A stretch of DNA of 64,000 bases. Origin: Halorubrum salipaludis (GTDB lineage: Archaea > Halobacteriota > Halobacteria > Halobacteriales > Haloferacaceae). The DNA is taken from positions 434,001 through 498,000 of the forward strand of contig NZ_NSKC01000001.1 of the NCBI RefSeq assembly GCF_002286985.1, in the 5' to 3' direction. How positions within the stretch are numbered: the stretch's first letter is position 1; every line of letters begins with the position of its first letter. The notes under the pieces were generated by a model. The model saw only the letters and a program-made list of their open reading frames with translations, made no database searches and was not told where the DNA came from. Shown piece by piece: positions 1 to 64,000 of this stretch. The position numbers and the translations under genes are program-made.

Positions 1-1349
1 CGGGGCTCGGGACCGCGGTGTGGGAGGTGCGCCGGGTCGGCCGGCCGTACTACCCGCAGGTGGCGCTCATCAGCGTGGCGCTCCTGGCCCCGCTCGTCGC
101 GGCGGCGGGGACGGCCGCCGAGGTCCCGCCGTTCGTGGACGACCGGATGAACCTCGTCCCGACCGCGGGCGCGGTCTCGACCGTCGCGATCGCCGCGCTG
201 CTCGGCCGGTACCGGCTCTTCGACCTGCCGCCGCTGGCGTACGTGACCGCGATGAAGTACTCGCCGGACCCTCTCCTCGTCCTCGACGACGACGGGGCGA
301 TCGTCCACGCGAACGAGCGCGGCGGGGCGTTCCTCGACCGCCTCGGCGCGTCGCCCGGGAGCGACGTGCGGCTGTCGGCGCTGCTCGACGGGTTCTCGCT
401 CGACGACGCCGCGCGGATCGAGACGCAGTCCGGCGACGACTCGACCGACGCGGGGGAAAGCGGCGGCCGGAACGGCACGGGAGGGAGCTGTGACCCCCTC
501 GCGGTGCCCGGGCCCGCGGGAGAGCCGGCGTACTACCGCCCGTTCGTCGAGCCGCTCGTCAGGGGCGGCCGCCGCGCCGGCTGGGTGGTCGTCCTCCGGG
601 ACGAGACCGTCCAAGAGCGGCGCCGTCGCGAGCTCGAACGGCAGAACGAGCGGATGGAGGCGTTTTCCGCGACCGTCTCGCACGACCTCCGGAACCCCCT
701 CGGCGTCGCGCAGGGCTACCTCGAGCTGGCCGAGACGGGGGACGGGCCGCCGGACGCGCTCGAGAAGGTTCGAGCGGCTCACGACCGGATGGAGACGATC
801 ATCACGCAGCTGCTGTTGCTCGCGCGAGAGGGGCGACCGATCGGCGACCTGCAGTCTGTCGACCTGGGCGCGCTGGCCCGGACGGCGTGGTCGCACGTGG
901 AGACGGGCGACGCGACGCTGACGGTGACCGTCGAGGGAGCGATCCGGGCCGATCCGGGGACGCTCCAGCACGTCTTCGAGAACCTGTTCCGCAACGCGAT
1001 CGAGCACGGCGGCGACGAGGTGAGCGCGGTCGCGGTGAGCCCGATCGACGGCGGGTTCGCCGTCAGCGACGACGGCGTGGGGGTAGACGTGAGCGAGGCG
1101 GAAGCGCTCGACGGCGACGGCGACGGGTCCGACGGTGACGAATCGGGGCGCGACGGCACCGGAATCGGACTGACGATCGTCCGCACGGTCGTCGAGGCCC
1201 ACGGCTGGGCGTTCCGGATGACGAACGGCCCCGACGGCGGCGCGCGCGCCGAGATAACTGGCGTCGAGGCCGTCGGCGGCGGAGCCGACGCTGGGGACGA
1301 AACCGGCTCGGACGGCTCGGAAAAATCGGCCGCGGGAGACCGTCGCTGA
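1..1349 (+). CDS. Sensor histidine kinase, 5' end outside the window
   Basis: The reading frame is open from the first bases, so the gene begins upstream; a GTG at 18 is not needed as a start. The visible part has two hydrophobic segments, the end of an N-terminal multi-TM sensor module. A PAS-like region follows (SPDPLLVLDDDG). The dimerisation/phosphoacceptor helix has the H-box VSHDLRNPLG near base 680. The ATPase domain has its N-box at FRNAIEHGG and G-box at GTGIGLTIV. It should autophosphorylate the H-box His and pass phosphate to an unlinked response regulator; none is adjacent. The C-terminus is acidic and low-complexity. It converges with the rpa3 operon downstream. The signal sensed is unknown. 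Confidence 0.88.
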   Translation, partial: GLGTAVWEVRRVGRPYYPQVALISVALLAPLVAAAGTAAEVPPFVDDRMNLVPTAGAVSTVAIAALLGRYRLFDLPPLAYVTAMKYSPDPLLVLDDDGAIVHANERGGAFLDRLGASPGSDVRLSALLDGFSLDDAARIETQSGDDSTDAGESGGRNGTGGSCDPLAVPGPAGEPAYYRPFVEPLVRGGRRAGWVVVLRDETVQERRRRELERQNERMEAFSATVSHDLRNPLGVAQGYLELAETGDGPPDALEKVRAAHDRMETIITQLLLLAREGRPIGDLQSVDLGALARTAWSHVETGDATLTVTVEGAIRADPGTLQHVFENLFRNAIEHGGDEVSAVAVSPIDGGFAVSDDGVGVDVSEAEALDGDGDGSDGDESGRDGTGIGLTIVRTVVEAHGWAFRMTNGPDGGARAEITGVEAVGGGADAGDETGSDGSEKSAAGDRR

Positions 1350-1364
1350 CCGGGACGGATTCGC

Positions 1365-2003
1365 TCAGATTCCGGCGGGGGAGTCGGTCGGCGAGTCCGC
1401 CGGGTCGGCGGCGAGCTCGTCGCCGTCGCCCTCGTCGAGGTCCTCGAGGGCCGACAGCGCGGCGTCCTTGTACGTCTCGGGGTCGAGGTCGTACTCCTCG
1501 CGGGCCATCCGCGCGTACTCGTTGCCCTCGTCGTCGAACGCGGCGACGCGTTCGATCGTTCGCGTGGCCGTCTCGGCGACCCAGCGGTCGCGGGTGACGG
1601 CGTCGACCTCGGTGATCGACTCGGGGCGGACGGAGACCCGGACGGTGCCGTCGTCGGTCTCGTACGTCCGGGGCTTCCCCACGACTGCGACGTAAGCGGG
1701 CGGCTCCAGGTCGCGGAGCTTGGAGGCGGCCTCGGGCTGGTACTGGCCGGCGTACACGAAGAACGTGCCCGTCGGGTCGACGATGCGGCCGCGCCAGTAC
1801 TCGGCGTCCTCGCCGACGTCCTCCTTCTCCGTGAGGGTGCCGACGAAGAACACGCGGTTCGAGGACTCGCCCGTCGGTAACAGCGCGTAGACGGGGGCGC
1901 GCTCGTCGTCGGACTCGGTGAACGTGTAGCCGGCGTCGTTGAACTCGCTCGCGAACACGCGCCGGGCGACCTCTCGGCTGGGGGTAGACTGGTTCTGACT
2001 CAT
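1365..2003 (-). CDS. rpap3: RPA-associated protein Rpap3 (COG3390 family)
   Basis: A 212-residue acidic protein with an OB-like core (YWRGRIVDPTGTFFVYAGQYQPEAA is the conserved stretch, near residues 68-90). It belongs to the RPA-associated protein family that partners archaeal RPA3; in Haloferax volcanii rpa3 and rpap3 are co-transcribed and their products bind. The same arrangement is seen here: its ATG lies one base beyond the stop of rpa3, so the two are surely one operon. The C-terminus is a Glu/Asp-rich tail. The expected role is to form or stabilise a single-stranded-DNA binding complex in replication and repair. The assignment to the RPA3 rather than the RPA1 partner rests on the adjacent gene. 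Confidence 0.85.
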   Translation of the reverse strand: MSQNQSTPSREVARRVFASEFNDAGYTFTESDDERAPVYALLPTGESSNRVFFVGTLTEKEDVGEDAEYWRGRIVDPTGTFFVYAGQYQPEAASKLRDLEPPAYVAVVGKPRTYETDDGTVRVSVRPESITEVDAVTRDRWVAETATRTIERVAAFDDEGNEYARMAREEYDLDPETYKDAALSALEDLDEGDGDELAADPADSPTDSPAGI

Positions 2004-2004
2004 C

Positions 2005-2931
2005 TCAGATCGACCTCGCTTCGATCAGCGCGCTTTCAACGTCGACGTCGCCGGGACGCTCCATCTCGTCGACCAGGACGTACCGGCCGAAGGTGGGACC
2101 GGTGACGCGGTAGTACCGCCCGAGCACGTCGTCGCCCATCTCCTCGGCGACGACGGTGGTGTCGAGCGCGTCCATCGCCATGTCCTTGGCCTCCTCTAGG
2201 CCCATCCCGGTGAGCTCCTCGGTGGCCTCGCGGTCGAAGATGACCTCGGTGACGGTCTCGCCGTCGTCGAGGACGCCCTTGATCCGGAGGTCGAACTCGC
2301 CCTCGACCTGCCCGTGCTCCGAACAGCGCCCGTTCTGGAGGACGCGCGTGCAGTCGTCCTCGGGGCAGCGCTTGATGAGCCCGGAGCCGGACTGGATATC
2401 CACGAGGGCTCCCTCGACGGTGTCGGCGTTGTCGCCGACCTCGATCTCCTCGTCGATCTCGGTGATCTGCGTCGTCCGGTTGAGCTTCACCGAGTAGCTC
2501 CCCTCGTACTCGTCGGTGACGACGTTCGAGAGCTCGTACGCCTGCCCCTCCGTCAGTTCGGGGAGGTCGGAGGTCTCGAAGGCGACGAACTTGATCGTGC
2601 CCGACTCGTCGCCTAAGAGCCCGACCTGCGAGATCGAGTCGCTGCGGGGCTCCCAGAGGTCGACCAGTTCCACGCGCAGGTCGACCCACTGTTCGTCCTC
2701 GTCGATCTCGTTGACCAGGACGGACTCGCTGCCGCCGCGGCCGAGCTCGTCGCGCTCCATCCCGGCGTCTTCGAGGTAGCTGTTGGTGACGCTCCGGCGC
2801 GCCTCGTCGAGGGGGACGCGGTACTCGTTGACGAGGTTCTCCAGTCGCTCCTCGACCTCGTCGGCGCCGACGTCTAGGTGGTCCGAGAACTGTTCCGCTA
2901 TCGCTTCCGCTTCCTGTCGCAGTTCGCTCAT
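2005..2931 (-). CDS. rpa3: Replication protein A 3 (single-stranded DNA binding, OB fold and zinc finger)
   Basis: 308 residues from the ATG at 2931 (MSELRQEAEAIAEQF); an upstream in-frame ATG at 2961 would add ten basic residues that do not look native. An N-terminal helical region of about 70 residues is followed by an OB fold (VDLRVELVDLWEP to TQITEID). A zinc-finger motif follows (CPEDDC, then C and H in GRCSEHGQ, about residue 190-210), then a C-terminal OB-like domain. This is the order of haloarchaeal RPA3. It binds single-stranded DNA during replication and repair. It is first in the two-gene operon with rpap3. The region upstream, 2932-3200, has no gene. Confidence 0.9.
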   Translation of the reverse strand: MSELRQEAEAIAEQFSDHLDVGADEVEERLENLVNEYRVPLDEARRSVTNSYLEDAGMERDELGRGGSESVLVNEIDEDEQWVDLRVELVDLWEPRSDSISQVGLLGDESGTIKFVAFETSDLPELTEGQAYELSNVVTDEYEGSYSVKLNRTTQITEIDEEIEVGDNADTVEGALVDIQSGSGLIKRCPEDDCTRVLQNGRCSEHGQVEGEFDLRIKGVLDDGETVTEVIFDREATEELTGMGLEEAKDMAMDALDTTVVAEEMGDDVLGRYYRVTGPTFGRYVLVDEMERPGDVDVESALIEARSI

Positions 2932-3199
2932 GGGGTGTCTCCGCCTCCGGTCGTGTTTCAATGGGAGGCGTACGACGGTTGGTTCCTCACGGTATTAAAA
3001 ATCCCGCAACCGCGGTGAAAGTGAACGAAACGGCGCGTATGACCCCTCGTACCGCGGGATCTCCGATTCGCGCCGATCGCCGGACGCTGACCGATCGCCC
3101 CGGCGTCTGACGCGCGTCAGCCACGCGCGGGCGCTGTTTCAAGTGGAACGATACCACGTGAAGTGCTCTCACGAAACGGCGTGGGTTTTGGCGCAACGG

Positions 3200-3466
3200 T
3201 CGCTTATAAACAGACGCGCGGTGGCGTGCGCCTGCGAGCGCCCTTATAAGGGCGCGAGCAGCCCGCACGAGGGAGTCGCTGGCGGCTGTCGCCGCCAGCG
3301 ACGAGGCTGGGGAGGTACGAGGTGCGGTTGCCGTGCGGTCGGGTGGGACTCAAAGGGGCAGCCGCGAGGCGGGCGCAGGTGACGCAAGGACCGCAGGGAA
3401 CGAGCGAAGCGAGTGACCGAGGACCGCAGCGAACGTGCGCCCGCCTCGCGGCTGGGGCTTTGGAGG
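3200..3466 (+). ncRNA. Candidate structured RNA element, copy A
   Basis: One of three related elements in this window. A TTATAAAC box at 3204-3211 precedes by about 20 bases a set of nested stems. P1 pairs GCGTGCG (3224-3230) with CGCACG near 3264-3269. P2 is a perfect palindrome at 3238-3255. A fixed GAGGGAG follows. P3 has 11 perfect pairs (3275-3285 with 3292-3302). The fixed block GAGGCTGGGGAGG is at 3303-3315 and ACTCAAAGGGGCA at 3348-3360. P4 is a 19-bp perfect long-range stem (3359-3377 with 3436-3454), and the element ends in GGGGCTTTG. CAAAG and CTTTG also pair beyond P4. The block GGTGACGCAAGGACCGCA is inside P4. Short reading frames through it are not conserved between copies. Transcription and function are inferred, not shown. 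Confidence 0.55.
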
Positions 3467-3740
3467 AGATCGCGTCGATCGGCCGTTTATGAACAACGAG
3501 ACCAACGTACAGCCGAGCAACTGGGGCTTTGGAGGAGTTCGTGTCGATCGGCCGTTTATGAACAACGAGACCAACGTACAGCCGAGCGGCTGGGGCTTTG
3601 GAGGAGATCGCGTCGATCGGCCGTTTATGAACAACGAGACCAACGTACAGCCGAGCGACTGGGGCTTTGGAGGAGATCGCGTCGATCGGCCGTTTATGAA
3701 CAACGAGACCAACGTACAGCCGAGCGGCTGGGGCTTTGGC
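3452..3740 (+). repeat. 69-bp tandem repeat, four full units and a partial fifth
   Basis: Units begin CTGGGGCTTTGG at 3452, 3521, 3590, 3659 and 3728, exactly 69 bases apart. Units are near-identical and differ mainly at the base pair before CTGGGG (GC, AA, GA) and at GATCGCG versus GTTCGTG. Each unit contains GTTTATGAAC, close to the TTATAAAC box found upstream of the structured elements, and each starts with the 3' terminal block of copy A. Because 69 is a multiple of three, both strands stay open and give a spurious 23-residue peptide repeat. The array ends near TTCACCG and a TTATAAAC at about 3764. There are no spacers, so it is not CRISPR. Confidence 0.9.
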
Positions 3741-3855
3741 GGCGTTCACCGCGCTGGCAACCACTTATAAACGTCTCACGCCGGGTCCGCCATTCCGGGC
3801 CCGATCATCTCCCCATCGCCAACGGACCTATATCCGACGCGCCGGTACGGCCTCC

Positions 3856-4158
3856 ATGGACGACCGACTCGAACGCGTCATCCGCCAGCAGCTCCGCAAG
3901 GCGGGCAAGCAGTTCGAGGAGGCCAAGCGGGCGTACGCCGAGGCGAAGGACGATCCCGCGGGCGACGGCGCGGGGGCGGCGCGGTACGACCTCCCGACCG
4001 ACGACGAGGGGCGCGCCCGGATCGTCTGTCGCCGGCACGCCGAGCGCCGGGCCGTCGCCGTCGACGGCGAGGGACGACCGTCGTGTTTCGAGTCCGGGCA
4101 CCCCGACTGCGAGGGGTGCGCGGAGGACGTGCGGGAGGGGTTCGTCGAGACCTGGTGA
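3856..4158 (+). CDS. Conserved haloarchaeal small protein with Cys/His cluster (DUF7091-like)
   Basis: 100 residues from the ATG at 3856. The N-terminus is a charged amphipathic helix (residues 1-35) rich in Gln, Lys and Glu. The C-terminal half has a possible metal site: CRRH near residue 58, then CFESGHPDCEGC near 78-90. It resembles an uncharacterised haloarchaeal family I remember as DUF7091; the function is unknown. A TTATAAAC box at about 3764 and a CTATAT at about 3829 lie upstream, and the latter fits a leaderless start. The next gene begins 92 bases downstream on the same strand. Confidence 0.65.
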   Translation: MDDRLERVIRQQLRKAGKQFEEAKRAYAEAKDDPAGDGAGAARYDLPTDDEGRARIVCRRHAERRAVAVDGEGRPSCFESGHPDCEGCAEDVREGFVETW

Positions 4159-4250
4159 GCGGGGAGCCGGGGACCGGACGGATCCAGAAGACGCGACGGA
4201 CCCCGGGATCCACCCAAAGGCGTTTCTCTCCCGGCGTCTTCAGCCCACCC

Positions 4251-5471
4251 ATGAAACGGACGGCGATCGTCGTCGCGCTCCTCGTCGCGGTCGGCGTCGG
4301 GCTCGCGGCCTCCGGCTTCTTCGCCGGGGCGGGCGACGAGGCGCCGCCGCCGACCGTCGAGGAGCCGGCGCCCTCGGGGGTCGAGGAGGCGTCGCTCGTC
4401 GAGGTCGCGGGCGAGTACCGGCTCTGGCCGTACACGAGCCGGAGCACCGATCCGGCGGGCCGGACGCTCGCGATCAACGTCCTCTTCCACGCCGACGCGG
4501 AGACGACGCGCGCGGCGATCGAGGGGCGGTCCGGGGCGGACTGGGAGGAGACCGAGGAGGCGGAGGCGGCGGCGACGACCGCCAGCGACGCCGAGCAGGT
4601 GGGGGCGATCGTCGAGCGCGACTGGGCGGACGCGCACAGCTCCGACCGCTACAGCTACGTGGAGGGGCCGGACGGCGGCGTCTGGCTGGAGGAGACGTTC
4701 GAGCTCCACGACGGCGCGTACCTCGGCGTGCGCGACCACCTCCGCGCGTACGAGTCGCCGGACGGCGCCTACACCGCGGTGCAGGCCCACGAGGAGTACT
4801 ACGACTGGTTCCGGCTCCGCCACACGGTGCCGGGCATCGACGCCCCCGCCGTCAGGCTGGAAGACGAGTTCATCCGCGGCGGGGTCGACGCCGAGGTCAG
4901 CCGCGAGTACCGCGGCATCGAGGGCGGGTGGAGCGACGGCTGGGTCTCGGTGATCGAGCTCGCGGCGCTGGCGACGCTGTCCGGCGCGCTGCTCCGGCGC
5001 CGGACCCGGGCCGCGGCGGTCGAGCTCGCGGGTCGGGCCCGGCGGGAGGCGGGGCGACACGCGGACGCCGCGCTGCTCGGCGCCGCGCTCGCGGCCGTCA
5101 TCGTCGGGGTCCGGGTCGCGGGGGTCGCGCTGGAGACAGCGTATCCGGGGGTCGGTCCGAAGCTCATCGCCGCCCCGCTGTACCTCGCCATCGCGGTCGG
5201 GATCCCGGGGCTGGTCGTCGCGCGGGCCCCCGATTCGGAGCCGAGCGCGGCGCTGCTCGGGGTCGTTATCGGGCTGGGCGCGGGGTTCGTGATCGACTTC
5301 GCGGCGCTCGGCGTGGCGGTGCCGCCCGACCTCCTCGTCCACCGGGTCGCCCTCCTCGCCGCGATCGGCGTCGTCGCGCTGGGACGGGCCGCCGGCGACC
5401 GCCCGGTGCTCGCGGCGGGGCTGGCCGCGTGGGCGGTCGGGCTGGCGCTCCCGCTCGCAGACGTGATCTGA
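4251..5471 (+). CDS. Exported or membrane protein of unknown function, C-terminal TM bundle
   Basis: 406 residues from ATG 4251. It opens with a lysine/arginine-flanked hydrophobic helix (AIVVALLVAVGVGLAASGFF) that could be a signal anchor. An acidic extracytoplasmic domain of about 210 residues follows, with no family motif I recognise. The last 170 residues form four to five hydrophobic segments separated by Arg-rich loops. The topology suggests a large domain outside the membrane held by the C-terminal bundle. No catalytic motif was seen. The gene stands alone on the plus strand, with 107 bases before the next start. I cannot assign a function. Confidence 0.7.
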   Translation: MKRTAIVVALLVAVGVGLAASGFFAGAGDEAPPPTVEEPAPSGVEEASLVEVAGEYRLWPYTSRSTDPAGRTLAINVLFHADAETTRAAIEGRSGADWEETEEAEAAATTASDAEQVGAIVERDWADAHSSDRYSYVEGPDGGVWLEETFELHDGAYLGVRDHLRAYESPDGAYTAVQAHEEYYDWFRLRHTVPGIDAPAVRLEDEFIRGGVDAEVSREYRGIEGGWSDGWVSVIELAALATLSGALLRRRTRAAAVELAGRARREAGRHADAALLGAALAAVIVGVRVAGVALETAYPGVGPKLIAAPLYLAIAVGIPGLVVARAPDSEPSAALLGVVIGLGAGFVIDFAALGVAVPPDLLVHRVALLAAIGVVALGRAAGDRPVLAAGLAAWAVGLALPLADVI

Positions 5472-5578
5472 GCGGCTCGCGGGGGTGAGTCGACCGAATT
5501 AACGGAGATACGGGGGTTCGATCCGACGGCGACACCACAGAAGAGATATACGCGAGGGGCGAAAGAGTCGACGAACGC

Positions 5579-7528
5579 ATGACGCGGCAGATCAGCCGGC
5601 GGGAGACGCTCGCGGGGGTCGGAGTCGCGGCCCTGAGCGCCGGCTGTCTCGGCCGCACGCGGAACATCGCGGGCCGCGACCGGTCCTCGCAGCTGACCCT
5701 GGAGATCAACGCCCCGCCCGCCGACAGGGACCCCAACGCGATCCGGATCGCGAGACACCTCGCTGAGAACCTGAACGCGGTCGGGATCGACGCCCGGATC
5801 AACACCCTCGGGCACACCGACCTCCGGCGGAAGGTGCTCATCAACCACAACTTCGACGTGTACGTCGGGCAGTTCCGGGAGGCGGAGCCGTTCGACCCGG
5901 ACGCGATGTACGCGTTCACCCACTCGCGGTTCGTCGCCGAGGCGGGGTGGCAGAACCCGTTCGGGTTCACCGACATCAACGGCGTCGACGACCTGCTCGC
6001 GAGCCAGCGCCGCACCGAGGGCGACGAGCGACGCGAGGCGGCCGCGGACCTCCAGCGGGCCCTCGCCGAGCTGCAGCCGTTCACCGTCGTGGCGTTCCCC
6101 GACCCGCTCACGGCGGTCCGCGAGGACCGCTTCGAGAACTGGACGAACCGCCAGCCGCTGTCGGTCGGCGGGCTGCTGGGCTTGGAGCGCGTCGGCGCGG
6201 CGGGCGGCGACGCGGACGGGAGCGAGACCGGGAACGAAACCGCCGACGGCGACGCCAACGAGACGATCGACGGCAACGAGACCGACGAGGACCTGATCGA
6301 CGACAACCCGCTCACGGACGATGAGACGGACGACGGCGACACCCTCCGGCTCGTGACGACCGACGAGCGCATCACGCAGAACTGGAACCCGATCGCCGCC
6401 GAGTACCGGCGCTACGGCACGTTCACCTCCCTGCTGTACGACCGGCTCGCGCTGGTCGACGGCGGGGAGGCGATCCCCTGGCTCGCCGCCGACTGGGAGC
6501 GGACCGGCGACGCGGGGATCGAGGTCTCGCTGCGGGACGCCGACTGGCACGACGGGGAGCCCGTGACCGCCGAAGACGTCGCGTTCACCTACGAGTTCCT
6601 CCGGGACACCGCGATGGGGGGCACCGAGTCGCCGGTACCGACGCCGACGTTCCGCGGTCGGGTCTCCGCCGTCGAGGCGGCGACCGCCGTCGACGACCGG
6701 ACGGTCCGGCTGACGCTCGACGGCGTCAACGACGCGGTCGGCGTGCGCGCGCTCCAGGTCCCGATCCTGCCGAAGCACGTCTGGGAGGAGCGGACCGACG
6801 TGGCGACGATCGCCGGCATCGAGTTCGACGCGGAGACGACCGAGGCCGTGGTGACGAACAACGAGGACCCGGTCGGGAGCGGCCCGGTGCGCTTCGCCGA
6901 GGCGACCCCGGAGGAGTCGGTCGCCTTCGAGCGCAACCCGGACCACTTCCTCGTGCGCGACGCGGGCGGCGGGTCGACCGACGGCGCGGACGCCGACGAG
7001 ACGGACCCGCTGGCGGGGATCCCCGAGCGGTTCCGCGGGAAGCCGGCGTTCGGCCGGCTGGAGATCGAGGTGATGGGCTCGGACATCGCCGCGGTGCAGG
7101 CGGTCGGCGACGGGCTCGCGGACGCGACCGTCTCGAACCTCGGCCCCGACTCAGTCCCGCGGATCGGGCGGGAGGCCGACGCGCGGCTCGTGACGGGGGA
7201 GTCCGGCGGGTTCTACCACGTCGGGTACAACGCCCGGCGGGCGCCGCTGTCGAACCCGCGGTTCCGCGGGGTCCTCGCGTCGCTGATCGACAAGCGGACC
7301 CTCGTCGACGTCGCGTTCGACGGGTACGCCGAGCCCGCCGCCTCGCCGCTCGCCGCCACCCCGGAGTGGGTGCCGTCGGACCTCCGGTGGGGGGACCGGG
7401 AAGCGGACCCCACCCACCCGTTCGTCGGCGAGTCCGGATCGCTGGACGCCGAGACGGCCCGCGAGCGGCTCCGCGAGGCCGGGTACCGATTCGACGACGA
7501 GGGGCGGCTGCTCGCGCCGAGCACATGA
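5579..7528 (+). CDS. Family-5 (oligopeptide/dipeptide type) solute-binding lipoprotein, apparently circularly permuted
   Basis: 649 residues with a twin-arginine lipoprotein signal (SRRETLAGVG, lipobox SAGC, Cys near 21). The order of parts is unusual. Residues about 40-205 match what is normally the C-terminal lobe of SBP_bac_5 proteins (IARHLAENLNAVGIDARI, then FDVYVGQF). After an Asn/Asp/Thr-rich linker of about 50 residues comes the usual N-terminal lobe: DTLRLVTTDE, PWLAADWE, WHDGEPVTAEDVAFTYEF. The chain ends at ERLREAGYRFDDEGRLLAP, exactly where the N-terminal piece would continue in a normal protein. No permease or ATPase gene is adjacent. The following PAP2 gene overlaps by ATGA, so the two are co-translated. 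The ligand is unknown. A TATA-like AGATATA lies at 5543-5549. Confidence 0.85.
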   Translation: MTRQISRRETLAGVGVAALSAGCLGRTRNIAGRDRSSQLTLEINAPPADRDPNAIRIARHLAENLNAVGIDARINTLGHTDLRRKVLINHNFDVYVGQFREAEPFDPDAMYAFTHSRFVAEAGWQNPFGFTDINGVDDLLASQRRTEGDERREAAADLQRALAELQPFTVVAFPDPLTAVREDRFENWTNRQPLSVGGLLGLERVGAAGGDADGSETGNETADGDANETIDGNETDEDLIDDNPLTDDETDDGDTLRLVTTDERITQNWNPIAAEYRRYGTFTSLLYDRLALVDGGEAIPWLAADWERTGDAGIEVSLRDADWHDGEPVTAEDVAFTYEFLRDTAMGGTESPVPTPTFRGRVSAVEAATAVDDRTVRLTLDGVNDAVGVRALQVPILPKHVWEERTDVATIAGIEFDAETTEAVVTNNEDPVGSGPVRFAEATPEESVAFERNPDHFLVRDAGGGSTDGADADETDPLAGIPERFRGKPAFGRLEIEVMGSDIAAVQAVGDGLADATVSNLGPDSVPRIGREADARLVTGESGGFYHVGYNARRAPLSNPRFRGVLASLIDKRTLVDVAFDGYAEPAASPLAATPEWVPSDLRWGDREADPTHPFVGESGSLDAETARERLREAGYRFDDEGRLLAPST

Positions 7529-8385
7529 GCCAGCTCCTGTCGGTCGCGGGGTCGCTCGCGCTGTGGGTGGGTTCCGCCCTCCTCGTCGCGGGCGTCGCCA
7601 TCATCGGCCCGCGGCGGCTGTACGCGCTCTGGAACGACCTGCGCGAGCGACTGTGGGAGATCCGGCGGCCCCTCGCGGCGCTGGTGGTGGTGCTGCTGGC
7701 GAGCGCGATCGGTCGGAGCTCGCTCCAGACGGTCTCCGAGCTGTTCGGGCTCCAGCTGACGTGGGCCATCTACGCGCTGGAGGGGAACTTCGTCGCGTGG
7801 GTGCAGGCGACGTTCGCCTCGCCGCGGCTGACGATGTACTTCTCCGCGATATACGTGTACGGGTACGTATTCCTCCTCTCGTTCCCGTTCTTCGCGTACC
7901 TCGCCCTGCCGCGGACGACGACGGTGAAACGGCTGATCGTCGCGTACGCGCTCAACTACGCGATCGGCCTCGTGATCTACACGATCGTGTTCGCGCACGG
8001 CCCGCGCAACGTCATGCCCGAGATGGTCACGTCGCTGCTTTTCACCCACAACCCGGCGTTCATGGCGCTGACCGGGGAGGTGAACGAGCCCGCGAACGTC
8101 TTCCCCTCGCTGCACACGTCGCTGTCGGTGACCGTCGGGACGTTCGCGGTCCTGACCCGCCGCGAGTACCCGCTGTGGACGCCGATCGCCGCGTGGCTCG
8201 CGATCAGCGTGGTGATCGCGACGATGTACCTCGGGATCCACTGGCTCACGGACGTGATCGGCGGGACCGCGCTCGCGCTCGGCGCGGTGTACCTGTCGTA
8301 TCGGCTCGTCGACGAGGAGGGGGAAGGCGACGGGTCCGGTGTCGTCGGCGACGGGGGGGACGGCGACCGAGACGCCGAGAAATGA
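7525..8385 (+). CDS. PAP2-superfamily membrane phosphatase or inositolphosphotransferase-like protein
   Basis: 286 residues from ATG 7525, which overlaps the stop of the binding-protein gene. Six or so TM helices are visible. Two of the three phosphatase signature motifs are present. PSLHT (near residue 193) is the second, and HWLTDVIGG (near 238) is the third, with its nucleophile-type His. The first motif is weak (AHGPRNVMPE, near 155-165). This pattern fits the PAP2_3 / Aur1-Ipt1 branch, which acts on lipid phosphates or moves phospho-head groups at the membrane. The C-terminal 30 residues are acidic and Gly-rich and probably cytoplasmic. The substrate cannot be read from sequence. Confidence 0.82.
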   Translation: MSQLLSVAGSLALWVGSALLVAGVAIIGPRRLYALWNDLRERLWEIRRPLAALVVVLLASAIGRSSLQTVSELFGLQLTWAIYALEGNFVAWVQATFASPRLTMYFSAIYVYGYVFLLSFPFFAYLALPRTTTVKRLIVAYALNYAIGLVIYTIVFAHGPRNVMPEMVTSLLFTHNPAFMALTGEVNEPANVFPSLHTSLSVTVGTFAVLTRREYPLWTPIAAWLAISVVIATMYLGIHWLTDVIGGTALALGAVYLSYRLVDEEGEGDGSGVVGDGGDGDRDAEK

Positions 8386-8412
8386 GGCGCGCCGCGGTCG
8401 AAACCGGCGGTA

Positions 8413-9069
8413 TTACGCTTCGACGAGCCGCTGGATCTGTTCCGGCGGCACCGCGCCGCGCGCGGCGTGGCCGTCGTACGCGAACGTCGGGACGCCGGTG
8501 ACCCCGCGCTCGCTCGCCGCGGTGAACAGGTCGGTGACGCGGTCGCGGAGGTCGTCGTCGTCAAGCGCCTCGTCGACGACCGCGGGGTCGATCCCGTCCA
8601 CGTCCTCCGCGATGTCGGCGAGCACGTCGCGGTTGCCGATGTCGCGGCCGTCCTGCCACAGCGCCGCGAAGACGGCCTCGTCGAACGCGAGCCACGCGTC
8701 GGGCGCGGTCTCTCGCACGTGCACCGAGACGATCTGCGCCGGGAGCGAGTCCACGTCGGTCCGGAGCTCCTGTGCCATGTCGGCGTCGTACTCCTCCTGG
8801 AGCCGCCGGACGTTCTCGCGCGCCTGCTCGTAGTACGCCTCGTCTTTCCCGTCGTCCGCGTCGTGGTCGATCTCGCCGTCCGGGCCGCGCTTGCCCGCCC
8901 GGAGGTCGAAGGGGTGCCAGTCGATCTCGAGCGGCTCATCGCGCGTCTCCTGATACCGCGCGAGCGACTGCCGGCCGAGGTAGCAGAACGGACAGACGTA
9001 GTCGGAGTAGATCGTGATCGACTCGGACTGGTCGGCGTCCGGTTCGTCCGCGGCGTCGGTGTTCGACAT
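8413..9069 (-). CDS. DsbA family (FrnE-like) thioredoxin-fold oxidoreductase
   Basis: 218 residues from ATG 9069. After an acidic 15-residue lead comes a thioredoxin strand and the active-site motif CPFC in [13 protein letters not shown] (near residues 26-38). A long helical insertion ([18 protein letters not shown]) follows, and the cis-proline loop is [12 protein letters not shown] near residue 190. This is the layout of the FrnE/DsbA branch, which is mostly cytoplasmic. It has no signal peptide, so it likely acts as a cytoplasmic disulfide oxidoreductase or isomerase. It is divergent from thiD with 85 bases between starts, a shared promoter region. Confidence 0.88.
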
Positions 9070-9154
9070 ACCGCCGATTCGGCCGCGAGGGGCAAAGGCC
9101 GTTCGGCGGCGGCGATCGCCACGGTTTAAGATAACCGAGTGGTACCATTTGGAT

Positions 9155-10012
9155 ATGGCATCCGCGCGAGACCCCGTGTCACCGCCCGTCGCGCTCGCGA
9201 TCGCCGGCAGCGACGCCGGCGGCGGGGCGGGGATACAGGCCGACCTGAAGGCGATGACCGCGCACGGCGTCTTCGGCACCTCGGTCGCAACGGCGACGAC
9301 CGCCCAGAACACCCGGGGCGTCCGCGACGTGCACGCGGTGCCCCCGGCGCACATCGCGAGCCAGTGCGACGCCGTCTTCGACGACTTCGACGTGGGGGCG
9401 GTCAAGACCGGCATGCTCGCCACGGCCGAGACGGTCGAGACGGTGACGGGGCTGCTCGCGGCGGTCGACGCCCCGGTCGTCGTCGACCCGGTGATGGTCG
9501 CGGCCAGTGGCGACCGCCTGCTGTCGCCCGAGGCGGAGGCGGCGTACGACGGCCTGATCGAGGCGGCGACGCTCGTCACGCCCAACGCCGACGAGGCAGC
9601 GGTGCTGGTCGACGGCCCCGTCGAGACGCCGGCCGACGCCGAGCGCGCGGGCCGGGAGCTGGTCGCCGCAGGCGCCGACGCCGCGCTCGTGAAAGGGGGG
9701 CACATCGGCGACGGCGAGACAGTGACCGACACGCTGGTGGTCGAGAGCGAGGGGGGAGGCGACGGCGGATCGGACGGCTCCGGTTCGGCGACCGCCCTCC
9801 GTTTCGAGAACCCCCGCGTCGCGACCGACGCGACCCACGGCTCCGGCTGCGCGCTGTCGAGCGCGATCGCCGCGCGGCTGGCGCGCGGCGAGCCCCTCCG
9901 CGAGGCGGTCGCCGCCGCGGTCGACGGGATGGGGCCCGCGATCCGGCGCGGCTACGACGTGGGCGAGGGGCCCGGCGCGGTGAACCCGACCGCGTTCGAC
10001 GGGGGCGCGTAA
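9155..10012 (+). CDS. thiD: Hydroxymethylpyrimidine/phosphomethylpyrimidine kinase
   Basis: 285 residues from ATG 9155. Ribokinase-fold motifs are clear: [19 protein letters not shown] (residues 14-32), [18 protein letters not shown] and the catalytic-end motif [17 protein letters not shown] near 227. It phosphorylates HMP and HMP-P in thiamine synthesis. Many haloarchaea have ThiD fused to a ThiN domain; this copy is short and lacks it. A Gly/Ser/Asp-rich insertion near 200-212 is typical haloarchaeal loop filling. A box GTTTAAGATA at about 9124-9133 fits leaderless transcription. No other thiamine gene is in the window. Confidence 0.93.
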
Positions 10013-10028
10013 CGACTCCGGTTCCGAT

Positions 10029-10826
10029 CTACACGAAGTTGAGCGGCACCATCAGCAGCGCGCCGAGCGCGATCCCGCCGGCGAGCACGGGTTTCCCGCC
10101 GCGAGGGAGGTCCCGTCCGGTGTCGAGCGCCTCGGGGACGAACTCGGAGAGCACGAGGTAGATCATCGCGCCCGCCGCGAAGCCGAAGCCGTACGGGAGG
10201 AACTCGCGGGCGTAGCGGACGAACGCGAACGCGGCGACCGCGCCGATCGGCTGCGGGAGGCTGGAGAACACCGCCCACCACACCATCTTCCACTTCGAGA
10301 CGCCCATCGCCCGCAGGGGGATGGAGATCGCGGTCCCCTCGGGGATGTTGTGGATTGAGATCGCGACCGTCATGAACACCGCTAGGAGCGGCACCGTGAA
10401 CCCGAGCAGCTGGGTCCCGCCCTCCAGTCCGAGGTCCGCGAAGGAGACGCCGACTGCGATCCCCTCCGGGAAGCTGTGGACCGTCAGCACGCCGAGGATC
10501 AGGACGAGCTTCTTGAAGTCGGCCTCCTCGTACTCCTTCGGGTCGATCTCGGCGTCCATCAGCACGTCGTGCGCGAGGACGACGAGAACCACGCCGGCGG
10601 CCATGCCGATCGCGATCTCCGCGGGCGTCCCCTCGGCGAGCCCCTCGTCGACGAGCCCGAACAGCGACGCCGCCAGCATGATTCCGGAGGCGAACCCCCA
10701 CAGCGCCACGTTGCCGCGGTCGCTGATCGAGTCGAAGAAGAAGAAGGGGAGCGCGCCGACACCCGTCGCCAGCGCCGTGATCAGCCCCGCGACGAAGACG
10801 AACGCGAACGCGTCGAGCGCGACCAT
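10029..10826 (-). CDS. ZIP family divalent metal transporter
   Basis: 265 residues, start at ATG 10826 (MVALDAFAF). An upstream in-frame start at 10853 would place charged residues before the first helix. About eight TM helices are visible. The two diagnostic metal-binding motifs are in the middle helices: HSFPEGIAVG near residue 115 and HNIPEGTAI near 160. Members move zinc or related divalent cations into the cytoplasm. The loop before TM4 has an acidic stretch (DAEIDPKEYEEAD) in place of the usual His-rich loop. It converges with thiD (16 bases apart) and lies just downstream of the SipW-type locus on the same strand. Confidence 0.9.
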   Translation of the reverse strand: MVALDAFAFVFVAGLITALATGVGALPFFFFDSISDRGNVALWGFASGIMLAASLFGLVDEGLAEGTPAEIAIGMAAGVVLVVLAHDVLMDAEIDPKEYEEADFKKLVLILGVLTVHSFPEGIAVGVSFADLGLEGGTQLLGFTVPLLAVFMTVAISIHNIPEGTAISIPLRAMGVSKWKMVWWAVFSSLPQPIGAVAAFAFVRYAREFLPYGFGFAAGAMIYLVLSEFVPEALDTGRDLPRGGKPVLAGGIALGALLMVPLNFV

Positions 10827-10871
10827 ACGGTCTGCGGTTCGGCCGGCCGGCACTAAACAATCGCGGACGCG

Positions 10872-11030
10872 CTACGCGATCCCGCGGGCGGTTCCGACGA
10901 GCAGGGCGAACAGGAGCAGCACGGCCAGCGACAGCAACACCGCGAGCTTGGCTCCGAGCCGACAGGGGCGATCGGACGGCTCCGTGACGCGCTTCTCCGC
11001 CGGCCCTCGCGGCCTGATCGAGGAGGTCAC
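10872..11030 (-). CDS. Small single-TM membrane protein
   Basis: 52 residues from a GTG at 11030. A basic N-terminal 27 residues with one Cys precede one TM helix (KLAVLLSLAVLLLLFALLVG) and a short tail. It starts 8 bases after the stop of the repeat protein upstream, so it is probably the last gene of the signal-peptidase operon. I recognise no family. The GTG start and small size make it less certain than its neighbours. Confidence 0.5.
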   Translation of the reverse strand: MTSSIRPRGPAEKRVTEPSDRPCRLGAKLAVLLSLAVLLLFALLVGTARGIA

Positions 11031-11038
11031 GTCGCCTC

Positions 11039-11629
11039 TCACCCGCGGATCGCGGCGGCGGCGACGGACCGACGGACGTCGGCACCCGGCGCCTCGGAGT
11101 CGCTATCACCGAGCGACGGCGCGCCTCCGGCGGTCGCGTTTCCCGCGTGGACCGGCTCGTTCGGTCCCGGAGCGCCCGCGGCAGACGCGTTTCCGGACGG
11201 TTCCGAGGCGTTCCCGGACGGTTCCGACGCGTTCCCGGATGGTTCCGACGCGTTCCCGGACGGTTCCGACGCGTTCCCGGACGGTTCCGACGCGTTCTCG
11301 CTCGGGGGCGAACCGCTCTCGGGCGGGACCGACTCGTTTTGCGGCGCCGGCGACGAGACGTTCCCCGGTGGCGACGAGCCGTTCCCGGGCGGTTCGGCGT
11401 CGCTTGTCCCGTTCGCGATCGGCGCGGTCGCGGCGGCCGGGCCGTCGCTCGGCGGGGGCTCGGGTGCGACGAGGTCGTCGGTCGGAGTGAGTTCCTCGGC
11501 GGCCTCGAACGCCACCGTCACGTTGCCGCTCGACGTGAGCACGGCGACGGTGAGCCCCCCGCCGAACGCGACGCCCCACACCAACACGGCGAGGGCGACG
11601 GCGCCGACGACCCCGCGGTTCACGGCCAT
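11039..11629 (-). CDS. Surface protein with N-glycosylation-sequon heptad repeats
   Basis: 196 residues from ATG 11629, which overlaps the stop of the signal peptidase gene (ATGA). It has an N-terminal TM or signal segment (VVGAVALAVLVWGVAFGGGL), then a Pro/Ser/Asn/Glu-rich extracellular stretch with many Asn-X-Ser/Thr sequons. Near residues 110-148 a heptad NASEPSG is repeated about five times, each with an NAS sequon. It is probably a heavily N-glycosylated stalk at the S-layer. Its place in the operon suggests it works with the fibre-like proteins. I recognise no named family. Confidence 0.68.
   Translation of the reverse strand: MAVNRGVVGAVALAVLVWGVAFGGGLTVAVLTSSGNVTVAFEAAEELTPTDDLVAPEPPPSDGPAAATAPIANGTSDAEPPGNGSSPPGNVSSPAPQNESVPPESGSPPSENASEPSGNASEPSGNASEPSGNASEPSGNASEPSGNASAAGAPGPNEPVHAGNATAGGAPSLGDSDSEAPGADVRRSVAAAAIRG
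11187..11298 (+). repeat. 21-bp tandem repeat inside the sequon-repeat gene
   Basis: About five units of GCGTTCCCGGACGGTTCCGAC run in frame with the heptad NASEPSG on the minus strand. Units differ at single bases (GAGGCG versus GACGCG, GGATGG versus GGACGG). Such repeats change copy number by slippage or recombination, so stalk length could vary between strains. Confidence 0.85.
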
Positions 11630-12678
11630 CAGTCCACCTCCCCGCCGCCGTCCGGCTGCGCCGGCGGCGTCCCGGGTGCCTCGGCGACCACGGCCGGCGG
11701 ATGGTCGGGGGGCGACTCGGGCTCCTCGACCGGAGCCGAGGGCTCCCGACCCGTCTCGTCTGTACCGTCGCAGTCGTCCGATTCCGGGGGCGATCCGCCG
11801 CGGTCGAGGACGCCGCGGTCGAGGACGCCGCTGGCCGGGACCCACGCCGCGAGGGCGCCGAGCAGAAGCGTCGATGCCCCCACCGCGACCGCGACCGCGA
11901 CGGCGGTGCGGAGCTGGAACGCGACGACGACGGCGTAGGGGGCGAACGCCGCGAGCACCGCGGCCGCCCCGCCGACCGCGTCGACGGAGACGCCGCCGGA
12001 GTCGGCCCCGCCGGACGCGACGGCTCCGTCGGCGGGAACGCGGTCGGCGGGCGGAGCATCGGTCGCTGGGGGCTCCGCGGCGGGCGGAGCATCGGTCGCT
12101 GGGGGCTCCGCGGCGGGCGGAGCATCGGTCGCCGAGGGCGGCGAGGCCGGGGACTCCGAGCCGTCGTGGCCGCGGACGATCGACCAGACCTCCGTGACCG
12201 CGAGCAGGCCGAACGGAAGCAGCACCAGCGCCGCGAAGCCGGCCCGCGTGCCGGCGAACTGAACCACGTATCCGATGTACGGGATCGTGAGCGTCACCGC
12301 GCCGACGAGGTTCGCCGCGGGCACGAGCCCGGGATCCGGCCCCTCGTTGGCGTCGCCCTGCGTCTCGAAGGCGAGGGAATCGCCCTCGTCGACGACGCCG
12401 ATCACCCGGTGGGTCACCGGCACGTCGCTCGTGCCGCGAGCGAACGTGATCACGTCGCCCTCGGCGATCGACGCCGGGTCGCGCTCGGCCACGATCACCA
12501 CGTCGCCCGGCGCGATCGCGGGGGTCATGCTCGGCGTGAGCACGACGAAGCTCTCGTCCGCGCCGACGAGCTCCGGGGCCGCGAACGCCGCGAACGGCGC
12601 GACGAGCGCGATCAGCAGGACGATGCCCAGTACGTTCGCCGCGCGTTTCGTCCGCCGTGATGTGAGTGGGTTTGTCAT
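11629..12678 (-). CDS. SipW-like signal peptidase I with long C-terminal extension
   Basis: 349 residues from ATG 12678. A first TM (residues 15-38) precedes the catalytic serine motif VLTPSMTPAIAPGDVV near residue 50. The second signature is VPVTHRVIGV near 88, with His where bacterial enzymes have Lys; this is the ER/SipW type of serine-histidine dyad. GDANEGPDPG follows, and another TM near 130-150. The extension has Pro/Ala/Asp repeats (TDAPPAAEPPA), two more TMs and an acidic tail. In Bacillus, SipW cleaves TasA and TapA. Here the adjacent secreted genes carry the matching signal type, so they are its likely substrates. It is joined by ATGA overlaps to genes on both sides. Confidence 0.88.
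   Translation of the reverse strand: MTNPLTSRRTKRAANVLGIVLLIALVAPFAAFAAPELVGADESFVVLTPSMTPAIAPGDVVIVAERDPASIAEGDVITFARGTSDVPVTHRVIGVVDEGDSLAFETQGDANEGPDPGLVPAANLVGAVTLTIPYIGYVVQFAGTRAGFAALVLLPFGLLAVTEVWSIVRGHDGSESPASPPSATDAPPAAEPPATDAPPAAEPPATDAPPADRVPADGAVASGGADSGGVSVDAVGGAAAVLAAFAPYAVVVAFQLRTAVAVAVAVGASTLLLGALAAWVPASGVLDRGVLDRGGSPPESDDCDGTDETGREPSAPVEEPESPPDHPPAVVAEAPGTPPAQPDGGGEVD
12051..12149 (+). repeat. 33-bp tandem repeat in the signal peptidase extension
   Basis: Three near-identical 33-base units start at 12051, 12084 and 12117 (each GCGGAGCATCGGTCGC). On the minus strand they encode an 11-residue Pro/Ala repeat, TDAPPAAEPPA. The length keeps frame. This is a flexible linker between the catalytic part and the C-terminal TM pair. 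Confidence 0.85.
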
Positions 12679-13712
12679 CAGTTCTCCTCCGAGCCGCAGA
12701 CCGGCTCGCCGTCCGTGGTCGTCACCGCGACGACCTCGAAGGCGCCGTAGACGTCGCCGGGGGCGAGCGCGACCGAACAGCTGGTGTGGATCCTGACGCC
12801 GTCGGTGGCGTCGCCCGGATCCCCGTCGATCGCGGCGTCGACGTAGACGTTCGGGCCGAGCCAGTTCGGGTCGCCGTTCGTCGGCGAGTCGCTCCCCTCG
12901 AGGACGAACGTCTCGTTCGGCCCGACCTCGCCGGCGAAGATCACGGTCCCGCCGGTTCCCTTCCCGCCGGCGCCGCCCCCGACGGCCGCCGCGGCCACGG
13001 ATGCCTCCTCGTCGCCGAGGTACCGCAGCGTGAGCGAACCGATCGTGACGCCGTTCTCGTCCTCGCAGGGGACACACTCTGGGCCCTCACAGACCCGTCC
13101 GGCGAAGGGGTTCGACCCCGCCGCGTCGGCCTCGGAGACGTGGCGACACTGCTCGGCGTGCAGCCGGAACGTCAGATCGGTCGCCGCCCCGGCGACCCCG
13201 TCCGGCGCGTCGACCGGGAGGCGCCAGAACACCTCGACCGTCACCGCGCCGGTGGGATCGAGACACCCCTCCGCGAGACGACCGCCGGCGACGTGGTCGC
13301 GAGCGGCGTCGGCGAGGGGACGGTAGCCGCCCGTCACCGACTCCCCGTCGACGACGAACTCGACTTCGAGGGCGTTCGCGAGGGCGTCGTCGACGGCCGG
13401 ACAGTCCGTCGCGAGCCAGACCCGGACGGGGTTCGCGCGCACGCCCACGTCGAACGCCTCGCGGCCCGACTCCCCGCGGTCGATCCCGGAGACGCCGAGG
13501 GAGACGGTCCCGCCGGCCGGCGCTCCGTCGACCGTCAGTTCCACCTCGCCGGCGCCGAAACCGTTGCTCGCGAACGTCTCGCGGTCCGTGAGGTACGCCC
13601 CCGTTCCGAGGCCGCTCGCCGTTCCCACGGCGCCGACGCCGCCGATACCGGCGAGCAGGCGGCGTCGGCTCAGTCCGCTCGGCCGGCCCGTCTCGCTCGG
13701 GTCGCGGGTCAT
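12678..13712 (-). CDS. Secreted TasA/camelysin-like protein with SipW-type signal
   Basis: 344 residues from ATG 13712, overlapping its neighbours by ATGA on both sides. The N-terminus has SRRRLLAGIG, a hydrophobic stretch, then GTGAYLTDRETF and NGFGAGEVEL. This matches the pattern GxxAYFxDxExF...AGxLDL of SipW-dependent proteins such as TasA and CalY. The rest is a beta-rich domain with paired cysteines (CPAVDD, EQCRH, CEGPECVPCEDE, HTSC, VCGSEEN at the C-terminus). The protein is likely exported, trimmed by the neighbouring peptidase and held outside the cell. Its cysteine-rich C-terminal half is not shared with the three paralogues downstream of 14.7 kb. Confidence 0.75.
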   Translation of the reverse strand: MTRDPSETGRPSGLSRRRLLAGIGGVGAVGTASGLGTGAYLTDRETFASNGFGAGEVELTVDGAPAGGTVSLGVSGIDRGESGREAFDVGVRANPVRVWLATDCPAVDDALANALEVEFVVDGESVTGGYRPLADAARDHVAGGRLAEGCLDPTGAVTVEVFWRLPVDAPDGVAGAATDLTFRLHAEQCRHVSEADAAGSNPFAGRVCEGPECVPCEDENGVTIGSLTLRYLGDEEASVAAAAVGGGAGGKGTGGTVIFAGEVGPNETFVLEGSDSPTNGDPNWLGPNVYVDAAIDGDPGDATDGVRIHTSCSVALAPGDVYGAFEVVAVTTTDGEPVCGSEEN

Positions 13713-14548
13713 CGGCCGCCTCCGGTGTGGGTGTCGTCGGCGCCGGTCCCGTCGGTACCGGTTCCGTCGGCGCCGGTCCCGTCCCCGTCGACGGCCTCGA
13801 ACTCGAAGGGGTTCCCCTCGGACCCGCAGTCGTCCGCGGCGAACGCCACGTCGAAGTCGACCGATCCCCCCTGTCCGGCGTTGCCGCCCGCGGCGTTGAA
13901 GGCCCACGAGAACACCAGACACCGGCGCTCGGCGGCCGTGAGACAGCCGTTGTCGAAGAGGCCGGGGTTGAGCTCGACGCCGGACGCGAGCGCGGAGCCG
14001 TCGAACGAGGCGAGCGTCCCGGACGCGATCGACTCGCCGTAGCCGGCGAAGTCGCCCTCGGCGCCGGCGCAGCCCCCGATTCCGAGCAGCCCGGTGTCGT
14101 ACCGAACGTCGAGGGTGATGCGCTCCGCGAGCGCGGCGCTCGCGGCGTCTCCGTCGTCGAAGTCCGGGACGAGACGGAGCCACACCCGGACGCCGTCCGG
14201 GGCCGTGTTCGCGGGGTCGTCGAGCCGGAGCCCGACGCTCGCGGTCCCGCTGTCCCCCGGGAGCGTGTTGGCGACGTCGACGATGCGGATCCCGGCCGCC
14301 TCGACGTCGTCCTCCGAATCGGTCGGGCTCGATCCGACGACGACCCCGTTTTCGGTGCGCCGCCACCCGACGAGCAGGTTCCACGGGGTGTCCGACTGCG
14401 CGAGCGTGTAGTCGGAGTATTCGCCCCAGCTGTCGGTTCCCGTCGGTCGTCCGGAGGCGGCCCCGAGGGTCGCGAAGCCGAGGGCTCCGGCGCCCGCGAG
14501 CGCCTCCCGCCGCGTGAGTGTCGATTCTGTCGGTCCTTTGCGTGTCAT
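13709..14548 (-). CDS. Exported TasA-like paralogue, first gene of the signal-peptidase operon
   Basis: 279 residues from ATG 14548 (MTRKGPTES). The signal is twin-arginine-like (LTRREALAGAGALGF), but the usual AYFND segment after it is absent. The body shares the paralogue landmarks: LPGDSGTASVGLRL, equal to KPGDSGEITFSLHL in the others, and CLVFSWAFN followed by SVDFDVAFAADDC. The end is a Gly/Thr/Asp repeat (GADGTGTDGTG). It is the first of four or five genes linked by ATGA overlaps through to about 10.9 kb. I infer a minor pilin- or adaptor-like subunit, like TapA beside TasA. That is an analogy, not an alignment. Confidence 0.68.
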   Translation of the reverse strand: MTRKGPTESTLTRREALAGAGALGFATLGAASGRPTGTDSWGEYSDYTLAQSDTPWNLLVGWRRTENGVVVGSSPTDSEDDVEAAGIRIVDVANTLPGDSGTASVGLRLDDPANTAPDGVRVWLRLVPDFDDGDAASAALAERITLDVRYDTGLLGIGGCAGAEGDFAGYGESIASGTLASFDGSALASGVELNPGLFDNGCLTAAERRCLVFSWAFNAAGGNAGQGGSVDFDVAFAADDCGSEGNPFEFEAVDGDGTGADGTGTDGTGADDTHTGGGR

Positions 14549-14725
14549 GTGCGTCTTCGCGGCTCCGAACGGCCGTGTCGTCGATGTGCTTCCCACGTCG
14601 TCTCGGCCCGTATGTATGGGCGCCCTACCCGGCCGGTTCGCCGAGCGTACCCCGCGGTTCGGTGTCCCTACTCGAGCGTTCCCGGGAGGGATCGCCGGGG
14701 GAATCGCGGTCGCCCGAGCGTGCGA

Positions 14726-16441
14726 TCAGGCCGCGATATCCGGGCCGGAGCCGTCGTTGTGCCGCTCCTGTTCGGTGTAGAACCCGAGATCGAAGCCGAG
14801 CGTGTCGCCCTGGATCTCGTTGCCCACGTCGAACGGGAGCTCCCACGAGAGCGCGATGCAGTGCATCACGCCGTCGCCGCGGAACGCCTCGCGGTCGGCG
14901 TCGTCCGCCGGGTCCGCGAACTCGTCGTAGATCGTCGAGCGGTTGCCGTCGAGCGGGATACCGTTGCCGTCGGCGAGCGCGTCGAGGACGTTGCCGAGGC
15001 TGTCCTCCATGATGACCTTCTCCGCGACCGTCTGCGCGGCGAGGTTTCCGAACACCGTCGGGATGTTGAGCGGGTCGTCGACGTCGTTGAAGAACACCGG
15101 ATCGCCGCCGGATCCGCCCGCCGGGCCGGCCATCGCCTGGAGCACGCTGGCACTCCCGTTCACGTTGATCGTGTACACGTCGGTGGCGGGCGCCGGCGAC
15201 GCCGCGCGGGCGTCGGCCGCCGCGCTCGCGGGCGGCGCGTACTGCGTGCTGCCGTCGCCGTTGAACGACTCCCCGTCCGAGAGGACGATGTTCCGCTTCT
15301 CGGCGTTGGAGCGGCCGTTGTTCGCGAGCTCGGTCTGGGCATCGTCGAGGCCCTCGCTGATGTAGGTCCCCGTCGCGATCCCGTTTGCGTTCGAGTACGG
15401 GTCGGGGTCCCCGTCGCCGTCGAAGGGCGTCGAGCCCGCCCCGCCGCTCACGACGTTCGCGAGCTTCTGCCGGAGGTCCGACAGCGCGGTGTCGACTGCT
15501 GAGAGGTTGGTCGTCAACGGTTCGAGGATACCCGTGCGCGGCACCGAGTCGTCGCTCCCCTCGCCGTCGAAGTAGGCGACGCCGACCTGAACGTCGGCGC
15601 CCTGCGTCTGGAGGTAATCGACGAACTGTCGGGTGCCGAGTTCGACAAGGTCGATCTTCGTCGTCTCGCCGTAGGTAGTTCCGTCGACGGTGATGTCGTC
15701 GTCGCTGATCACGCCGCCGTACTGGTCGTACAGCATCGATCCCGAGAAGTCGAGCGTGAGCATGATGTCGACCGGCTCCGCGCCGTCGTGGACGTTGTCG
15801 CAGTCCTCGTCGTACCAGAGCTTCGCGTCGATCGCGTCCGCGAGGTCCGGGAGGTTGTCCGCGTCCACCAGCGACTCGGGCTCGGTGTGTGCGCCGCCGT
15901 CCTCAGTGAGGTTGCCGGCCTGCATCCAGATGTAGCCGGGGTTGTCACAGAGGTGCAGCGAGAAGGTTATCTCGCCGGAATCGCCGGGTTTCACGTCCGT
16001 GAACTGCACCAGCGTCTCCATCTCCTCGCCGGTGACCGGGTCGATTCCGAAGTCCGCCTCCTCGGTCGGCGGAATCGTCTCGCAGTCCAGCACCGGGATG
16101 TTCGCCCCGTTGCTGTCCTCGTCCTCCTCGTCCGGGAAGTCGCTGTACCGGAGCACTTCCTCGGTCTCCGGGTCGAGGATCGACTGCTCGCCGTCGCCGT
16201 CGTGGTCCGGGTGCGCGCTGACGAAGGTCTGGCCCTCGCCGAAGTCGTACGTCTGTTGCCAGTCGACTAGGAGGTCGAGCTGCCCCGCAGTGAGCGTGTT
16301 GCCCTCGAACGACTCGGTGTCGTTGAAGTACGCCGTGGTGCCGAGCCCCGCTCCCGCGGAGGCCACGCCGACCGCCCCGAGGCCGGCCAGGAGCGTCCGC
16401 CGCGAGAGTCCGATCGTGTCGATTGCGTCTTTTTCGGTCAT
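14726..16441 (-). CDS. SipW-type secreted protein with inserted von Willebrand A domain
   Basis: 571 residues from ATG 16441. The signal and tag are textbook: LSRRTLLAGLG, then GTTAYFNDTESF and LTAGQLDL. The TasA-like landmarks are DVKPGDSGEITFSLHLCDN near 155 and WYDEDCDN near 222. The chain then breaks into a vWA domain with MIDAS motif DFSGSM near 243, and returns at EKVIMEDSLGNVLDALADG. It ends with the conserved CIALSWELPFDVGNEIQGD and LGFYTEQERHND. Comparison with the neighbour at 16560-17903, which lacks the vWA, shows an in-fold insertion. The MIDAS suggests metal-dependent binding of a partner at the cell surface. It has its own leader upstream. Confidence 0.82.
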   Translation of the reverse strand: MTEKDAIDTIGLSRRTLLAGLGAVGVASAGAGLGTTAYFNDTESFEGNTLTAGQLDLLVDWQQTYDFGEGQTFVSAHPDHDGDGEQSILDPETEEVLRYSDFPDEEDEDSNGANIPVLDCETIPPTEEADFGIDPVTGEEMETLVQFTDVKPGDSGEITFSLHLCDNPGYIWMQAGNLTEDGGAHTEPESLVDADNLPDLADAIDAKLWYDEDCDNVHDGAEPVDIMLTLDFSGSMLYDQYGGVISDDDITVDGTTYGETTKIDLVELGTRQFVDYLQTQGADVQVGVAYFDGEGSDDSVPRTGILEPLTTNLSAVDTALSDLRQKLANVVSGGAGSTPFDGDGDPDPYSNANGIATGTYISEGLDDAQTELANNGRSNAEKRNIVLSDGESFNGDGSTQYAPPASAAADARAASPAPATDVYTINVNGSASVLQAMAGPAGGSGGDPVFFNDVDDPLNIPTVFGNLAAQTVAEKVIMEDSLGNVLDALADGNGIPLDGNRSTIYDEFADPADDADREAFRGDGVMHCIALSWELPFDVGNEIQGDTLGFDLGFYTEQERHNDGSGPDIAA

Positions 16442-16545
16442 GAGTGTGATTCCCCGAGGGGAGGTCCCACCGACGGGATCGAACCGTCGTCTCGGCCGCC
16501 CGCGCGGGTCCGAAGTGGGAAGTGGGGGAACGGATCCCCACGTGT
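16442..16545 (-). promoter_or_regulatory. Leader shared by the SipW-type genes, copy 1
   Basis: The region upstream of the ATG at 16441, read on the minus strand, contains CGGGCGGCCGAGACG, then GGTTCG and CCCGTCGG. A CCTCGGGG-type palindrome lies just before the start (CCCCGAGGGG at 16452-16461). The same order is found upstream of the next gene at 17904-18000, so the leader was duplicated with the genes or is under selection. It may be an operator, a translational hairpin over the start, or a relic of duplication. Confidence 0.5.
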
Positions 16546-16559
16546 CCGTGCCGACTGTT

Positions 16560-17903
16560 CTACGCGTCGAACACCTCGACGTACACTGCGGGGTTCTCGT
16601 CCGAGGCGCCCGGAGCGTTGTCAAGGCCTTCGAACGCCACGTCCGCGGTCAGTTCCCAGTCGGTGCTGGCGTCGACGTCCTCGATCAGCAGGGAGACGGT
16701 CTCGCTGCCGTCCGCCTCGACCGCGTCGGGGCCGGTCGGGGCGCTCCCGTTGACCCGGACGTTCGAGACGCTCGCGAGGTGGCTCGCGTCGCTGCCGCGC
16801 GCGACGATGGAGATCACGTCGCCGTCGGGGTTTCCGACGGCGTAACTGACGTCAGTCGTGGTGCCGTTGGCGACTTCCAAGGTCGCCTCGCCGGTGTCCG
16901 CGTCGTACGCGACGGTGAGGCCTCCGGTGAAGCTGCTGCCGCCGAAGTCGTAGTCGGCGGTGTCGCTGTTGGCGTTGTCGTCACCCACGATCAGCTCGAA
17001 AGTGTTCGAGCCGCCGTTGCGGGCCTTGGAGATCCACAGCACGTCGGCGTCCTCCTCGTACGCGAACTTCCCGAAGCCCTCGACCTCCCGGGAGGTGATG
17101 CAGGGGTTCGCCGAGCCGTCGTTGTGGCGCGACTGGACCGCGTAGAACTCGAAGTCGAACGCCACGGAGTCCGTCTGGATCTCGTTGCCGACATCGGTGG
17201 GAACGACCCACTCGAAGCAGACGCACTGCTCGGCGGTGACCGGATTGTCTTCGTCGTCGAACGCCGACTCGACGCCCTCGAAGGGCTCGCGGTCGACGAG
17301 CGGAGCGTCCGCGTCGCCGTCACCGGCCAGGGGGACGCCGTTGTCGAGCGCGGCCATGACCTCCGCCAGCGACCCGGAGATGATCTCGTCACCGACCTCC
17401 CCGTCGGTGCAGTACGAGACCGTCACCTCCATCGCGTCGGCGAGTTCGCCCGCGCCCTCGCCGGGGTCGCCGCCCGTCGCGTCGGCGTCCGTCTCGGGCT
17501 CGGTCTGGCCGTTCTCGTCGTTCGCCGTCACTTCGCCGCACATCCACATGTACGCGGGATTGTCGACGATCGAGAAGCAGAACTCGCCCTCCCCGGAGTC
17601 GCCGGGCTTGAGGTCGGAGACCTCGATGCTGAGGGGCTCACCGTCCTCCTCGCCGCCCACGACGTTGCCGTCGACGTAGGTTCCGGGGTCGGTAGACCAG
17701 CTCCCGTAGCTCCCCTGGTCCTCGGAGTAGTCGACGTGGACGAACAGGTCCAGCTCGCCGGCGGTGAGCGCGTTGTCCTCGAAGGTCTCCGTGTCGTTGA
17801 AGTACGCCGTGGTGCCGAGTCCCGCGCCCGCGGAGGCGACGCCGACCGCCCCGAGTCCGACCAGCATCTTGCGCCGCGAGAGTCCGATTGTGTCGTCGTT
17901 CAT
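16560..17903 (-). CDS. SipW-type secreted TasA-like protein without vWA domain
   Basis: 447 residues from ATG 17903. The signal and tag are LSRRKMLVGLG, GTTAYFNDTETF and LTAGELDLFV. The conserved core has DLKPGDSGEGEFCFSIVDN, MEVTVSYC, SGSLAEVMAALDNG, CVCFEWVVPTDVGNEIQTD and FEFYAVQSRHND. This single domain is the uninterrupted form of the fold that is split by vWA in both neighbours. A C-terminal beta-rich domain of about 170 residues follows (from ITSREVEGFGKFAYEEDADV), with no recognised family. It is the best candidate in the locus for a major fibre or matrix subunit. It is 118 bases upstream of the next gene and has its own leader. Confidence 0.8.
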   Translation of the reverse strand: MNDDTIGLSRRKMLVGLGAVGVASAGAGLGTTAYFNDTETFEDNALTAGELDLFVHVDYSEDQGSYGSWSTDPGTYVDGNVVGGEEDGEPLSIEVSDLKPGDSGEGEFCFSIVDNPAYMWMCGEVTANDENGQTEPETDADATGGDPGEGAGELADAMEVTVSYCTDGEVGDEIISGSLAEVMAALDNGVPLAGDGDADAPLVDREPFEGVESAFDDEDNPVTAEQCVCFEWVVPTDVGNEIQTDSVAFDFEFYAVQSRHNDGSANPCITSREVEGFGKFAYEEDADVLWISKARNGGSNTFELIVGDDNANSDTADYDFGGSSFTGGLTVAYDADTGEATLEVANGTTTDVSYAVGNPDGDVISIVARGSDASHLASVSNVRVNGSAPTGPDAVEADGSETVSLLIEDVDASTDWELTADVAFEGLDNAPGASDENPAVYVEVFDA

Positions 17904-18005
17904 TGTGTATCATCCCCTGAGGGGAACTCCCGTCGGCGGTCGCGAACCGCCGCGTCGGCCGCCCGAAGGCGCCGAACCGGGAACCGGACGAGGTCGCGTC
18001 CGGGG
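17904..18005 (-). promoter_or_regulatory. Leader shared by the SipW-type genes, copy 2
   Basis: Read on the minus strand it has CGGGCGGCCGACGCG, then GGTTCGCGACCGCC, CGTCGGGAG-like spacing and the palindrome CCCCTGAGGGG at 17915-17925 just before the ATG at 17903. It matches copy 1 in order and spacing. The region before the third gene (19567-19600) has a looser version. Confidence 0.5.
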
Positions 18006-18036
18006 GTGAGCGGGCGTCCCGCTCGGAGTCGCGCGC

Positions 18037-19566
18037 CTACTGCGACGCGTTGCCGGTGCTGTTGCTGGTCGGGACCGTCCCGTTGAACGTCACGTCCGGC
18101 TCGTCGTTGTGCCGCGACTGCTCGGCGTAGAAGCCGAGGTCGAAGGCGACGGAGTCGGTCTGGACCTCGTTGCCCACGTCGGTCGGCAGGCACCACTCGA
18201 AGCCGATACACTGGGTGAGGCCGCCGTCGAAGGGGTCCCGTGCCTCGGTGGCGCGGTTGCCGTCGAGCGCGATTCCGGCTTCCAGCTCCGCCATCGCGTC
18301 CGCGAGCGAGCCCTCGAAGATGATCGACTCCCCGAGCAGCGACTCGCCGATCAGGCCGAACGCCTGCTCGAGCGCGCCCTCGTCGCTCGCGAAGAAGACG
18401 TAGTCCTCGTCGGGGTCGCTGGCGATGGCGTTGAGCGTCGAGACCTCCGCGCCGCCGACGCCGAGCGCGTAGATCGTGGTCCCGTCTCCCTTCGCCGCGG
18501 CCGCGGCTCCCGACGGGGACGTCCCCGCGTTGTTGGACCCGTCGGTCAACACGACCATCGTCGGCGACTCGCCCTCGTCGCAGTTCTCGAGGTCGCCCTG
18601 AGCGGTCTCGATCCCCTCGCCGATGGCGGTGTTGCTCCCGTCGGCGGGGAGATCGTCGATCGTGTCGAGCACGGTCTGTAAGTCGTCGGTCAGGGGCTGG
18701 ACGACCTGCGCGCCGCTGCTGTAGCCGGCCGCGCTGAAGAACGTCACGCCGACCCTGCTGCCGGTGGGGCCGTCCTGCAGGATGCTCTCCGCGAGCGTCT
18801 TCGCGCCCTCGATCGCCTGCGTGTTGCGCGCGCCGGACATCGAGCCGGACGCGTCGAGGACGATCTGCACGCAGAGCGGACCGCCGCTTTCCCCTCCGGG
18901 CTCGTAGACGTTGTCGCAGTCCTCGTCGTACCACATCGTCACGTCGATGGCGTCGGCGAGTTCTCCCTGACCGCTGATCGGGCCGTCGCCGTCGTCGCCG
19001 AGCGCGTTGCTCTCGCCGTCGGCTCCCGCCTCCGGCTCCGAGACGGTGTTTTCGTCGTCCGCCGTCAGCTCGCCGTTCATCCACACCCACGACGGGTTGT
19101 CACAGATGTGGAGGCTGATCGTCACCTCGCCGCAGTCGCCCGGCTTCACGTCGTCGAGGACGAACACCGGGATCTCGTCGCCGTTGACCAGGTCCACGTC
19201 GGGCGCACAGAAGTCGCGCTCCTGGACCACGTCGGGCCACTCGCCCTCGTCGATGTTCGGGACCTCGCCGACGAGGTAGACGCCATCGTCCTCCTCGACG
19301 ACGTCGAAGGGCTCGCCGGGGCCCTCGTCGCTGTACCAGCCGTTGATCTCGTCGATGCGCCCGGTCCCGCCCGCGTACGTGGCGCGGTAGTCGAGCTTCA
19401 AGTCGAGCTCGCCCGCGGTGAGCGTGTTGCCCTCGAACGTCTCCGTGTCGTTGAAGTACGCCGTGGTACCGAGTCCCGCGCCCGCGGAGGCCACGCCGAC
19501 CGCCCCGAGGCCGGCGAGCAGCTTGCGCCGCGAGAGTCCGATGGTGTCGGTTGTGTCCGGATTCAT
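18037..19566 (-). CDS. SipW-type secreted protein with inserted von Willebrand A domain
   Basis: 509 residues from ATG 19566. LSRRKLLAGLG, GTTAYFNDTETF and LTAGELDL form the export and tag region. After DVKPGDCGEVTISLHICDN and MWYDEDCDNVYEPGG comes a vWA domain with the complete MIDAS DASGSMS near 225, a threonine in DDLPADGSNTAIGEG and an acidic TDGSN. The fold resumes at ESIIFEGSLADAMAELEAG and ends with CIGFEWCLPTDVGNEVQTD and LGFYAEQSRHND, then sequon-bearing Ser/Thr/Asn residues. It is the first gene of the three-gene row and divergent from the winged-helix gene at 20023. The vWA could bind an S-layer or substrate ligand. The predicted location is outside the cell. Confidence 0.82.
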   Translation of the reverse strand: MNPDTTDTIGLSRRKLLAGLGAVGVASAGAGLGTTAYFNDTETFEGNTLTAGELDLKLDYRATYAGGTGRIDEINGWYSDEGPGEPFDVVEEDDGVYLVGEVPNIDEGEWPDVVQERDFCAPDVDLVNGDEIPVFVLDDVKPGDCGEVTISLHICDNPSWVWMNGELTADDENTVSEPEAGADGESNALGDDGDGPISGQGELADAIDVTMWYDEDCDNVYEPGGESGGPLCVQIVLDASGSMSGARNTQAIEGAKTLAESILQDGPTGSRVGVTFFSAAGYSSGAQVVQPLTDDLQTVLDTIDDLPADGSNTAIGEGIETAQGDLENCDEGESPTMVVLTDGSNNAGTSPSGAAAAAKGDGTTIYALGVGGAEVSTLNAIASDPDEDYVFFASDEGALEQAFGLIGESLLGESIIFEGSLADAMAELEAGIALDGNRATEARDPFDGGLTQCIGFEWCLPTDVGNEVQTDSVAFDLGFYAEQSRHNDEPDVTFNGTVPTSNSTGNASQ

Positions 19567-20022
19567 GGTTGCTCCCCCGACTCGCCCCCGCCCACGATCG
19601 GGCAGCCGAATCGGTTACTCCCCCCTCCGAGAGACACCCACGTAGTTACGCGCAGCCACGTCACCGTCGAACCAGGGGTTCGATCCGGTAGAACGGACGG
19701 TTCACACGGTCAAACGCCGCGTTCGACGAACGGTCCGTCGTCCCTACTCGGGGCGAAACCGGCGGCAGGGATCCCGTACTTCACACGAGATCGCCGGTAC
19801 GGGGGCCGTGCCGCACCGCCGGACGGACCGACGTCGATCGGGACGGAATCGCGTCGTCGATCGCGTCGCAGGGTACCGATTTGGCGACGCGGTTCTCCGG
19901 TCCGGGACGACGCCGGACGGGGGCCTGCGCGAGCGTAGCGAGCGCATACATATACCCCGGACGGAAGATGTAGGGCCAACGACCGATCTCCGCGTGACGC
20001 GGCGCGTCGGCGGCTCACACCC
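19567..20022. promoter_or_regulatory. Divergent intergenic region between the SipW-type row and the winged-helix gene
   Basis: 456 bases without a credible gene. It holds the promoters of two divergent genes. A CATACATATA box at 19945-19954 faces the plus-strand regulator, leaving a leader of about 45-50 bases. Nothing convincing was found as a TATA box for the minus-strand gene, though the GC content falls near 19610-19700. The inverted sequences ACGGTCCGTC and GGTTCGATCC recur around 19670-19740 and could be operator sites. Confidence 0.4.
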
Positions 20023-20586
20023 ATGAAACTCCGAACAGACCTCCTTCCGGCCGAACAGGTGTACACGATCCTCGCCAACGAGCGCCGCCGGCGCGCCCTC
20101 GAACAGCTCGGGAGCGTCGGCGGCGCCGTGACGGTCCACGAGCTGTCGGCGCTGGTCGCGGGCCGCGAGACCGGCGAGAGCCCGCCGCCGAAGCGCTGTC
20201 GCGAGAGCGTGTACACGTCGCTCGTGCAGACGCACCTTCCGAAGCTGGAGGAGCTCGGCGTGATCGAGTACGACCGGGAGACCCAGACGATCGAGGTGTC
20301 CCGCCACGCGCGGGACGTGGCGCTGTACACCGAGGTGGTCGCGAGCGCCGGCGTCACGTGGTCGGAGCTGTACCGCGCGCTCGGCGTCGCCTCGCTGACG
20401 GTCGTCCTCGCGGCGCTGCTCGGCGTCCCCTTCGTCTCCGCGGCCGATCCGGTCCTGCTGACGAGCCTCGCGCTCGCGCTGTTCGCCGCCGCGAGCGCCT
20501 ACCAGCTGTGGATCAACCGCTTCTCCGTGCTCCGGCAGCTCCGGGCCGGACGGAACCGCGCCTTCCGTCTGCGACGACGCGGCTGA
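20023..20586 (+). CDS. Membrane-anchored winged-helix protein (DUF7344 type)
   Basis: 187 residues. An N-terminal winged helix has LANERRRRALEQL (residues 18-30), VHELSALVAGRE and YTSLVQTHLPKLEELGVIEYD, then a short wing. Two TM helices follow (residues 120-140 and 145-165), and a basic tail. This is the haloarchaeal DUF7344 architecture: a DNA-binding domain tied to the membrane. It is divergent from the vWA/TasA-like genes and close to them, so it may regulate them; that is inference from position. A paralogue lies at 22468-23022. Confidence 0.78.
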   Translation: MKLRTDLLPAEQVYTILANERRRRALEQLGSVGGAVTVHELSALVAGRETGESPPPKRCRESVYTSLVQTHLPKLEELGVIEYDRETQTIEVSRHARDVALYTEVVASAGVTWSELYRALGVASLTVVLAALLGVPFVSAADPVLLTSLALALFAAASAYQLWINRFSVLRQLRAGRNRAFRLRRRG

Positions 20587-20628
20587 ATCGGACGCCGATT
20601 GTCGCGACACAGCGGCGACGACTGACGC

Positions 20629-21030
20629 TTATAAATGAACGGCCGTGCCGCGGCGTGCGCCGGCGAGCGGCCGACAGGCCGCGAGCCGCACGCGCGAGGG
20701 AGGTCGGCGGCGGCCGCGATGCGGTGCGGTTCCGCGGCCGCCGCCGACCGAGGCTGGGGAGGCGCGAGGCGTTGGGCGGGGCGGGATGGGGCGGGACTCA
20801 AAGGGGCAGCCGCGAGGCGGGCACAGGTGACGCAAGGACCGCAACGAGGGAGCGGTAGCGACCGAGTGAGGAGCGTGGTTCGAGACGCCTCCGGCGTCTC
20901 GTCATCGCCAGAAATCGGAGATTTCTGGCTAGCAGTCAGAACGCTTCGCGTTCTGACGACATCACGAAAGGCGCTTCGCGCCTTTCGAACGACAGCGAAC
21001 GTGCGCCCGCCTCGCGGCTGGGGCTTTGAC
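20629..21030 (+). ncRNA. Candidate structured RNA element, copy B, with four extra hairpins
   Basis: A TTATAAA box is at 20629-20635. P1 is GCGTGCG (20653-20659) with CGCACGCG near 20687-20694. P2 is GGCGAGCGGCC with GGCCGCGAGCC. The fixed GAGGGAG follows. P3 is extended to 17 perfect pairs (20702-20718 with 20733-20749). GAGGCTGGGGAGG is at 20750-20762. P4 pairs 20807-20825 with 21002-21020 with one A-C mismatch, then GGGGCTTTG. Inside P4, after GGTGACGCAAGGACCGCA, is an enlarged region with four short perfect hairpins at 20881-20901, 20908-20928, 20935-20957 and 20965-20987. Stem sequences differ from copy A while loops and linkers are kept. Confidence 0.55.
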
Positions 21031-21175
21031 GTGTTCAGCGTCGATCCGCCAACAACCGCTTAAAAACGAGCGACTGGGGCTTCGGCAGCGTTCACCGACG
21101 AGTCACGAGCGCCGATTTATAAACACTCGACGCCGCAGCAGACCGCTTATAAACGTGCGTTCGCGGCATCGGTCA
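21031..21175 (+). repeat. Degenerate tail of copy B: repeated 3' block and TTATAAAC boxes
   Basis: After copy B come CGCTTAAAAACGAG (about 21057), GCGACTGGGGCTTCGGCAGCG (a decayed 3' block, about 21069), TTCACCG, TTTATAAACA (about 21116) and CTTATAAACG (about 21147). The same order, 3' block then TTCACCG then TTATAAAC, occurs after copies A and C. No gene was seen here. Confidence 0.7.
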
Positions 21176-21209
21176 CCGTCCGGCGAACTGTTCGAAAACC
21201 GGACGCGCC

Positions 21210-22148
21210 CTACCGCTCGCTCGCCAGCGACGGCGGGAGGTCGATCTCGAACAGCCGCGCGTCGCACGCGGTACACCGGCCGGCGACGACCTCGTAGCTC
21301 GAACAGCACGACTCGACGACCCGCTCTTCCAGCTGCACCGGTCCGTCACAGGTGGGGCAACGCTCGACGAACAGTCGGAGCGCGCCGAGCACGCCGCTCC
21401 GCGAGGCGAGCGGGAGCGACGCCCAGTCGTCGAGGGTCGCCGTCAACGCGCGGTCGGCGGCGACGTCGGCGAGGAACGCCGACCGGGACTCCCAGTGGCC
21501 GATGCGCTCGTCGGCGGCGTGCGCGAACGCCGCGTCGCCGCGCCAGCGGAGCGAGAGGTCGTCCCCCTCCTCGTCGAGCCCGGTGAGCCGCGCGAGGGCG
21601 GCCACGTCCGCGGGGGCGGCGGGACGCGTGCCGTCGGGGGCGAGCCCTGCGGGCGAAGCGTCGTCGCGATCCGCGTCCGCGGTTCCCCCCGCGTCGCCGA
21701 ATCCCGCGTCGCCGAACCCCGCGTCGGCCGCGTCGCGCAGCGCGGCGAGGTGCGTCCGCCACGCCGACTCGAACGCCGGCGCGAACGCGAGGTCGCTCCC
21801 GTCCGCCGTCTCGACCACCACGTCGGCCGACAGGAGGTACGACTCCGCGTCGATCACCGGCGGCGGCCCGGGATCGTCGGCCTTCCCGAACAGCCGCAGG
21901 ACGCGCTCCGGGAGGTGCCGCTTCGTGAGTTCGGGCGTGCCGGGCACGAGGTAGCCGCGCAGCCAGATCGCCGCGAGCGCGGCGACGAGGACCACCCCTC
22001 CGAGTTCGACCGCGACCAGCGCGCCGACCGCGGCCGAGCCGACCGCGGCGATCGCGACGTTGACGACCGTACAGGGGAGACAGCGGTTCTCGCCGGTGTA
22101 CTCCGGTCGCCGAAGCCGATCGAGACGGGTGTCGTGTGATGCCGTCAT
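21210..22148 (-). CDS. Haloarchaeal membrane protein with C-terminal zinc ribbon
   Basis: 312 residues from ATG 22148. A CLPCTVVN motif near residue 23 leads into two TM helices (residues 27-60). A soluble acidic domain follows, with a short repeat GFGDAGFGDAGG near 146-157. The C-terminal CPTCDGPVQ ... CCSSYEV ... CTACDARLF is a four-cysteine zinc ribbon with an extra Cys pair. The repeated use of CxxC at both ends suggests metal binding. I do not recognise a named family or a function. A box TACATAG near 22174-22180 on the minus strand fits leaderless transcription. It stands alone between copy B and the next regulator. Confidence 0.65.
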   Translation of the reverse strand: MTASHDTRLDRLRRPEYTGENRCLPCTVVNVAIAAVGSAAVGALVAVELGGVVLVAALAAIWLRGYLVPGTPELTKRHLPERVLRLFGKADDPGPPPVIDAESYLLSADVVVETADGSDLAFAPAFESAWRTHLAALRDAADAGFGDAGFGDAGGTADADRDDASPAGLAPDGTRPAAPADVAALARLTGLDEEGDDLSLRWRGDAAFAHAADERIGHWESRSAFLADVAADRALTATLDDWASLPLASRSGVLGALRLFVERCPTCDGPVQLEERVVESCCSSYEVVAGRCTACDARLFEIDLPPSLASER

Positions 22149-22467
22149 GCCCGCCGTTGGCGGTGAGAGGGCCTATGTATGCGCGGCCTACCGCCCCGTT
22201 CAGGGGCCGGGAGCGAGAGCGAAGGCGAGACTGAGATCGCGCCGATCGCGGACGGGCGAACTGCGATCGTAGATTCAAGAACATTATAATAACGCCCCAA
22301 AGAGCGAGTATAGACACGATCAGGCAGCCCATATTCGCGTTTTCAGGGCCATACATATCGTTTCCCGAGAGCACCGAGGAACCAACCCTTCAATCAAGAA
22401 TGTGATAATAGATAGAGATATGTGGGTTGGTTTCGATGGGGAATGTGATTCAGCACGTGACTGAGCC
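22149..22467. other. Intergenic region, AT-richer than its surroundings
   Basis: 319 bases between two divergent genes. It is unusually AT-rich for this genome from about 22270 (AACATTATAATAACG, GATAATAGATAGAGATATG). The AT-rich part probably carries the promoter of the winged-helix gene at 22468. No open frame of coding character was seen. Confidence 0.5.
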
Positions 22468-23022
22468 ATGACACCACAACTCATAGGAGGGGCGGAATCG
22501 ACGACCGGCGAGGCCGACGGAGCCTCGCGGGACGAGGTGTTTACCGCGCTCAGCAACCGGCGGCGGCGGAACGTGATCACGTACCTGAAACAGCACGGCG
22601 ACGACGCGCGGGTCAGGGACATCGCCGAGCAGCTGGCGGCGTGGGAGAACGATCTCGAGATCCCGGAGGTGACGTACAAACAGCGCAAGCGGGTGTACAC
22701 CGCGCTCCACCAGTCGCACCTGCCGAAGCTGGCCGACGGCGGGTTCATCGACTACGAACCGGACCGCGGGATCGTGTCGTTGACCGAGGAGAGCCGTCAG
22801 CTCGAGGTGTACCTCGAAGTGGTCTCCGGAAACGAGATCCTGTGGGGAGAGTACTACGTCGGGCTCGCGGTCGTCTGCGGGCTGCTCGGCGGCGCGGCGT
22901 GGATCGGGACGGCCCCGTTCGCGTCGGTCTCCGGATACGCGTACGCGGTCCTGTTCGCGGGGCTTTTCGGCGTCTCGGGACTCGTTCACCGGGCGTCGAC
23001 GCGCCGGAACCGGGTGGGGTAG
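22468..23022 (+). CDS. Membrane-anchored winged-helix protein (DUF7344 type), second copy
   Basis: 184 residues. Winged-helix landmarks are EVFTALSNRRRRNVITYL (residues 21-38), VRDIAEQLAAWEN and YTALHQSHLPKLADGGFIDYE. Two TM helices follow (residues 125-145 and 150-170) and a short basic tail. It is the same architecture as the gene at 20023, with about 40 percent identity by eye in the helix-turn-helix part. These proteins are thought to be membrane-bound transcription factors. It ends 65 bases before mutS on the same strand, but no link with repair is implied. Confidence 0.78.
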   Translation: MTPQLIGGAESTTGEADGASRDEVFTALSNRRRRNVITYLKQHGDDARVRDIAEQLAAWENDLEIPEVTYKQRKRVYTALHQSHLPKLADGGFIDYEPDRGIVSLTEESRQLEVYLEVVSGNEILWGEYYVGLAVVCGLLGGAAWIGTAPFASVSGYAYAVLFAGLFGVSGLVHRASTRRNRVG

Positions 23023-23087
23023 CGCGTCGCCGTTGCGGCCGGCCGCACCCGCAGGGTTTTAGCCGCCCACGGCGGGAGTACGGGTAT

Positions 23088-25949
23088 ATGGCAACGGGGA
23101 TCGTCGGGGAGTTCCTCGATCTCAAGGCGGAGACCGACGCGGACGTCCTCGCGATGCAGTGCGGCGACTTCTACGAGTTCTTCGCGGACGACGCCGAGCT
23201 CGTCGCCGACGAGCTGGACCTCACCGTCTCACAGAAGTCCTCGCACGGGTCGTCGTACCCGATGGCGGGCGTGCCGCTCTCCGAGCTGACCCCCTACGTG
23301 AAGGCGCTCGTCGAGCGGGGCTACCGCGTCGCCGTCGCGGACCAGTACGAGACGGACGACGGCCACGCCCGCGAGATCACCCGCGTCGTCACGCCCGGGA
23401 CCCTGCTGGAGACCGCGGACGACGACGCGCGGTACCTCGCGGCGGTCGTCCGCGGGGGAGAGGGCGGCGGACGGGCCGGAGGCGCGTCGGGGGGCGCTCC
23501 CGCCGCGAGCGGGGCGGGAGCCGAGGGCGACGCCGACGGCCCCTACGGGCTCGCGCTCGCCGACGTGACCACCGGGCGGTTCCTCGTCACCGAGGTCGAG
23601 ACCCTCGGCGACCTGCGCGCGGAGCTGTACCGGTTCGACCCCGCGGAGGTGCTCCCGGGGCCGGCAGTCCGGAACGACGACCGACTGCTCGGGGCGGTCC
23701 GCGAGGACCTGTCGGGCTCCGTCTCCCTGTTCGACGCGGAGGCGTTCGCGCCGGGGCGCGCGACGCACGCGGTCCGCGAGCAGTTCGGTCGGGAGACGGC
23801 CGACAGCGTCGGCATCGACTCCGAGCTGGCGCTGCGCGCTGGCGGCGCGGTCCTCAGCTACGTCGAGGAGACCGGCGCGGGCGTGCTCGCGTCGATCACC
23901 CGGCTCACCGCCTACGGCGACGACGACCACGTCGCCGTCGACGCGACGACCCAGCGCAACCTCGAGCTCACCGAGACGATGCGGGGCGAGACCGACGGCT
24001 CGCTGTTCGAGACGGTCGACCACACCGTCACGGCCGCCGGCGGCCGGCTCCTCCGCGAGTGGATCACGCGCCCGCGGCGGGACCGCGAGGAGCTCCGCCG
24101 GCGGCTCGACGCGGTGGGGGCGCTGGCGTCGGCGGCGCTCGCCCGCGACCGCCTGCGCGAGACGCTCGGCGACGCGTACGACCTCGAACGGCTGGCCGCG
24201 CGAGCGACGAGCGGGAGCGCGGGCGCGCGGGAGCTGCTCTCGGTGCGGGACTCGCTCGCGCTGGTGCCGGCGCTCGCCGACGCCGTCTCCGGGACCGCGC
24301 TCGCCGACTCCCCGGTCGCCGCGGTGCTCGAGCGGATCGACCGCGGGCGCGCCGCCGCCCTCCACGACGAGCTCGCGGACGCGCTGGCGGAGGACCCGCC
24401 GAAGACGAAGACGCAGGGCGGGCTCCTCCGGAAGGGGTACGACGGCGAGCTCGACGACCTGATCGAACGCCACGAGGAGGCCGAGGAGTGGCTCGACACG
24501 CTCGCGGAACGGGAGAAGCGGCAGTACGGACTGAGCCACGTCACCGTCGACCGCAACAAGACGGACGGCTACTACATCCAGGTCGGCAAGTCCGCGGCCG
24601 ACGGGGTCCCCGAGCACTACCGCGAGATCAAGACGCTGAAGAACTCGAAGCGGTTCGTCACCGACGAGTTAGAAGAGCGGGAACGCGAGGTGCTCCGGCT
24701 GGAGGAGGCCCGCGGCGAGCTGGAGTACGAGCTGTTCGAGGAGCTCCGCGAGCGCGTCGCCGACGACGCCGAACTCCTGCAGGACGCGGGGCGGGCGGTC
24801 GCCGAGATCGACGCGCTCGCGTCGCTGGCGACCCACGCCGCCGGCAACGACTGGACGCGGCCCGACCTGACCGACGAGCGTCGGCTCGACGTGGAGGCCG
24901 GGCGCCACCCAGTCGTCGAGCGGACGACCGACTTCGTGCCGAACGACCTCCGGCTCGACGGAGAGCGCGGCTTCCTGATCGTCACCGGCCCGAACATGAG
25001 CGGGAAGTCGACGTACATGCGGCAGGCGGCGCTGATCCAGCTGCTCGCGCAGGCGGGGTCGTTCGTCCCCGCGCGGGCGGCGACGGTCGGGCTCGTCGAC
25101 GGGATCTACACGCGCGTCGGCGCCCTCGACGAGCTGGCGCAGGGACGCTCGACGTTCATGGTGGAGATGCAGGAGCTGTCGAACATCCTCCACTCGGCGA
25201 CCGCCGACTCGCTCGTCATCCTCGACGAGGTCGGCCGCGGCACCGCCACCTACGACGGGATCTCGATCGCGTGGGCCGCGACCGAGTACCTTCACAACGA
25301 GGTGCGCGCGCGTACCCTCTTTGCCACCCACTACCACGAGCTGACGACGCTGGCGGACCACCTCCCGCGCGTCGAGAACGTCCACGTCGCCGTCGACGAG
25401 CGCGACGGGGAGGTGACGTTCCTCCGGACCGTGCGCGACGGCCCGACGAACCGGTCGTACGGGGTCCACGTCGCCGACCTCGCGGGCGTGCCGGCGCCGG
25501 TGGTCTCCCGCGCCGACGCGGTGCTCGACCGGCTCCGCGAGGAGAAGGCGATCGAGGCGAGGGGCGGATCGCGGGGCGACGCGCAGGGTGGAGAGGCGGG
25601 AAGCGAGGGCGGAGACGCCGCCGGCGACACGAAACAGGTCGTCTTCGACCTCTCGTCCGGGTCGTTCTCGGAAGGCGGCGACGCCGGAGCGGCCGGAGCG
25701 GCCGAGGCGGACGCCTCCGATCCCGAGCGAGGCCGGAACGGGACGGGTCGGGCGTCCGCAGACGTCGAGGGGACCGCCGAGTCTCCCGGGCGCGCAGAGA
25801 CCACCGAGGCCGCGGCGGCCGACCGACTCGACCCCGAGACCCGGGCCGTGATCGAGGAGCTGGCCGACGTCGACGTCGCGGCGACCGCCCCGGTGGAGCT
25901 GTTGTCGCGGGTCCAGGAGTGGCAGGAGCGGCTCGACGAGACCCGCTGA
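23088..25949 (+). CDS. mutS: DNA mismatch repair ATPase MutS
   Basis: 953 residues from ATG 23088. The mismatch-recognition domain has CGDFYEFF near residue 25 with the Phe-x-Glu reading motif (FYE). The connector, lever and clamp regions follow, with YYIQVGKS at residue 491. The ATPase domain has Walker A TGPNMSGKSTYMRQ near 630, Walker B/D-loop ILDEVGRGTATYDG near 710 and the switch histidine in ATHYHELTTLADH. It should bind mismatches as a dimer. Two haloarchaeal features: a Gly/Ala-rich insertion near 125-145, and an acidic Gly/Ala linker of about 90 residues before the C-terminal dimerisation helices. No mutL is adjacent. Confidence 0.95.
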   Translation: MATGIVGEFLDLKAETDADVLAMQCGDFYEFFADDAELVADELDLTVSQKSSHGSSYPMAGVPLSELTPYVKALVERGYRVAVADQYETDDGHAREITRVVTPGTLLETADDDARYLAAVVRGGEGGGRAGGASGGAPAASGAGAEGDADGPYGLALADVTTGRFLVTEVETLGDLRAELYRFDPAEVLPGPAVRNDDRLLGAVREDLSGSVSLFDAEAFAPGRATHAVREQFGRETADSVGIDSELALRAGGAVLSYVEETGAGVLASITRLTAYGDDDHVAVDATTQRNLELTETMRGETDGSLFETVDHTVTAAGGRLLREWITRPRRDREELRRRLDAVGALASAALARDRLRETLGDAYDLERLAARATSGSAGARELLSVRDSLALVPALADAVSGTALADSPVAAVLERIDRGRAAALHDELADALAEDPPKTKTQGGLLRKGYDGELDDLIERHEEAEEWLDTLAEREKRQYGLSHVTVDRNKTDGYYIQVGKSAADGVPEHYREIKTLKNSKRFVTDELEEREREVLRLEEARGELEYELFEELRERVADDAELLQDAGRAVAEIDALASLATHAAGNDWTRPDLTDERRLDVEAGRHPVVERTTDFVPNDLRLDGERGFLIVTGPNMSGKSTYMRQAALIQLLAQAGSFVPARAATVGLVDGIYTRVGALDELAQGRSTFMVEMQELSNILHSATADSLVILDEVGRGTATYDGISIAWAATEYLHNEVRARTLFATHYHELTTLADHLPRVENVHVAVDERDGEVTFLRTVRDGPTNRSYGVHVADLAGVPAPVVSRADAVLDRLREEKAIEARGGSRGDAQGGEAGSEGGDAAGDTKQVVFDLSSGSFSEGGDAGAAGAAEADASDPERGRNGTGRASADVEGTAESPGRAETTEAAAADRLDPETRAVIEELADVDVAATAPVELLSRVQEWQERLDETR

Positions 25950-26010
25950 CGACCGGCTCGCGGATGCGTCTGACGTAAGAACTAATGTCTAACCTCGTCG
26001 TGTGGTGTGT

Positions 26011-26361
26011 ATGGGCATTATGAGCAAGATCCTCGGCGGCGGCGGGAACCGCTCCGTCGACGACTACGTCGAGCTCGACCTCGACGACTTCGCCGAGGCA
26101 CATGCGGACACGGGCATGCAGGTACACATCGCGGAGATCGGCGACCAGGGCGACGTGATCCCGATCAAAGACGCCGTCTACGACGGCGACTTCGTCATCG
26201 CGGACATCACCCGCCACTCCACGTCGGACCGGACGATCGAACACATCATCGACGAGCTGCGGCAGGTCGCCCAGGAGGTCGACGGCGACATCGTCCAGAA
26301 GGGCGACGACCAGATCGTCGTCACGCCCACGGGCGTCTCGATCTCCCGCGAGAAGCTGTAG
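26011..26361 (+). CDS. sepF: Cell division protein SepF
   Basis: 116 residues from ATG 26011 (MGIMSKILGG), the N-terminal amphipathic helix that binds the membrane; a second ATG at 26020 is possible. The core is YVELDLDDFAEA, then strand-helix patterns ending DDQIVVTPTGVSIS. Archaeal SepF tethers FtsZ to the membrane at the division site, and the fold and length (about 115-120 residues) match the haloarchaeal form. It stands alone between mutS and azf, with 61 bases before it. The AT-rich ACTAATGTC stretch near 25981 may be part of its promoter. Confidence 0.92.
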   Translation: MGIMSKILGGGGNRSVDDYVELDLDDFAEAHADTGMQVHIAEIGDQGDVIPIKDAVYDGDFVIADITRHSTSDRTIEHIIDELRQVAQEVDGDIVQKGDDQIVVTPTGVSISREKL

Positions 26362-26426
26362 GGCGCTGACGACCAGCGATCCGGGGGTCGACACCGGAGA
26401 TGCAGCGCATCGCGGCCGAACCGTGC

Positions 26427-26434
26427 ATTATATG
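26427..26434 (+). promoter_or_regulatory. TATA-like box for azf
   Basis: ATTATATG at 26427-26434 lies about 27-30 bases before the ATG at 26461, the spacing expected of a haloarchaeal leaderless promoter. It supports 26461 rather than 26449 as the start. Confidence 0.45.
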
Positions 26435-26460
26435 CCCGTCTCGCGCCCATGCACGACCGA

Positions 26461-27348
26461 ATGGACGAGCCGGTCCTCCTGACGGGCGCCGGCGGACGGG
26501 TGGGGCAGGCCATCCTCCGCGGCATCGGCGACGACTACGAGTGGCGACTCCTCGACAGGGAGCCGCTCCCGGCGGCGAAGGTGCCCGACGGGGTCACCGA
26601 CGCCGACCGGTTCGTCGCCGACATCACCGACGATCGGGCGGTCCGTGAGGCGATGGACGGGGTCGGCGCCGTGATCCACCTCGCGGGCGACCCCCGGAAG
26701 ACGGCGCCGTGGGACTCGGTGATTCGGAACAACATCGACGGGACCCAGGTCGTGATGCGGGCCGCCGTCGACGCCGGCGTCGAGAAGTTCGCGTTCGCCT
26801 CGTCGAACCACGCTGTCGGCGGCTACGAGACCGAGGACCGCACGCCGGAGCTGTACCGGACCGACGACGACTACCGGCTCGACGGCAGCGAGCTCCCCCG
26901 CCCCGGGAACCTCTACGGCGTCTCGAAGGCGGCCGGGGAGTCGCTTGGGCGCTTCCACCACGACGAACACGGGATGAGCGTCGTCTGCGTCCGCATCGGG
27001 AACCTCACGAAGGACCACCCGCCGCGGGAGTACGAGCGCGGGCAGGCGATGTGGCTCTCGCACCGCGACTGCGCGCACCTGTTCGACCGGTGTCTGCAGG
27101 CCGACTACGGCTACGAGATCGTCTACGGCATCTCGAACAACGACCGGCGCTACTACTCGATCGAGCGCGCCCGCGAGGCGCTCGGCTACGACCCGGCCGA
27201 CAACTCCGCCGACTACACCTTCGAGGGGGAGCCGAAAGGCGAGGCCGGAGGCGACGACGAGGACGGCGAAACCGCCGAGGGCGACCGCGACGGTCCGGCC
27301 GAACCCAACTTCCCGACTGACCCCGACACGCCCACCGACGGCGCGTGA
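26461..27348 (+). CDS. azf: NAD-dependent glucose-6-phosphate dehydrogenase (Azf, extended SDR family)
   Basis: 295 residues from ATG 26461 (MDEPVLLTGAG); an ATG four codons earlier is also possible. The NAD site is LLTGAGGRVGQ (residues 5-15). Further motifs are HLAGDPR, the active-site pair YGVSK (Tyr-x-x-x-Lys near 160) and the conserved RIGNLT. It matches Haloferax volcanii HVO_0511, shown to oxidise glucose 6-phosphate with NAD in the oxidative pentose phosphate pathway of haloarchaea, closely through about residue 260. The last 35 residues are an acidic, Gly-rich extension missing from that protein. Cytoplasmic. Confidence 0.93.
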   Translation: MDEPVLLTGAGGRVGQAILRGIGDDYEWRLLDREPLPAAKVPDGVTDADRFVADITDDRAVREAMDGVGAVIHLAGDPRKTAPWDSVIRNNIDGTQVVMRAAVDAGVEKFAFASSNHAVGGYETEDRTPELYRTDDDYRLDGSELPRPGNLYGVSKAAGESLGRFHHDEHGMSVVCVRIGNLTKDHPPREYERGQAMWLSHRDCAHLFDRCLQADYGYEIVYGISNNDRRYYSIERAREALGYDPADNSADYTFEGEPKGEAGGDDEDGETAEGDRDGPAEPNFPTDPDTPTDGA

Positions 27349-27369
27349 AGCGGGCGGTTGCTGACGGCG

Positions 27370-27486
27370 CTTCGTGATCGATTGCGGGAGTGGGTATAGC
27401 AAATTGGCTGATCGGTTGTTTATAAGTGAGTTTGTGATGTTGCTGTCGGCTGTTTATAAGTGATCGACGGTGTTGCGGTGAAGACC
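27370..27486 (-). repeat. Degenerate TTATAAAC boxes beside copy C
   Basis: Read on the minus strand, downstream of copy C, TTCACCGCAACACCGTCGATC is followed by CTTATAAACAGCC (about 27451) and ACTTATAAACAACC (about 27418). This is the same downstream layout as copies A and B. There is no open frame of coding character. Confidence 0.65.
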
Positions 27487-27745
27487 TGCAAAGCCCCAGT
27501 CGCTGCGGGGGGCGCACGCTCGCTGCGCGCCTCGCTCAGTCGCTGTCGCTCCTTCACTGCGGTGCTTAGCGTCGCCTAAGCGGCCCTCGCGACTACCCCT
27601 TTGAGTCCCACCCGACCGCAGACCGCAGCCTCACGCCTCCCCAGCCTCGTCGCTGGCGCCTTATAAGGCGCCAGCGACTCCCTCGCGCGTGCTCCTCGGC
27701 CGCGAAGCGGCCTCGGAGGCACGCGCCACCGCACCGTTTTTATAA
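27487..27745 (-). ncRNA. Candidate structured RNA element, copy C
   Basis: Inverted relative to the other two copies. CTTATAAAAAC is at 27745-27735, P1 is GCGCGTGC/GCACGCGC (27719-27726 with 27685-27692) and P2 a hairpin of about 10 pairs, CTCCGAGGCCGC with its complement. The fixed GAGGGAG follows. P3 is a perfect 30-base palindrome (27649-27678) centred on TTATAA. GAGGCTGGGGAGG, GGTCGGGTGGGACTCAAAGGGG and GACTGGGGCTTTG are all kept. P4 has AGTCGC pairing with GCGACT, where copies A and B have AGCCGC with GCGGCT: both sides changed together. Inside P4 a long variable region replaces GGTGACGCAAGG. Confidence 0.55.
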
Positions 27746-27939
27746 GTAGTCGTCGACGCCGCTCACGGCTGTTTAAATACCGTCTCGCCCCTACCGATCT
27801 GCAATACTCACTCCCGCTATCGATCGCCGTCTCGGGTCGACCCGCACGCCTCAACGCCGACCGGCGCCGCCGCTCCGCGCGGCGGGTCGAAACGAAAAAC
27901 CGCGAAAACGCGTCCCGTCGGTCCGAGTCGGAACCGGCG

Positions 27940-28593
27940 TTAGCGGGCCGCGGCGGCGACGCGCTCGCGCTCCTCCTTCTGCGAGATGGAGTAGGAGCGC
28001 TCGGCGTCGTAGTCCGCGGCCGTGACGAGCTCGTTGGCGAGCGCCTCGGCGGCGGAGGTCGTCGACTTGTACGTCGCGTTGGCGACGCCGTCGGAGATGA
28101 ACAAAAGCGCCTGATCGACGCGGCGCTGGGGCGCGACGTCGACCGCCTTCGGGACGGAGATCCCGCCGTACTTCAGGCGGACGGTCTCCTCGCGGGGCGC
28201 AGCGTTCTCGACGGCCGTCACGAGGATCTGGACCGGGTTCTCCTCGGTCCGCTCGTGGATGATGTCGAAGGCGTCGCGGACGATCCGCGTCGCCTGCTGT
28301 TTCTTGCCCGTGTTCTCCTCGGTCTGCATCAGGCGGTTGATCAGCCGCTCGACCAGAGAGATCTCGGACTTCTTGAACTGCTTGGACGCGTGGCGACCCA
28401 TCGTGTGGGCGATGGGCGTCACGGTCATGTAGCGCTTCGTCGAGGGATCCTCGTAGGCGATCTCGGTGACGTCCCAGACGCCGAACAGCTTGGCGTTCTC
28501 GTTGGCGGCCTCGCTGGACGCGGGCGCGTCCGGGTCCGGCTCGTCGGCGGCGACGTCCGCGTCGGACGGCGCCTCGGTCTCCTCACCGCTCAT
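27940..28593 (-). CDS. rpsG: 30S ribosomal protein S7
   Basis: 217 residues. An acidic N-terminal extension of about 32 residues precedes the conserved S7 core ([27 protein letters not shown], then VERLINRLM). The 16S-binding beta arm has [17 protein letters not shown] and the C-terminal helices follow. S7 organises the head of the small subunit near the E site. Its ATG overlaps the rpsL stop by four bases. In most haloarchaea EF-2 (fusA) follows; here the next element is copy C of the structured repeat, inverted. Confidence 0.96.
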
Positions 28594-29018
28594 CTGACGG
28601 GCTTCTCCGCGTTTCCGCGAACCAGTTCGATCATGGAGACGCCGTTGACCTTCTCGACCTTGTAGTTGACGCCGGAGAGGTCGCCCATCGCGCGACCCTT
28701 CGCCCCACCGATCCCGGCGATCGTGACCTCGTCGTGCTCGTCGATGAACGAGATGGCGCCGTCACCGGGACAGAACGCGGTGACCTGCTTCCCGTTCTTG
28801 ATGAGCTGAACGCGGACGCACTTTCGGATCGCCGAGTTCGGCTGCTTTGCCTCGATCCCGACCTTCTCCAGCACGATCCCGCGGGCCTGCGGGGCGCCCT
28901 CGAGGGGGTCGGACTTCTTCTTGAGCCCGCGCTCTCGCCGAGCGTACTCGGAGTCGGACCAGCGGCGCTTCTGCCGGTCCTGTTTGAGCTTACGGGCCGC
29001 GTATTTGCCGTTCGCCAT
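28590..29018 (-). CDS. rpsL: 30S ribosomal protein S12
   Basis: 142 residues, the usual archaeal length. The decoding-site loop [19 protein letters not shown] (near 57-75) is intact, as is the second loop [16 protein letters not shown] near 100. It is first in the rpsL-rpsG pair. A TATA-like box at 29041-29048 lies 23-30 bases upstream of the ATG. The pair is therefore transcribed from its own promoter, separate from the polymerase operon and the lipoprotein gene in between. Confidence 0.97.
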
Positions 29019-29040
29019 CGTACGTCTACTTCCGAACGGA

Positions 29041-29048
29041 GCTACTTA
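29041..29048 (-). promoter_or_regulatory. TATA-like promoter element for rpsL
   Basis: On the minus strand the sequence reads GCTTAAGTAG, with the box about 25 bases before the rpsL ATG at 29018. This is the leaderless-mRNA spacing. It explains how rpsL-rpsG is expressed although a lipoprotein gene separates it from nusA. Confidence 0.5.
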
Positions 29049-29243
29049 AGCGTCGTCTTTCGACGCGGAGAAACGCCCTCAGATCGCTCGAACGGTACCT
29101 CTCGTCCGTTCTGAGAGTGTTTTGCGGGACCGAGCGATCGAAAACGACGGGCGCTCTCGTCGGCTTACCGGCTCAACGGAAGCGAGCGCCCGTCGTTTCG
29201 ACTGGAAGCGAGTCGCGCTCGCGGCCGAGAGCGCGTCCCCGAG

Positions 29244-30056
29244 TCAGGCGCTCGTCTCCTCGCGCGCCGCTTCGACCCACTCCGGCTCCGCCACCGTCGC
29301 GCCGAGGTCGCGGTAGTCGATGTCGACGTCGACGGTCGCCTCCTGCCCGTCGTGGGGGCCCGCCCACGACTGTTCGAGCCGCGGCACCACGCCGGACTCG
29401 TACACGTGGACGGTCGCCGACGCCGTCTCGACCGTCTCGGGGACGTTCCGGTCGCCCTCGAAGGCGTCCGCGGTGAACCGCGCCGTCCGCTCGCCGCCCA
29501 CCTCGCCCTCGCCGTCGCTCGTCGGGTTCCACAGGTTCAGCCCCTCGTACTCCGTCTCGCCGCCTTCCGTCTGTCCCTCGACGCGGATCCCCGTCACCAC
29601 CTCCGAGCGCATCGCCGATTCGAGGTCGTCGGCGGATCGGTCGACCGCCTGTCTCCCGTACTGCGTCTCGTCGCCGACCCGCTGGCGGACCAGCGCGTCG
29701 CCGTCGGCGACGTACAGCTCCGACACGTCGGTCTCCTCGGTCTCGGTCAGCTCCTGTCGCACGTACTGCCGCCCGTTTTCGAGGTCGTACGCCGACTCGT
29801 ACTCCTGTGAGGGGAGCCACGGGCTCGGCTCCGCGTCGCCGTCGTGGCTCGTCTCCGCGGTCGAGAACAGCGTGGCGCCGCCCGCCTCGACGATCGCCTC
29901 GACGTGGCGCTCCGAGAGGACCGCCACGTCGAGGCCGTCCTCGTCGCGCCAGTCGGCCTCGGGAAACGGGCGATCGGGGCCGCCGCCGCCGAGACAGCCG
30001 GCGAGTCCGATAGCGGCTCCGGTTCCGGCGCCGACGAGGAAGCGTCTCCGGTCCAT
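29244..30056 (-). CDS. Haloarchaeal lipoprotein (DUF7537-like)
   Basis: 270 residues. MDRRRFLVGAG ... IGLAGCLGG is a twin-arginine signal with a lipobox (AGC, Cys near 21). The mature part is acidic and beta-rich. The visible pattern (YVRQELTETEETDVSELYVADG, then VTGIRVEG, FTADAFEGDRN and VETASATVHVYESG) is typical of a haloarchaeal lipoprotein family I remember as DUF7537, function unknown. It is anchored on the outer face of the membrane. It sits between nusA and rpsL on the same strand, 45 bases from nusA and 225 from rpsL, in what is usually a compact information-processing cluster. Confidence 0.75.
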   Translation of the reverse strand: MDRRRFLVGAGTGAAIGLAGCLGGGGPDRPFPEADWRDEDGLDVAVLSERHVEAIVEAGGATLFSTAETSHDGDAEPSPWLPSQEYESAYDLENGRQYVRQELTETEETDVSELYVADGDALVRQRVGDETQYGRQAVDRSADDLESAMRSEVVTGIRVEGQTEGGETEYEGLNLWNPTSDGEGEVGGERTARFTADAFEGDRNVPETVETASATVHVYESGVVPRLEQSWAGPHDGQEATVDVDIDYRDLGATVAEPEWVEAAREETSA

Positions 30057-30101
30057 GTCGCGACAAGCGAGCGCGTCGGCAAAAGGGCGTGGGTTCCGAC
30101 C

Positions 30102-30521
30102 TCAGGTCAGCTGGATGTCGTCGATGTCGAAGTGGCGCTCCGCCAGGGTCCGCGCCGTCTCGATGTTGGCGCCCTCCGCGCCGATGGCGACGCCGCGGTC
30201 CGCCTCCGGCACCTCGACGTACGCCACCCGGTCGTTCTGCTCCGAGATGGTGACGGCGTTGACCGCCGCCGGCGAGAGCGCGCTCGCGACGAACGCCTCC
30301 GCCGTGTCCGCGTCCTCGACCAAGTCGACGGACTTGCCGAGCCGGCGCTCCGCCTCCTCGACGGTCTCGCCGGCCTGTCCGATCGCGGCGGCCATCTCGC
30401 CGGCCGGCACGAGGAACACGAGCCGGTCGCTCTCCACGAGGCAGTCCTTCGGCGCGACCCCGGTCAGCTCGTCGAAGCGACCGATATAGCGCCGGGCCTC
30501 GTCGGAGAGCTCGACGTACAT
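30102..30521 (-). CDS. nusA: NusA-like transcription elongation factor (KH domains)
   Basis: 139 residues, the short archaeal form without the bacterial N-terminal and acidic domains. Two KH-type repeats are visible, with signature loops VPAGEMAAAIGQAGETVEEAE near residue 39 and VPEADRGVAIGAEGANIETAR near 103. It binds nascent RNA during elongation. Its start codon at 30521 shares its first base with the last base of rpoA2, so it is co-transcribed with the polymerase genes. Confidence 0.94.
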   Translation of the reverse strand: MYVELSDEARRYIGRFDELTGVAPKDCLVESDRLVFLVPAGEMAAAIGQAGETVEEAERRLGKSVDLVEDADTAEAFVASALSPAAVNAVTISEQNDRVAYVEVPEADRGVAIGAEGANIETARTLAERHFDIDDIQLT

Positions 30522-31735
30522 TAGTCGTCGCCCACGACGCGCGACCCCATCCGGAGGTCGACGTCGCCGGTACCGAGCGAGATCGGCTTGCCGGCGATGA
30601 CGTTCTCGATGACGCCGTCGAGCTCGTCGTACTCGCCGTGGATCGCGGCGTCGAGCAGGTGGTTGACCGTCACCTCGAACGCCGCGCGCGCGAGCACGGA
30701 GTCCTTCGAGCCCGAGATGCCGTGGCGACCGATCGACTCGATCTCGCCGTTGTTCGTCATGATATCGGCCACCAGCATGAGGTGGCGGACGTTCACGTCG
30801 TCGAGCCCCTGCTCTTCGAGCGTGTTCTTCGTCTCGTCGATGATCGTCTCGCGGGCCGCCTCGACCCCGAGGTTGCGGTAGATCTCGTGGATGTTGTTAC
30901 ACGTCGTGCGCGAGGCGTCGACGCCCTCGATGTCGAGGGTGTCGCCGAACGCCGACCCCTCGGTGTAGAGGACGAACTCCTCCTCGCCGTCGATCTCCTC
31001 TTTGCGGATGACGACGCGTTCGATCTCCTCGATCCCCTTGAACACGATCTCGCGGAGCCGCTCGACGAGCTGGAGCAGCTCGCGGTAGCTCGGCTCGTTC
31101 GGCCCGAACTCCACGACGGTCCCCGACTGCCGGGTGTTGACGCCGAGCGAGTCCTCGATCGTCTCGGCGATGATCGCGGCGACCTCCGACGGGTCCGAGT
31201 GGGTCGGCCACCGTTCGAGGAGGGTGTCGTCGTTCAGGTCGATCCGCACCAGCATGTCCGCGACGTTCGTCGACACGTCGCCGAGCGCGAGGATGCGCGT
31301 CGCCTCGATCGACCAGACGACCTCGTGGGCCTTCTGGCGGTCCGTGGCGTACTCGCCCTCGAGGTGGACGGTCATCATCGGCGTGTCCGGCGTCTTCCGG
31401 GCGTCCACCAGCTCGATGAGCCGGGGGAGCCCCTGCGTCACGTCGATCTCCGCGACGCCGGCGTAGTGGAACGTGTTCATCGTCATCTGCGTCCCGGGCT
31501 CGCCGATCGACTGCGCGGAGACGGTGCCGACCGGGTCTAGCGGGTCCACGCGCGTCTCGATGTACCGGTTCTCGACGCCGGTCGCGATGTCGGTGGCCTG
31601 CTCGACGGTGACCTCGCCCGCCTCCTCGGCCTTCCGGTCGATCGCCTCGTACACCTCGTCTTTGAGGCGGGCGGGAAGCTCCGTGGCCTCCACGACCGCC
31701 TCGATGTCGTCGGTGACGTGGTCGTACTCAGTCAT
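30521..31735 (-). CDS. rpoA2: DNA-directed RNA polymerase subunit A'' (Rpo1C)
   Basis: 404 residues covering the C-terminal third of the largest subunit. The trigger loop and bridge-contact region are in [24 protein letters not shown] near residue 68, followed by [21 protein letters not shown]. The clamp foot ends near [21 protein letters not shown]. Together with A' it makes the catalytic half of RNA polymerase. The start overlaps rpoA1 by eight bases. The split point after the A' jaw region is the standard archaeal one. Confidence 0.97.
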
Positions 31736-34655
31736 CCGACTCCACCCCCGAGGCCTTGTTCAGGCCCGGCCCTGAGTGCTCCGAGAGGTTCGTCGGCGGC
31801 GCGCGCTCGCCGAGGAAGCGGTCCTTCTCGTCGTCGGACTCGAACTCGGCGTCGACGACGCGGTCGACGATGTCGTCGACGTCGATGCCGTCGCCCTCGC
31901 CGGAGGAGACCTTGACCGGCGAGGTGCCGTCCTCACCGAACTCGAACTGGACGATCCGGCCCGAGGTGTCCCGGACCGTGCCGTCGTACTGCGCCTCCAG
32001 CTCGGAGAGCGCGTTGATGAGCCGGCGCTGGAGGTAGCCGGACTTGGAGGTCCGGACCGCCGTGTCGACCAGCCCCTCGCGGCCGCCCATCGCGTGGAAG
32101 AAGAACTCCTCGGGCGTGAGCCCGCCACGGTAGGAGTTCTCCACGAAGCCGTGCGCCTCCGCGGACAGGTCGTTCTCCCGGTAGTGAGAGAGCGTCCGGT
32201 CCTCGTAGCCCCGGTTGATCCGCTCGCCGCGGACCGCCTGCTGGCCGACGGAGCCGGCCATCTGCGTGAGGTTCAGCATCGACCCACGCGCGCCGGAGCG
32301 GGCCATCACGACCGCCGGGTTGTCGTCGCCGAAGTGCTGGTCGGCGATCTCGCCGGCCGAGTCGCGGGCCTTCCCGAGCGTCTGCATGATCTTCATCTCC
32401 AGCGTCTCGTCGACGCCGCGGCCGGGGAGCGACTCCAGCTCGCCGGCCTCGTAGGTCGAGATGAGCTCCTGGACGCGGTCGTACGCGCTCTGGATCGCGT
32501 CGTCGACCTGCTCTTCGGCCTCCGGCGGGATCGACTCGTCGTCGATCCCGATCGAGAACCCGAAGTGCATGATCGCGCGCATCGCCAGCGACGCGATCTC
32601 GTTGATGAACACGCGCGAGCGCGTCTCGCCGTACTCCTTCGTGAGGGTGTCGACAACCTCGCCGCCGAACGCGCCGACGGCGTCCTCGTCGATCGTCCCC
32701 TCGACCAGCTGGCCGTTCTCGATGAGGACGCTGTCGCCCGTCGACGAGGTGAAGTCCAGCGAGAGGTCGTCGGGGAGCAGCTCCGAGAACAGCGTGCGGC
32801 CGGTCCAGTACTCGCGGCCGTCGTCGTCGACGCCGTCCGCCTCGGGCAGCTCGTCGACGCGGGTCGCGCGCAGCAGGTCCAGCGCCTGCGTCTCCGTGAA
32901 CTCGGGGTTCGAGTGCGTGAGCAGGTACGTCCCGGAGATGTGGTCCTGGATGGCGCCGATGATGTTCCCGCCGAACCGCGGCGAGAGGATCTGCTCTTGG
33001 ACGCGCATGAGGACGCGCGCCTCGGCGCGGGCCTCCTCGTTCTGGAGGGCGTGCATGTTCATCTCGTCGCCGTCGAAGTCGGCGTTGTACGGCGGACAGA
33101 CAACGGTGTTGAGCCGGAACGTCTTGTACGGCATCACCACGACCTCGTGGGCCATGATGGACATCCGGTGCAGCGAGGGCTGCCGGTTGAAGATCACGAT
33201 GTCGCCGTCGACGAGGTGGCGGTTGACCTCCCAGTCGGCCTCGACCTTCTCGGCGAGCTCCTCGCAGTTCTTCTCAGTCACCTTCAGGCGGCGACCGTCG
33301 GGGCGGCGCACGTAGTTCGCGCCGGGGTGGGCCTCGGGCCCGTTCCGGACGTACTGCCGCGCCTCCTCGACGTTGCGCTCGGTGACGTTGAGCGTCTGGG
33401 TCATCTCCTTGGCGACCCGGTCCGGGACGCCGACCTCGTTCAGCGAGAGGGTCGGGTCCGGCGAGATGACGGTCCGGGCGGAGAAGTTCACGCGTTTGCC
33501 CGACAGGGAGCCGCGGAAGCGACCCTCCTTCCCCTTCAGCCGCTGGCTGAGGGTCTTGAGGGGGCGGCCGGAGCGGTGGCGCGCCGGCGGCGTCCCGCTG
33601 ATCTCGTTGTCGACGAAGGTGGTGACGTGGTACTGGAGCAGCTCCCAGAGGTCCTCGATGATCAGCTGCGGGGCGCCCGCCTCGCGGTTCTCCATGAACC
33701 GCTGGTTGATCCGGATGATGTCGACCAGCTTGTGCGTGAGGTCGTCCTCGGAGCGCTGGCCGTTGTCCAGCGTGATGGAGGGGCGCGTGGTGACCGGCGG
33801 GACCGGGAGGACCGTCAGGATCATCCACTCCGGTCGGGAGTGCTCGGAGTCGATGCCGAGCACCTCCAGGTCCTCATCCGGGATGTCCTCGAACCAGTCG
33901 CGGATGTCCGAGGGCATCAGCTTGTTCATGTCCTCCTCGGTGAGGTCCACGTCGAGGGCCTTCTCGATGGCGCGGCGGTCCTCCTTGCGCGGGCGGAACT
34001 CGCCGGCCATGATCTCGTTGATCCGGTCTAAGGCGATGTCGGTCTTCTCGGCGAGCTCCTGCGGCGAGGTGCCCGGGTCGTCCTCCTCCTCGTCGGGCTG
34101 CATCGCGGCCGCGATGCGCTCGGAGTAGTCGCCCGAGAGCACGTCCTGAACCTCGTAGTACGTGGTCGGCTTCTCGTGTTTGATGTCCGCCTGCGGCTCG
34201 CCGCAGAACGGGCAGGTCGACGCCTTCCGGGCCTGCCGGACGGCGGCCTTGAGCACGTCGTGTTCGTCGTCGCCGAGCTCCTGCGCCCGCTCGTAGCGGT
34301 CGCGGAACTCGTCGCGCTGCGCCTCGTCTAAGGCGAGCTTCCCGCACTCGCGGCAGGTCGACCGGAGCAGCCGCCGGATGAGCTTCGTGAAGCCCACGTG
34401 GATGACGGGCGCGGCCAGCTCGATGTGACCGAAGTGGCCGTTACAGGAGCCGGAGTGGGAGCCGCAGGTCCGACACTCCAGGCCGGGGTCGATGACGCCG
34501 AGCCGCGGGTCCATCAGCCCCATGTCGATCGGGTAGCCGTCGTCGTCGTACGTGTCGGCCGTGATCACCTTCGTCGCGGACATGTCCCGGTACGTCTCCG
34601 GGTCCATGAGGCCGAAGTCGATGCCGCCGAGCACTTTCGGTGTTTGCATTGACAT
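31728..34655 (-). CDS. rpoA1: DNA-directed RNA polymerase subunit A' (Rpo1N)
   Basis: 975 residues. The N-terminal zinc site is [20 protein letters not shown] near 60, and a second is at CRECGK and CPFCGEPQ. The lid/rudder region and [11 protein letters not shown] near 495 precede the metal-binding loop [12 protein letters not shown] near 523, which holds the catalytic Mg. The funnel and jaw follow. Its stop overlaps the start of rpoA2. The C-terminus (residues 930-975) is acidic, in keeping with a halophile. Confidence 0.98.
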
Positions 34656-36485
34656 TTAAATCGCGTCCTCCAGTTCGAGTTTCGGTCGGATGCCGAGGGC
34701 GATCATCTCGTCGAGCAGCAGCTTGAACGCGTAGCTGACCTCCAGCTCGTGGATGTCGTCCTCGTCGCCCGTGACGGGGTCGTACACCCGGCGCTGCTCG
34801 CGGTCCTCGACGGCGACGAGCCCGGTCTCCGCGGAGACGTGGACCGTCTCCGCGTCGGAGGACTCCAAGAGCCGCTCGTTGAGCACCATCGACGCGCCGT
34901 GGCCGATGATCGTGTCGCGCTCCATCTCCCCGACGCGCAGGCCGCCCTCGCGGGCGCGCCCCTCGGTCGGCTGGCGCGTGAGCACCTGCACCGGACCGCG
35001 CGAGCGGGCGTGGAGCTTGTTCGACACCATGTGGTACAGCTTGTGGTAGAAGATCGTCCCGACGAAGATCTCCGCCTCGATCTTCTCGCCGGTGACGCCG
35101 GAGTACATGACCTCCTTGCCGGAGGACTTGAAGCCGTGCTCCTCTAAGCCGCCGCGGAGCTCCTCCTCGTCTTCGCCCTGGAACGGCGTGCCGTCGACCC
35201 GCGAGCCGCGCAGCGAGCCGACCTTGCCGCCGAGCATCTCCAGCACGTGACCCACCGTCATCCGCGACGGGAGCGCGTGCGGGTTCATCACGAGGTCGGG
35301 GACGACCCCCTCCTCGGTGAACGGCATGTCCTCCTGGGGCGCGAGGTGGCCCACGACGCCCTTCTGGCCGTGTCGGGACGCGAACTTGTCGCCCAGCTCG
35401 GGGACGCGCTGGTCGCGCACCTTCACCTTCGAGAGCTTGGAGCCGTCCTCGCCCTCCATCAGCGTCACCGTGTCGACGACGCCCGACTCGCCCGAGCGCA
35501 TCGTCACCGAGGTCTCACGGCGCTTCTGCGGGGAGAGCCCGCCCATGTCGTCGGGTTCCTCCAAGAAGCGCGGCGGACTGGTCTTGCCGAGCAGCACCGA
35601 GGACTCGTCCACCTTCGTCTCGGGGTTGACGAGGCCGTCCTCGTCGAGGTGGGTGTACGCGTCCTCGCCGCGCGCGCCGCGCACGTCCTGTTCGGGGATC
35701 TCGAAGCGGTCCTCCTGCCCGCCGGGGTACCGCCGCTCCTCGCCCTCGTAGGTCCGGAAGAAGTGCGAGCGGGTGAGCGCGCGGTCGACGGACCCCTGGT
35801 TCATCACCAGCGCGTCCTCGATGTTGAACCCCTCGTAGGACATCACGGCGACGACGAAGTTCTGCGCCGCCGGCCGCTTGTCGAAGCTGATCTGGTCGGA
35901 CGTCTGCGTCTTCACCATCGCCAGCTGCGGGTAGTGCAGCAGGTGCTGACGCGTGTCCGGCCGGATCCGGTAGTTGGCCGAGGGGAGCCCGAGCGACTGC
36001 TTCATCATCCCCGCGCCCATGGTAATTCGCGGGCTCGCGTTGTGCTCGGGGTACGGGATCATCCCCGCGCCGATACCGAACACGAGCTGCGGGTCGATCT
36101 CGAGGTGCGTGTGGTCCTCGGTCACGTCCCCCTCGTCGACCGCGACGAGGATGTCCTCCTCCTCCTCGGCGTCGATGAACTCGACGTAGCCGCGCTCGAC
36201 GAGGTCCTCGAACTCGACCTCGCCGCGTTCGAGGGCCTCGACCTCCTCGTCGCCCAGCAGGGGCTCGCCGTTCTCGACGACGATCAGCGGGCGGCGGGCG
36301 CGCCCCGCGTCCGCGTTGACGATCACTTCCTGGGTCCGGTCTTTGACCGAGACGTTCACCATCTCCGAGACGTCGCCGCGCCGGCGGGCCTCGCGGATCT
36401 GTTCGGCGAGGGCCTCGGGGTCCGGATGGGTCCCGACGAGGCTCCCGTTGACGTACACCTTCGCTTCGCGTTCTGCCTGAGCCAT
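34656..36485 (-). CDS. rpoB1: DNA-directed RNA polymerase subunit B' (Rpo2C)
   Basis: 609 residues from ATG 36485 ([13 protein letters not shown]); an upstream in-frame ATG at 36542 would overlap rpoB2 and is not needed. Landmarks are [13 protein letters not shown] near 155, [26 protein letters not shown] near 235, [12 protein letters not shown] near 385 and the C-terminal [12 protein letters not shown]. It carries the hybrid-binding and wall parts of the second largest subunit. The B''/B' split is a mark of this branch of euryarchaea. The stop lies directly against the start of rpoA1. Confidence 0.97.
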
Positions 36486-36486
36486 A

Positions 36487-38052
36487 TTAGTCGTCCGCCG
36501 TCTGTCGTTCGACGCCCTCGATGCCGGGGATCCCCTCGACACCCATCGACGCCAGTTCTCGTTTCAGCCCCTGTTCGTCGTCTACGGTCTGTGACAGCTC
36601 CATCGCCTGCGCGAAGTTCTTCACGAGCCCGCAGTTCGGTCCCTCCGGGGTCTCGGAGGGACAGATGCGACCCCACTGGGTCGCGTGGAGGTCCCGCGCC
36701 TTGAAGTGCGGCTGCGAGCGCGACAGCGGCGAGCGCAGGCGCCGGAGGTGCGAGAGCACGCCCATGTAGTCGGTCCGGTCGACGAGCTGGGAGACGCCCG
36801 AGCGGCCGCCCACCCAGTTCCCCGTCGCGATCGGGTGTTCGAGCCGCTCGGTCAGCACGTCGGATCGGACAACCGTGTTGACGGTGAGCTCGCGGTTCCG
36901 CATGTTCGCGCGCTCGAGCTGGTACTTCACGTCGCGCGCCAGCTTGTTCAGCGCGGTCCGGAACAGGTCGCGCATCAGGTCGCCGGAGACCTTCAGGCGC
37001 TTGTTCGCGTAGTGGTCCTTGTCGTCGGCCTCGCGGCGGTCTAAGGCGAGCTCGAAGCACGCCTCGGCCATCCGGCAGAGGTAGTACGCCTTGTTGATCC
37101 GCACGTCCTCCTCGTCAACGCCCTCCTCGTGGAGGTGCGGGAGGAGGTAGCGGTCGATGACGTAGTTCGCCCGCTTGAGCTGGTAGTTCTTCCCCTGGCC
37201 GGAGGCGACGCGCTCACCGAGGGTCTCGATGGCCTCCTCGGTGGTCTGCACGTCGGCCTCCTCCAGATTCTCCAGCATGAACTTCACGATCTCGGGGTCG
37301 TCCGAGACGCGGTGGACGATCTCCTCGTCGGACTCCAGTCCGAGCGCGCGGACGAGGGTCACGAAGTCGATCGAGCCCGAGACGGACGGGAACGACACTT
37401 CGAGCAGCCCCTCGCGGTTGCGCTCGCAGAGCACCAGCGCGCGGTAGCCGCGGCGCTGAGAGAACGTCTTCGCGACCTGGATCTCGTCGCCGTACTTCGA
37501 GTCGTACTCGGCGAGGATCTTGTTCGGCGCGAGGTCCTCCGAGGTCATCAGCACGCGCTCGGAGCCGTTGACGATGAAGTAGCCGCCGGGGTCGACGGGG
37601 TCCTCGCCGATGTCGATGAGCTCCTCGTCGGAGAAGCCGGCCATGTTACACTTGTCCGAGCCGACCATGATCGGCATCCGGCCGACCTTGGTCTCGGTCG
37701 TGTCGACGACCTGCTCGGGCTCCTCCTCGCCGCCGCGCACGATGGACATCTCCATGAACACGGGCGCCGAGTAGGTGATGTTCCGGAGGCGGGCCTCCTG
37801 GGGGTACAGCAGTTCCTCGGAGCCGTCGGCCTCGCGGACGCGCGGGGTGACCATCCGCACGTCACCGAGCTCGACGTAGACGGGTTCCTGGCCCTCCTTG
37901 TCGCCGATGTCGGTCTCGATCGTCTCCTTCTCGTCGACGACCTCCTGCATCCCGCGGTCCAGGAAGTTGTTGAACGATCGGAAGTGGTGTTCGGCGAGCC
38001 GTTCGTCCGAGAAATACTCGCGTGACACCACGCGTCGGTCTTGCCTGTTCAT
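36487..38052 (-). CDS. rpoB2: DNA-directed RNA polymerase subunit B'' (Rpo2N)
   Basis: 521 residues carrying the lobe and protrusion part of the second largest subunit. Landmarks include [21 protein letters not shown] near 150, [12 protein letters not shown] near 355 and [42 protein letters not shown] near 440-480, the fork-loop region. The ATG overlaps the rpoH stop by four bases, and the stop is one base before the rpoB1 start, so the five genes form one transcript. Confidence 0.97.
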
Positions 38053-38276
38053 GAGACGACTAATCGGTACACGACCGCTTCCTCGGTCGTGCGAGAGTTT
38101 CGAGTGATCTTCACCACGTCACCGACCTCGGCCTCGTCGGGGAGCGCGGGATCTGTGCGTTTGATCTTCGGTAGGTTCGTCCGTTTCACGTCGTACTCCG
38201 CCAGAACCTCGTCGACCTCTTCGGGTTCGAGGAGGACGTGATCCGGGACGAGTTCGTGTTGGCTTACGTCTACCAT
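38049..38276 (-). CDS. rpoH: DNA-directed RNA polymerase subunit H (Rpo5)
   Basis: 75 residues, the archaeal homologue of the C-terminal domain of eukaryotic Rpb5. It opens [20 protein letters not shown] and contains [11 protein letters not shown] and [10 protein letters not shown], as in other euryarchaea. It is the first gene of the polymerase operon. A TATA-like CATATAGC at 38321-38328 on the minus strand leaves a short leader of about 20 bases. Confidence 0.95.
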
Positions 38277-38579
38277 GGGTGGTGGTTATTGAGAGAAGCT
38301 ATCACGAGATACTACAGATCGCTATATGCGCCAACGGCATAAGGCTTGCCAAGCGGCTCCGCCGCGCACGGCTCACGGCGACGGGGGCGTGCGATACCCT
38401 AACTCACGCGGGTATCACACAAAAGGGTACCGCCGCGATCGACTTGGACGCGACCGATCCGGCTGCGATCGGCCTCGCCACGACCAACCGCGCCGCCGTC
38501 GGTCCCTGTCACCGGTCACCATCGTCGGCGGGGATGACAAGCCTTATTTGCCAGACAGGGGTACGAATGACTGCGACAA
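38277..38579. other. Intergenic region between rpoH and tRNA-Asp
   Basis: 303 bases without a gene. It holds the rpoH promoter (minus strand, about 38321-38328) and a CCTTATTTGCC box at about 38541-38551 that fits a plus-strand tRNA promoter. Between them are GATCCGGCTGCGATCGG-type short repeats and nothing else I can name. Confidence 0.5.
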
Positions 38580-38652
38580 GCCCGGATGGTGTAGTGGCCC
38601 ATCATACGACCCTGTCACGGTCGTGACGCGGGTTCAAATCCCGCTCCGGGCG
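38580..38652 (+). tRNA. tRNA-Asp (GTC), copy 1
   Basis: 73 nt. Acceptor GCCCGGA pairs with TCCGGGC and the discriminator is G. The anticodon loop CTGTCAC gives GUC, flanked by the stem CGACC/GGTCG (the Asp set includes the GUC anticodon with G73). The T-loop is TTCAAAT. No intron, and CCA is not encoded. A promoter-like CTTATTT lies about 35 bases upstream. Confidence 0.96.
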
Positions 38653-38681
38653 TCCCGACGCTTCGGGGTCTGTCGCTGTTT

Positions 38682-38754
38682 GCCCGGATGGTGTAGTGGC
38701 CCATCATACGACCCTGTCACGGTCGTGACGCGGGTTCAAATCCCGCTCCGGGCG
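38682..38754 (+). tRNA. tRNA-Asp (GTC), copy 2
   Basis: Identical to copy 1 over all 73 nt and 29 bases downstream, so the pair is a recent or gene-converted tandem duplication, probably co-transcribed. The anticodon is GUC and the discriminator G. No CCA is encoded. GGCGTTCC follows. Confidence 0.96.
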
Positions 38755-38999
38755 TTCCTGTCGACGCCGACTACGAGCGAGGAGCGTCAGCGACGAGCGA
38801 GTCCGGCGTCGACGAACCCAGACAAGGGATTTGAACCAGAGAGTGGAGCGAGTGAAACGAGCGGAACGACTGAGGTTCAAATCCCGCTCCGGGCGTTTTC
38901 GTTCTTACCGATCAACGAGCGGTGAGCATCGCGAACCGCGGGTCCGGCGTCGACGAAACCTTCAAAAACCGACTCCCGGGCGACGATCGCGGTTCCGTT
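38755..38999 (+). pseudogene. Third, truncated tRNA-Asp 3' end and duplicated spacer
   Basis: After copy 2 comes a hairpin (GTCGACGCCG with CGGCGTCGAC). At 38874-38895 a 22-base match to the tRNA-Asp 3' end appears again (GGTTCAAATCCC, CTCCGGGCG). A short inverted piece of the T-arm (GGGATTTGAACC, about 38827-38838) lies before it. GTCCGGCGTCGACGAA occurs at 38801-38816 and again at 38942-38957, after each 3' end. This is either a decayed third tRNA unit or a scar of an element that integrated at the tRNA 3' end. Confidence 0.65.
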
Positions 39000-40004
39000 C
39001 TACAGATCGAGGAGCTCCCGCAGCTCCGCGACCAGCGACTCCGTCTCGTCGTCGGGGTCATCGTCGTCGCCGACGGGAGTGCGCCCGTCGAACGTCTCGT
39101 GGACCATCGAGACGCCTTCGGCCAGCGTGTCGAGCCCGTAGCCGCCCTCGAGCACGTAGGCGTTCGCGGCACCGACCTCGTCGGTGACCGACCGGATCCG
39201 GTCGGTCATCAGCGCGTACCCCTCCGAGGAGACGCGCATCCGCGAGATGGGGTCGTGGCGGTGGGCGTCGAACCCGGCCGAGACGATCACGAGGTCGGGG
39301 TCGAACCGTTCGATCGCGGGCGCGACCGCCTCGTCGATGGCGTAGAGGTAGTCGGCGTCGCCCGCGCCGGCCGCGAGCGGGAGGTTCACCGTCGTCCCCT
39401 CGCCCTCGTCGCGGCCGGTCTCGTCGAGCGCGCCCGTGTCGGGGTAGAGCCCCTCCTCGTGGATCGACGCGTAGAGCACGTCGCCGCGCTCGTAGAACAC
39501 GTCCTGGGTGCCGTTCCCGTGGTGCACGTCCCAGTCGAAGATCGCGACCCGGTCCGCGGCGCCCTCGTCGAGGACGGTCTGGGTCGCGACGGCGGCGTTG
39601 TTGAAGAAGCAGAACCCCATGGCGTCGTCGGGCACCGCGTGGTGGCCCGGCGGCCGGCCGAGCGCGAAGGGGGTGTCGCGGCCGTCGTCGCCGTCGAGCG
39701 CGGAGCGAGCCGCCCACTGGGCGAGCCCCGCCGAGGTGAGCGCGGCGTCCCACGTCCCCTCGCTCGCGACGGTGTCTGGGTCCCAGTTCCCGCCGCCGTC
39801 GTCGACGAACGCCTCCAGCTCGTCGACGTACTCCGCGTCGTGGACCGCGACGACCTCCTCGCGCGTCGCTGGGTCCGCCTCGGCGTACTCGACGCCGTGC
39901 CGCTTCGCCAGCCCGCGGCGGATCGCGCGCAGCCGGTCCGGGTTCTCCGGGTGCCGTTCGCCGGTGTCGTGTTCGAGACACCGCTCGCTGTAGCCGAAGC
40001 GCAT
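39000..40004 (-). CDS. Histone deacetylase / AcuC family zinc hydrolase
   Basis: 334 residues from ATG 40004, directly after the histone stop codon. All class signatures are present: HPENPDRL, LGRPPGHHA near 116 (active-site His pair), DWDVHHGNG near 155 (Asp and His zinc ligands), SAGFDAHRHDP near 245 (third ligand) and VLEGGYGL. It removes acetyl groups from lysines or acts on small acetylated amines. The neighbouring histone makes histone or another DNA-bound protein a natural substrate to consider. H. volcanii has an essential homologue. Cytoplasmic. The C-terminal tail is acidic. Confidence 0.93.
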   Translation of the reverse strand: MRFGYSERCLEHDTGERHPENPDRLRAIRRGLAKRHGVEYAEADPATREEVVAVHDAEYVDELEAFVDDGGGNWDPDTVASEGTWDAALTSAGLAQWAARSALDGDDGRDTPFALGRPPGHHAVPDDAMGFCFFNNAAVATQTVLDEGAADRVAIFDWDVHHGNGTQDVFYERGDVLYASIHEEGLYPDTGALDETGRDEGEGTTVNLPLAAGAGDADYLYAIDEAVAPAIERFDPDLVIVSAGFDAHRHDPISRMRVSSEGYALMTDRIRSVTDEVGAANAYVLEGGYGLDTLAEGVSMVHETFDGRTPVGDDDDPDDETESLVAELRELLDL

Positions 40005-40436
40005 CTACTCGAACAGCGCGAAGTACGTCTCGATGTCCTCGGCCTGTACGGTCCGTCTGTCGGCGTGGCGCGCGAGCGTCGCAGCCGCGCTCGCGACGTT
40101 GTCGGCGTAGTCCTCCAAGATGTCGGCCAGCGCGATCCGCGCGTCGACGCCCACGCGGTACCGGTCGTCGATCCGGAGCCGCGCGATCCGGTCGATGGGG
40201 GCGACGGGCAGGGTGAGATCCTCGCGGCTGATCACCTGTTCGACGCCGAAATCGGACGCCATCAGCGTCTTCCGTCCGTCCTCGGTTGCCCGTTCGGCCG
40301 CGTCGATCGCCAGCTCCGCGCCGTGCGCTTGGATCCGGCGAGCCAACTCCTCGGCGGCGTCCGCGCTCACGCGGAGGTCCCCGGCGTTCCGCCGGATGAT
40401 CCCGTCGACCGGCGCGAACGGCAACTCGACACTCAT
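40005..40436 (-). CDS. hstA: Archaeal histone, fused double histone fold
   Basis: 143 residues from ATG 40436. Two histone folds in tandem are visible. The first is LPFAPVDGIIRRNAG ... VSADAAEELARRIQAHGAEL, the second LPVAPIDRIARLRIDD ... ALADILEDYADNV. Each has the short helix, long helix, short helix pattern. The fused doublet is the haloarchaeal form. It is acidic and shows less conserved DNA contacts than methanogen histones. It packs or regulates DNA in the nucleoid. Its stop abuts the deacetylase ATG, so the two are one operon. Confidence 0.92.
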   Translation of the reverse strand: MSVELPFAPVDGIIRRNAGDLRVSADAAEELARRIQAHGAELAIDAAERATEDGRKTLMASDFGVEQVISREDLTLPVAPIDRIARLRIDDRYRVGVDARIALADILEDYADNVASAAATLARHADRRTVQAEDIETYFALFE

Positions 40437-40596
40437 ACACACAGTCGCGTCCGGTCGCCGTAAAACGTTTCCGTTACCCGCTCTCCGCCGCCGAGCGACT
40501 GCGTCGGCGCTACTCCGTCGCTCCCGTCGGCGGCCGCCGTCCCCGCTTGACCGTCGCTCCGTCGCCGGCTGTTCCGCGCGCCGCGCGCCCGCCCGA

Positions 40597-42108
40597 TCAG
40601 AACACGTCGTCGGCGTCGATCGTCCCGTCTCGCTCGGGTCCGCGCACCGTGACCTCCTCGCCGAGGCGGAGGCTCGCGTCGGTCTCGACGCTCTTCGTGC
40701 GCTGGCCGTCGTCCAACACGACGGGATCGCCGGTCTGGACGACCGTCCCGGTGAACTCGACGTCCTCGGTCGACCGCTCCGCCGTCGCGGCCGCGGCGCC
40801 GCCGGCGCCCCCGCTCTCGCCGCCGGTCCCGCCGGTTCCGTCGCCGTCGGCGGTCTCGCCCGCGACGGCCTCGGCGGCCGCCTTCTGCCCGTCCTCGGCG
40901 AAGGCGCCGAGTCCGGTCTCGTTCCCGCCGCGGTCGTCGCTCCCGGAGTCGGAAGCGCCGGCTCCGCGGGCGTCGTCCGCGCCCCCGCCGGCCGCGTCGC
41001 TCCCCTCCTCAAGGACGGTGACCGTCGAGCGCCAGTTCGCGGAGGCCTCGAGGTCGTCCTGCCAGCCGTCCTGGATCTCCACGTCGGTGAAGACGACGCG
41101 ATCGGCTAAGTCGATCTCGCGGTCGGCCTTGTCGCCCCACAGCGCGACGCGGATCTCGCCGGTGTCGTCTTTGATCCGGACGTTCCGGACCTGCCCCTCG
41201 GAGCCGTCGTCGCGGTCGAACGTGCGCTTCGGGTCGGTCTCGATGACGCCCCCGCCGATGTCGACGGTCTCGCCGATCTCCAGGTCCGCGATGTCGGCGG
41301 TCTCCGGGACGTACTCCACGTCCTCGTCGACGCGCTCGACGGTGCCGCGGTCGCCGACGTGGAGCTCCAAGTCGCCGTCGCGCTCGCGGACGTAGCCGTC
41401 GCCGACCTCGACGACCTCGCCGGCCTCGAACTCCTCGGCGAGGTCGGCCTTGCCGTCCCACAGCGTCACGCGCACGCGACCCGTCTCGTCGCCGACGGTG
41501 AGGTTGGCGACCCGCCCCTCGGAGCCGTCGTCGCGGTCGAACGTCCGGATCGCGTCCGTGTCGAGCACCTGTCCGACGAGGTCCACGTCGGAGGCGCCGA
41601 GCGAGAGGTCCTCCACCCGGTAGGTGTCGAGCACCTGCACGTCGACCTCGGCGTCCTCGTCCGGCTCGACCTTGTCCGCGCTCACCTCGAGGCCGCTGTA
41701 CCCCTCCTTCGGGCGGCCCATGACGCGGAGCACCTGGCCGACCTCGAGCTCCTCTTCGGCCGCCGCGGCCATGTCGTCCCACAGCGCGACCCGCACGGAG
41801 CCGGAGGCGTCTGCCACGTCGACGTTGCAGACGCGGCCCTCCTCGGCGTCCTCGTCGTCGCGCTCGAACGTGCGGACGTCGCCGATGGCGGTCACCTTCC
41901 CGAGGAACTTCACCTCGTTCATCCCCGGTTCGATGTCGGCGATCGTGTCGGCCTCCTCGTCGCGCAGCTCGTGGGCGATCAGCATCGCGGCCGTCTCCTC
42001 GTCGGCGAGCCCGCCCATCTGCTCGACCTTGTCCTCGACGGCCGCCTCGAACTCCTCGAACTCGACGTCGGTGTCGAGATCCTCGTAGACGTCCTCTATC
42101 ACTCCCAT
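40597..42108 (-). CDS. rpa2: Replication protein A 2 (multi-OB-fold single-stranded DNA binding protein)
   Basis: 503 residues from ATG 42108 (MGVIEDVYEDL). An N-terminal helical region precedes three similar OB folds, each with the signature RTFxRDD ... GRV/QV.N..v.D.tG..rV.LWd.kA (near 80-115, 185-220 and 282-320). A fourth weaker OB fold is at the C-terminus after an Ala/Gly/Asp-rich linker of about 100 residues. RPA2 is the essential single-stranded DNA binding protein in H. volcanii. It is transcribed on the same strand as the histone-deacetylase pair, 160 bases upstream of it. Confidence 0.9.
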   Translation of the reverse strand: MGVIEDVYEDLDTDVEFEEFEAAVEDKVEQMGGLADEETAAMLIAHELRDEEADTIADIEPGMNEVKFLGKVTAIGDVRTFERDDEDAEEGRVCNVDVADASGSVRVALWDDMAAAAEEELEVGQVLRVMGRPKEGYSGLEVSADKVEPDEDAEVDVQVLDTYRVEDLSLGASDVDLVGQVLDTDAIRTFDRDDGSEGRVANLTVGDETGRVRVTLWDGKADLAEEFEAGEVVEVGDGYVRERDGDLELHVGDRGTVERVDEDVEYVPETADIADLEIGETVDIGGGVIETDPKRTFDRDDGSEGQVRNVRIKDDTGEIRVALWGDKADREIDLADRVVFTDVEIQDGWQDDLEASANWRSTVTVLEEGSDAAGGGADDARGAGASDSGSDDRGGNETGLGAFAEDGQKAAAEAVAGETADGDGTGGTGGESGGAGGAAAATAERSTEDVEFTGTVVQTGDPVVLDDGQRTKSVETDASLRLGEEVTVRGPERDGTIDADDVF

Positions 42109-42293
42109 ACGCGTACCACCTCGGTTGTCGAGTCCGCGGATAAGCGTTGTCCTTGCGGGGGTCTCGCGGTCGAATCGGGGCGCTCGCTCCGCGGGCCCCG
42201 CGGCGTCGCCGGCGCGGGTCGATGCATCGTCATACCCGTCCATCGGTCCCGTCGGTACAAAAGGTGTGCAATCCGGGCCGCCCCGTCTCCCTC

Positions 42294-42854
42294 CTACGCG
42301 TCGTCCGGCCGATCGGTCGCGACCGTCTCGCGGCCCCCCGCGTCGTCGTGGACCACCGCCACGGTCTCGGGGACCCCGCCGTCGAACCGCGCCTCCAGCT
42401 CGTAGCCGACCGCCGTCAGCGACTGGGTGCACAGCCGGTCCGGCGCGGACCGGTCAACCGCGGCGACGACCACGCGGAACGCGCCGTCGTCGTCGACGGC
42501 CGCGTCCGCGATCTCCGCCCCGTGACATCCCGTCTCCCCGACGACCGTCCCCGCCACCGCGACCTCGTCGGGCGCGAATCCGATCGCGGCCTCGCCGCCG
42601 GCCGATCCAGTGTCTTCCGACGGGTCGGACTCGACCTCAACGAGGTCGGTCGACAGGAGGTCGGGGTCGGCGGCGGTTTCCGGCACGCTCTCGTCCGTCC
42701 CCTCGCCCGCGGTGGTGTTGCCACCGTCGGCGTCGGCGGCGTCGGCCCCTGACTCGGCGTCCGTCCCGCCCGCCCCGCCCGGCGATCCGCCGGCACCGAC
42801 ACAACCCGCGACGGAGAGCGCCGCGGCCGCCGCGAGGAGGGAACGCCTGTTCAT
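42294..42854 (-). CDS. Haloarchaeal lipoprotein of unknown function
   Basis: 186 residues. MNRRSLLAAAAALSVAGCVGAG is a short signal with a lipobox (AGC); there is an Arg pair before the hydrophobic stretch, so Tat export is possible. The mature protein starts with a Gly/Asp/Ala/Glu tract of about 55 residues, then a compact beta domain with two Cys (ETGCHGAEI and DRLCTQSL) that could form a disulfide. I recognise no family. It stands between rpa2 and tRNA-Arg. Confidence 0.6.
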   Translation of the reverse strand: MNRRSLLAAAAALSVAGCVGAGGSPGGAGGTDAESGADAADADGGNTTAGEGTDESVPETAADPDLLSTDLVEVESDPSEDTGSAGGEAAIGFAPDEVAVAGTVVGETGCHGAEIADAAVDDDGAFRVVVAAVDRSAPDRLCTQSLTAVGYELEARFDGGVPETVAVVHDDAGGRETVATDRPDDA

Positions 42855-42986
42855 ACCGGGCCGGAGGGGCGCAACGGAGATAAACGGGTACCCATTGCCG
42901 GCCCCCGACCGCGCCGCATGCGACCGTTCGCCACGCGTCCCGCGGACCGTAACCGTCTTAAGTACTAGCGCGATACGTGTATTTGA

Positions 42987-43059
42987 GTCCTGATAGGGTA
43001 GTGGACTATCCTCTTGGCTTGCGGAGCCAGGGACCGGAGTTCAAATCTCCGTCAGGACG
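42987..43059 (+). tRNA. tRNA-Arg (GCG)
   Basis: 73 nt. Acceptor GTCCTGA pairs with TCAGGAC, discriminator G. The anticodon arm is TTGGC TTGCGGA GCCAG, giving anticodon GCG, which reads CGC/CGU. The D-arm and T-arm (TTCAAAT loop) are normal. No intron, no encoded CCA. CTTAAGTACT at about 42956-42965 is a promoter-like box 22-31 bases upstream. Confidence 0.93.
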
Positions 43060-43142
43060 CTCACTTTGCGGCTGACTCACTTCGTTCGTCAGCCGCTGCG
43101 TTCGCGCCCTGACGTGCCCTGCGCTCGCTTCGCTCCGCAGGA

Positions 43143-43155
43143 CTCCGTCAGGACG
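43143..43155 (+). repeat. 13-base duplicate of the tRNA-Arg 3' end
   Basis: CTCCGTCAGGACG at 43143-43155 repeats the last 13 bases of tRNA-Arg. The 84 bases in between hold GCGGCTGACTCACTTCG with its inverse (CGTTCGTCAGCCGC). This is a possible target-site or attachment remnant, and too short to be sure. Confidence 0.45.
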
Positions 43156-43221
43156 ATTTTGGACACGTCGAACGGCGAATCCTGTGAGCCGCGTCCACAT
43201 CGACGACCGCGGGGCCCGCCG

Positions 43222-45075
43222 TCAGTCGTGCGGATGGAACCGCTCCATCGCGCGCTTGACGGCGTCCGTGTCGCCGATGAAGGTGACGTGGTCGCCGTAC
43301 TCCAGCACGCTGTCCGCCGACGGCACGTGATTCTCGCCGTCGCGGCTGACGACGGCGACGAAGGTGCCGTCGGGGATCTCCGCGTTGAGGTCGCGGATCG
43401 TCTTCCCGGCGAGGTCCTCCGCGGTCACCTCGACCTCCTGTACGTCGTGGCTGTCGCCGAGTTCGTTCATCCAGTGGGTGATCGCCGGACGCTCGATCTC
43501 GTCGTCGATGGCGACGGCGGTGGCCGTCGGCGAGTCGATGCCCTTGACGCCGAGACTCTCGAACGCGTCGACGTTGTCCGGCTCGTTCACCCGGGAGTAC
43601 ACCGATTCGACATCGAACTTCGTGATCGCGAGCTGGCACGCGAGGAGGTTGATGTCGTCGTCGCCGGTCACCGTGATCACCCGCTTGGCGTCCTCGATAC
43701 CGGCGCCCCGCAGCGCCTCCGTGTCGCTGCCGTCGCCCTCGTACACGGTGAACCCGTCCGAGCGCGCGCGTTCGATCTCTTCGTCGTCGATCTCGACGAT
43801 GACGACGTACTCGCCCCGCCGCTCCAGCCGTGTGGCGAGCGCCCGGCCGACCCGACCGCCGCCGATGATTATCGTGCGCATTGGTGACACTCCGAGAACG
43901 TCGCCGATCTGCCGCGCCAGCCCGGCCTCGATCGCGACCGTCGCGAAGATGACGGCGAACACCGTCCCGACCAGCAGCTCGCCCGCCTCGACGCTGCCCG
44001 CCAGCTCCAGCTCGATCGCGAACAGCGTGGCCACGCTCGCGGGGATGATCCCGCGCGGGCCGACGCCTGCGATGAACAGCCGCTCCGGCCACGTGAACCG
44101 CTCGACGCCGGCGGTGGCGATGATCGCTCCGAGCGGCCGGAGCACGAGCATGATCACCAAGACGAGCCCGACGGCGCCGACGCCGAGCGCCGCGATCGCC
44201 TCGATGTCGATCAGCGCGGCCAGCGAGATGAACACGAACGAGAGGACGACGAGCGTCGTGTTCTCCGCGAACCGTTCGATCTCCTCTCTGTTGTCGATGT
44301 CGAGGTTGCCGAGGATGATCCCGCTCGTCGCAGCCGCCGCGATCCCCGCCTCGGCGGCGACCGCCTCGGCGGCCGCGAACGCCCCCACCGCCGCCGCCAG
44401 CACGAGGAACTGCGACGCCTGCACGTCGCGCTCGGGGACGAACTCGCTGTTCAACAGGTAGTAGATAACCACCGTCGCGAGCACCCCGGCGCCCACGCCG
44501 ACGCCGAGCCGCTGGAGGAACGAGAGCAGGGTCGCGGGGACGCCGAGGTCGTCGAGCAGCAGCGTCTCGAAGATCACCACGGCGACGATCGCGGCGGTCA
44601 CGTCGTTGATGATCCCCTCGGTCTCCAGCGCGGTGGCGACGTGGTCCCTGACGCGGACGACGTTGAGAATCGGCGTGATCACGGTCGGCCCCGTCGCCAC
44701 GAGCAGCGCCCCGATGAGCAGCGCGATCTCCCAGCTGGCCCCTTCGAGGAACCGCACCGCGGCCGCCGTCCCGAGGAACATCACGAGGGCGCTGACCGTC
44801 ACCAGCCGGAGGGAGACGGTCGACGCGCCCCGGATCCGATCGATCCGCAGGGCGAACGCCCCCTCGAAGACGATGATCGCGACGCTGAGCCCGACGATGA
44901 TCTCGAGCCCGCCCCCGAACGTCTCGAGGGTCACGAGCCCCAGCACCTCCGGCCCCAACACGACGCCGATGAGGAGGTAGAAGATGACGCTCGGCACCTT
45001 CAGACGGTGAGCGATCAGTTGGACGACGAGTCCCGACACGAGGATCGCCGCGATGACCGGCAACAGGCTGGACAC
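43222..45075 (-). CDS. CPA1/NhaP-type cation:proton antiporter with TrkA-N and TrkA-C domains
   Basis: 617 residues. Residues 1-390 form about 12 TM helices with the family motifs GALLVATGPTVITPIL near 140, ETEGIINDVTAA near 160 and GVGPRGIIPASVATLFA near 320. A Rossmann TrkA-N domain follows (TIIIGGGRVGRALATRLERRG near 395, with the NAD GxGxxG). A TrkA-C domain ends the chain from about 540. Antiporters of this kind export sodium in exchange for protons, or potassium with nucleotide control, for ion and pH balance in brine. The regulatory tail probably senses NAD(H) or other nucleotides. It stands alone and is divergent from a small gene at 45278. Confidence 0.9.
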   Translation of the reverse strand: MSSLLPVIAAILVSGLVVQLIAHRLKVPSVIFYLLIGVVLGPEVLGLVTLETFGGGLEIIVGLSVAIIVFEGAFALRIDRIRGASTVSLRLVTVSALVMFLGTAAAVRFLEGASWEIALLIGALLVATGPTVITPILNVVRVRDHVATALETEGIINDVTAAIVAVVIFETLLLDDLGVPATLLSFLQRLGVGVGAGVLATVVIYYLLNSEFVPERDVQASQFLVLAAAVGAFAAAEAVAAEAGIAAAATSGIILGNLDIDNREEIERFAENTTLVVLSFVFISLAALIDIEAIAALGVGAVGLVLVIMLVLRPLGAIIATAGVERFTWPERLFIAGVGPRGIIPASVATLFAIELELAGSVEAGELLVGTVFAVIFATVAIEAGLARQIGDVLGVSPMRTIIIGGGRVGRALATRLERRGEYVVIVEIDDEEIERARSDGFTVYEGDGSDTEALRGAGIEDAKRVITVTGDDDINLLACQLAITKFDVESVYSRVNEPDNVDAFESLGVKGIDSPTATAVAIDDEIERPAITHWMNELGDSHDVQEVEVTAEDLAGKTIRDLNAEIPDGTFVAVVSRDGENHVPSADSVLEYGDHVTFIGDTDAVKRAMERFHPHD

Positions 45076-45277
45076 GTCTACCGAACGTACGACCGCCGCC
45101 CTTCTTAGTGTACTGGTGGCCGGAGCCGTCCCGCGTTGTTCGCACGCGATAACTGAAGAGAATATTCTCGCGCCGACGAATCACGCCATTGATTCGCACA
45201 CACGAGCAACTATTAACTCGGTTCCACCTGTTGGTCAATCTACACCCGCGCGGATCCCTCCGCCGGGTGCCCCACCC

Positions 45278-45379
45278 ATGACCGTCCGCGACACCATCCC
45301 GGCGCTCGCCCCCCTCTGGAGCGTCGGGAAGCGGGGTCGCGGAACGGTCGTCGCTCGCTTCGACGCCGTCGCCGCGTAA
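45278..45379 (+). CDS. Very small hypothetical protein
   Basis: 33 residues from ATG 45278. It has an amphipathic start (TIPALAPLWSVG), a basic middle (KRGRGTVVAR) and ends FDAVAA. No family known to me. An AT-rich ACTATTAACTC at about 45208-45218 is too far upstream to be its leaderless box. Real translation is uncertain; it is listed because its frame is the only open one in a region with several small genes on the same strand. Confidence 0.3.
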   Translation: MTVRDTIPALAPLWSVGKRGRGTVVARFDAVAA

Positions 45380-45451
45380 ACCCCGACGCGGGGGCGGTCG
45401 GCTTCGCCCGTCGGAGCGAGCGCCGTCTTCTCTCCCCCCCTTCCGACAGTT

Positions 45452-45511
45452 GGACCCGGTAGCTCAAGCGGCAGAGCCTCGGGGTGAGGAATCGACTCCC
45501 TCCCGGGTCCG
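45452..45511 (+). other. Short tRNA-like sequence with no anticodon arm
   Basis: The 60-base sequence has an acceptor-like stem (GGACCCGG with CCGGGTCC, 8 pairs) and a D-arm (GCTC ... GAGC). A T-arm-like hairpin follows: GAGGA, loop ATCGACT, CCCTC, four pairs and one mismatch. It is about 14 bases too short for a tRNA, and the missing part is exactly the anticodon arm. It is either a deletion pseudogene of a tRNA or a compact tRNA-like fold. A small gene begins two bases later. Confidence 0.4.
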
Positions 45512-45512
45512 T

Positions 45513-45779
45513 ATGGCAGTCCAACCCTGCCACCGCGCGACCGACATCGCGCTCCGGCTGGCGGTTCCCCGCGACGCCGCGGGCGACCTCCACGCCGGGG
45601 TTCGCGACAAGCTCGCCGGCCGCGACGGCGTCGACGTCGAACGCGTCGACATCGTCGCCCTCCGGCCGCGCCTCAACGACCTCACGGTTGAGGTCGACGC
45701 CTCGCTCCGGCTCGCGCCGGACGCCGAGGTCGACGACCTCACCGAGATCGTCGGGGTCCACGAGGCGCGTCCCCGGTAG
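45513..45779 (+). CDS. Small hypothetical protein following the tRNA-like sequence
   Basis: 88 residues from ATG 45513. It is acidic, with ALRLAVPRDAAGDLHAGVRDKLAG and VDIVALRPRLNDLTVEVDASL. The alternation of strands and helices suggests a compact alpha/beta fold. I recognise no family. The ATG is two bases past the tRNA-like sequence, so its leader would be that structure if they are on one RNA. The codon usage is like the neighbours. Confidence 0.45.
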   Translation: MAVQPCHRATDIALRLAVPRDAAGDLHAGVRDKLAGRDGVDVERVDIVALRPRLNDLTVEVDASLRLAPDAEVDDLTEIVGVHEARPR

Positions 45780-45873
45780 CGGACGCCGGCCGCTCTCGGT
45801 CTCCGCGGTCCCCGACCGACGCACCGACTCCGACCGCGGCGCGAGGACTCGCGCCACCAACACAGGACACACG

Positions 45874-46164
45874 ATGACACGAGATTCACCCTCCAGACGC
45901 ACGAGACACCCCGACCTCTACACCGGTCCGGCGCCCGCCGACCGCGCGCCCTCGTGGCGCGCGACGGCCGCGCTCGCCGCCGTGCCGGTCCTGACGCTGG
46001 CGGTCGCCGCGTTCCCGACCGCGGCCGCGTTCGCCGCGGCCGCCGTCGCCGGCGCGGTCGCCGGTGTCGCCCTCCAGCGTCGGTACCCGGACGCGCTCGA
46101 CCGCGTCGTCGACCGCGCGCGGTCGGCGCCCGGCGACGGTCCGGCCGGCGCCGCCGACGGCTGA
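45874..46164 (+). CDS. Small membrane protein, two TM helices
   Basis: 96 residues from ATG 45874. A basic N-terminal 30 residues (RDSPSRRTRHPDLY, Tyr and Pro rich) precede two Ala/Val-rich TM helices (residues 33-52 and 53-70) and an acidic tail. I recognise no family. It lies 94 bases after the small gene before it, same strand. Confidence 0.5.
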   Translation: MTRDSPSRRTRHPDLYTGPAPADRAPSWRATAALAAVPVLTLAVAAFPTAAAFAAAAVAGAVAGVALQRRYPDALDRVVDRARSAPGDGPAGAADG

Positions 46165-46313
46165 TCGCGACGAACCACCGATCCCGCTGACGCTCGCCCT
46201 CCAACCTTCGCCTCCCGCTGACGCTTCCCTTCCCGTTCCGCCCGCCCTTCCGATCCCGGCGCTCACCGCGGGCATCCTCATCGCTTATCCGTCGGAGTCC
46301 CCGACGGACGGAT

Positions 46314-46997
46314 ATGACCGACCGCGACCGCGGGCCCGGCGTCGGGGCGGCCGCCGACGGAGCCACCCCCGGCGACGCCGATCCGCCGGTCTCCGCCGCG
46401 CTCCGCGCCGGCGCCGCGCTGTTCAACGAGGGACACGTCCTCGCGGCGCACGACCCGTGGGAGGCGGCGTGGCTCCCGCTCGCCGAGGACCCCGACGAGC
46501 GCCTCCTCCACGGGCTGATCGCGACCGCCGCGGCGACTCATCACGCCGGCGCCCGCAACTGGTCCGGGGCGGTCAGTTGCGCCGAGAACGCGGTCGAGTA
46601 CCTCGACGGGGTCGGGCCGGCGCCGCGCGGGGTCGACGTCGCCCCCGTCCGCGACTGGTGTCGCCGGCTCGCGACCGATCCCGAGACAATCGAGCGCGCG
46701 GCCCCGCCGACGCTCCGGATCGGGGGCGCGGTGCCGCGGTTCGGCGACCTCGACCTGGCGGCCGCGCGCCTCGCGGCGCCGGCGCTGGCCGGCGCGGTCG
46801 CCCCCGGCGACGAGGAGACGTTCGAGGCCGCGGCGGCGCTCGCGCACGCGGAGCGCGGCACCGGCCGGACGACGTTCGCGGAGCTTTTGTTCGCGTTCCT
46901 CCGCACGCCGGAGGCCCGTCCGCAGGTGGCCGCGCGGCTCGCGGACCACGTGGAACTGGCGGAGCGGAAGCGGCGCGACGTCGACGACCTGTTCTGA
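46314..46997 (+). CDS. DUF309 domain protein
   Basis: 227 residues from ATG 46314. The motif FNEGHVLAAHDPWEAAWLPL near 37-56 matches the DUF309 signature (F-N-x-G-x-x-x-x-A-H-E-x-W-E), and a second conserved block is LLHGLIATAAATHHAGARNW near 65. The family is helical with a conserved His/Glu/Trp set of unknown role. The N-terminal 25 residues are a Gly/Asp tail. It is the last of the plus-strand row and converges with aconitase, 170 bases apart. Confidence 0.78.
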   Translation: MTDRDRGPGVGAAADGATPGDADPPVSAALRAGAALFNEGHVLAAHDPWEAAWLPLAEDPDERLLHGLIATAAATHHAGARNWSGAVSCAENAVEYLDGVGPAPRGVDVAPVRDWCRRLATDPETIERAAPPTLRIGGAVPRFGDLDLAAARLAAPALAGAVAPGDEETFEAAAALAHAERGTGRTTFAELLFAFLRTPEARPQVAARLADHVELAERKRRDVDDLF

Positions 46998-47168
46998 TCG
47001 GACCGCGGTGATCGATGTCGGGAGTGAGTCTCGCAGGGTGGCGAGGGAAAGACGGTATTTAAACATCGAGAGCCGCGTCACTCCGGCGATCCGCACAACC
47101 GCCGCTCGAAGGACGGACGCGTCGAAAAATGTGGAAAACGGACCGGTGAGTCTCGCTAGACAGCGCGC

Positions 47169-49154
47169 TCAGTCGTCGGCCGGCGCCGCGCCGGAGCCGC
47201 CGTCGGCGTGCTGCTGTTTGACCCACGAGAGCTTGCCGCCGGCCGCGAGGATGTCGCGCTCGCGCTCGGAGGCGTCGAGGTCGGCGGTGAACTCCCACTC
47301 GCCGTTGACGCTCACGGTGAACTCTTCCTGCCCGGAGCGGACGCCCGCGGGCACGTCGTCGACGATCTCGAGGTCGTCGCCCTGGTCGATCTTCTCGTAC
47401 GTCTCCGCGTCGATCGCGAGCGGGACGATACCGAAGTTGAAGAGGTTCGCCTTGTGGATGCGGGCGAAGCTCTGGGCGAAGACCGCCTCGATGCCGAGGT
47501 ACATCGGACAGAGGGCGGCGTGCTCGCGCGAGGAGCCCTGACCGTAGTTCTCGCCGGCCACGAGGACGCCGCCGTCGGCGTCGAGGGCGCGCTGCGCGAA
47601 CGTGTCGTCGACGCGCGAGAGCGTGAACTCGGAGAGCTTCTCGATGTTCGAGCGGAACTTCAGGATGTCCGCCGTCGCCGGGATGATGTGGTCGGTGGTG
47701 ATGTTGTCCTCCATCTTGAGGAGGGCTTCGCCGCCGTCCACGTCGATCCCGTCTTTGATCGGCACGTCGCCGATGTTCGGGCCCTTGACGAGGCCGTCGT
47801 CGATCGCCTCGTCGGGCGAGATGATGTCGGAGTCGTCCTGACCCATGCCGGGACCGTACTTCGTCCCCATCTCGAGGCCGGGCGCCTCGAGGTCGCCGAG
47901 GTCGTCGGCGAGGTCGCGCGGGTCGACGATCTCGCCGGTGATGGCCGCCGCGGTGGCGACCTCGGGCGAGCAGAGGAAGACGGAGTCGTCCTCGATGCCA
48001 GAGCGACCCTCGAAGTTGCGGTTGAAGGTGCGCAGCGAGACGGAGTCGGAGGCGGGCACGTGACCGATACCGATACACGCGCCGCAGGTCGCCTCGGAGA
48101 AGTTGACGCCGGCCGCCATCATCTCGGCGGTCCAGCCCTCGCGGGCCAGCATCTCGGAGGCCTGCTTGGAGCCGGGCGCGACGATCATCTCGGTGCTCTT
48201 CGAGACCTCGCGTCCCTCAAGCATCTTCGCGCTGGGGAGGATGTCCTCGTAGGCGCCGTTGGTACAGGAGCCGATGATGACCTGCTCGACGTCGGTGCCC
48301 TCGTACTCGCTGACGGGGGCGACGTTGTCGGGCATGGACGGCGCGGCCACGAGCGGCTCGAGCTCGTCGAGGTCGACCTCGATCGTCTCCGCGTACTCCG
48401 CGTCGTCGTCGGGCTGGAGGTCGACGTACTCGTCTTCGCGGTCCTGACGCGCGAGCCAGTCTTTGGTCTTCTCGTCGGTCGCGAAGATCGACGACGTGGC
48501 GCCGAGCTCGGTACCGAGGTTCGTGATCGTGGTCCGCTCGGGGATCGAGAGGTTCTCGGCGCCGGGGCCGGTGTACTCGAAGATCTTGCCGACGCCGCCC
48601 TTGACGGTCAGCTCGCCGAGCAGGTGGAGCGCGATGTCCTTGGCGGTGGCCCACTCGGGGAGCTCGCCTTCGAGGTGGACGTTGACGACCTCGGGCATCT
48701 CGACGTAGTAGGGGCCGCCGCCCATCGCGACGGCGATGTCGAGCCCGCCGGCGCCGATCGCGAGCTGGCCGAGCCCGCCGGGGGTCGGCGTGTGCGAGTC
48801 GGAGCCGAGCAGCGTCTTGCCGGGCGCCGCGAAGTTCTCCTTGTGGACCTGGTGGCAGATCCCGTTGCCGGGCCGGGAGAAGTACGCGCCGTACGTGCCG
48901 GCCGCGGAGCGGAGGAACCGGTGGTCGTCGGTGTTCTTGAAGTCGAACTGGTACGTCTGGTGGTCGCAGTACTGCGCGGCGAGCTCCGTTTGGACCTCGT
49001 CCATCTCCAGCGCCTCGAACTGGAGCCACACCATCGTCCCCGTCGTGTCCTGCGTCAGCACCTGGTCGATCTCGATGCCGATCTCCTCGCCGGGCGTCAG
49101 CTCGCCCTCGACGAGATGGTCATCGAGGATTTTCTCCGTAATCGTCTGTCCCAT
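47169..49154 (-). CDS. acn: Aconitate hydratase (monomeric, archaeal type)
   Basis: 661 residues. The iron-sulfur ligands are in GSCTNGAYED near 317 (first Cys) and EATCGACIGIGH near 380 (the C-x-x-C pair). The substrate histidine/aspartate set includes GSDSHTPTPGG near 118. The C-terminal swivel domain begins DNITTDHIIPATADILKFRS and contains ENYGQGSSREHAA near 555. This single-chain form is the usual haloarchaeal TCA-cycle enzyme: it interconverts citrate and isocitrate in the cytoplasm. A TTTTATATCC box at 49176-49186 (minus strand) fits leaderless transcription. It is probably not homoaconitase, given its single-chain form, but that is family judgement. Confidence 0.93.
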   Translation of the reverse strand: MGQTITEKILDDHLVEGELTPGEEIGIEIDQVLTQDTTGTMVWLQFEALEMDEVQTELAAQYCDHQTYQFDFKNTDDHRFLRSAAGTYGAYFSRPGNGICHQVHKENFAAPGKTLLGSDSHTPTPGGLGQLAIGAGGLDIAVAMGGGPYYVEMPEVVNVHLEGELPEWATAKDIALHLLGELTVKGGVGKIFEYTGPGAENLSIPERTTITNLGTELGATSSIFATDEKTKDWLARQDREDEYVDLQPDDDAEYAETIEVDLDELEPLVAAPSMPDNVAPVSEYEGTDVEQVIIGSCTNGAYEDILPSAKMLEGREVSKSTEMIVAPGSKQASEMLAREGWTAEMMAAGVNFSEATCGACIGIGHVPASDSVSLRTFNRNFEGRSGIEDDSVFLCSPEVATAAAITGEIVDPRDLADDLGDLEAPGLEMGTKYGPGMGQDDSDIISPDEAIDDGLVKGPNIGDVPIKDGIDVDGGEALLKMEDNITTDHIIPATADILKFRSNIEKLSEFTLSRVDDTFAQRALDADGGVLVAGENYGQGSSREHAALCPMYLGIEAVFAQSFARIHKANLFNFGIVPLAIDAETYEKIDQGDDLEIVDDVPAGVRSGQEEFTVSVNGEWEFTADLDASERERDILAAGGKLSWVKQQHADGGSGAAPADD

Positions 49155-49175
49155 ATCATCCGAAGTTGGCTCTCC

Positions 49176-49186
49176 CGAGGATATAA
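49176..49186 (-). promoter_or_regulatory. TATA-like promoter element for aconitase
   Basis: GTTTTATATCC read on the minus strand, 22-32 bases before the ATG at 49154. The sequence beyond has CTGCAAGATCGACC, which may be the BRE-side flank. Confidence 0.5.
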
Positions 49187-49420
49187 AACCCGCGAGTTTT
49201 CTGCAAGATCGACCGTGTTAGATCGGTCGAACCGGCGGATTTTGCGGACAGGCGAGACTGGTACCACCCACCATGACAGGGATAGACGTAACGAGTGTAT
49301 AAGGCCGATAAAGGCCTATATCGTCCGAAATCGAGGGTTTCAGCGAACACCGCGATCTGAGCGATCGGGGTCGCGATCGCGGGCGACACCGTTTAGTCTC
49401 GCCCGCGGGTCCGGTCGAGC

Positions 49421-49894
49421 ATGTTCGACTCGGGAGCGAGGGTCGCGGCGGCGCTCGAAGGAGGCGACGCCGACCTCGACGACGAGCAGCGACAGCCGAA
49501 CGGGGTCGACCTCACGGTCGGCGCCGTCTTCGAGCAGACGGAGCCGGGCGCGGTCCGCCGCGACGGGAAGCGAGTGGGGGAGCGCGAGGAGATCGAGCCG
49601 GAGGACGGCGCGTACCGGCTGGACGCGGGGACGTACGTGGTCCGGTACGGCGAGCCCGTGCGGATCCCGGACGAGCGGATCGGGTTCGTGCTCCCGCGGT
49701 CGACGCTGCTGCGGAACTCCTGTACCCTCGACACCGCGGTCTGGGACGCGGGCTACGAGGGGGTCGGCGAGGGGCGGCTCGACGTGGGCCACCCGATCGA
49801 GATCGAGCCGGGCGCGCGGATTGCCCAGCTGGTCCTCGCGCGGGCGGACCACGACGGGACCTACGACGGGACGTACCAGGGCGAGCGGCTCTGA
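49421..49894 (+). CDS. dUTPase / dCTP deaminase family protein
   Basis: 157 residues from ATG 49421. Family motifs are QPNGVDLTVG near 27, RYGEPVRIPDERIGFVLPRSTLLRNSC near 75-100 (the phosphate-binding PRSTLLR) and LDVGHPIEIEPGARIAQLVLARAD near 130. This matches the archaeal branch of trimeric dUTPases and dCTP deaminases, which keep dUTP low and feed dTMP synthesis. The deaminase has a catalytic Glu in its active loop; which of the two activities it has cannot be told by eye. No adjacent gene on the same strand. Confidence 0.82.
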   Translation: MFDSGARVAAALEGGDADLDDEQRQPNGVDLTVGAVFEQTEPGAVRRDGKRVGEREEIEPEDGAYRLDAGTYVVRYGEPVRIPDERIGFVLPRSTLLRNSCTLDTAVWDAGYEGVGEGRLDVGHPIEIEPGARIAQLVLARADHDGTYDGTYQGERL

Positions 49895-49962
49895 GCCGAG
49901 CGGCGGCCGCGATCGCGGCGAAGGCTGCCGGAAGCTGCGACTCCGAGGAGCCGTCGCTCCCG

Positions 49963-50337
49963 TCACTCGCCCGCCCAGTCGCCGCCGACCCGGTCGATCC
50001 CCATCATGTCCGCGCCCGCGTGCTCGGTGAACACGACCTTCGCGTTCGGCTCCGGGACGCCGAACTCGGCGACCGCGTGCTCCATCACGGCGAGCGCGAA
50101 CGCGCGCTTGTACTCGAACGGGCGCCCCTCCCTGATCTCGGCGTCGAGGAACAGCAGGGGTCCGTCGACGGCGCGGCCGAGGCCCATCGCCGAGCGGTCC
50201 AGCTCCGAGACCGTCACCGCGACGTGCCCAGCGGTCGTCTCCATCTCCTCGACGTACCGGTCGGTGACAAACGCGGCGAACGACTCGCGCTCCGCCGGCG
50301 AGAGCGACAGGCTCGTCGAGAACTGTAAGAGCGGCAT
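49963..50337 (-). CDS. Tautomerase superfamily protein (MIF / 4-oxalocrotonate type)
   Basis: 124 residues from ATG 50337. The second residue is Pro (MPLLQF), the catalytic base of tautomerases after Met removal. The rest follows the beta-alpha-beta pattern with SERxSFAAFVTDRYVEEM and the C-terminal VVFTEHAGADMMG. Members act in keto-enol conversion of small dicarbonyls, but the natural substrate is unknown. It converges with the dUTPase-like gene, 68 bases apart. Upstream, 50338-50659 has no gene. Confidence 0.72.
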   Translation of the reverse strand: MPLLQFSTSLSLSPAERESFAAFVTDRYVEEMETTAGHVAVTVSELDRSAMGLGRAVDGPLLFLDAEIREGRPFEYKRAFALAVMEHAVAEFGVPEPNAKVVFTEHAGADMMGIDRVGGDWAGE

Positions 50338-50659
50338 ACGCGGGAGTCGACGCCGAGGCTCTTTGACGTGTCGGCGAGACGGGCGCGTCGCTACGGTTGA
50401 TCGTCGAGCCACACGGTCGCGAATCTCACCACCGAAAGAGACCGGCCGCTCTCGAGTAATCAAAGGAACGAACGGCACGCCCGTGCCGGGAAAAGGTGGC
50501 ACGAGCGTGTCGTTCAGTAGGTCCCCGCTGACGCTTCGGCCCTCCAAGCGAAGCGTCACCTGAGACAAGCGGGGGAATGCACTTAAGCGTGCCGGGGGCG
50601 GCAGCGTTGTCGCCGTAGGGGCCCGGTGAGATCGTCGCGACGGGGGGAACCGCCCTCGG
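50338..50659. other. Intergenic region with an IS605-like hairpin
   Basis: 322 bases between two minus-strand genes. A nested hairpin is at 50523-50574 (CCCCGC with GCGGGG outside, TGACGCTTCG with CGAAGCGTCA inside). The rest has CACTTAAGCGTG at about 50580, a possible promoter for the minus-strand tautomerase gene or another plus-strand transcript, and a second short repeat GGCACGCCCGTGCC. No other feature was found. Confidence 0.5.
50523..50574 (+). mobile_element. Possible IS200/IS605-type right-end remnant
   Basis: The hairpin pairs TGACGCTTCG with CGAAGCGTCA and then CCCCGC with GCGGGG, with CCTGAGACAA as an asymmetric bulge. The ending CAAGCGGGGGAATGC resembles the 3' ends and guide-RNA scaffolds of haloarchaeal TnpB elements, as I remember them. 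No transposase gene or left end lies nearby, so this is a solitary remnant at best. Confidence 0.35.
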
Positions 50660-52036
50660 TCACTGCTTCGCCGGGTGGTCATCGCGGAGCCGGGACTGCC
50701 CCGTCCCGAGGAGCCGCTCGCGGAGGGTGCCGTCGCCGCGCGGCGCGCCCCCCGCGTCGTCCGGATCGGGGACGAGCCCGCGCTCGCGCAGCTCGGGAAC
50801 GACGAGGTCGACGAAGTCGGTCAGCGAGTCGGGGCGGACGACCTCCTTCACGTTGAAGCCGTGGACGCCGACCTCCTCGTGCCAGTACGCCAGCTCGTCG
50901 GCGACCTGCTCCGGCGTGCCGACGATCTTCGGGGAGGTGGTGCCGAGCCCGCAGAACTCCGCGACCTCGCGGACGGTCCACTCGCGGTCCGGCTGGGCCT
51001 TCGTGAACGCGTTCATCGTCCCCTGAATCGCGTCGGTCTCGATGTGTTCGACCTTCTGGTCGGGGTCCAGCTCCGAGAGGTCCATGTCGAGGAAGCCGGA
51101 GAGGAGCGCGAGCGTCGCCTCGACGTCGACGTGGCTCTTATACGCCTCGTGTTTCCGTTCGGCGGCCGCCTCCGTCTCGGCGACGATCGGCACGACGCCG
51201 ATGAAGAAGCGGAGGCTCTCGGGGTCTCGCCCGTGGTCCGCCGCCCGCGACTTCACGTCCGTCATGTACTCGCGGACGCCCTCCTCGGTGGGCTGACTGG
51301 CGAAGACGCCCTCGGCGTTCGCGGCCGCGAACTCGCGCCCGCGGTCCGACGAGCCCGCCTGATAGATTACGGGCGTGCGCTGCGGAGAGGGTTCACAGCC
51401 GTGGGGACCGGGAACCGAGAAGTGCTCGCCCTCGTGGTCGATCGCCGAGACCTTTTCGGGGTCGGTGTACCGGCCCGCCTCGCGGTCGACCTCGACGGCG
51501 TCCTCCTCCCACGACTCCTCCCAGAGCTTGTAACAGACGTCGAGGAACTCGTCGGCCCGATCGTAGCGGGTCTGTTTGTCCATCCGCTCCGAGAGCCCGA
51601 GGTTCTCGGCGGCCGACTCCAAGTAGGAGGTGACGACGTTGAGCGCGACCCGCCCGTCGGTGAGGTGGTCGAGCGTGGAGAACTCCCGCGCGAGCTGGTA
51701 GGGGTGCGTGTAGGTCGTCGAGCGCGTCACGGCGAAGCCGAGGTCGTCGGTGACCTCCGCCATCGCGGGGACGACGAGCTGCGGGTCGCTCGCGGGCGTC
51801 TGGACCGCCTTCTCGACGGCCGTCTCGCGGTCGTCGCCGTACACGTCGTAGATCCCGCGCACGTCGGCGAAGAACACCGCGTCGAAGCCGCCGCGCTCGG
51901 CGGTGCGCGCGACCTCGGTCCAGTACTCGCGATCGGTGTACTCCGGCGACCGGTCGCCGGGGTAAGTCCACGACCCGGGCGAGACGTGCTCGACCGAGGC
52001 CATGGTGAAGAGGTTGAGGTGCAGGTGATCGGACAT
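50660..52036 (-). CDS. LLM-class flavin-dependent monooxygenase (nitrilotriacetate/DszA type)
   Basis: 458 residues. The TIM-barrel starts LHLNLFTMASVEHVSPG. It has FDAVFFADVRGIYDVYG near 50 and VVTSYLESAAENLGL, which is the NtaA/SnaA/DszA pattern of the bacterial-luciferase superfamily. IYQAGSSDRGREFAAANAEGVF near 230 is the usual flavin-phosphate site. It uses reduced FMN from a partner reductase to oxidise a small organic molecule; the substrate is unknown. It stands alone, with no flavin reductase gene next to it. The last 25 residues are an Arg/Gly-rich tail. Confidence 0.88.
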   Translation of the reverse strand: MSDHLHLNLFTMASVEHVSPGSWTYPGDRSPEYTDREYWTEVARTAERGGFDAVFFADVRGIYDVYGDDRETAVEKAVQTPASDPQLVVPAMAEVTDDLGFAVTRSTTYTHPYQLAREFSTLDHLTDGRVALNVVTSYLESAAENLGLSERMDKQTRYDRADEFLDVCYKLWEESWEEDAVEVDREAGRYTDPEKVSAIDHEGEHFSVPGPHGCEPSPQRTPVIYQAGSSDRGREFAAANAEGVFASQPTEEGVREYMTDVKSRAADHGRDPESLRFFIGVVPIVAETEAAAERKHEAYKSHVDVEATLALLSGFLDMDLSELDPDQKVEHIETDAIQGTMNAFTKAQPDREWTVREVAEFCGLGTTSPKIVGTPEQVADELAYWHEEVGVHGFNVKEVVRPDSLTDFVDLVVPELRERGLVPDPDDAGGAPRGDGTLRERLLGTGQSRLRDDHPAKQ

Positions 52037-52173
52037 AGCGTGCGGTACGCGATCCGCGGGTAATACCCCACAGAAAGGGGCGGCACTTGTCGGCGTCGGG
52101 GACGCGGCGCTCGAGGAAGCGATAGTCGGTGACGCCGCGGTCCGAGACGGACCGAGCGGAAGGGGCGACCGAC

Positions 52174-52587
52174 CTACGCCGACTTCGCCTCCGGCGAGGA
52201 GACGTAGGCGGCGAAGTCGGAGGTGGTGATGATCCCGATCGGCTCGTCGCCGTCGACGACGGGGACGTGGTGGATCCCGTGTTCGACCATCGTCGCGGCC
52301 ACCGCCGAGACGGAGTCCTGCGCGCTCGCCGTGATCGGGTCACGGCTCATGTAGCGCTCGACCGTGGTCTCAGCCTTCGGCTGGCTCTTCGCGACGATGT
52401 CAACGAAGTCGGTCGTGGTGAGGATGCCGACCAAGGCGCCGTCGTCGTCGACGACCAGCGCCGAGCTGATGTCGTTGTCGAGCAGCACGGCCGCCGCGTC
52501 CTCGACCAGCGTGTCCGGCGTCACCGTGTACAGGTCGCTCGTCATCAGCCGCGCGACGAACACATCTTCGATCTCGTCCATACCCAT
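52174..52587 (-). CDS. Two-CBS-domain protein
   Basis: 137 residues from ATG 52587 (MGMDEIEDVFVARLM); a second ATG at 52581 is equally possible. Two CBS domains are in tandem: ARLMTSDLYTVTPDTLVEDAAAVLL near 10 and ERYMSRDPITASAQDSVSAVAATMV near 75. Each ends in the strand-turn pattern (GILTTTDF, GIITTSDF) that binds adenine nucleotides or SAM. There is no fused effector domain, so it may act as a sensor for a partner. A TTTATAC box at about 52604-52611 on the minus strand fits a leaderless start. A G-rich tract lies directly upstream. Confidence 0.88.
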   Translation of the reverse strand: MGMDEIEDVFVARLMTSDLYTVTPDTLVEDAAAVLLDNDISSALVVDDDGALVGILTTTDFVDIVAKSQPKAETTVERYMSRDPITASAQDSVSAVAATMVEHGIHHVPVVDGDEPIGIITTSDFAAYVSSPEAKSA

Positions 52588-52624
52588 ACGTTCCGCCGTC
52601 GACGTATAAAGCGTTGCCACGCGG

Positions 52625-52834
52625 ATCCGGTGGTCGGCGGGGTCGGGGAGGTCGGGGAAGTCGGAGGTAGAGACGAGGGTGGAGGTAGGGGCGAGGGTGG
52701 GGCCAGGGGTAGGGACGGTGGTAGGGGAAGGGGTGGAAGTGGGGGGAGTGGCGAGGGTGGGGCCAGGGGTAGGGGCGAGGAGGGCAGGGGTAGGGACGGT
52801 GGTGGGGGAAGGGGTGGGGAGACGGGGCGATCGC
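52625..52834 (+). repeat. G-rich purine tract with imperfect tandem repeats
   Basis: About 210 bases with runs of three to six Gs every few bases on the plus strand (GGGGTGG, GGGGCCAGGGG, GGGGAAGGGG) and few C or T. Two near copies of GAGGGTGGGGCCAGGGGTAGGG (beginning about 52693 and 52755), extend it as a tandem repeat. It sits between the start of the CBS gene and the 3' end of the DUF5787-like gene. It could form G-quadruplexes, and its open frames are accidental. Confidence 0.8.
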
Positions 52835-53791
52835 TTACAGGAACCGCGAGAGCCCGGATTGACGCCGCGGGCCGGCTCCCGCGGGGTCGGCCACCCACGC
52901 GGTCCGCTCGTCGCGGAGGCGGTCTCGGTCGGTCGCGGGCGGATCCGCGGGCTCGTACGCGTCGCAGGCCGCGCCGCAGTCGCGCCCGGGGTCGACGACC
53001 CGGTCGAACCGGTCGCAGTACGGGCGCCCGTCGGCGGTCGTCGTCGCGTGCGCGCAGGCCGGCGGGTCCGGGCGCCACCCCTTCCCGTAGGCGCGCTCGG
53101 CGATCCGGCGGCGCTTCCGCGCCTTCGCCGCGGGGTCGACGAGCGCCACGTCGGTCCGGAGCCCGCGCTCCTCGCGGATCTCGACGCCGGGCGCGCCGGG
53201 ATCGAGGGGCGTCGGCTCCCGGACGACCTCGCGGTCGCCAGACTCGGGGTCGAACCGCCAGACGCCGATCGACTCCGGGATCCGGTTGAGGTGCGCGCGG
53301 GTGACGTACGAGGCGGTCGCGAGCACGACCTCGTCGAACAGTCCCAGCGCGGCGTCGTACCGCAGCTGGGCCGACAGGTCGCCGGGCGTGCCGAGGTCCG
53401 GCTTGTTCTCGATCGCTGTCAGCGAGCCGACCCAGTCGTCGGGGTACCGTGCGGTCGCGCGCACGACCGGGCGCCCGTCGCGGCGCTCGCGTTCGAGGTA
53501 GCCGACCTCGGCCGCGCGCTCGGCGACCGCCTCGGCGCGGTCCGGGGGGAGGTCGAACGCCTCCGCGAGGGGGACCGCCTCGCCCGGGCCGACGGCGGCC
53601 TCGATCGCGGGGTCCGGGATCCGGGCGGGCGAGATCGCTGCGCGCCGGTCGAACGCCGGCCCGGGGGTCAGCACGCAGACGTCGACGATCCGGCCGCCCG
53701 GGTTCTCGATCCCCGCCCCGAGCTGGCGGGCGACGACGCGGTCCGGGGATTCGAGCGCGGCACACAGCGCCAGCTCGAACCGGAACTCCAT
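52835..53791 (-). CDS. Haloarchaeal DUF5787-like protein, possible nuclease fold
   Basis: 318 residues from ATG 53791 (MEFRFELALCAALES). The start FELALCAALE matches my memory of DUF5787 in haloarchaea. In the middle is IENKPDLG near 130 with LRYDAALG and FDEVVLATASYV after it. The pattern D..(V/I)ENK is like the ExK core of PD-(D/E)XK nucleases. The C-terminal part has Cys (CAHATTTADG, CDRFDRVV, DCGAACDA), a possible zinc site. Function unproven; the neighbour context is silent. Confidence 0.65.
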   Translation of the reverse strand: MEFRFELALCAALESPDRVVARQLGAGIENPGGRIVDVCVLTPGPAFDRRAAISPARIPDPAIEAAVGPGEAVPLAEAFDLPPDRAEAVAERAAEVGYLERERRDGRPVVRATARYPDDWVGSLTAIENKPDLGTPGDLSAQLRYDAALGLFDEVVLATASYVTRAHLNRIPESIGVWRFDPESGDREVVREPTPLDPGAPGVEIREERGLRTDVALVDPAAKARKRRRIAERAYGKGWRPDPPACAHATTTADGRPYCDRFDRVVDPGRDCGAACDAYEPADPPATDRDRLRDERTAWVADPAGAGPRRQSGLSRFL

Positions 53792-53939
53792 GGGCGAGCG
53801 TGGGCCGCGGGCGAGTAAAGCGCGTCGGCCGCAGCGGGGTCGCGGGCGGGACGTGGCGAGGTCGAGGACGGGACGTGGCGGGAGAGGCGGTGACCGCCGC
53901 GGTCGAAACCGGTATTCCCCGGCGGCGCCAACGCGGACC

Positions 53940-54323
53940 ATGCGCCGGGTCACCCGGAACCTCCTCGTCGCCATCGCCCTGGTCGCCGTCGCCCTGCTCG
54001 CGTTGGGGGCGCTCCCGAGCTACCTCGGGAGCGGCGACCCGTACTACCTCACCGCCGAGCCGATCGAGACGAACGAGACCGCGGCCGACGTGAACAACGT
54101 CTCCGACCGGCGGTACCCGTTCCTCACGAGCGCCCTCGCGAGCGACGACGGGCGGTCCGACCCGTACCTGGCTGACTCGTACGGGATCAAGGAGTGGTTC
54201 ACCCACACCCCGTTCGACGAGGTGGACGCCCTCACTCGGCAGGTGCCGGAGGCCGCGACCGACGACGGGGTCCGCGTCCGCCGGGACGGGCGGGTCTACC
54301 ACGTGGAGGTGGTTCGGCCGTGA
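53940..54323 (+). CDS. Secreted or anchored small protein of unknown function
   Basis: 127 residues from ATG 53940. One N-terminal TM or signal helix (NLLVAIALVAVALLALGAL) precedes an acidic extracytoplasmic domain (DPYYLTAEPIETNET, sequon NNVSD). I recognise no family. Its stop TGA overlaps the GTG start of the Nudix gene (GTGA), so the two are one transcript. It may be connected with the Nudix protein only by operon. Confidence 0.6.
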   Translation: MRRVTRNLLVAIALVAVALLALGALPSYLGSGDPYYLTAEPIETNETAADVNNVSDRRYPFLTSALASDDGRSDPYLADSYGIKEWFTHTPFDEVDALTRQVPEAATDDGVRVRRDGRVYHVEVVRP

Positions 54324-54910
54324 GCGACGACCTTCGCGACCTGCCGGCCTTCGACGACGGCCGCAACCACTCGCTGCCCGGCGAGCCGGAGTGGCCGGTC
54401 CGGGAGGTCGTCGTCGAGTACGACGAGGGGTGGTTCGTCGGCGGCTACGACCGCGTCGAGCAGCCCGACGGGACGGAGAAGAAGTACTACTGGGCGGAGC
54501 TGTCGCCCGCGACGGTCGTGGTCGCGGTCGCCGACGACCGGGTGCTGTTCGTCGAGCAGTACCGCCCGACCGTGCGGAACACCCAGCTGGAGCTCCCCGC
54601 TGGGATCGTCGAGGCCGGCGAGTCGTACACCGAGGCGGGGGCCCGCGAGCTCGCCGAGGAGACCGGCTTCGAGCCGTCGTCGACCGCGCTGCTCCAGGAG
54701 GTGTGGTGCTCGACGGGCGTGTTGCGCCACAAGCGCGGCTACGTGTTCGCGGAGGGGTTAGAGCCGGTCGACGTCGACCACGACAGCAACGAGTTCCTCG
54801 TCCCGCGGTCGGTCCCGATCGATGAGGCGCTGGCGATCGCCCGGGAGGCGCCGACGAACGACGCGACGCTGGAGGGACTGCTGTTGGCCGAACACGAGGG
54901 GCTGCTGTAG
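54320..54910 (+). CDS. Nudix hydrolase, ADP-ribose pyrophosphatase type
   Basis: 196 residues from GTG 54320 (VSDDLRDLPAF). The Nudix box GIVEAGESYTEAGARELAEETG near 92-113 has the complete G-x5-E-x7-REUxEExGU pattern. Upstream strands (YYWAELSPATVVVAVADDRVLFVEQYRP) and LELPAGIVEAGE are as in ADP-ribose pyrophosphatases. It cleaves a nucleoside diphosphate linked to another group, with Mg2+. NadE follows 93 bases downstream on the same strand, which supports a role with NAD-derived metabolites. Confidence 0.87.
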   Translation: MSDDLRDLPAFDDGRNHSLPGEPEWPVREVVVEYDEGWFVGGYDRVEQPDGTEKKYYWAELSPATVVVAVADDRVLFVEQYRPTVRNTQLELPAGIVEAGESYTEAGARELAEETGFEPSSTALLQEVWCSTGVLRHKRGYVFAEGLEPVDVDHDSNEFLVPRSVPIDEALAIAREAPTNDATLEGLLLAEHEGLL

Positions 54911-55003
54911 GCCGAACACGAGCGACTCCGGCGGAACCCGACGCGCGTCCAGTTCCCCGCGCCGACGGGGAGGTATTAGTCGCCTCGGTCCCAGACTCTC
55001 CTC

Positions 55004-55837
55004 ATGAGCCGGACCTCGGACCAGTCGGTGTTGCTGTCGGACGACCCCCCGCTCGACCTCCGCCTCTCGGATGGGGAGCTGGAGGTGACCCGCGAGCGCA
55101 TCGTCTCCTTCATCGCCGACCTCGTCGACGACGCGGGCGCCGAGGGCGCCGTCTTGGGGCTCTCCGGCGGGATCGACTCGACGCTGACCGCGTACCTCGC
55201 CGTGGAGGCGCTCGGCGAGGACGGGCTCCACGGGATCACGATGCCCGCGGAGGTGAACGACCCGGACGTGATGAGCGACGCCGAGCGCGTCGCCCACGAC
55301 CTCGAGATCGAGTACGACGTGGTCGAGATCCAGCCGATCGCGGAGGCGTTCTTCTCGGCGTTCCCCGAGGCCGAAGGCGACCGCACGGCGGCGGGCAACG
55401 TCTACGTCCGGACCCGCGCGGTGCTGAACTACTTCGTCGCCAACGCCGAGGACAGGGTCGTGTTGGGGACCGGGAACCGGGCCGAAGCGATGACGGGCTA
55501 CTTCACGAAGTACGGCGACCAGGCGGTCGACTGCAACCCCATCGGGAACCTGTACAAACAGCAGGTGCGCCAGCTGGCCGCCCACGTCGGCGTTCCGCGC
55601 GACCTCGTGATGCAGGAGCCGACCGCGGGCATGTGGGAGGGACAGACCGACGCCGCGGAGATGGGGCTCGACTACGACACCGTCGACGCGATCCTGGCGG
55701 TCCACGTCGACGGCGGGCTCTCGCGGGCGGCGACGATTCGCGAACTTAACGTGCCCGAGGAGGCCGTCGACCGCGTGGTCGAGCTGTACGAGCGCAGCGC
55801 TCACAAGCGCTCGATGCCGCCCGCGCCCGAGCGGTAG
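55004..55837 (+). CDS. nadE: NAD+ synthase, ammonia or glutamine-independent single-domain form
   Basis: 277 residues. The ATP-pyrophosphatase P-loop LGLSGGIDSTLTAYLA near 49 is followed by TRAVLNYFVAN, GTGNRAEAMTGYFTKYGD near 155 and NPIGNLYKQQVRQLAAH near 178. It lacks the glutaminase domain, so it should use ammonia. It makes NAD from nicotinic acid adenine dinucleotide. It is downstream of the Nudix gene, with which it may share NAD metabolism. Confidence 0.94.
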   Translation: MSRTSDQSVLLSDDPPLDLRLSDGELEVTRERIVSFIADLVDDAGAEGAVLGLSGGIDSTLTAYLAVEALGEDGLHGITMPAEVNDPDVMSDAERVAHDLEIEYDVVEIQPIAEAFFSAFPEAEGDRTAAGNVYVRTRAVLNYFVANAEDRVVLGTGNRAEAMTGYFTKYGDQAVDCNPIGNLYKQQVRQLAAHVGVPRDLVMQEPTAGMWEGQTDAAEMGLDYDTVDAILAVHVDGGLSRAATIRELNVPEEAVDRVVELYERSAHKRSMPPAPER

Positions 55838-55886
55838 GCGGCGGGCGGAAGCGGACGGTAGGGCCGAACGAACCGGTCAGCGGGAG

Positions 55887-56036
55887 TTACGCGTTCTGCG
55901 CCCGTTCTTTCGCGACCTCCGCGATCCCGGCGTTCGCCGAGCAGTTCGGACACGCGTGTATCCGACCGCGGGGGTCCGCGAACACGCGGGCGAACCGTTC
56001 GGAGACGTGCGCCTCGCAGTGTTCACACGTGGGCAT
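55887..56036 (-). CDS. Small zinc-finger protein (DUF7563-like)
   Basis: 49 residues from ATG 56036. Two knuckles are visible: CEHCEAHVSERF and CPNCSANAGIAE, a treble-clef or ribbon with four cysteines. It closely matches my memory of a widespread haloarchaeal micro-protein family (DUF7563). Many such small zinc proteins affect growth or biofilm formation in H. volcanii, but this one has no known role. It converges with nadE. Confidence 0.75.
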   Translation of the reverse strand: MPTCEHCEAHVSERFARVFADPRGRIHACPNCSANAGIAEVAKERAQNA

Positions 56037-56333
56037 AGTGGGGAGCGGTATCGTGGATCATGTTCGGTACACCTTCACTTGGCGCTACGGCCTCAAGACC
56101 CCTTTCCGAATTCTCTCCCAAATTCGACCCAGATCCGGCGGTTCGGGCGGTGAAAGCGGGACGAAAGAGAGATGAGCGTGAAGAGAAAGCAGGGTGAAAT
56201 CGGGATGAAAGCGGGCTGAAAGCGAACCGAAAGCGCCGGTAGCGGTCACGGAACGCGACCGAACGGCGAGTCGAAAAAACGGCGGGCGGAAAGCGGCGAG
56301 CGAAAAACGGGAGAGACGAGACCGACGCCGCGG
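56037..56333. other. Intergenic region with GAAAGCG repeats
   Basis: 297 bases. From 56145 to 56310 the plus strand is purine-rich, with GAAAGCG or close forms about six times (GAAAGCGGG, GAAAGCAG, GAAAGCGAAC, GAAAGCGCC) and a run of As. No gene or strong hairpin. It may contain the promoter of the minus-strand zinc-finger gene; its TATA is not clear. Confidence 0.5.
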
Positions 56334-57431
56334 TCAGAACGCGCGGAGCGCTTCGAGGACCTCGTGCGCGGAGCCGTCGTCGATGGCCTCGCGGGCCAGT
56401 TCCAGGCCCTCCTCGATCGAGTCGGCGTCCTCGCCGGCGTAGATCCGCAGCGCGGCGTTGACCGCGACCGCGTCGGCGAAGGGGCCGTCGCGCTCGCCGG
56501 CCAGCACCGCCTCGGTGATCGCGGCCGACTCGGCCGCGACGTCGTCGACCGCGAGGTCGTCCTCCTCGAGGTCCATCCCGTACTCCGCGGTCTCGATCTC
56601 GAAGTCGGTGAAGGAGGCGCCCTCGGAGCCCGCCGCGTCGTCCGCGTCGTCGCCCGCGTCCCACTCGGCGACCTTGGTGTAGCCGGGGCGCACGTCGTCG
56701 TACCCCTCCATCCCCTGGAACATGAGCACGCGGTCGAGGTCGTGGAACTCGCTCTCGACGAACGTGTCGACCACCTTCTTCGCGAACGCGAGGTGGTAGA
56801 ACGAGCCGAGGTGCGTGGAGGCGCCGGCGGGGTTCGCCAGCGTCTCGATCGTGTTGACGAACGTGCGGACGCCCATCATGTCCCGACGCTCCCAGAGGTC
56901 GTCGACCGCGGGGTTAAAGGCGGGCTGGTAGTAGAAGCCGAAGCCGGTCTCGTCGACCATGTCGGCGGAGTCGGCGGGCGTCAGCTCGGTGTGGACGCCC
57001 AGCTCGTCTAAGACGTGCTTGTAGGCGTCCTGCTTCTGCGTGGGCACGCGGTCGCCGGAGTGGACGACGACGGGAGTACCCGCGGCCGCCGCGACGGCGC
57101 CCGCCGCGACGCCGAGGATCGCGGACCGCCCCTTCCCGTCGTAGTTCGCGCCGCAGTCGACGGGGTCGGCGTTGGGCTCGGCGTACTCGACGCGGTCGCA
57201 CATCACGTCGACGTACGCGCCCAGCTCCTCGGGCGTGTTCCGCTTCCAGCGGTTGGCGAGCCAGAACGCCCCGAGCGTCGTCGGGTCGGGCTCGTCCGCG
57301 AGAACCCGCTCGAACGCCTCGGTCGCCTGTGCGCGCGTGAGGTCGTCGGCCGACTTGTGGCCGGAGCCGCAGACCTCGGTCATCAGCCGCTTAAGGGGCC
57401 AGTCGCCGAACTCCTGAGTCGCCTGAGCCAT
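56334..57431 (-). CDS. Anthranilate phosphoribosyltransferase-like protein (TrpD family, divergent)
   Basis: 365 residues. The helical N-terminal domain and LKRLMTEVCGSGHKSADDLTRAQATEAFE match TrpD-fold proteins, as do VVVHSGDRVPTQKQ near 130 and NTIETLANPAG near 200. The PRPP motif of true TrpD (GTGGD) is replaced by CGANYDGKGRSA, so it probably has another substrate or binds nucleic acid like YbiB/TrpD2. There are no trp genes nearby. An acidic insertion near 265-280 is haloarchaeal. It is downstream of the short helix-turn-helix gene region, opposite strand. Confidence 0.7.
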   Translation of the reverse strand: MAQATQEFGDWPLKRLMTEVCGSGHKSADDLTRAQATEAFERVLADEPDPTTLGAFWLANRWKRNTPEELGAYVDVMCDRVEYAEPNADPVDCGANYDGKGRSAILGVAAGAVAAAAGTPVVVHSGDRVPTQKQDAYKHVLDELGVHTELTPADSADMVDETGFGFYYQPAFNPAVDDLWERRDMMGVRTFVNTIETLANPAGASTHLGSFYHLAFAKKVVDTFVESEFHDLDRVLMFQGMEGYDDVRPGYTKVAEWDAGDDADDAAGSEGASFTDFEIETAEYGMDLEEDDLAVDDVAAESAAITEAVLAGERDGPFADAVAVNAALRIYAGEDADSIEEGLELAREAIDDGSAHEVLEALRAF

Positions 57432-57770
57432 ACGCTCCGTTCGGCCTTCCCGACGAAAAGTCCCCCGCTCGCCTCCCGAACGCTGGGAACCGAAGAGCCC
57501 CCGCGTCGGCGGGGACGCGTGACCCGTCGCCGCCTCGGACGAGGGACCCGTCGCCGCCTCGATCGCAGTGCGCGCGAGCGACGAGCCCGGTGATTCGGGG
57601 GCGATCGCACCCGTTCCGTGGTACTTGGTCGCATAGTATAAACAGACAGATGTCTATTTCTAACTCAATAAAAGTCCAGAACAACCAACTCTATCGCTAC
57701 TAGATTCTGTGATACACCTTGAAAGCCGTTAGAGCTATATGATCGTCCATCTAGAGAACAGTTGTTCCCG
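57432..57770. other. Intergenic region, AT-rich second half
   Basis: 339 bases. The left half is GC-rich and carries Arg-rich shadow frames. From about 57630 the sequence is strikingly AT-rich for this genome (AGTATAAACAGACAG, TTCTAACTCAATAAAAG, AGAGCTATATGATC). It should hold the promoter for the small helix-turn-helix gene at 57771. No other gene or repeat. Confidence 0.5.
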
Positions 57771-57929
57771 ATGACGTCCAAATCCGTCGCCACCGCGCTC
57801 ACGCTGTATCGCGCCCGCACGCTGACGCTCGAACAGGCCGCGACCGTCGGCGGCTGCTCGACGACGCAGCTCGAGGAGAGCGCCCGGGCGTTCGCCCCGG
57901 CCCCGGGCGAGGCCCCCGCTGACGACTGA
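57771..57929 (+). CDS. Small helix-turn-helix protein (DUF7317-like)
   Basis: 52 residues. SVATALTLYRARTLTLEQAATVGGCSTTQLEESARAF has the helix-turn-helix rhythm (LEQAATVGG ... TTQLEESAR) of a short haloarchaeal family that I remember as DUF7317. It may bind DNA as a dimer. The AT-rich region upstream (TAGAGCTATATG) offers a TATA box. Neighbour genes are not related by function. Confidence 0.6.
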   Translation: MTSKSVATALTLYRARTLTLEQAATVGGCSTTQLEESARAFAPAPGEAPADD

Positions 57930-58001
57930 TCGGCCCCGAACCCCCGTCCCCGTCGAACCGCCTCCGAAACCCGTAGATACCTCGACGCCTTACCTCTGGC
58001 A

Positions 58002-59060
58002 ATGAGTCTGGACGCCGACTGGCGGGCCGACCTCGACGCTGTCGACGCGGCCCTCATCGACGAGTACCAGAGCGGCTTCCCCGTCGAGCCGCGCCCCTTC
58101 GAGCGGGTGGCCCGCGAGATCGCGGCCGAGACGGGCGTCGAGGTCGACGCCGACGAGGTCCTCGACCGCGTGCGCGACCTCCGAGAGCGCGGCGTGTTCC
58201 GGCGGTTCGGGGCCGTCCTCAACCCGCCCGTCATCGGGTCGTCGACGCTGGCGGCGGTGCGCGCGCCCGAGGACCGCTTCGACGAGGTCGCCGAGGTCAT
58301 CAACGGCTACCGGCAGGTGAACCACAACTACCGCCGCGACCACGAGTGGAACCAGTGGTTCGTCGTCACGGCGGGCTCGCGGGAGACGCGAGACGCGATC
58401 CTCGCGGAGATCGAGGAGCGGACCGGCTGCGAGGTGCTGAACCTCCCGATGCTCACGGACTACTACATCGATCTGGAGTTCCCCGTCGTCAACGGCGACC
58501 GGTTCGCGCGGGAATCGCTGGAGCGGACGGCGGTCTCCGCCACCCGCATCTCCGAGAGCGCCCGCGGCGATCTCACGCCCCTCGAGGGAGACCTCCTCCT
58601 GGCGATCCAGGACGGCTTCCCGCTGTCTCCGACCCCCTACGCCGACGTGGCGGAGGAGATCGACGCCCCCCTCGACGACGTGCTCGCGGCGGTCGAGCGC
58701 CTCCTCGCGGACGGCTGCATCAAGCGCATCGGCTGCGTCGTCAACCACGTCGTCACCGGGTTCACGAACAACTGCATGGTGGTATGGGACGTGCCCGACG
58801 ACGAGCTCGACGAGCGCGGCGAGGCCGTCGGGAGCCTCCCGTACGTCACGCTGTGTTACCACCGCCCGCGCCGGAGCGACCAAGACTGGGAGTACAACCT
58901 GTTCACCATGATCCACGGGCGCGAGGCCGAGGCGGTCGACGCGAAGATCGACGAGCTGGCGGCCGACCACCTCCCCGTCCCACACGAGCGGCTCTACTCG
59001 ACCGAGACGCTCAAACAGACCGGCGCGCGGTACGAGGATCTGGTCGCGGACGGGGAGTAG
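58002..59060 (+). CDS. ahbAB: Siroheme decarboxylase, AhbA and AhbB halves fused
   Basis: 352 residues with two AsnC/Lrp-like halves. Each has a winged helix (FERVAREIAAETGVE near 25; YADVAEEIDAPLDDVLAAVER near 215) and a RAM-like domain. The first half ends VNHNYRRDHEWNQWFVV near 107 and the second CYHRPRRSDQDWEYNLFTMIHG near 285. The histidine and arginine cluster in these loops is the decarboxylase signature. AhbA/B remove carboxyl groups from siroheme to make 12,18-didecarboxysiroheme in the alternative heme pathway used by archaea. In many archaea they are two genes; here they are one protein. It is often mis-annotated as a transcription regulator. Confidence 0.84.
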   Translation: MSLDADWRADLDAVDAALIDEYQSGFPVEPRPFERVAREIAAETGVEVDADEVLDRVRDLRERGVFRRFGAVLNPPVIGSSTLAAVRAPEDRFDEVAEVINGYRQVNHNYRRDHEWNQWFVVTAGSRETRDAILAEIEERTGCEVLNLPMLTDYYIDLEFPVVNGDRFARESLERTAVSATRISESARGDLTPLEGDLLLAIQDGFPLSPTPYADVAEEIDAPLDDVLAAVERLLADGCIKRIGCVVNHVVTGFTNNCMVVWDVPDDELDERGEAVGSLPYVTLCYHRPRRSDQDWEYNLFTMIHGREAEAVDAKIDELAADHLPVPHERLYSTETLKQTGARYEDLVADGE

Positions 59061-59087
59061 AGAGAGAAAAAGGAGAAACGAACCGGT

Positions 59088-59876
59088 TCAGTCGTCGCCG
59101 AGGACGGTCGTGTGCTCCCCGTCGGCGGAGTCGGCGGCGGTACCGCCGTCGAGACTCGCGGCCTCGGAGCCCGCACCGAGCCCGCGCTCGGCGCCGAGGC
59201 GGTCGAGCGCGTCCGCGCCCGCGACCGCGACGACGACGAACCCGACCTTCGAGACGATGTCGAGGTAGACGAACACGAGCATCTCCGTCGCCGGCGTCAG
59301 CAGGCCGAATCCGGTTGGCGCGAGCAGCCACACGACCGGGTACAGCGTCCAGAGGACGACGGTGATGTTCCGAAGCGTCCCGAAGACGGCGCGGACCCGG
59401 TCGGCCTCGGCGGAGGCCGACCGCGGGAGCGAGACGAGCAGCCCGTAGACGAGCGCGGCGTACGCGGCCGCGGCGACGCCGAACAGGACCCACGAGACGG
59501 TTCCGACGGTAGCGACGGCGGCGATTCCGCCCGCGATGATGACCACGTCGACCGCGATCAGGCCGCCGAGCAGCCGGCGCGACGGGCGGGCGAGCAGCCC
59601 GAGGTACAACAGGAGCAGCGGCGTCGTTATCAGCCAGTCGACGTAGCGGGCGACCGGGAGGTCGCCGCCCGGCGTCGGCACGGTGCCGAAGCCGAGCGCC
59701 ATCGCGAGGTACGCGAGCGCCGCGACGCCGGTGACGCCGGCGAGCGTCCCGTAGTAGACCGCGTGCGACTCGCCGGTCTCCGAGGACCGGGAGTACCACG
59801 CCCACAGCGGGGGGACCGTGCCGGCGCCCATCGCGAGCAGCCCGATCCACGCCCAGACGGTGGTGTCGGCGAGCAT
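59088..59876 (-). CDS. sopII: Sensory rhodopsin II
   Basis: 262 residues with seven TM helices. Helix C has ARYVDWLITTPLLLLYLG near 75: Asp counterion (Asp75 in Natronomonas), Thr79, and Tyr at the Phe86 position where pumps have the proton-donor Asp. Helix F has LYPVVWLLAP with Tyr174. Helix G has YLDIVSKVGF with the retinal Lys; Ser replaces the Thr of the signalling residue T204. The C-terminal 40 residues are an acidic tail. It senses blue-green light and gives photophobic responses through the adjacent transducer. The ATG is one base beyond the transducer stop, so they are co-transcribed. Confidence 0.9.
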   Translation of the reverse strand: MLADTTVWAWIGLLAMGAGTVPPLWAWYSRSSETGESHAVYYGTLAGVTGVAALAYLAMALGFGTVPTPGGDLPVARYVDWLITTPLLLLYLGLLARPSRRLLGGLIAVDVVIIAGGIAAVATVGTVSWVLFGVAAAAYAALVYGLLVSLPRSASAEADRVRAVFGTLRNITVVLWTLYPVVWLLAPTGFGLLTPATEMLVFVYLDIVSKVGFVVVAVAGADALDRLGAERGLGAGSEAASLDGGTAADSADGEHTTVLGDD

Positions 59877-59877
59877 C

Positions 59878-61551
59878 TCAGTTCACCCCCTCCCCGTCCG
59901 GGAAGTCGAAGGAGCCGTCCGCGTCCCCCGCGTCGGTCCCGCCCTCGGTCCCCCCGTCGGAGACCGCGGTGGCGGACGCGTCGGGGCCCGCGCCGTCGGA
60001 CGGTCCGCCGGACGCGGCGCCGAGGCCGTCGTCGGCCGCGAACTCGAAGTCCTCGACCGCGTCGCGCAGCGCGAGCGCGCGGTCGGAGAGCGACTCGGCG
60101 GCGGTTTCGACCGCGCCGAGGGTCCGCTCCTGTTCGTCGACCGCGCCGGTCACGTCGCCGGCCGCGCTCGCGGTCTGTGCGCTGATCGCGGAGACGTCCT
60201 CCACGTGCCCGACCACCGCGTCCACGGAGTCGGCCTGCGTCTCGGTCGCTCGGGTGATCTCGGTCATGCTCGTGTCGGTCCGCTCGGAGGCCTCCGCGAG
60301 GCGTTCGAGCGCGTCGATCGACGTCTCGACGGTGTCGACGCCGGCGGAGATCCGCTGTTCGGTGCGTTCCATCGCCGCGGCGCCCGTCTCCGCGCGCTCC
60401 TGGACGGCGTGGATCCGCGCTTCGATTTCGCTCGCCGACTCCTGCGTCTCCTCGGCCAGCGCCTTGACCTCCTCGGCGACGACCGCGAAGCCGGCGCCGT
60501 CGGCGCCGGACCGGGCCGCCTCGATGGAGGCGTTCAGCGCGAGCAGGTTCGTCTGCTCGGCGATCTCCGAGATAGTGTCGACGACCTCGCCGATCTCCTC
60601 GACCTCCTCGGCGAGCGCCTCGACCTCCGCGGTCGTCTCCGCGGTCGTCTCCTCGACCGCGTCCATCTCCGCGAGCGCCTCCTCGGCGGCCTCGCGGCCC
60701 TCCTCGCCGACCGCGGCGGCGTGCTCCGCGGTCTCCGCCACGTCGGTGACGGTGGAGGCGACCTCCTCGGCCGACGACGCGAGGTTCTCGGCCTCGTCGG
60801 TCGCCGCCTGCAGGTCGTCGCGCTGGGTGCGCGCCCCCTCCGCGATCTCCTCGACCGCGTCGCTCACGGTCCCGGTCGTCGTCCGCAGGTTCTCCGTGCG
60901 GTCGTCGACGGTGCCGGCCACGTCGGCGGTGTCCTCGGCGACGGTCGCGACGGAGGCGACCGTCCCCTCGAGCTCGTCGGCCATCTCGTTGAACGCGGCG
61001 CCGACCCGCGCCATCGCCTCGTTGTCGCTGTCGGGGTCGACGCGCTGGGTCAGGTCGCCGTCGGCCAGCGCGCGCATCGCCGACTCGTACTCGGTCGCCT
61101 TGCGCTCGACCGTCTCGGCGCGTTCGGTCGCCTCTCGGCGGGCCCGCTCCGCCTCCTCGCGGGCGTCCTCGGCGTCGTCGATCTCGGACCGGAGCGACGT
61201 TCGCATGGCGTCGAACGCCCGGAACAGCCGCCCGATCTCGTCGGTGCGTCCCGTCTCTAACCGCACGTCGAGGTCCCCCTCGGCCATTCGCTCGGCCTTG
61301 GCCGTGAGCTGTCGCAGGGAGATAACCGTGTTCGATCCGACGGTGACGCCGATGAGCGCGAGCCCGATCACCGTCAACAGCGTCATCCCGATGAGTCCGG
61401 AGCGCACCTCTGCGCCCGCGGCCCCGACCTCGTCCGCGCGGAGGTAGACGATGACCCCGTATGAAACTGAGACCCCCATGACACCGATCAGCGACAGCGC
61501 GAGCTTCGCGCCGTAACTGGACCGGATGCCGGAGGACGATCCCTCTTGCAT
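59878..61551 (-). CDS. htrII: Sensory rhodopsin II transducer (methyl-accepting protein)
   Basis: 557 residues. Two TM helices near 15-35 and 50-72 have only a short outside loop ([16 protein letters not shown]), as in NpHtrII. A HAMP domain follows, with a second HAMP-like unit near 140-190. The signalling hairpin has [31 protein letters not shown] near 310. Glu-rich methylation helices lie on each side. The C-terminal 55 residues are Gly/Asp-rich. It relays light signals from SRII to CheA/CheW, not in the window. It is first in the operon and its membrane part contacts the receptor helices F and G. Confidence 0.92.
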
Positions 61552-61700
61552 AGTGTAAGGGAAAACTGGGATCGTATCGACATAATAACTGTCTCCCGAA
61601 TATTGCGTGTGATAACGCTGTGGTACCGATATCGGTCGTCGAAGCGAGGACGGCCGCAGTCGGGAGCAAAAGCGGCCTCAGCCGAGGAGCGAGGGCAACC

Positions 61701-62255
61701 TCAGCCGAGGAGGTACCGCGCCCACGGGTACCGCTCGACGAGGGGCCGACCGCCGACCTCGTACTCCTCGACGATCGCGTCGAGCCCGAGGATCCGCCCG
61801 GCGCCGAAGGCGGCGACCGAGAGGAACACGAGCATGTACGCGAAGTCGCCGTTGATGTAGCCGTGCGCGATGTCCCAGTTCCCGAGGTAGAACAGGAGCA
61901 TCATGAACGCGCCCCAGAACGCGGCGAGCCGGGTAAGCAGGCCGACTATCACGCCAAGTCCGATGAGGACCTCTCCCCACGGCACCGCGACGTTCACGAA
62001 GTCGACGAACAGCGCGTTCTCGCCCATCGCGGCGAACAGGCCGGCCGCCGGGCTCCCGTTCGCGGCGGGCGCGTTCTGAAGGTATCCCGCGGCGTTGAAC
62101 TCGCCGCTGAGGACCTTTTCGAGGCCGCTCTGGAAGAAGGCGAGTCCGATCATCAGCCGCAGCGCCAGAATGAACCAGACGCTGAGGGTGTGGAGCCGTC
62201 CCTCCACCGATACGCCACCGATCGTGCTTCGCAGCGCGACTTCTTTGGATGACAT
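61701..62255 (-). CDS. DoxX family membrane protein
   Basis: 184 residues with four TM helices. LRLMIGLAFFQSGLEKVLSGEF near 35 and LFYLGNWDIAHGYINGDFAYMLVFLS near 125 match the DoxX/DoxD pattern. PWGEVLIGLGVIVGLLTRLAAF is in the middle. DoxX proteins are linked to quinone-dependent redox reactions or to membrane protection; no partner subunit is nearby. The leader is short. It is divergent from the aldo-keto reductase, about 107 bases apart. Confidence 0.84.
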   Translation of the reverse strand: MSSKEVALRSTIGGVSVEGRLHTLSVWFILALRLMIGLAFFQSGLEKVLSGEFNAAGYLQNAPAANGSPAAGLFAAMGENALFVDFVNVAVPWGEVLIGLGVIVGLLTRLAAFWGAFMMLLFYLGNWDIAHGYINGDFAYMLVFLSVAAFGAGRILGLDAIVEEYEVGGRPLVERYPWARYLLG

Positions 62256-62361
62256 ACGTCCCTGACTCTCGGAGGAGGATTAAAAATGGACCAGCCTTCT
62301 CAGGCGGTGCGATCCGCTCGGAACCGGTACGTTGAGGGCGTCGCCGCCCGCGTGGGAGAAC

Positions 62362-63168
62362 ATGGCGAACGCCTTCGACAGGCTCGGGTACGGGACGTAC
62401 AAGCTGGCCGACGGCGAGGAGTGCGTCTCCGGCGTCGCCCACGCGATCGAGACGGGGTACCGACACGTCGATACGGCGCAGGGGTACGACAACGAGGCGT
62501 CGGTGTCTGCGGGGATCGACAGCACCGACGTCGACCGCGACGAGCTGTTCGTCGCGACGAAGCTCTCGACGGACAACCTCTCGTACGACGACGCGACCGC
62601 GACCGCGCGGGTGAGCCGCGACCGGCTCGGCGTCGACTCGATCGACCTCCTGTACGTCCACTGGCCGATCAATACCTACGATCCCGAGGAGACCCTCCCC
62701 GCGCTCGACGACCTCGTCGACGACGGCGTCGTCGACCGGATCGGGCTCTCGAACTTCCGACCCGACCAGCTCGACGAGGCCATCGACCGGCTGGATCACG
62801 ACGTGTTCGCGCATCAGGTGGAGTGCCACCCGCTGCTCCAACAGGAGGAGCTGCGCGAGTACGCGGTCGAGCACGACCACTGGCTCGTGGCCTACTCGCC
62901 GATCGCGCGCAACCGCGTCGCCGACGTGGACGTGTTAAAAGAGATCGCCGCGAACCACGACGCGAGCCCGGCGCAGGTGAGCCTCGCGTGGCTGCTCTCG
63001 AAGGAGCGCGTCGCTCCGATCCCGAAGGCGGCCGACGTCGATCACGTCGAAGCCAACTGGGCGGCCCGCGAGATCGACCTGACCGACGAGGAGATCGCGC
63101 GGATCGACGCGCTCGACCGCGGCGAGCGGGTCGTCGACTTCGAGGAGGCGTCGTGGAACCAGGCGTGA
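62362..63168 (+). CDS. Aldo/keto reductase
   Basis: 268 residues from ATG 62362 (MANAFDRLGYG). The catalytic tetrad is in GYRHVDTAQGYDNE (Asp and Tyr near 38-43), ATKLS (Lys near 68) and YVHWP (His near 98). NADPH-binding ends with IPKAADVDHVEANWAA. The barrel loops QVECHPLLQQ and AYSPIARNRVADVD are as in AKR3/AKR5. It reduces carbonyl compounds with NAD(P)H; the substrate cannot be told. It is divergent from doxX. Confidence 0.9.
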   Translation: MANAFDRLGYGTYKLADGEECVSGVAHAIETGYRHVDTAQGYDNEASVSAGIDSTDVDRDELFVATKLSTDNLSYDDATATARVSRDRLGVDSIDLLYVHWPINTYDPEETLPALDDLVDDGVVDRIGLSNFRPDQLDEAIDRLDHDVFAHQVECHPLLQQEELREYAVEHDHWLVAYSPIARNRVADVDVLKEIAANHDASPAQVSLAWLLSKERVAPIPKAADVDHVEANWAAREIDLTDEEIARIDALDRGERVVDFEEASWNQA

Positions 63169-63204
63169 GCGCGCCGCGGAACCGGCGGTGATCCGGCGGT
63201 CCGG

Positions 63205-63330
63205 ACGGTCTCGGGAGGCCGTGTATTCCGGGCGATCCCGAGGGGGCGCGTATTCCGGGCGATCCCGAGAGTCCGTATATAGCCGTACGGACCCGTACGG
63301 GTCGCTATACGGCCCTCATAGTCGATTTTA
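63205..63330 (+). repeat. Tandem repeat and nested palindromes
   Basis: GTATTCCGGGCGATCCCGAG occurs at 63223-63242 and again at 63250-63269, and TCGGGA precedes the first copy to pair with TCCCGA. Then come GTCCGTATATAGCCGTACGGAC-like inverted repeats: CCGTACGG (63283-63290) and CCGTACGG (63293-63300). A CTATACGG follows. AGGCGTATA-type boxes within look like promoter elements. Likely a regulatory region or repeat remnant; no gene. Confidence 0.6.
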
Positions 63331-63356
63331 CGTGCCGAGCCGTCGATCCCGTACCC

Positions 63357-63518
63357 GTGACCGACACCGAGACCGACTCCCCCGGACGGCCCGTCCTGCT
63401 GGCCGCGACGCCGAGCGCGGAGCGGGTGGAGCGGTGGCTCCGGACGCTGGCGCTCTTGGCCGGCGCGCTCGGCCTGCTGGTCGGGCTGTTCACGCTGGAG
63501 CTCGTCGTCCGGCTGTGA
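63357..63518 (+). CDS. Small single-TM membrane protein
   Basis: 53 residues from GTG 63357. An acidic N-terminal 15 residues, then AATPSAERVERWLRTL and one TM helix (LALLAGALGLLVGLFTLELVV). An ATTTTACG box near 63325-63332 lies about 30 bases upstream. A haloarchaeal micro-protein of unknown function. Confidence 0.55.
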   Translation: MTDTETDSPGRPVLLAATPSAERVERWLRTLALLAGALGLLVGLFTLELVVRL

Positions 63519-63657
63519 TCGAGCGCGGGTTCGGGCGCCGCCCGGGCGGAACTGAACGCGCGGACGCACCGAACCGGACCGCAGACGCCGCGTCGACTCG
63601 GGTTTCACTTCCGCTTTCGGGCGCGTTTTTAAAAGGCGTCGGCACGACGAGTCGGGT

Positions 63658-64000
63658 ATGAGCCAGTCCACGTTCGACGACGACGACCTGTTCGGCGAGG
63701 CCGCCGAGGAGACCCGTGCCGAGGTCCGAGAGCACCTGCAGGCCGCGCGCGCGGAGCTTCCCGACGCGGACGCCGTGTGGGAGACGGACGCGGACAACGT
63801 GCTCGGCGCCCTCAACGGGCTGAAGTCGGCGCTTGACGTCGGCGACGCGGTCGACAGCGTCCGCTCGGCGAAGAAGGCGTACGTGCTCGGCGAGCGCGCC
63901 GACGCCTTCGAGGACGCCGAGGATTTGAAAGCGGAGATCGAGGAGCTGGAGTCGCTCGTCGGCGACATCGAGGCCGCCGCGGAGGAGGTCGCCTCGCTCA
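63658..64000 (+). CDS. DUF5790-like protein, 3' end outside the window
   Basis: At least 114 residues are visible from ATG 63658 and the frame is still open at the edge. It starts SQSTFDDDDLFGEAAEETRAEV and continues in long acidic helices (LPDADAVWETDADNVLGALNGLKSALDVGDA, then coiled-coil-like EEIESLVGDIEAAAEE). It matches my memory of the haloarchaeal family DUF5790, function unknown. The TTTTTAAAAGG box at 63626-63636 is a possible promoter about 25 bases before the start. Confidence 0.75.
   Translation, partial: MSQSTFDDDDLFGEAAEETRAEVREHLQAARAELPDADAVWETDADNVLGALNGLKSALDVGDAVDSVRSAKKAYVLGERADAFEDAEDLKAEIEELESLVGDIEAAAEEVASL

Follow-up and report, generated by a model that had tools for sequence, protein, structure and literature searches.

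Copies of the element in the Halorubrum window

The analyzed window, a 64,000-nucleotide stretch of the Halorubrum salipaludis genome (contig NZ_NSKC01000001.1, positions 434,001 to 498,000), carries three copies of a structured intergenic element, two on the plus strand and one on the minus strand. Each copy contains, in order, a TTATAAA box, the stems P1 and P2, a GAGGGA linker, the stem P3, the blocks GAGGCTGGGGAGG and GACTCAAAGGGG, the long-range stem P4, and the end GGGGCTTTG. The component features, in window coordinates, are as follows.

3204..3210 (+): TTATAAA box of copy 1
3220..3268 (+): P1/P2 domain of copy 1; P2 is GCGCCC-TTATAA-GGGCGC, flanked by GA on both sides
3275..3302 (+): P3 hairpin of copy 1, 12 perfect pairs; a different hairpin in most other copies
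3303..3315 (+): core block GAGGCTGGGGAGG of copy 1
3341..3358 (+): GGG-T-GGG-ACTCAAA-GGGG, comprising G tracts 1 to 3 and the 5' strand of the 5-bp closing helix (CAAAG, 3351-3355)
3359..3454 (+): P4 of copy 1, the long helix with conserved internal loops; covariance model match 3340-3462, 105.2 bits
3455..3462 (+): G tract 4 and CTTTG, the 3' strand of the closing helix
3448..3739 (+): 4.2 tandem copies of a 69-bp unit, each repeating the right end CTGGGGCTTTG
20629..21030 (+): copy 2, with P3 at 20702-20749, core at 20750-20762, GGGACTCAAAGGGG at 20793-20806, P4 with four inserted perfect hairpins (about 20880-20996) and CTGGGGCTTTG at 21018-21028; covariance model match 20788-20907, 26.6 bits
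27487..27745 (-): copy 3, with TTATAAA, P1-P3, core to GGGG at 27648-27596, P4 and CTGGGGCTTTG at 27499-27489; covariance model match 27489-27614, 77.2 bits
27794..27817 (-): left terminal inverted repeat of copy 3 (GCGGGAGTGAGTATTGCAGATCGG)
27384..27407 (+): right terminal inverted repeat of copy 3 (GCGGGAGTGGGTATAGCAAATTGG); the framed unit is about 430 bp

A first-pass annotation made from the sequence alone had described these three copies, and its observation proved correct: all three lie where it placed them, with the blocks it described. Two of them fold far better than dinucleotide shuffles (z -8.2 and -8.4), and the third does so moderately (z -3.1). Four points required correction. 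The three copies are only part of a much larger set; copy 2 is longer because extra perfect hairpins are inserted in P4; and the proposed transcription start about 25 bases after the TTATAAA box, which had been named for checking, would cut P1, since the box starts 14-18 bases before P1 in 95 of 185 copies and no box was found in 65. In addition, the annotation had overlooked the four conserved G tracts, the imperfect terminal inverted repeats of copy 3, and the fact that the tandem repeat at 3448-3739 repeats the right end of copy 1. The units of this repeat are 95% identical, and each bears CTGGGGCTTTG and a TTTATGAA box; the right end is often repeated in this manner every 57-72 bases, other copies having 57- and 72-bp versions, for a reason that is not known.

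Comparison with Rfam 15 at the gathering threshold returned only tRNAs in the window, including two tRNA genes of equal score that stand in tandem on the plus strand about 100 bp apart (38580-38652 and 38682-38754). At a relaxed threshold (E up to 5), seven element loci gave a single chance miRNA hit at E 0.73. No Rfam family therefore matches, in line with the earlier statement that no named family fits.

Copy number and distribution

To determine how widely the element occurs, the H. salipaludis genome was searched with the two conserved single-stranded blocks separated by a variable gap. This gave 73 exact-core matches and none for the pattern read backwards. A covariance model search, of the kind that had been proposed as a test of the family, was also carried out: a model of the 3' domain found 125 matches in this genome, at least 150 in a second genome, and 0 in four genomes outside the class. 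The window thus holds three of about a hundred copies, close to the genome-wide density.

The full core was detected in 47 of 52 genomes of the genus Halorubrum, with up to 118 copies each, and in none of 118 genomes of other genera of the family. A shorter core from the 3' (P4) domain, GGGACTSAAAGGGG, occurs in 261 of 391 haloarchaeal genomes, representing 61 of 84 genera. With the upstream G tract added, it occurs in 39 of 72 haloarchaeal genomes and in 0 of 224 genomes from other classes of the phylum. Phage records and viral contigs yielded no match.

Architecture and variation

In Halorubrum, the element reads from 5' to 3' as a TTATAAA box in about half of the copies, P1, P2 flanked by GA on both sides, GAGGGA, P3, GAGGCTGGGGAGG, a G-rich linker, GGG-Y-GGG, ACT, CAAAG, GGG, P4, GGG and CTTTG. 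P2 and P3 differ between copies as whole hairpins and are nearly always paired. P4 varies in length because perfect hairpins are inserted into it, and the four-hairpin module found in copy 2 recurs, with other stem sequences, in five further copies (loci L016, L025, L031, L038 and L045). In two copies (L012 and L022), the inside of P4 is inverted relative to the others, as if flipped by recombination between the arms.

Outside Halorubrum, the closing pair is G-C instead of C-G, such that the helix reads GAAAG/CTTTC. Most of those copies that were read lack the P1-P3 domain, although Halobaculum and some others keep a version of it. In several copies among L215-L232, from the genera numbered g37 and g34, an alternative apical part of P4 (CCCCTATC...GATATGTCGSTGAGCGACCGC) replaces the usual GCAAGCAC/GCGCAGCGAG loops. 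Repeated units such as ACGGCCGGTGACACAATCCACCG lie upstream of the element in genus g37 (L222 and L224), a possible counterpart of the Halorubrum right-end repeats. In six genomes (numbered G342, G202, G240, G357, G410 and G382), head-to-head pairs of the P4 element, CCCCTTTCAGTCCC...GGGACTGAAAGGGG, with short and often equal spacers, recur many times.

Covariation and strand asymmetry

Covariation across many copies had been named in advance as the criterion for a selected fold, and it was examined in an alignment of 34 diverse P4 domains. The alignment gave 25 consensus pairs, 20 of them with changes on both sides. Of all cells, 94.2% pair, against 64.8% in shuffles; 222 two-sided changes were counted against 77.5 in shuffles; and the covariation score is 0.662 against 0.163, a value reached by 0 of 500 shuffles. 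Sliding the partner by 1-3 columns drops pairing to 30-47%. A second count on 246 distinct outer stems agrees, with 92.1% paired against 62.9% and 858 two-sided changes against 251. Pairs inside conserved internal loops covary as well, as exemplified by columns 54-94 (CG 23, GC 8, GU 3).

Wobble G-U pairs outnumber A-C mismatches 56:14 in Halorubrum and 18:2 elsewhere, or 74 to 16 in total; an untrimmed count gives 128:46. In the smaller set, P2 shows 8:0, whereas P3 shows no excess (4:4). Related copies are counted separately, so these are not independent events, and no phylogeny-aware test was run. A decaying DNA palindrome should give equal numbers, so one given strand is selected to fold, or is exposed by transcription. 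Single-stranded DNA would give the same asymmetry.

Conserved guanine tracts

The most conserved part of the element follows the pattern GGG-Y-GGG-ACTSAAA-GGGG-[P4]-GGGG-CTTTS, a canonical G3+ quadruplex motif with loops of 1 and 7 bases and a hairpin, in which two tracts face each other between two helices. In other genera, the base eight before ACT is G in 13% of copies, but the next three are G in 84, 96 and 95%, followed by C or T in 91% and then by GGG. All four tracts are present in 185 of 209 Halorubrum copies and 58 of 75 copies from other genera. The last tract and the tract at -7 to -5 were not part of the search pattern, so their conservation is not an artefact of the search, and an anchor that demands no G tract gives the same picture. 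In ten element-rich genomes, about 94% of GGGACTSAAAGGGG matches have GGGN before them. Formation of the quadruplex is an inference and was not assayed here; it is made more likely by the molar cytoplasmic potassium of haloarchaea. The conserved tracts and their spacing fulfil the sequence definition of a G-quadruplex element.

Genomic placement and turnover

With a codon-composition gene caller, none of 70 copies in the H. salipaludis genome lies inside a called gene, and a plain coding repeat was rejected on this ground. Of 69 copies, 40 (58%) lie between convergent genes, against 5 of 37 gaps of at least 50 bases in the window. Copy 3 follows the rps12-rps7 genes. At two gene pairs followed through the genus, sister species have a plus copy, a flipped copy, a core-deleted remnant, a copy with other stems, or nothing. 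The site is therefore not fixed, yet the shape is kept.

Terminal repeats and the search for a partner gene

The H. salipaludis genome has 35 places with the repeat GCGGGAGTGGGTATTGCAGATCGG within 3 mismatches. Of ten such loci inspected beyond the exact-core set, nine hold the same element and one lacks the core, and none shows a transposase between the ends; these observations leave it undecided whether the repeats are shared with a transposon. Target-site duplication, which the first-pass annotation had listed together with known MITE ends as grounds for rejecting its reading, was sought in 17 two-ended units of 425-625 bp, and no shared direct repeat was seen. Most copies lack such ends. 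Thus, a subset is MITE-like and the rest is not.

A Y1 transposase gene flanked by the repeats, as expected for a REP/RAYT system, was not found. Three genomes rich in the element (66, 25 and 38 exact P4 matches) have no Y1_Tnp match at E <= 0.001, and of 49 Y1 and TnpB loci only five contain the motif, at varying distances. These results argue against REP/RAYT and IS605-guide models but do not exclude all of them. Whether the element shares near-terminal palindromes with IS605-type transposons is not settled by the absence of a constant motif position at these loci, since PATE and transposon sequences were not aligned directly with it.

Interpretation

The explanation we favor, held as somewhat more likely than not, is a haloarchaeal family of dispersed, non-autonomous repetitive elements whose plus strand is selected to fold, most likely as RNA. 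In this view, the conserved 3' domain folds as a closing helix (SAAAG/CTTTS), then a G-tract layer, then the P4 helix, and the two G tracts just upstream (GGG-Y-GGG) can complete a quadruplex with the two facing GGG strands, while Halorubrum adds a 5' domain (P1, P2, P3) with GA-flanked hairpins. Whole hairpins are exchanged between copies, probably by conversion through the conserved single-stranded blocks, which would keep structure but not sequence. The fold is most likely the recognition signal of the element itself, for an unknown trans-acting factor that spreads or stabilizes it, and the element would survive downstream of genes because it does least harm there. The analysis directly demonstrates the copy number, distribution, covariation, strand asymmetry, G-tract conservation and intergenic placement, as well as turnover, inversion and hairpin exchange at orthologous sites; by contrast, transcription, quadruplex formation, RNA rather than single-stranded DNA as the selected molecule, the trans-acting factor, and a selfish rather than host-serving function are inferred from these data. 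No partner gene was found, and no transcript data were available, the G-U bias providing only indirect support.

The interpretation in the first-pass annotation, a candidate new haloarchaeal ncRNA family, is partly supported. A strand-specific fold under selection, the lack of a matching Rfam family, and a distribution across the haloarchaea are all borne out. That the element is an independent ncRNA gene is not supported or not shown, given the position and frequent absence of the TATA-like box and the gain, loss, flipping and rebuilding of copies at orthologous sites. Its statement that the element is not a plain IS end is only partly right, because about 35 copies carry imperfect terminal inverted repeats.

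Among the alternatives, a possible but less likely one is that the selected molecule is single-stranded DNA, in a REP-like or IS200/IS605-like (PATE-like) element whose folded strand is recognized by a Y1 (HUH) transposase in trans. The copies are high-copy intergenic palindromes, some genera have head-to-head pairs only 18-26 bp apart, as in composite REP repeats, Haloquadratum carries many PATEs derived from IS605 ends, and neither the fold nor the G-U bias distinguishes RNA from single-stranded DNA. However, the Y1 and TnpB surveys speak against it, stems are not conserved in sequence, and some copies have inverted terminal repeats. A host-serving 3'-end element that insulates or stabilizes the ends of convergent transcripts, which we likewise consider doubtful, would account for the strong excess in convergent gaps and downstream of genes and for the position of copy 3 behind rps12-rps7, but the same gene pair has the element in some species, flipped in others and empty in others, copy number varies from 0 to 150 or more between species, and no T tract was seen at the end.

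Independent small RNA genes with their own promoter, acting in trans, appear unlikely. A TTATAAA box stands at a regular distance in about half of the copies, and a second box, TATTTAAA, lies further upstream in copies with terminal repeats; yet the near box would start transcription inside P1, and a hundred near-equivalent copies with exchangeable stems is unusual for a trans-acting RNA. Least likely, and already disfavored, is the formation of perfect palindromes by template switching or gene conversion between arms without selection on the fold. Although P3 is almost purely Watson-Crick with few G-U pairs and whole hairpins are exchanged, this reading is opposed by the covariation of isolated pairs inside internal loops, by the G-U excess, and by the fact that the unpaired blocks and G tracts are the most conserved part across genera. 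A more far-reaching possibility, unlikely but compatible with the evidence, is a haloarchaea-specific class of RNA elements that depend on a duplex-quadruplex-duplex fold made stable by molar cytoplasmic potassium, spread by an RNA-structure-dependent mechanism unlike known MITE, REP or IS605 routes, and keep shape while exchanging whole hairpins.

If transcribed, this would be among the most abundant structured RNA families known in archaea, present in most haloarchaeal genera yet unannotated. It would link quadruplex motifs, whose use in haloarchaea is little understood, to a defined conserved fold that can be made and probed in the molar potassium of these cells. The hundreds of natural variants per genome, with equal shape and different sequence, are a ready dataset for fold prediction and for studying how repeats keep structure while exchanging parts.

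Comparison with known systems

A family of high-copy structured elements seems to have gone unnamed: the core sequence occurs in no haloarchaeal paper of the open-access literature searched, and other searches found nothing matching, although subscription papers and supplements were not covered and a prior description cannot be excluded. The element resembles REP, PATE, SMR and MITE elements and differs from each in a tested or recorded feature.

The PATEs and SMRs of Haloquadratum walsbyi (PMC3119063) are likewise transposase-free, high-copy elements with palindromes in a haloarchaeon, without target duplication. PATE ends resemble IS605 transposon ends, and SMRs are about 110 bp with prominent ITRs; the present element has a covarying fold of 250-400 nt and four G tracts, and no link to Y1 or TnpB genes was found. 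The REP/BIME/REPIN elements of bacteria also comprise more than 100 intergenic hairpins per genome, some as inverted pairs, but REPs are 20-40 bp with GTAG or CGTC tags and a partner RAYT gene (PMC3733652, PMC2817692), and the fold described here is far larger. The intrastrand triplex repeats TM-ECO of E. coli (PMC4666352) are similarly intergenic and defined by a non-B single-strand structure with G tracts, but they amount to 23 copies of 37 nt with near-fixed sequence and lack the P1-P4 architecture. The pilE G-quadruplex of Neisseria, with its cis-acting sRNA, places a quadruplex motif next to sequence that is exchanged by gene conversion, but it occupies one locus per genome without a folded repeat family and serves as an analogy only. 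Finally, copy 3 and about 35 others resemble MITEs in being 425-625 bp units with imperfect terminal inverted repeats, but they differ in that no target duplication is seen, most copies lack the repeats, and the conserved part is an internal fold.

Follow-up and report, generated by a model that had tools for sequence, protein, structure and literature searches.

Order of the parts in the window protein

Why would a solute-binding lipoprotein carry what looks like its closing third directly behind the lipid anchor, and its opening two thirds at the other end? The question is raised by one gene of the window, as we call the whole stretch of 64,000 nucleotides that was analysed, in which an earlier note had seen a family-5 solute-binding protein (SBP5) with its two lobes in swapped order. 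The protein encoded at 5579-7528 is indeed an SBP5 in circularly permuted order, and the best overall explanation of the gene, to which we assign a probability of about 0.88, is that it encodes a permuted SBP5 lipoprotein composed as follows:

5579..7528, + strand: circularly permuted SBP5 lipoprotein gene, 649 aa plus stop, a single stop-free frame
5579..5647, + strand: twin-arginine (SRRETLAG) lipobox signal, M1-C23, recognised from sequence
5684..6193, + strand: segment 1, aa 36-205, equivalent to the C-terminal third of standard SBP5s (columns 322-472)
6182..6340, + strand: acidic linker, aa 202-254, between the ancestral C- and N-termini
6341..7525, + strand: segment 2, aa 255-649, equivalent to the N-terminal two thirds of standard SBP5s (columns 12-321)
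7469..7525, + strand: new C-terminus, helix LREAGYRFDDEGRLLAPST, which in standard proteins leads into segment 1

Pfam, NCBIfam, profile-profile and structural alignments agree on the exchange. In the whole protein, positions 2-283 of Pfam PF00496 align to aa 298-641 with 161.7 bits (curated cut-off 32.4), and in aa 1-253 taken alone positions 291-363 of the same profile fall on aa 44-116 (E 1.6e-4), with 21.4 bits, below the cut-off; positions 373-507 of the 535 in the NCBIfam DppA model correspond to aa 40-175. A profile of standard-order SBP5s was built from DppA, OppA, NikA and GsiB of E. coli K-12 together with proteins of bacteria and haloarchaea alignable over their full length, 24 in all. 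Against it, segment 1 (aa 36-205) matches columns 322-472 (E 1.2e-11, probability 97.4) and segment 2 (aa 255-646) matches columns 12-321 (E 1.2e-44, probability 100). The two alignments are clean complements, with neither overlap nor gap at the cut (321/322), just as expected if, as the earlier note had proposed, the end of the window protein would in a standard protein run straight into the start of segment 1. The protein passes the PF00496 cut-off, has the predicted two-lobed fold of the DppA/OppA/NikA type, and departs from the standard N-to-C order of the lobes; with its halves exchanged relative to its homologues, as in a natural permutant, it is filed as a permuted variant of the family.

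AF2 modelling of the full-length protein (pTM 0.74) points the same way. In sequential structural alignments, aa 250-649 superimpose on residues 1-329 of 4oet with Z 20.9, and on SBP5 chains generally with Z of about 19-21. Modelled by itself, segment 1 gives a weak structure (pLDDT 59.5); it aligns to residues 328-459 of 4oet with Z 6.2 and to SBP5 chains at large with a middling Z of 6-7, and a Foldseek search with this isolated model returned nothing at E 0.001 or better. All 50 structural matches listed for segment 1 are family-5 SBPs by title, the aligned region being the remaining third. The low Z and low confidence of the isolated segment call for care; most of its residues are modelled with higher confidence in the full protein, which agrees with folding that depends on the other half. 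Could segment 1 instead have nothing to do with SBP5s, or be a surplus partial copy attached to a protein of normal order? It is weakly conserved and alone stays below the Pfam cut-off, but it matches precisely the C-terminal part that segment 2 lacks, and the ORF stops, and the next gene starts, before there is room for a second copy; we regard both versions as very improbable. Neither a normal-order alignment nor an unrelated fold of segment 1, the two outcomes that the earlier note had set against its own reading, was seen. An assembly or frame artefact is less credible still, given that the same order occurs with intact frames in dozens of independent genomes (40 related loci, some partial), among them each of the 30 genomes sampled from the window's genus.

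Order can also be read by rotation. Rotating the proteins before scoring was discarded as uninformative, with a gain of at least 8 bits in just 2 of 155, since a signal peptide or long linker then comes to lie inside the domain and probably splits it; rotation of the model and the ordering of three sub-models were used in its place. In the model-rotation scan the window protein itself showed no score gain, probably because of its long linker.

The window protein opens with MTRQISRRETLAGVGVAALSAGC, a twin-arginine lipobox signal in which R7, R8 and C23 show no variation across 32 aligned homologues, bearing out the lipobox claimed earlier; the last residues are ...GRLLAPST. The acidic linker is likewise real, although its length varies from 8 to 69 residues among the 32 homologues; pLDDT falls below 50 at aa 209-251, within the linker, and the shortest examples (8 residues) show that a very short bridge suffices between the old termini. 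In DppA, an aspartate contacts the amine of the peptide; at what may be the corresponding position, located by eye, most homologues have FxE, and three (L071, L072 and L074) have HPG.

How common are permuted SBP5s?

Natural circular permutation is usually held to be rare and old. In 15 haloarchaeal genomes, drawn by class and with six from the window's genus, and therefore an uneven sample, a large minority of the SBP5 ORFs are permuted: 27 of 71, alongside 39 standard, one tandem fusion (L159) and four unclassed. Among these four, L005 is permuted by pairwise comparison and the second ORF of L137 is standard. The order of the three sub-models (N, M and T) in 155 distinct SBP5 ORFs, a set that holds many close relatives of the window gene as well as its truncated duplicate (L007), is standard in 58 and C-part first in 81; the rest are tail first (three), the tandem fusion L159, initially scored as tail first, and 12 unclassed ORFs. 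The window's own genome has five SBP5 genes by PF00496. Only L001 keeps the standard order; besides the window gene, L002, L003 and L005 are permutants too, with their cuts at other places.

The earlier note had suggested a survey of haloarchaeal homologues, and this did find permuted ones; what did not survive is the view of the window protein as a lone oddity, because permutation recurs. Many SBP5s from archaea and bacteria have the same cut as the window protein. Natrialba magadii carries a permutant on pNMAG02. Beyond haloarchaea, permutants occur in Alphaproteobacteria, in a deltaproteobacterial MAG (L078) and in other archaea, namely four genomes of one family (L187-L190) outside the window's order but in the same phylum. 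Matches in one piece to at least 91% of a query with the window-type cut lie on plasmids of Nitratireductor, Microvirga, Roseomonas, Neorhizobium and Ketogulonicigenium (the regions were examined for four of the five); Maritalea, the source of the query, also holds a permutant of this type. The C-terminus of the permuted SBP5 at 5733-7496 of L189 matches PGF-CTERM, another mode of anchoring. Four overlapping tandem genes, each coding for an SBP5-like protein, lie on a Euryarchaeota MAG contig (L088).

Several cuts and several origins

Where was the family cut? There are at least four breakpoints. In class A, the window type, the cut falls after the EAGY helix, at profile column 321/322. In class B (L141, L150, L151, L155 and, by its sequence, L005), it falls before this helix, near column 300, with the Pfam boundary near 251-260. 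Two further permutants from the window's genome have cuts of their own: the front of L003 equals the last 56 residues of the standard protein L107, and the front of L002 equals the last 78 residues of the standard L134.

Before-and-after pairs of this kind, which reach about 65% identity, allow the swapped blocks to be compared one by one. They are 61% and 63% identical between L003 and L107, 59% and 54% between L002 and L134, 38.5% and 38% between L116 and L151, and 67% and 62% between the permuted L158 and its standard-order relative in G013, a genome of the window's genus. The standard copy in G013 (L137, approximately 9082-10960) is interrupted behind the signal by one TAG and a break of the frame and is thus probably decaying; its relatives are permuted, and it adjoins a permuted SBP5 in a divergent operon.

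Trees tell of repeated change. For the N-part, a quick-search tree of 91 rows requires a minimum of six changes of order, and a second one, with other archaea added (76 rows after removal of 20 close relatives or long branches), requires nine, six of which are forced by the starred branches; these changes may include reversals, and the deep branches are weakly supported. A single origin of all permuted SBP5s was rejected: a tree constrained to keep the permuted rows in one group is worse by 484 log-likelihood units (p-AU 7e-108). Permutants with other cuts than that of the window protein have separate origins, some of them between orthologues of closely related species.

How might one gene exchange its halves? 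A route by duplication, with duplicated intermediates, is set out in the accessible text of PMC3320104. Along such a route, the gene of each SBP5 permutant would first have been duplicated in tandem, the copies then fused in frame, and the outer parts finally lost. In the window type, the permuted frame begins just ahead of the strand next after the '(A)R..L.EAGY' helix of DppA/OppA-type proteins (approximately residue 372 of the DppA precursor) and closes with this same helix, a short linker bridging the ancestral ends. The permutants would keep the usual two-lobed trap and, because the N-terminus is new, would be tethered to lipid via the other lobe. The tandem-fused form expected for permutation by duplication is present in the family: at 5509-10254 of L159 (genome G149), a frame of 1582 codons holds two complete SBP5 copies behind one twin-arginine signal, with a tail that we take to be dockerin-like. 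None of the permutants described here descends directly from L159.

A chimera, in which neighbouring genes split and the C-part of one SBP5 gene fused to the N-part of another, would produce the same order. Tandem SBP5 arrays that could feed such a process exist (the four overlapping genes of L088, the fused pair of L159), and the segments of the window subfamily are not traceable to one common parent. However, in each of the four pairs above both blocks have near-equal identity to the same protein, which is expected for one parent or a fresh duplicate; we therefore consider a chimera improbable and favour permutation by duplication.

Export via Tat, which handles folded proteins and might relax the constraint on order, was entertained as the cause of permutation and dropped, being neither necessary nor specific: the permutants of Maritalea, Nitratireductor, Neorhizobium and the archaeal L187-L190 have Sec-type signals by eye, and an RR-lipobox is found on 39 of 39 standard haloarchaeal SBP5s. 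A strict RR-lipobox pattern matches 21 of 28 permuted ORFs (L159 included); five of the seven misses visibly carry SRR...SAGC, L018 is masked by a long upstream extension of the ORF, and in L159 the RR signal lacks a lipobox.

Relation to known permutants

Compared with the standard SBP5s (DppA, OppA, NikA, AppA; cluster C, PF00496), the permutants have the same parts and the same predicted fold, and most have a similar operon context; they differ in the order of parts, and the window subfamily also in having no neighbouring transporter. Permuted family-5 SBPs were not found reported in the open literature searched (titles and abstract starts, with subscription papers mostly outside), and the same search found no report of repeated multi-site permutation within one SBP family. 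Among the PDB matches listed by phmmer for P0001 and for the Maritalea protein (42 of 42 and 60 of 66), the best stretches lie within one segment, and no permuted SBP5 was found.

A close parallel is TpMglB-2 (Tp0684) of Treponema pallidum, a circularly permuted SBP lipoprotein that still binds its ligand and for which a 'Cluster Bc' has been proposed (PMC4990184). Unlike the SBP5s, it belongs to the type I, sugar-binding class and has another cut; the part of that paper accessible to us describes one permuted group, without repeated permutation at multiple sites (PMC4990184). DNA methyltransferases and saposin/swaposin are likewise cases of permutation within one family with duplicated intermediates, according to the accessible text of PMC3320104; unlike the SBP5s, they are not exported receptors of transporters.

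A two-lobed family thought to be fixed in its order has thus been re-cut repeatedly by evolution, in haloarchaea and in some bacteria. With standard and permuted orthologues in one genus, several cuts and a tandem-fusion form all present, the steps of permutation by duplication become directly testable in SBP5s. There is also a warning for annotation: permuted members are split or under-reported when it relies on Pfam SBP_bac_5 boundaries or on order-dependent structural searches.

A subfamily paired with PAP2

What do permuted SBP5s do? Outside the window subfamily, genes for a dpp-type permease and ATPase lie within 5 kb of the permuted SBP5 in 22 of 22 cases with flanking sequence (21 classed as permuted in the neighbourhood survey; the order of L144 comes from other tests, including model rotation), and these permutants are probably working receptors of the adjacent dpp-type ABC transporters. 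The tandem fusion L159 has no permease or ATPase gene within 5 kb. For the window gene, the earlier note had remarked on the lack of an adjacent transporter gene and on an overlap with a PAP2 gene, and both remarks extend to its relatives: dpp-type permease or ATPase genes were found within 5 kb at 0 of 23 loci of the window subfamily, whose neighbours in the window are:

7525..8385, + strand: PAP2_3 membrane phosphatase/transferase gene (PF14378, E 4.8e-16), with PSxH and HxxxD intact
4251..5471, + strand: UP, upstream membrane protein, start codon placed by eye, no Pfam or NCBIfam match

The stop of the SBP gene overlaps the PAP2_3 start in ATGA (7525-7528). Across the subfamily, a PAP2_3 gene follows immediately 3' in 61 of the 64 genes with room for one, often with a 4-base overlap, and the PSxH and HxxxD motifs are kept in all 82 PAP2 ORFs. 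UP has an N-terminal hydrophobic segment, a soluble region of approximately 200 aa and six predicted C-terminal hydrophobic segments; it lies immediately 5' of the SBP gene in 47 of 65 cases and does not do so in the other 18. The SBP-PAP2 pair is thus conserved and is usually preceded by a membrane-protein gene. Matches at E < 1e-38 occur in 83 of 148 genomes searched in the family, including 30 of 30 of the window's genus, and the pair is also found on plasmids of Haloarcula (twice), Natronorubrum (two pairs consecutively), Haladaptatus and Haloferax gibbonsii. In L176 and L074, one pair directly follows another.

If the window subfamily does not serve a transporter next to it, does it serve one at all? 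Gene order and analogy suggest a possible, tentative answer: together with PAP2_3, and often UP, the SBP may act outside transport, on the outer face of the membrane, as the ligand-binding or regulatory partner in a lipid-linked reaction, much like LpqW of mycobacteria, which is reported to control lipoglycan synthesis (PMC7261415, PMC3229680, accessible parts). LpqW is an SBP5-fold lipoprotein in lipid-linked envelope synthesis that is not known for transport, and its chain 2grv, whose part order was viewed via sequential structural alignments, is among the structural matches of the window protein. The partner enzymes differ, and the pairing with PAP2 described here is that of the window subfamily. 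The protein could equally be an ordinary orphan receptor of an ABC transporter encoded elsewhere, with PAP2 a mere conserved neighbour: its model has a complete SBP5 fold, all other permutants sit in transporter operons, and the same genome has SBP5s with transporter genes nearby, such as the permease gene beside L002. The 0 of 23 loci with transporter genes, the tight and frequently overlapping linkage to PAP2 and the recurrence of the pair on plasmids of other genera speak against such a receptor; we give it about the same weight as the LpqW-like role in a PAP2 reaction and leave the remainder to others. On a broader view, which we offer as a conjecture, SBP5 might be a permutation hot spot, with at least four cuts, ongoing duplication, fusion and trimming, and transport kept, from which one ancient lineage may have left transport to become the ligand-binding subunit of a new envelope-lipid system based on PAP2. 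Whatever its role, the SBP-PAP2 pair without a transporter is conserved in haloarchaea, has no name as a system, and is open to deletion and assay.

Other features lie close to the pair. Arylsulfotransferase genes occur near it on Haloarcula and Haloferax plasmids (L143, L145 and L178). In the window, 5' of UP, positions 3413-3770 contain tandem repeats of a short unit, with a recurrent GWGFGG.RVDRPFMNNETNVQPS in the ORF translations.
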